Shown here piece by piece: positions 1 through 7,160 of a stretch of 7,160 nt of DNA. The position numbers and the translations under genes are program-made. The stretch spans positions 1 to 7,160 of the forward strand of contig JAGRHX010000244.1 in the NCBI GenBank assembly GCA_020444775.1. Direction: 5' to 3'. This stretch comes from Gammaproteobacteria bacterium (GTDB lineage Bacteria > Pseudomonadota > Gammaproteobacteria > HK1). The notes under the pieces are model-generated. The model saw only the letters and a list, made by a program, of their open reading frames with translations. It made no database searches and was not told where the DNA came from. Within the stretch, counting starts at the first letter, position 1; every line of letters begins with the position of its first letter.

Positions 1-412
1 CCATGTTGGCGGCGAGCACGGCGCGTGCCGCCGGGAGCCCGGCCGGCAGCGGCACGACCGCGTCGAGCGGCACCACGTAGCGGGTCTGATGGGGATAGAG
101 ACAGAACACTTCGCGTCCAAGCAACGCCGTCGGTCCCTGCTCGACCCGGCCGACATTGATATAGCCGTACTTGACCGGCGCTGGAAACTCGCCTTGCTGA
201 TGGGGCGCACGCATCCGTTGATGCTCGCTTGCTGGCACCCGGCCATGGAAGACCAGGGCCTCGCTACCCCGACTGATCCCCGAGTACAGTGTTCGCACCA
301 GCACCTCGCCCGCCTGCGGCGGCGTCAGTCGCTCGCCGCGGATCTCGCCGCGACCGGGGGCAACAGTCCAGAACGATCTGGCCTCGATGGGCTGAGACTT
401 GGAGCACGACAT
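1..412 (-). CDS. Zinc-type alcohol dehydrogenase-like protein (MDR family), N-terminal part, cut by window edge
   Basis: The reverse strand is open without a stop from an ATG at 412-410 to the window edge, giving the first 137 residues. It begins [20 protein letters not shown] and continues with [20 protein letters not shown], then a [13 protein letters not shown] stretch and [15 protein letters not shown], ending ARAVLAANM. This is the GroES-like N-terminal domain of medium-chain dehydrogenase/reductases of the 'zinc-binding dehydrogenase / threonine dehydrogenase-like' kind. The usual catalytic zinc cysteine after the first beta hairpin is replaced by Ser (SGISRGSE), as in several divergent members, so zinc dependence is uncertain. 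The NAD(P)-binding Rossmann half lies outside the window, so cofactor and substrate cannot be judged. A GAGG lies 14 nt upstream of the ATG, which is rather far; an in-frame GTG at 427-425 is an alternative start. The gene is divergent from the phosphatidyltransferase gene. Confidence 0.8.
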
Positions 413-531
413 GGCGAAAGCAGACACCTCTTGTTGTGCGTTGCGAATCGGGCCATTCAGCCCGGCCGACCAGCCGTGCACACACGCTTTGGTCGCCACG
501 CGCATGCAACAGCCGGCACCGCCGGGCCGGT

Positions 532-550
532 CAGGCTCGTGGCGAGCCTG
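532..550. repeat. Perfect 8-bp inverted repeat in the divergent spacer
   Basis: CAGGCTCG, a 3-nt spacer TGG, then CGAGCCTG form a perfect dyad between the leftward dehydrogenase gene and the rightward phosphatidyltransferase gene. There is no following T-run, so it does not look like a terminator. Its position fits an operator or an mRNA leader hairpin, but a chance dyad in GC-rich DNA cannot be excluded. Confidence 0.45.
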
Positions 551-570
551 CTCTGGCCGCCGCGCGCTGC

Positions 571-615
571 CCTGCAGCGGTTGGCCCTGCAGCGGTTGGT
601 CCGGCAGCGGATGGT
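571..615 (+). repeat. Three imperfect 15-bp tandem repeats
   Basis: The unit CCTGCAGCGGTTGGC (571-585) is followed by CCTGCAGCGGTTGGT (586-600) and CCGGCAGCGGATGGT (601-615). The first two copies differ at one base and the third at three or fewer. The unit length is a multiple of three, and in the downstream gene's frame it would read [15 protein letters not shown]. The third copy contains the ATG at 611 proposed as the start of the phosphatidyltransferase gene. Confidence 0.75.
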
Positions 616-1408
616 GGTGAGCGTCCGGTCCTCGAGGCAGCACGCGCACAGCCCCTCGGCAGTAGCGACCAGCCGGGTGCGCGCGCCATTGGGTAGCGCG
701 TTGGCTTCCGGGCTCGCCGTGCATGCCGGGCTGCTGGCGATCGCGCCGATGCTGCCGGTGGAGACGCAGGCGGCCCCCGCCTTCATTATTTCGTTCACCC
801 TGTTGTCCGGCCTCGGCCTCACCGTGCTGCTGTGGCTGCTGTGGCGCAACGGCGGGCCGAGCCGCTTCGGAGCCGCCAATCAGGTAACCCTGCTGCGCGC
901 CGGCATGGTCATGTTACTGCTCACGATTGTCCTACAGACACCGCAGGCCGAGCCATCGTGGAAGATTGTGCTGCTCGCGTCGCTCGCCACCGCGCTGGAC
1001 GGCTGCGACGGCTGGCTGGCGCGCCGCTTGGGCCTGGTCAGCGCATTTGGTGCGCGTTTCGACATGGAGGTCGACGCGCTGCTGATAGTGGCGCTCTCGC
1101 TGCTCGCGTGGCGCCTGGACCAGGCTGGGCCTTGGGTGCTCGTGTGTGGCGCGATCCGCTACGTATTCGTGCTGGCGGCGCGTCCGTGGCCGTGGCTGGC
1201 ACGACCGCTGCCCTACAGCCGCCGACGCCAGGCCCTGTGCGTGGTGCAGGTGATCGCCCTGATCGTTTGTCTGCTGCCGGTGTTGGCGCCCCCCGTCAGC
1301 GGCCTCTTCGCGCTGGCGGGTCTGCTGGCGCTCTCGCTCTCCTTCGCCATCGACGTGCGCTGGCTCGCTCGCCGGTCGCACGCCCCTTCGGAGGTTACCA
1401 CCCGATGA
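611..1408 (+). CDS. CDP-alcohol phosphatidyltransferase family membrane protein
   Basis: Enzymes of this family move a phospho-head group from a CDP-alcohol (for example CDP-diacylglycerol) to a second alcohol within the membrane. The complete signature D-x2-D-G-x2-A-R-x8-G-x3-D-x3-D is present: with the start at 611 it is D130, D133-G134, A137-R138, G147, D151 and D155, inside [13 protein letters not shown] and FDMEVD. All four aspartates that bind metal and the CDP group are kept, so an active enzyme is expected. Hydrophobic segments occur near residues 55-80, 95-115, 155-170, 175-190, 210-230 and 235-255, consistent with about six membrane helices. The start is uncertain: no strong ribosome site precedes ATG 611, and GTG 539 or later GTG/TTG codons are possible. 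From 611 the protein has 265 residues, somewhat long for the family. The acceptor substrate cannot be predicted. The stop overlaps the next start as ATGA. Confidence 0.85.
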
Positions 1409-2091
1409 TCATCTCCCCGCTCCATGTCCCGCCAGCGCGGACGCGATCGGTCCGGGCGCCGTCACGCGGCGCGCTCAGCTCACTGTTGCTCACCCTGTGC
1501 CTGCTGCTGCTCGCCGGGGCGCCCATACGCGGCGCTCGCGCGCAGATGGTCGAACACGTATTGGACCCCGATCATCTGGTGGTGGCGTTCATGGTCGAGC
1601 ATATCGGCTATGCCCGCGTGCTCGGCCTGTTTCGCGAGGCAGCGGGGCGCTTTCGTTATGACGAGCGCAGCGGCGAAATCGCCGACGTGGTCGTCACGGT
1701 GCAGACCAACAGCATCTTCACCAACCACGCCGAACGCGATAAGCACCTGCTGGGCAAGGACTTCTTCAACACGAGCAGTCACCCGCAGATGGTCTTCCGG
1801 ATGGCCAGCGCACGCCCGCAGGCGGGCGCCAACCCGCCGGCGCGCTACCGACTGCAGGGCGAGCTCGAACTGCTCGGCGTACGACGGCCGCTTACGCTCG
1901 AAGCAACCGTCAACAAGGCCGGCCGCTACCCTTTCTCCACCGGACTGCTGACCGGTAAGCCCTACGTGCTCGGCGTGTCTGCACGAGGCCGCTTCAAGCG
2001 CAGCGACTTTGGCATGCGTTATGGTGTCGACAATGGACTGGTAGGCGATGAGGTCGAGATCATGCTCGAGTTCGAGGCCGTCCGTCAGTGA
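1405..2091 (+). CDS. Secreted YceI-like lipocalin (polyisoprenoid-binding family)
   Basis: The 228-residue protein has a signal peptide: a basic N-region to R21, a hydrophobic core around residues 22-41 (LSSLLLTLCLLLLAGAP) and an A-R-A cleavage site before Q47, so the mature part is periplasmic. The rest fits the YceI family, a lipocalin-like barrel known to bind isoprenoid quinones or other amphiphiles. Landmarks are VAFMVEHIGYARVLGLF (the family's 'F.v.H.g...v.G.F'), VVTVQTNSIFTNHAERDKHL, then GKDFFNTSSHPQMVFRM, GELELLGVRRPLTLEATVNK and a C-terminal KRSDFGMRYGVDNGLVGDEV. All expected blocks are present, so it looks intact. The start is firm: GGAGG at 1390-1394 lies 10 nt before the ATG, within the end of the phosphatidyltransferase gene, and the ATGA overlap implies coupled translation. 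A lipid-carrier role in the same pathway is inferred from this pairing; the actual ligand is unknown. Confidence 0.92.
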   Translation: MIISPLHVPPARTRSVRAPSRGALSSLLLTLCLLLLAGAPIRGARAQMVEHVLDPDHLVVAFMVEHIGYARVLGLFREAAGRFRYDERSGEIADVVVTVQTNSIFTNHAERDKHLLGKDFFNTSSHPQMVFRMASARPQAGANPPARYRLQGELELLGVRRPLTLEATVNKAGRYPFSTGLLTGKPYVLGVSARGRFKRSDFGMRYGVDNGLVGDEVEIMLEFEAVRQ

Positions 2092-2188
2092 GGCTGGAAG
2101 CTATCGGTCACGCAACGCCCGTCTCAGTCCATGCGCTCGAGAGGCTCGCTTAGCTGACAGCATGGGTCGATGACGGGCACCCGCGTGT
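2092..2188. other. Non-coding spacer downstream of the YceI gene
   Basis: No gene, clear terminator or RNA is visible here. An 8-bp direct repeat, GTCGATGA, occurs at 2166-2173 and again at 2192-2199 where the transposase remnant begins. The spacer continues past that remnant to 2414; there a GCCGCC/GGCGGC stem (2379-2384 with 2393-2398) lacks a T-run on either strand. Confidence 0.4.
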
Positions 2189-2299
2189 CCTGTCGATGAG
2201 GTGAGGCTGGCGATCTTCGAGTCGATCGAAGGCTGGTGCAACTCGCATCAGGGTCGCTCTGGACTCGACCATCATTCACCTGACAGGTTCAATGAGGTG
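2189..2299 (+). pseudogene. C-terminal remnant of an IS3-family transposase (OrfB, rve-type)
   Basis: The plus strand reads PVDEVRLAIFESIEGWCNSH and then QGRSGLDHHSPDRFNEV. This parallels the conserved end of IS3-family OrfB transposases (pattern: R..iFeyIEgwYN..RrHSaLgy.SP..fe). Matching positions include IFE.IEGW.N, the R-S-x-L core of RHSALGY, and SP..F. Only about 35 residues align. The upstream reading frame meets a TGA at 2171-2173, and none of the catalytic DDE residues is present. The expected Y of WYN is C and LGY is LDH, indicating decay. It is therefore a fossil, not an active element. The terminal inverted repeats cannot be recognised, so the original element's borders are unknown. 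The family call rests on pattern memory of a short stretch. Confidence 0.6.
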
Positions 2300-2414
2300 C
2301 TTTGGCCAGGCCGCTTGCTCCTTAGCGGACAACCGGTCATCGAAACGGGTCGACCCCAGACACAGGCTTCACGCTGGTGCCGCCACAGCTTCGGCGGCGG
2401 TCAACCGTAGCGGG

Positions 2415-3092
2415 TCAGGACTGCCGCGCCAGCCACTCGTCCCACGGTCCGACCGACGGATCGGCCGCTCGTGCGCGATAATAGGGTTTCAGCCGGCCGT
2501 AGCGCTGCAGCAGCCGGCGCAGCTCTCCAACCGGCTCGTCATGCTCGTCCACCCGCAGATCGACGATTGGATAGGGCTGGTCCTCGGCCACCAGGATGGC
2601 GGCCGAACGTTGCCCGTCGGGCTGGCCGCCGGCATCGCGACCCGCCTCCAGCGCCCTGCACAGACGTTCTTCCAGCGGTTCATCGGCGCTCGATGCAAAA
2701 GCCGTCGCCATGGCCTGAACCACCTCCGGGCCCACCAGCTTGTTGCCCATGGCCACAAAGCCGCTGCCCAGTTCGGCGCCCTTGTAGTCGCGGTTGTCGC
2801 GTCCCGTCCGGGCTGCGACCGCACCGACGCTGTCGACCACTGCTATCTGTCGGCTTTCGATGAACGAGTCGCTGCCGGCCAGCTCGGTCAGCGTCTTCTG
2901 CGCACCGTAGCCGAGCCCGAGCAGGTTCAGTCCCAGCACGCCAAGCTTCGGATTGGTCAGCGCTTGGGTGGCGACTGCGCCCACACCCGCACGCACGAAC
3001 GGCACCCGCGACCCTACCGCCATTTCTCCAGTGGCCGTGGCCACCCCCAGCGCGCCGCTTCGCTCGCAGCGACCAAGCACCGTGAAGGTCAT
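2415..3092 (-). CDS. DUF1028 family protein (putative Ntn-hydrolase fold)
   Basis: The 225-residue protein matches the DUF1028 family along its length: MTFTVLGRCERSGALGVATA at the start, then VPFVRAGVGAVATQALTNP, GLNLLGLGYGAQKTLTEL, IAVVDSVGAVAARTGRDN, FVAMGNKLVGPEVVQAMATA and near residue 175 LRVDEHDEPVGELRRLL. These proteins adopt an N-terminal-nucleophile hydrolase-like fold; their substrates are not established, and a Thr directly after Met (T2) is present here too. It has no signal peptide and is probably cytoplasmic. The start is supported by AGGTGA ending 5 nt before the ATG at 3092-3090. The 225 bp gap and hairpin upstream suggest it is transcribed apart from the GFA/NAD-salvage genes on the same strand. 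The family call is firm; the function is open. Confidence 0.88.
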   Translation of the reverse strand: MTFTVLGRCERSGALGVATATGEMAVGSRVPFVRAGVGAVATQALTNPKLGVLGLNLLGLGYGAQKTLTELAGSDSFIESRQIAVVDSVGAVAARTGRDNRDYKGAELGSGFVAMGNKLVGPEVVQAMATAFASSADEPLEERLCRALEAGRDAGGQPDGQRSAAILVAEDQPYPIVDLRVDEHDEPVGELRRLLQRYGRLKPYYRARAADPSVGPWDEWLARQS

Positions 3093-3103
3093 GTTCTCAC
3101 CTC

Positions 3104-3123
3104 GACATACTCAGACATACTCA
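3104..3123. repeat. Two perfect 10-bp tandem copies just upstream of the DUF1028 gene
   Basis: GACATACTCA occurs at 3104-3113 and again directly at 3114-3123. The copies lie 12 nt upstream of the DUF1028 start codon, next to its ribosome site, so they would be within the 5' leader or core promoter. They may be a binding site for a regulator or a simple slippage duplication. Confidence 0.7.
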
Positions 3124-3130
3124 GCTCGTC

Positions 3131-3153
3131 AAAACGCTCGCTGGAATGAGCGT
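3131..3153 (-). terminator. Possible weak intrinsic terminator after the GFA gene
   Basis: Read on the minus strand, ACGCTC pairs with GAGCGT across an 8-nt loop (ATTCCAGC), and the stem is followed by TTT. It lies about 165 nt past the GFA stop and ahead of the DUF1028 gene, a sensible place to end the pncA-pncB-GFA transcript. The stem is only 6 bp and the T-run short, so the call is tentative. Confidence 0.35.
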
Positions 3154-3317
3154 GTTGGCGAGCTCGCCCCACCATATCGGCCGTTCCGCAGATGGTGCCG
3201 CAGCATCGTCGCGTTGTCGAAGGCTCATCGAGCTGGACAGCCGTGACCGCGGATGCTTCTGGCCGAGCAAACGCTGTGCCGGAGGAAAGTCAGCGCGGCC
3301 GGGCATCGAAGTGCTGA

Positions 3318-3737
3318 TCAGCGGCTGGGTGGGCTGTTCCTGCCTTCGAGGTGTCCGGGGATGCTGGCATCGAGGCGACACCAGGTCGACCGGTGGCGCT
3401 CGAAGACCGACCGGGTCGGCGTGTAACGCTCCGGCTCGTCGAACATGCCCAGGGCGACGCCGACCCCGTCGGGATGCAGATCGGTGCGCCAATAGACCGG
3501 GCCGCCGCAGGTGGTGCAGAAATAGTTGCGCACCTTGCGCCCCTCCGCTGCCGGGCGCTCGAAGCAGCCAGTGGCCCCGCTGATGCTGACCTGGGCGCGG
3601 TCGAAATACACGCCGACCCCGAATGGTGCACCGGTGCGGCGCCGGCAGTCGCTGCAGTGACAGGCGACCACGGCATAGGGCTCGGCGCTGACGCTGACGC
3701 TCACGGCGCCGCAGCTACAGCGGGCAATATCGTTCAT
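3318..3737 (-). CDS. GFA / CENP-V family zinc protein (glutathione-dependent formaldehyde-activating-like)
   Basis: The 139-residue protein carries the full cysteine set of the GFA fold. Structural-zinc ligands are C7 and C9 (RCSCGAV) with C74 and C77 (NYFCTTCGG); second-zinc ligands are C26, C28 and C31 (ACHCSDCRRRTGAPFGV). Founding members were reported to help S-hydroxymethylglutathione form, but most family members have no proven reaction, so the role here is unknown. It looks complete and cytoplasmic. ATG at 3737-3735 is preferred over an in-frame TTG 15 nt upstream because a GGGGAGGG ribosome site lies 5 nt before the ATG. It starts 85 nt after the pncB stop on the same strand, with no clear terminator between, so it may be the third gene of the NAD-salvage operon. 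No formaldehyde-oxidation gene is seen nearby. Confidence 0.88.
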   Translation of the reverse strand: MNDIARCSCGAVSVSVSAEPYAVVACHCSDCRRRTGAPFGVGVYFDRAQVSISGATGCFERPAAEGRKVRNYFCTTCGGPVYWRTDLHPDGVGVALGMFDEPERYTPTRSVFERHRSTWCRLDASIPGHLEGRNSPPSR

Positions 3738-3822
3738 GGTTTCCCTCCCCAATGGGTGTCGGGTCCGAATGGTCTCGCCTTCGAGAACCCCATCGGGCCG
3801 TACTCGGGTGGTGCGAGCTCGT

Positions 3823-5190
3823 TCAATCGAAGCGTGCGTCGACCTGCTCGGTCAGTCGCAGCAAGGCTGCGGAAACCTCGACCGGATACTCGACCTGTCG
3901 GTCCAGGCCGAGCAAGGTCTCGGGCAGCGCATCCAGTGACGCGCGGGCACGGTCGCGTACGTTGTCCAGCGACGGGGATTCGGCGAGTCGTTCGCCGTTG
4001 CGCATCACCGGTTCCAGCAAGGGCTGGCCGGATGCGCTGTCGTCGTCGAGGGTGAGCATATCCCCCAGCATCTTGCCGTGCCGGTCGAAGCGACGGTAGA
4101 CCTGCTTGCGCCCGGGCCAGGTGGATTTGGCGCTGGAGCGCTTGCGGCGCGCGATTCCAGCATACTCCTCGAGCTTGTAGACGCAATCCAGGTAAGGCGC
4201 GTCGGCGCTCACGTCCAGCGAGGTGCCGATGCCGAATCCATCGATCGGTGCGCCCGCTTCGACCAGGGCCGCGAGCGCGTACTCGTCGAGGCTGCCGCTG
4301 GCAAATATCCTGATGTCGCGACATCCTCCCTGGTCGAGGATCGAGCGGACCTCGCGCGACAGGACCGCGAGGTCGCCACTGTCCAGGCGCACCGATGCGA
4401 TCGCTATACCCTCATGAGCCAGCTCGCGGCTCAGCTCGACCACACGTCGTGCGCCCTGCAGGGTGTCATAGGTGTCGATCAACAACACGACGTTGTGCTG
4501 GCGCTCGCGCGAGAAGCGGGCGAAGGCCGCATACTCGTCCTCGTGCGCCTGGATGAACGAGTGCGCCATCGTGCCATAACAGGGCATGCCAAAGCGTTGG
4601 CTGGCGAGCACGGTGGCGGTGCCGGCAAAGCCGGCCAGATAGCTGGCGCGTGCCGCGAGCAGGCCGGCTTCGGCGCCGTGCGAGCGGCGCAGGCCGAAAT
4701 CCACCAGGATGCGATCCGGAGCGTTGAGCACGCAGCGCGCGGCCTTGCTCGCAATCATGGTCTGGAACTGTAGGAGGTTGACCAGTCGGGTCTCGACCAG
4801 CTGCGCCTGCGGCAGTGGCGCGGTGACCCGCAGGATCGGCTCGTCGGCGAAGAACACGCTGCCCTCGGGCATGGCGTGCACGTCACCGCTGAAACGAAAG
4901 TCACGAAGCTGCTCGACGAACTCGGGCTTGAAGTGACCACTGGCGGACATCCAAGCCAGCTCCGCGTCGGTGAAACGCAGGTCCTGCAGGAAGTCCAGGG
5001 CCTGCTCGAGGCCGGCTGCGATCAGATAGCTGCGTGCCGGCGGTAGACGTCGGACGAAGAATTCGAACACCGCGGTCTGCTGCATCTCGTGCTGGTAATA
5101 GACCTCCATCATGGCCAGCTGGTAGAGATCCGAGAGCAGCGCGCTGCGACCCGGATCGCTCGGGGCGGGCTCGGCTTGCGCTGTCCTCAT
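3823..5190 (-). CDS. pncB: Nicotinate phosphoribosyltransferase (NAPRT)
   Basis: This cytoplasmic enzyme joins nicotinate to PRPP, with ATP hydrolysis, to give nicotinate mononucleotide, the entry step of the Preiss-Handler route to NAD. The 455-residue protein shows the family landmarks in order: LLSDLYQLAMMEVYY (18-32), AGLEQALDFL (59-68), ADEPILRV (115-122), LVDFGLRRSHGAEAG (162-176), GTMAHSF with the conserved H210 that is phosphorylated in the family, LIDTYDT (237-243), RLDSGDL (268-274), FASGSLDEY and GFGIGTSL, and near the C-terminus the PGRKQVYR segment. Length fits the family and no key motif is missing. The ATG at 5190-5188 is preferred to more upstream frame extensions: it overlaps the nicotinamidase stop as ATGA, and AAGGA lies 9 nt before it. 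The pairing with pncA, whose product is its substrate, makes the assignment firm. Confidence 0.96.
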   Translation of the reverse strand: MRTAQAEPAPSDPGRSALLSDLYQLAMMEVYYQHEMQQTAVFEFFVRRLPPARSYLIAAGLEQALDFLQDLRFTDAELAWMSASGHFKPEFVEQLRDFRFSGDVHAMPEGSVFFADEPILRVTAPLPQAQLVETRLVNLLQFQTMIASKAARCVLNAPDRILVDFGLRRSHGAEAGLLAARASYLAGFAGTATVLASQRFGMPCYGTMAHSFIQAHEDEYAAFARFSRERQHNVVLLIDTYDTLQGARRVVELSRELAHEGIAIASVRLDSGDLAVLSREVRSILDQGGCRDIRIFASGSLDEYALAALVEAGAPIDGFGIGTSLDVSADAPYLDCVYKLEEYAGIARRKRSSAKSTWPGRKQVYRRFDRHGKMLGDMLTLDDDSASGQPLLEPVMRNGERLAESPSLDNVRDRARASLDALPETLLGLDRQVEYPVEVSAALLRLTEQVDARFD

Positions 5191-5807
5191 GCGGCCAGAT
5201 CCTTCAGGCACAACCCCTGGGCGCCCCTTTGGTGCATGTCCTCGATCGCCCGTTCGCCGTCGCCTGCCTGGACGTTCACCGCGCGTATGCCGTCTTCGAG
5301 CAGCACCACCTCGAAGCCTGACTCGAGCGCGTCCCTGACCGTGGCGATCACGCAATAGTCGGTTGCGAGCCCGGCGACGAACACCCGGCGCACATCACGC
5401 GCGCGCAGCATCGTAGCGAGGTCGGTCTGCTGGAAACCGGAGTACGCGTCGCGGTCCTGGCTCGTCGCCTTGTCGATGACGATGGCGTCGTCGGGCAGAC
5501 GCAGGTCGTTGGCAAAACGTGCGCCGGCGCTGTCGCGCACGCAATGCACCGGCCACGGGCCGCCCTGCGCGGCGAACGAGCAATGGTCGCTCGGATGCCA
5601 GTCACGAGTGGCGACGATCGGCAGCCCGGCGGCGCGGAAGCGCGCTATGTAGCCGTTCAACGTTTCGATGAGTCCCTCCGCCTCCGGCACGCCCAGCGCG
5701 CCGCCGGGCAGGAAGTCGACCTGCACGTCGACCAGGATCAAGGCATCGCCTGTCGCCGGTTGCAGAGCCTTGTGCCGGCTCGGTGGGGAAGAGTCATGTG
5801 TGTTCAT
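5187..5807 (-). CDS. pncA: Nicotinamidase (isochorismatase-like hydrolase)
   Basis: This enzyme deamidates nicotinamide to nicotinate and ammonia, feeding the next gene's phosphoribosyltransferase. The 206-residue protein holds the catalytic triad D27 (LILVDVQVDF), K113 (IDKATSQ) and C152 (GLATDYCVI), and the metal ligands D69 and H71 (TRDWHPSDH) and H88 (PVHCV). These line up one for one with D10, K111, C156, D52, H54 and H86 as I recall them for E. coli PncA, including the WP.HCV..S.GA block, which separates it from plain isochorismatases. The start at 5807-5805 is chosen over the longer open frame because GGAGG sits 5 nt upstream (5817-5813). The final TGA shares bases with the pncB start, so the two are translationally coupled. 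It is the first gene of its leftward operon, with the promoter expected in the 5808-6049 spacer. Confidence 0.95.
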   Translation of the reverse strand: MNTHDSSPPSRHKALQPATGDALILVDVQVDFLPGGALGVPEAEGLIETLNGYIARFRAAGLPIVATRDWHPSDHCSFAAQGGPWPVHCVRDSAGARFANDLRLPDDAIVIDKATSQDRDAYSGFQQTDLATMLRARDVRRVFVAGLATDYCVIATVRDALESGFEVVLLEDGIRAVNVQAGDGERAIEDMHQRGAQGLCLKDLAA

Positions 5808-6049
5808 GTCCGCCTCCGGTCTGTTGCAGTATGGGTGACGCGATGCCGGCGCGCTCCCGGCCGACACGCGCTCATGCAACGCGTCCGAAGAGTCTACAGA
5901 TGTCTGGCCGACGGTGGTCGTGATCCCGCGAGGGCTGGCTGCCGGCGGCCCGCGGAGTGGCAGTCCGTAGTCCCACGACTAGGAACTTAAATCCATGTCA
6001 TCAATCATGAGTTAGGGTTGAACGCAAGCCATTGCGGGAGATCGAGACG
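5808..6049. promoter_or_regulatory. Divergent spacer between pncA and the PilZ gene, presumed to hold both promoters
   Basis: The two genes point away from each other across 242 bp, so promoters for both must lie here, but I see no convincing -35/-10 pair on either strand. An AT-richer patch at about 5984-6020 stands out against the GC-rich background on the PilZ side. A 5-bp dyad TAGTC-CCAC-GACTA sits at 5968-5981. No known NAD-regulator site was recognised. Confidence 0.35.
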
Positions 6050-6463
6050 ATGCATGGCGAATCCATTCCGCGGATCAAGCATCGATTGCACGAGCGCTGC
6101 GGCGCGCGCTTCGATGTGGAGCTCAAGCTACACGCCAACCGAACGCTGTCGTGCACCGCGCGCGACGTATCGGTGGACGGCATCTTCGTCGAGCTGGATG
6201 CCGAACGTGCCGGATTGCATTCCGGGTGTGGCGTACAGGTGGTGTTCTCGGCCTATCAGGACGGCGCGCTGCATCACTACCTGGTGACGGGGGTGATCAC
6301 ACACTGCAATGACGACGGTGCCGGAATCATGTTCGCCGCCTGTGAACGGCCACTCGCGCAGTTGCTCGCCGCGCTGGCGAACGCCGATGCCAGGCAGCGT
6401 GAATACGCCAGGGTCGCCCTCAACGGCGGACGCTTTCCCAAGCCGCGTGCGTCAAGGCTCTGA
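6050..6463 (+). CDS. Stand-alone PilZ domain protein (predicted c-di-GMP binder)
   Basis: PilZ domains bind cyclic di-GMP and act as receivers that change motility, adhesion or enzyme activity. The 137-residue protein is essentially one PilZ domain. The RxxxR motif is present before strand 1 (R16-C-G-A-R20), and the DxSxxG motif is intact as D39-V-S41-V-D-G44 in ARDVSVDGIFVEL. The tail of the barrel is recognisable in VVFSAYQDG and GAGIMFAAC. Two more arginines, R8 and R12, extend the spacing R8-x3-R12-x3-R16-x3-R20. The ATG at 6050 is chosen because GGGAG lies 9 nt upstream; the frame is open from a TTG at 6032. There is no signal peptide, membrane segment or output domain, so it must act through a partner. 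Its end overlaps the convergent hydrogenase-like gene. Confidence 0.87.
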   Translation: MHGESIPRIKHRLHERCGARFDVELKLHANRTLSCTARDVSVDGIFVELDAERAGLHSGCGVQVVFSAYQDGALHHYLVTGVITHCNDDGAGIMFAACERPLAQLLAALANADARQREYARVALNGGRFPKPRASRL

Positions 6464-7039
6464 GCGCGGGTCCTGCGCCGGCGTCGAATGCCGAGGTCGG
6501 CCCGGTGAGCGGTGTCGGTCGTTTGCGCTCATGACCTCGAGCAGGGCCAGCAGGCCGCGCAGGATCTCGGTCGGCGGCGGTGGGCAGCCGCGCACGTGCA
6601 GGTCGACCGGGATGAACTCGGCGACCGCGCCCGCGCATGCGTAGCTGCCGGCGAACACACCGCAGTCCCAGGCACAGTCGCCGACCGCGACCACCCACTT
6701 CGGATCGGGTGTGGCCACGTAGGTCCGTTCCAACGCTTCCTTCATGTTCCAGCTCACCGGTCCGGTGACCAGCAACACGTCCGCGTGCCGCGGAGAAGCG
6801 ACGAAGCGCAGCCCGAAGCGTTCCAGATCGTAGATCGGGTTGCTCAGGGCATTGATCTCGAGCTCGCAGCCGTTACACGAGCCGGCATCCACCTCGCGGA
6901 TGGCCAGCGAACGTCCGAGCTTGTGCCGGGTGCCCTCGGCCAGGGCGGTGCCGAGCGCCTCCAGCGTGTCGCCGTCGGGTGCCGGTCGATCGATGCTGAC
7001 CGGCCCGCGGGTCAGTGCGTCCAGCAACAGTTTGAACAT
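6452..7039 (-). CDS. Complex I NuoB-like / group-4 hydrogenase-like small subunit
   Basis: The 195-residue protein belongs to the HycG/HyfI/EchC and NuoB group of iron-sulfur subunits, which carry the electron-relaying [4Fe-4S] cluster next to the large subunit. All four cluster cysteines are seen: C55 and C58 (AGSCNGCELEINALSNP), C122 (VGDCAWDCG) and C152 (RGCPPPPTEIL). The stretch DLERFGLRFVASPRHADVLL with LVTGPVSWNMKEAL is typical of the hydrogenase-type rather than the NuoB type, which has paired CC. Residues 1-45 form a leader without membrane helix, and about 27 residues follow the core after LLALLE, a basic, low-homology tail. The start lies 10 nt after the large-subunit stop, with GAGG within that junction, so the two are one operon. 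It is the last gene of the operon seen and converges with the PilZ gene. Confidence 0.9.
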   Translation of the reverse strand: MFKLLLDALTRGPVSIDRPAPDGDTLEALGTALAEGTRHKLGRSLAIREVDAGSCNGCELEINALSNPIYDLERFGLRFVASPRHADVLLVTGPVSWNMKEALERTYVATPDPKWVVAVGDCAWDCGVFAGSYACAGAVAEFIPVDLHVRGCPPPPTEILRGLLALLEVMSANDRHRSPGRPRHSTPAQDPRSEP

Positions 7040-7049
7040 GGCGCTGGCC

Positions 7050-7160
7050 TCACAGGTCGTGGCCCGAGTACGAGCAGTTGAAGGATTTGTTGCACAACGG
7101 GAAGTCGGCGACGATGTTGCCCTCGATCGCGGCCTCCAGCAGCGGCCACTGGAAGCAGGA
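7050..7160 (-). CDS. C-terminus of a complex I/hydrogenase-related large subunit, cut by window edge
   Basis: Only the final 36 residues are visible, from the window edge to a TGA at 7052-7050. They read SCFQWPLLEAAIEGNIVADF followed by PLCNKSFNCSYSGHDL. The stretch after IEGN resembles the end of HycE/HyfG/NuoD-type large subunits, where I recall 'SDAPLIIGSLDPCYSCTDR' for true hydrogenases. In that alignment both cysteines that hold the nickel-iron centre are replaced (DPCYSCTDR against NCSYSGHDL), and no C-terminal maturation peptide follows. That fits hydrogenase-related (Ehr-type) complexes. The gene lies directly upstream of the small-subunit gene and is surely co-transcribed with it. 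The family call rests on this neighbour and on the tail; the remaining four-fifths of the protein are not seen. Confidence 0.75.
   Translation of the reverse strand, partial: SCFQWPLLEAAIEGNIVADFPLCNKSFNCSYSGHDL

Follow-up and report, generated by a model that had tools for sequence, protein, structure and literature searches.

The 3' end of an Ehr operon on a gammaproteobacterial contig and the possible fate of its former nickel site

The window analysed here is the whole 7,160-nucleotide stretch of a gammaproteobacterial contig, and our subject is the two genes at its right end. The minus strand read from position 7160 translates to SCFQWPLLEAAIEGNIVADFPLCNKSFNCSYSGHDL, with the stop codon at 7052-7050. 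These are the last 36 residues of a HycE/NuoCD-like Ehr large subunit plus its stop (7050..7160, minus strand), an assignment based on the translation and on alignment with relatives, and the gene runs off the window. The C-terminus is PLCNKSFNCSYSGHDL followed directly by the stop, and the subunit is of the group 4 hydrogenase-like kind. Ten bases separate this stop from the start of the small subunit, which is present at its full length of 195 residues (6452..7039, minus strand). Judged by sequence, the window holds the 3' end of an operon for an energy-converting hydrogenase-related (Ehr) complex, a kind that is already in print. It contains 36 large-subunit residues and no membrane genes, and everything said below about the N-terminus comes from relatives. 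A PilZ-domain protein (6032-6463, plus strand) is convergent to the operon and overlaps its 3' end by 12 bases. At 3823-5879 on the minus strand a nicotinate phosphoribosyltransferase gene adjoins a nicotinamidase-like gene that scores just below the curated cut-off. The two are an NAD salvage pair, and we see no link between them and Ehr.

The ending of the large subunit is not a chance feature, because it recurs. Contigs were scanned with the small subunit; at least 577 relatives were confirmed and the best 80, mostly titled Alphaproteobacteria, were kept. NKSFNC...stop is the C-terminus in 74 of these 80 loci, one of which (L052) has only the last 14 large-subunit residues. Five of the remaining six finish in NKSFNG or NKSING, and L050 starts too near the small subunit to tell. 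P0003, a full-length large-subunit relative from L029, was the query for protein searches. PLCNKSFNCSYSGHDL is the exact 16-letter ending of 107 of 120 relatives of P0003, these being the best 120 of 7999 proteins scored. The window as a query against plasmids gave one record, at 9% coverage and 75.7% identity.

What happened to the nickel site can be read from the alignment of P0003 with E. coli HycE (7z0s_E, phmmer E 1.1e-57). It is gap-free at both ends of the site, with PLCNKSFNCSYSG over PLIIGSLDPCYSC in the C-terminal stretch and RTSGDS over RVCGIC at the N-terminal site. Because there are no gaps at the C-terminal stretch, the two C-terminal nickel cysteines correspond to Ser and Gly. 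The preliminary description had claimed this exchange, and the window translation and the alignment together bear it out. In the window the Ser that replaces the third ligand (the C of DPC) is at 7071..7073 and the Gly that replaces the fourth is at 7062..7064, both on the minus strand. Aligned through P0003, the window has no DPCxxC. The four ligand columns were then counted in a large-subunit alignment of 148 rows that includes 135 Ehr-type, 6 HycE-type and 5 NuoD rows; the counts leave out L040 and L091 by name, the short rows L032 and L049, and L050 and L052 for an unusable large subunit. Among the 135 Ehr-type rows the columns hold Ser (132), Ser (120), Ser (129) and Gly (135), and 115 rows read SSSG. 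A single ligand Cys is left in four of them (L065, L128, L134 and L139), and none has two or more. All four columns are Cys in 6/6 HycE-type rows, and the NuoD rows have D, S, V and E. The N-terminal RxCxxC was to be checked as well, and in the full-length relatives it has given way to RxSGDS or a near variant, which supports an Ehr complex. The protein also stops early. Three residues follow the fourth ligand column in 135/135 Ehr-type and 5/5 NuoD rows versus 35 in 6/6 HycE-type rows, so the maturation tail is missing as first reported. A group 4 [NiFe] hydrogenase has four Cys ligands and a C-terminal tail past the last one. The ligands are lacking in the window's C-terminus and in the relatives, and the tail is lacking in the window. 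Since all four nickel ligands are replaced, this should not be a [NiFe] hydrogenase.

The large subunit is nonetheless related to group 4 hydrogenases, as seen in the relatives and, for the window, in its 36 residues. In a midpoint-rooted tree of 65 rows, a 100/99 branch divides 53 of them from 7 HycE/HyfG and 5 NuoD rows, which form separate groups. The 53 are 51 Ehr-type rows plus the doubtful L148 and L149, whose branch of 6.13 changes per column we do not trust. This sets Ehr apart from HycE/HyfG and NuoD, in a tree that includes neither EchE nor the named Ehr proteins. HycE is the top match for the predicted fold of relative L045 (TM 0.84), ahead of NuoCD from the complex I of Aquifex and of E. 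coli. Its AlphaFold model has a mean pLDDT of 82.4, with residues 143-191 and 488-510 under 50. In the chamber the model is too poor to give distances.

The small subunit is NuoB/HycG/MbhJ-like (PF01058, 7.1e-32). Its best solved match is MbhJ (6cfw_J, 5e-35), followed by subunit 7 of E. coli formate hydrogenlyase (7e-34). The four iron-sulfur cysteines that it was said to keep are all there: Cys 55 (6875..6877), Cys 58 (6866..6868), Cys 122 (6674..6676) and Cys 152 (6584..6586), on the minus strand, each of them Cys in 133/133 relatives. Cys 55 and Cys 58 have the CxxC spacing of hydrogenases in alignments to MbhJ and formate hydrogenlyase subunit 7, and the window aligns with MbhJ there without a gap. 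The proximal [4Fe-4S] ligands of an Ehr small subunit are thus complete, in the window as in the relatives. Two other cysteines of this subunit are scattered. Cys 126 (6662-6664) is found in 45/133 relatives and Cys 135 (6635-6637) in 43/133, with both together in only 3, which is probably a lineage effect.

The large subunit of the window has extra cysteines of its own, a C-x5-C pair that the preliminary description thought worth attention. The first (PLC) is at 7092..7094 and the second (FNC) at 7074..7076, minus strand, and the FNC cysteine aligns to the Pro of DPC, beside the former nickel site. The pair is real in the window, but it does not extend to the family. In three Ehr groups of 95, 35 and 5 rows the first position is Cys in 92/95, 3/35 and 0/5, and the second in 91/95, 33/35 and 0/5. 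The group labels were assigned before the tree, in which L104 is next to the alpha row L054, whereas L084 and L130 fall among Burkholderia-type rows. A family-wide metal or redox site was considered and rejected, as five different residues occur at each position: Cys, Asn, Val, Leu or Ile at the first, and Cys, Gly, Leu, Pro or Ala at the second. On this alignment C-x5-C is a marker of lineages and not of the whole Ehr family; it may have a role restricted to those lineages.

The rest of the operon is known from the relatives. The gene order hyfB-hyfC-hyfE-hyfF-large-small occurs in 64/80 loci. The other 16 have fewer genes or an altered order; many of these are short contigs, and they were not inspected individually. 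Annotated plasmid records of Rhizobium, Burkholderia and the methanotroph Methylocalor have the same six genes. Antiporter-like membrane subunits had been predicted to lie upstream, and hyfB and hyfF do lie upstream of the large subunit. The antiporter-like and NuoH-like subunits of an Ehr operon are therefore present in relatives, outside the window. Taken with the loss of the ligands and with the tree, this supports the original identification of an Ehr complex. HyfB has E143, K223, K301, K352 and E407 in 83/83 sequences, HyfF has E139, K228, K307, K347 and E402 in 118/118, and E. coli Hyf has the same residues. We take these charged residues to be the pumping residues. HyfE is only weakly similar to its complex I counterpart, at 20.8 bits versus a Pfam cut-off of 26.1.

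No seventh subunit of the HyfH kind turned up. A tblastn search with E. coli HyfH (E 1e-3) had no match inside the Ehr operons of L001-L141. Over L001-L155 it matched L155 itself, two hydrogenase loci (L142 and L144) and, weakly, L127 and L117 (6e-4 and 7e-4), in both cases about 4 to 5 kb off the Ehr operon. Because HyfH is unmatched within Ehr operons, the operon seems to encode one cluster and no electron input module. Iron-sulfur proteins lie some kb from the Ehr operon at L117:12492-14098 and L127:3811-5416, and presumably these resemble RnfB and RnfC. NAD(P) transhydrogenase genes are near the operon in Burkholderia (L081:13082-15991). Neighbourhood did not reveal an electron donor or acceptor gene among the 45 largest gene clusters of the 80 loci, within up to 10 kb on each side, or among the 40 largest of a second set of 29 loci over the same distance. 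Leaving aside the six genes and the frames antisense to them, the recurrent neighbour is an XRE-type regulator, seen in 31 of the 60 loci that extend 700 bases or more upstream of hyfB. L082:6571-6891 is a small helix-turn-helix gene (PF13560, PF01381) directly before hyfB, and by eye 13/29 loci have an additional frame upstream that looks like an XRE regulator.

The nickel-site maturation gene hypD was looked for as well, and here the evidence is divided. We sampled 299 genomes of one phylum, of which 74 matched at E 1e-30, and called Ehr-type those with E below 1e-100. An Ehr-type large subunit is found in 57/299 genomes, and the C-termini of all 57 were inspected. G170, whose contig-end fragment (47% identical, E 7.7e-49) resembles the Ehr type, falls outside the 57. 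hypD was not found in 36 of these 57 genomes, nor in 7 of the 26 that carry the retrieved Ehr loci. Over both sets, which share one genome, 42/82 distinct genomes are without hypD and 40/82 have it; genome completeness is not given, and some of the absences may be gaps. The expectation that maturation genes would be absent thus holds for 42 Ehr genomes and fails for 40, and absence of hypD is not a defining Ehr trait. The seven genomes of the first set without hypD, the isolates Reyranella soli and Sphingobium psychrophilum among them, have PF00374 matches no stronger than 4.5e-8, or none at all. A weak NiFe-hydrogenase match of 4.5e-8 is at G020:C11:73282-73476, in a 557-residue frame away from the Ehr locus (the L067 genome, Caldovatus sediminis).

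If the nickel is gone, it is worth considering what the space around it is for. Loops of the large, NuoH-like and antiporter-like subunits form a chamber that is strikingly alike in MBH, MBS and complex I, as far as the text of PMC7684303 available to us goes. The Ehr version has sequences of its own. The NuoH-like subunit HyfC has a loop [VI]DNPxTHLELTM[VI]HEAM, in which eleven residues are identical in 90/90 sequences. At this position E. coli HyfC has DVAEAEQEL---QEG, so the Ehr loop is three residues longer, and alignments show it to be unlike formate hydrogenlyase subunit 4, MBH 6cfw_M and complex I chain 1 (7aqq_H) as well. The large subunit has the near-invariant residues SGD, ND and NKSFN, which differ from HycE and NuoD alike. 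Because the residues of both subunits are near-invariant, the chamber looks in use and not decayed. This conservation suggests that the former active-site chamber has been maintained. We suppose that the HyfC loop meets the SGDS turn and the NKSFN tail in one pocket. The strings THLELT and KSFNCS are absent from the literature text that we searched, and no statement about the chamber motifs was found there either; most subscription papers are outside its coverage. Judged by title and abstract, none of the 14 papers that motif strings brought up deals with hydrogenases or complex I. A very diverged operon with seemingly the same layout is found at L156:7375-14155 and L157:9102-15253, in genomes of 2.0-2.3 Mb; for L156 the family scan covered the large and small subunits only. 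Its large subunit has N, D, L and G in the ligand columns and is without the EPGHF loop, and its HyfC-like protein is without the DNPxTHLELTM loop.

We argue that Ehr is probably a six-subunit redox complex that is not of the [NiFe] kind, with a rebuilt chamber and ion translocation by HyfB and HyfF. Its parts would be the antiporter-like pumps HyfB and HyfF, the NuoH-like anchor HyfC, HyfE, the NuoCD/HycE-like large subunit and the NuoB-like small subunit. A soluble reduced carrier, perhaps ferredoxin, would dock on the small subunit. Electrons would run via the single [4Fe-4S] cluster to a small acceptor in the rebuilt chamber, which may be lined by the HyfC loop DNPxTHLELTMxHEAM together with three elements of the large subunit, the GPVHAGIIEPGHF loop, the SGDS turn and the NKSFN tail. 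Ion translocation by HyfB and HyfF would be powered by the redox energy. The simplest guess for the acceptor is a quinone whose mode of binding differs from that in complex I. One can go further and imagine that the chamber is a distinct, maintained catalytic site, a pocket for a substrate that no other complex I relative uses, but we hold this bolder claim only tentatively and would sooner bet against it. If it were true, a common complex performs a respiratory half-reaction that is not yet described. Several things stand against our preferred scheme. The neighbourhood listings gave no donor or acceptor gene, the window contributes no more than 36 large-subunit residues, and the fold model is unsure at the chamber. 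PMC7894505, a proteomics paper, in the part available ties Ehr abundance to formate and suggests that H2 is made from formate. And the two diverged operons in L156 and L157 seem to share the layout without having the chamber motifs.

The alternative that survives best, which we still consider unlikely, is that Ehr is simply a quinone reductase, a complex I in miniature that has no NADH module and binds quinone just as complex I does. Another match of the large subunit is the 49-kDa subunit of complex I (8.3e-33), and the large subunit terminates as close to the old ligand site as NuoD does. NuoD is above the NCBIfam cut-off in 53/57 Ehr genomes, therefore a respiratory chain is present. That same count means that Ehr stands beside complex I, and it gives no reason for a second identical activity. 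The headgroup residues are a more direct objection. Columns 320 and 370 of our alignment, which we take to be the positions of Nqo4 H38 and Y87, are His and Tyr in 5/5 NuoD rows, but in Ehr-type rows they are Ile (134/135) and Gly (133/135). Those two Nqo4 residues bind the quinone headgroup in complex I according to the accessible text of PMC7684303. On this column assignment, the relatives lack the His and Tyr of complex I.

It is distinctly less probable that Ehr is driven by formate, working with a formate dehydrogenase as has been suggested for Geobacter and Riflemargulisbacteria. Geobacter Ehr subunits are more abundant on formate than with hydrogen (PMC7894505) and an FDH-Ehr complex has been proposed (PMC6349859), in the portions of these papers open to us. 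However, only 18/57 Ehr genomes pass the TIGR01591 cut-off, a count over Ehr-carrying genomes whose completeness is not given. Some match at E 0.001 exists in 55/57, as is likely with this superfamily. Nor is there a formate dehydrogenase gene among the recurrent neighbours listed for the 80 loci or the 29 loci. As a general donor formate is a weak candidate on the count of 18/57 Ehr-carrying genomes over the cut-off.

That Ehr transports ions to keep pH or ion levels in balance, its redox part being regulatory or idle, seems improbable to us. The pump residues of HyfB and HyfF are intact, and in the text seen of PMC6688271 Methylacidiphilum ehrABCDLS is among possible pH homeostasis genes. 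Cluster cysteines kept in 133/133 relatives and near-invariant chamber residues nevertheless suggest a redox job. More remote again is a sulfane-sulfur (polysulfide) reductase with an open [4Fe-4S] cluster, like MBS of Pyrococcus. MBS is indeed a hydrogenase relative with lost nickel ligands, but three residues are missing from its cluster motif, which costs it one of the binding Cys, and it still has two of its four nickel cysteines (both points from the available text of PMC7684303). The Ehr motif is gap-free against MbhJ, and 0/135 relatives keep two nickel cysteines. That Ehr is still a hydrogenase, with an unusual metal site of Ser and extra cysteines, appeals to the mostly Cys to Ser change at three ligand positions and to the two cysteines beside the old site in the window, but it is hardly credible when neither cysteine is family-wide (0/5 in one group) and when the seven of 26 Ehr genomes lacking a detected hypD have PF00374 matches no better than those given above.

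The preferred reading, a redox complex with a rebuilt chamber, has practical consequences. The source names of the relatives range from NADH-quinone oxidoreductase subunit C to Ni,Fe-hydrogenase III large subunit, and labelling Ehr as a hydrogenase would wrongly assign hydrogen metabolism to such organisms. The near-invariant chamber residues are concrete positions to mutate. The six-gene design would be a simple model for redox-driven complex I-like pumps.

How does this compare with systems that are known? Ehr complexes without nickel-binding residues or the CxxC motif are described in the available text of PMC6349859, PMC10284858 and PMC10432482; the Ehr terms that we tried are absent from PMC12361115. 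These are group 4 hydrogenase relatives without the nickel residues, as here, a kinship that rests on published descriptions and not on sequences. Loss of DPCxxC is seen in the window itself and loss of RxCxxC in its relatives. The function or benefit of Ehr is called unknown in what we have of PMC10284858 and PMC10432482, in agreement with the earlier remark that its electron donor and acceptor are poorly known. The Methylacidiphilum genes are named ehrABCDLS and may serve pH homeostasis (PMC6688271, in part). Geobacter Ehr has NuoL-like, HyfE-like, large and small subunits, and its role was never investigated according to the accessible part of PMC7894505. Among solved structures, E. coli formate hydrogenlyase and Hyf come closest to the large subunit (7z0s_E) and to HyfC (7z0s_D), and they give the best fold match. 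They differ in having four nickel cysteines and the HycE-type 35-residue tail, and Hyf also has the HyfH subunit and another HyfC loop. MBH of Pyrococcus furiosus provides the best solved match of the window small subunit, MbhJ. Unlike Ehr it has a [NiFe] site on four MbhL cysteines and a Mrp-type Na+ path (PMC7684303, available text), for which the six-gene Ehr operon has no genes. MBS of P. furiosus is like Ehr in its lost nickel site and its ion-pumping arm, but its shortened cluster motif and two kept nickel cysteines (same source and extent) are not seen in Ehr; at the CxxC the window small subunit has no gap against MbhJ. Respiratory complex I has lost all four nickel cysteines too. The large and small subunits, HyfC, HyfB and HyfF are homologous to its subunits, and HyfE weakly so. 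Complex I differs from Ehr in having an NADH module. It differs as well in the adjacent cysteines of its cluster motif and in its quinone-binding His and Tyr, both taken from the part of PMC7684303 at hand.
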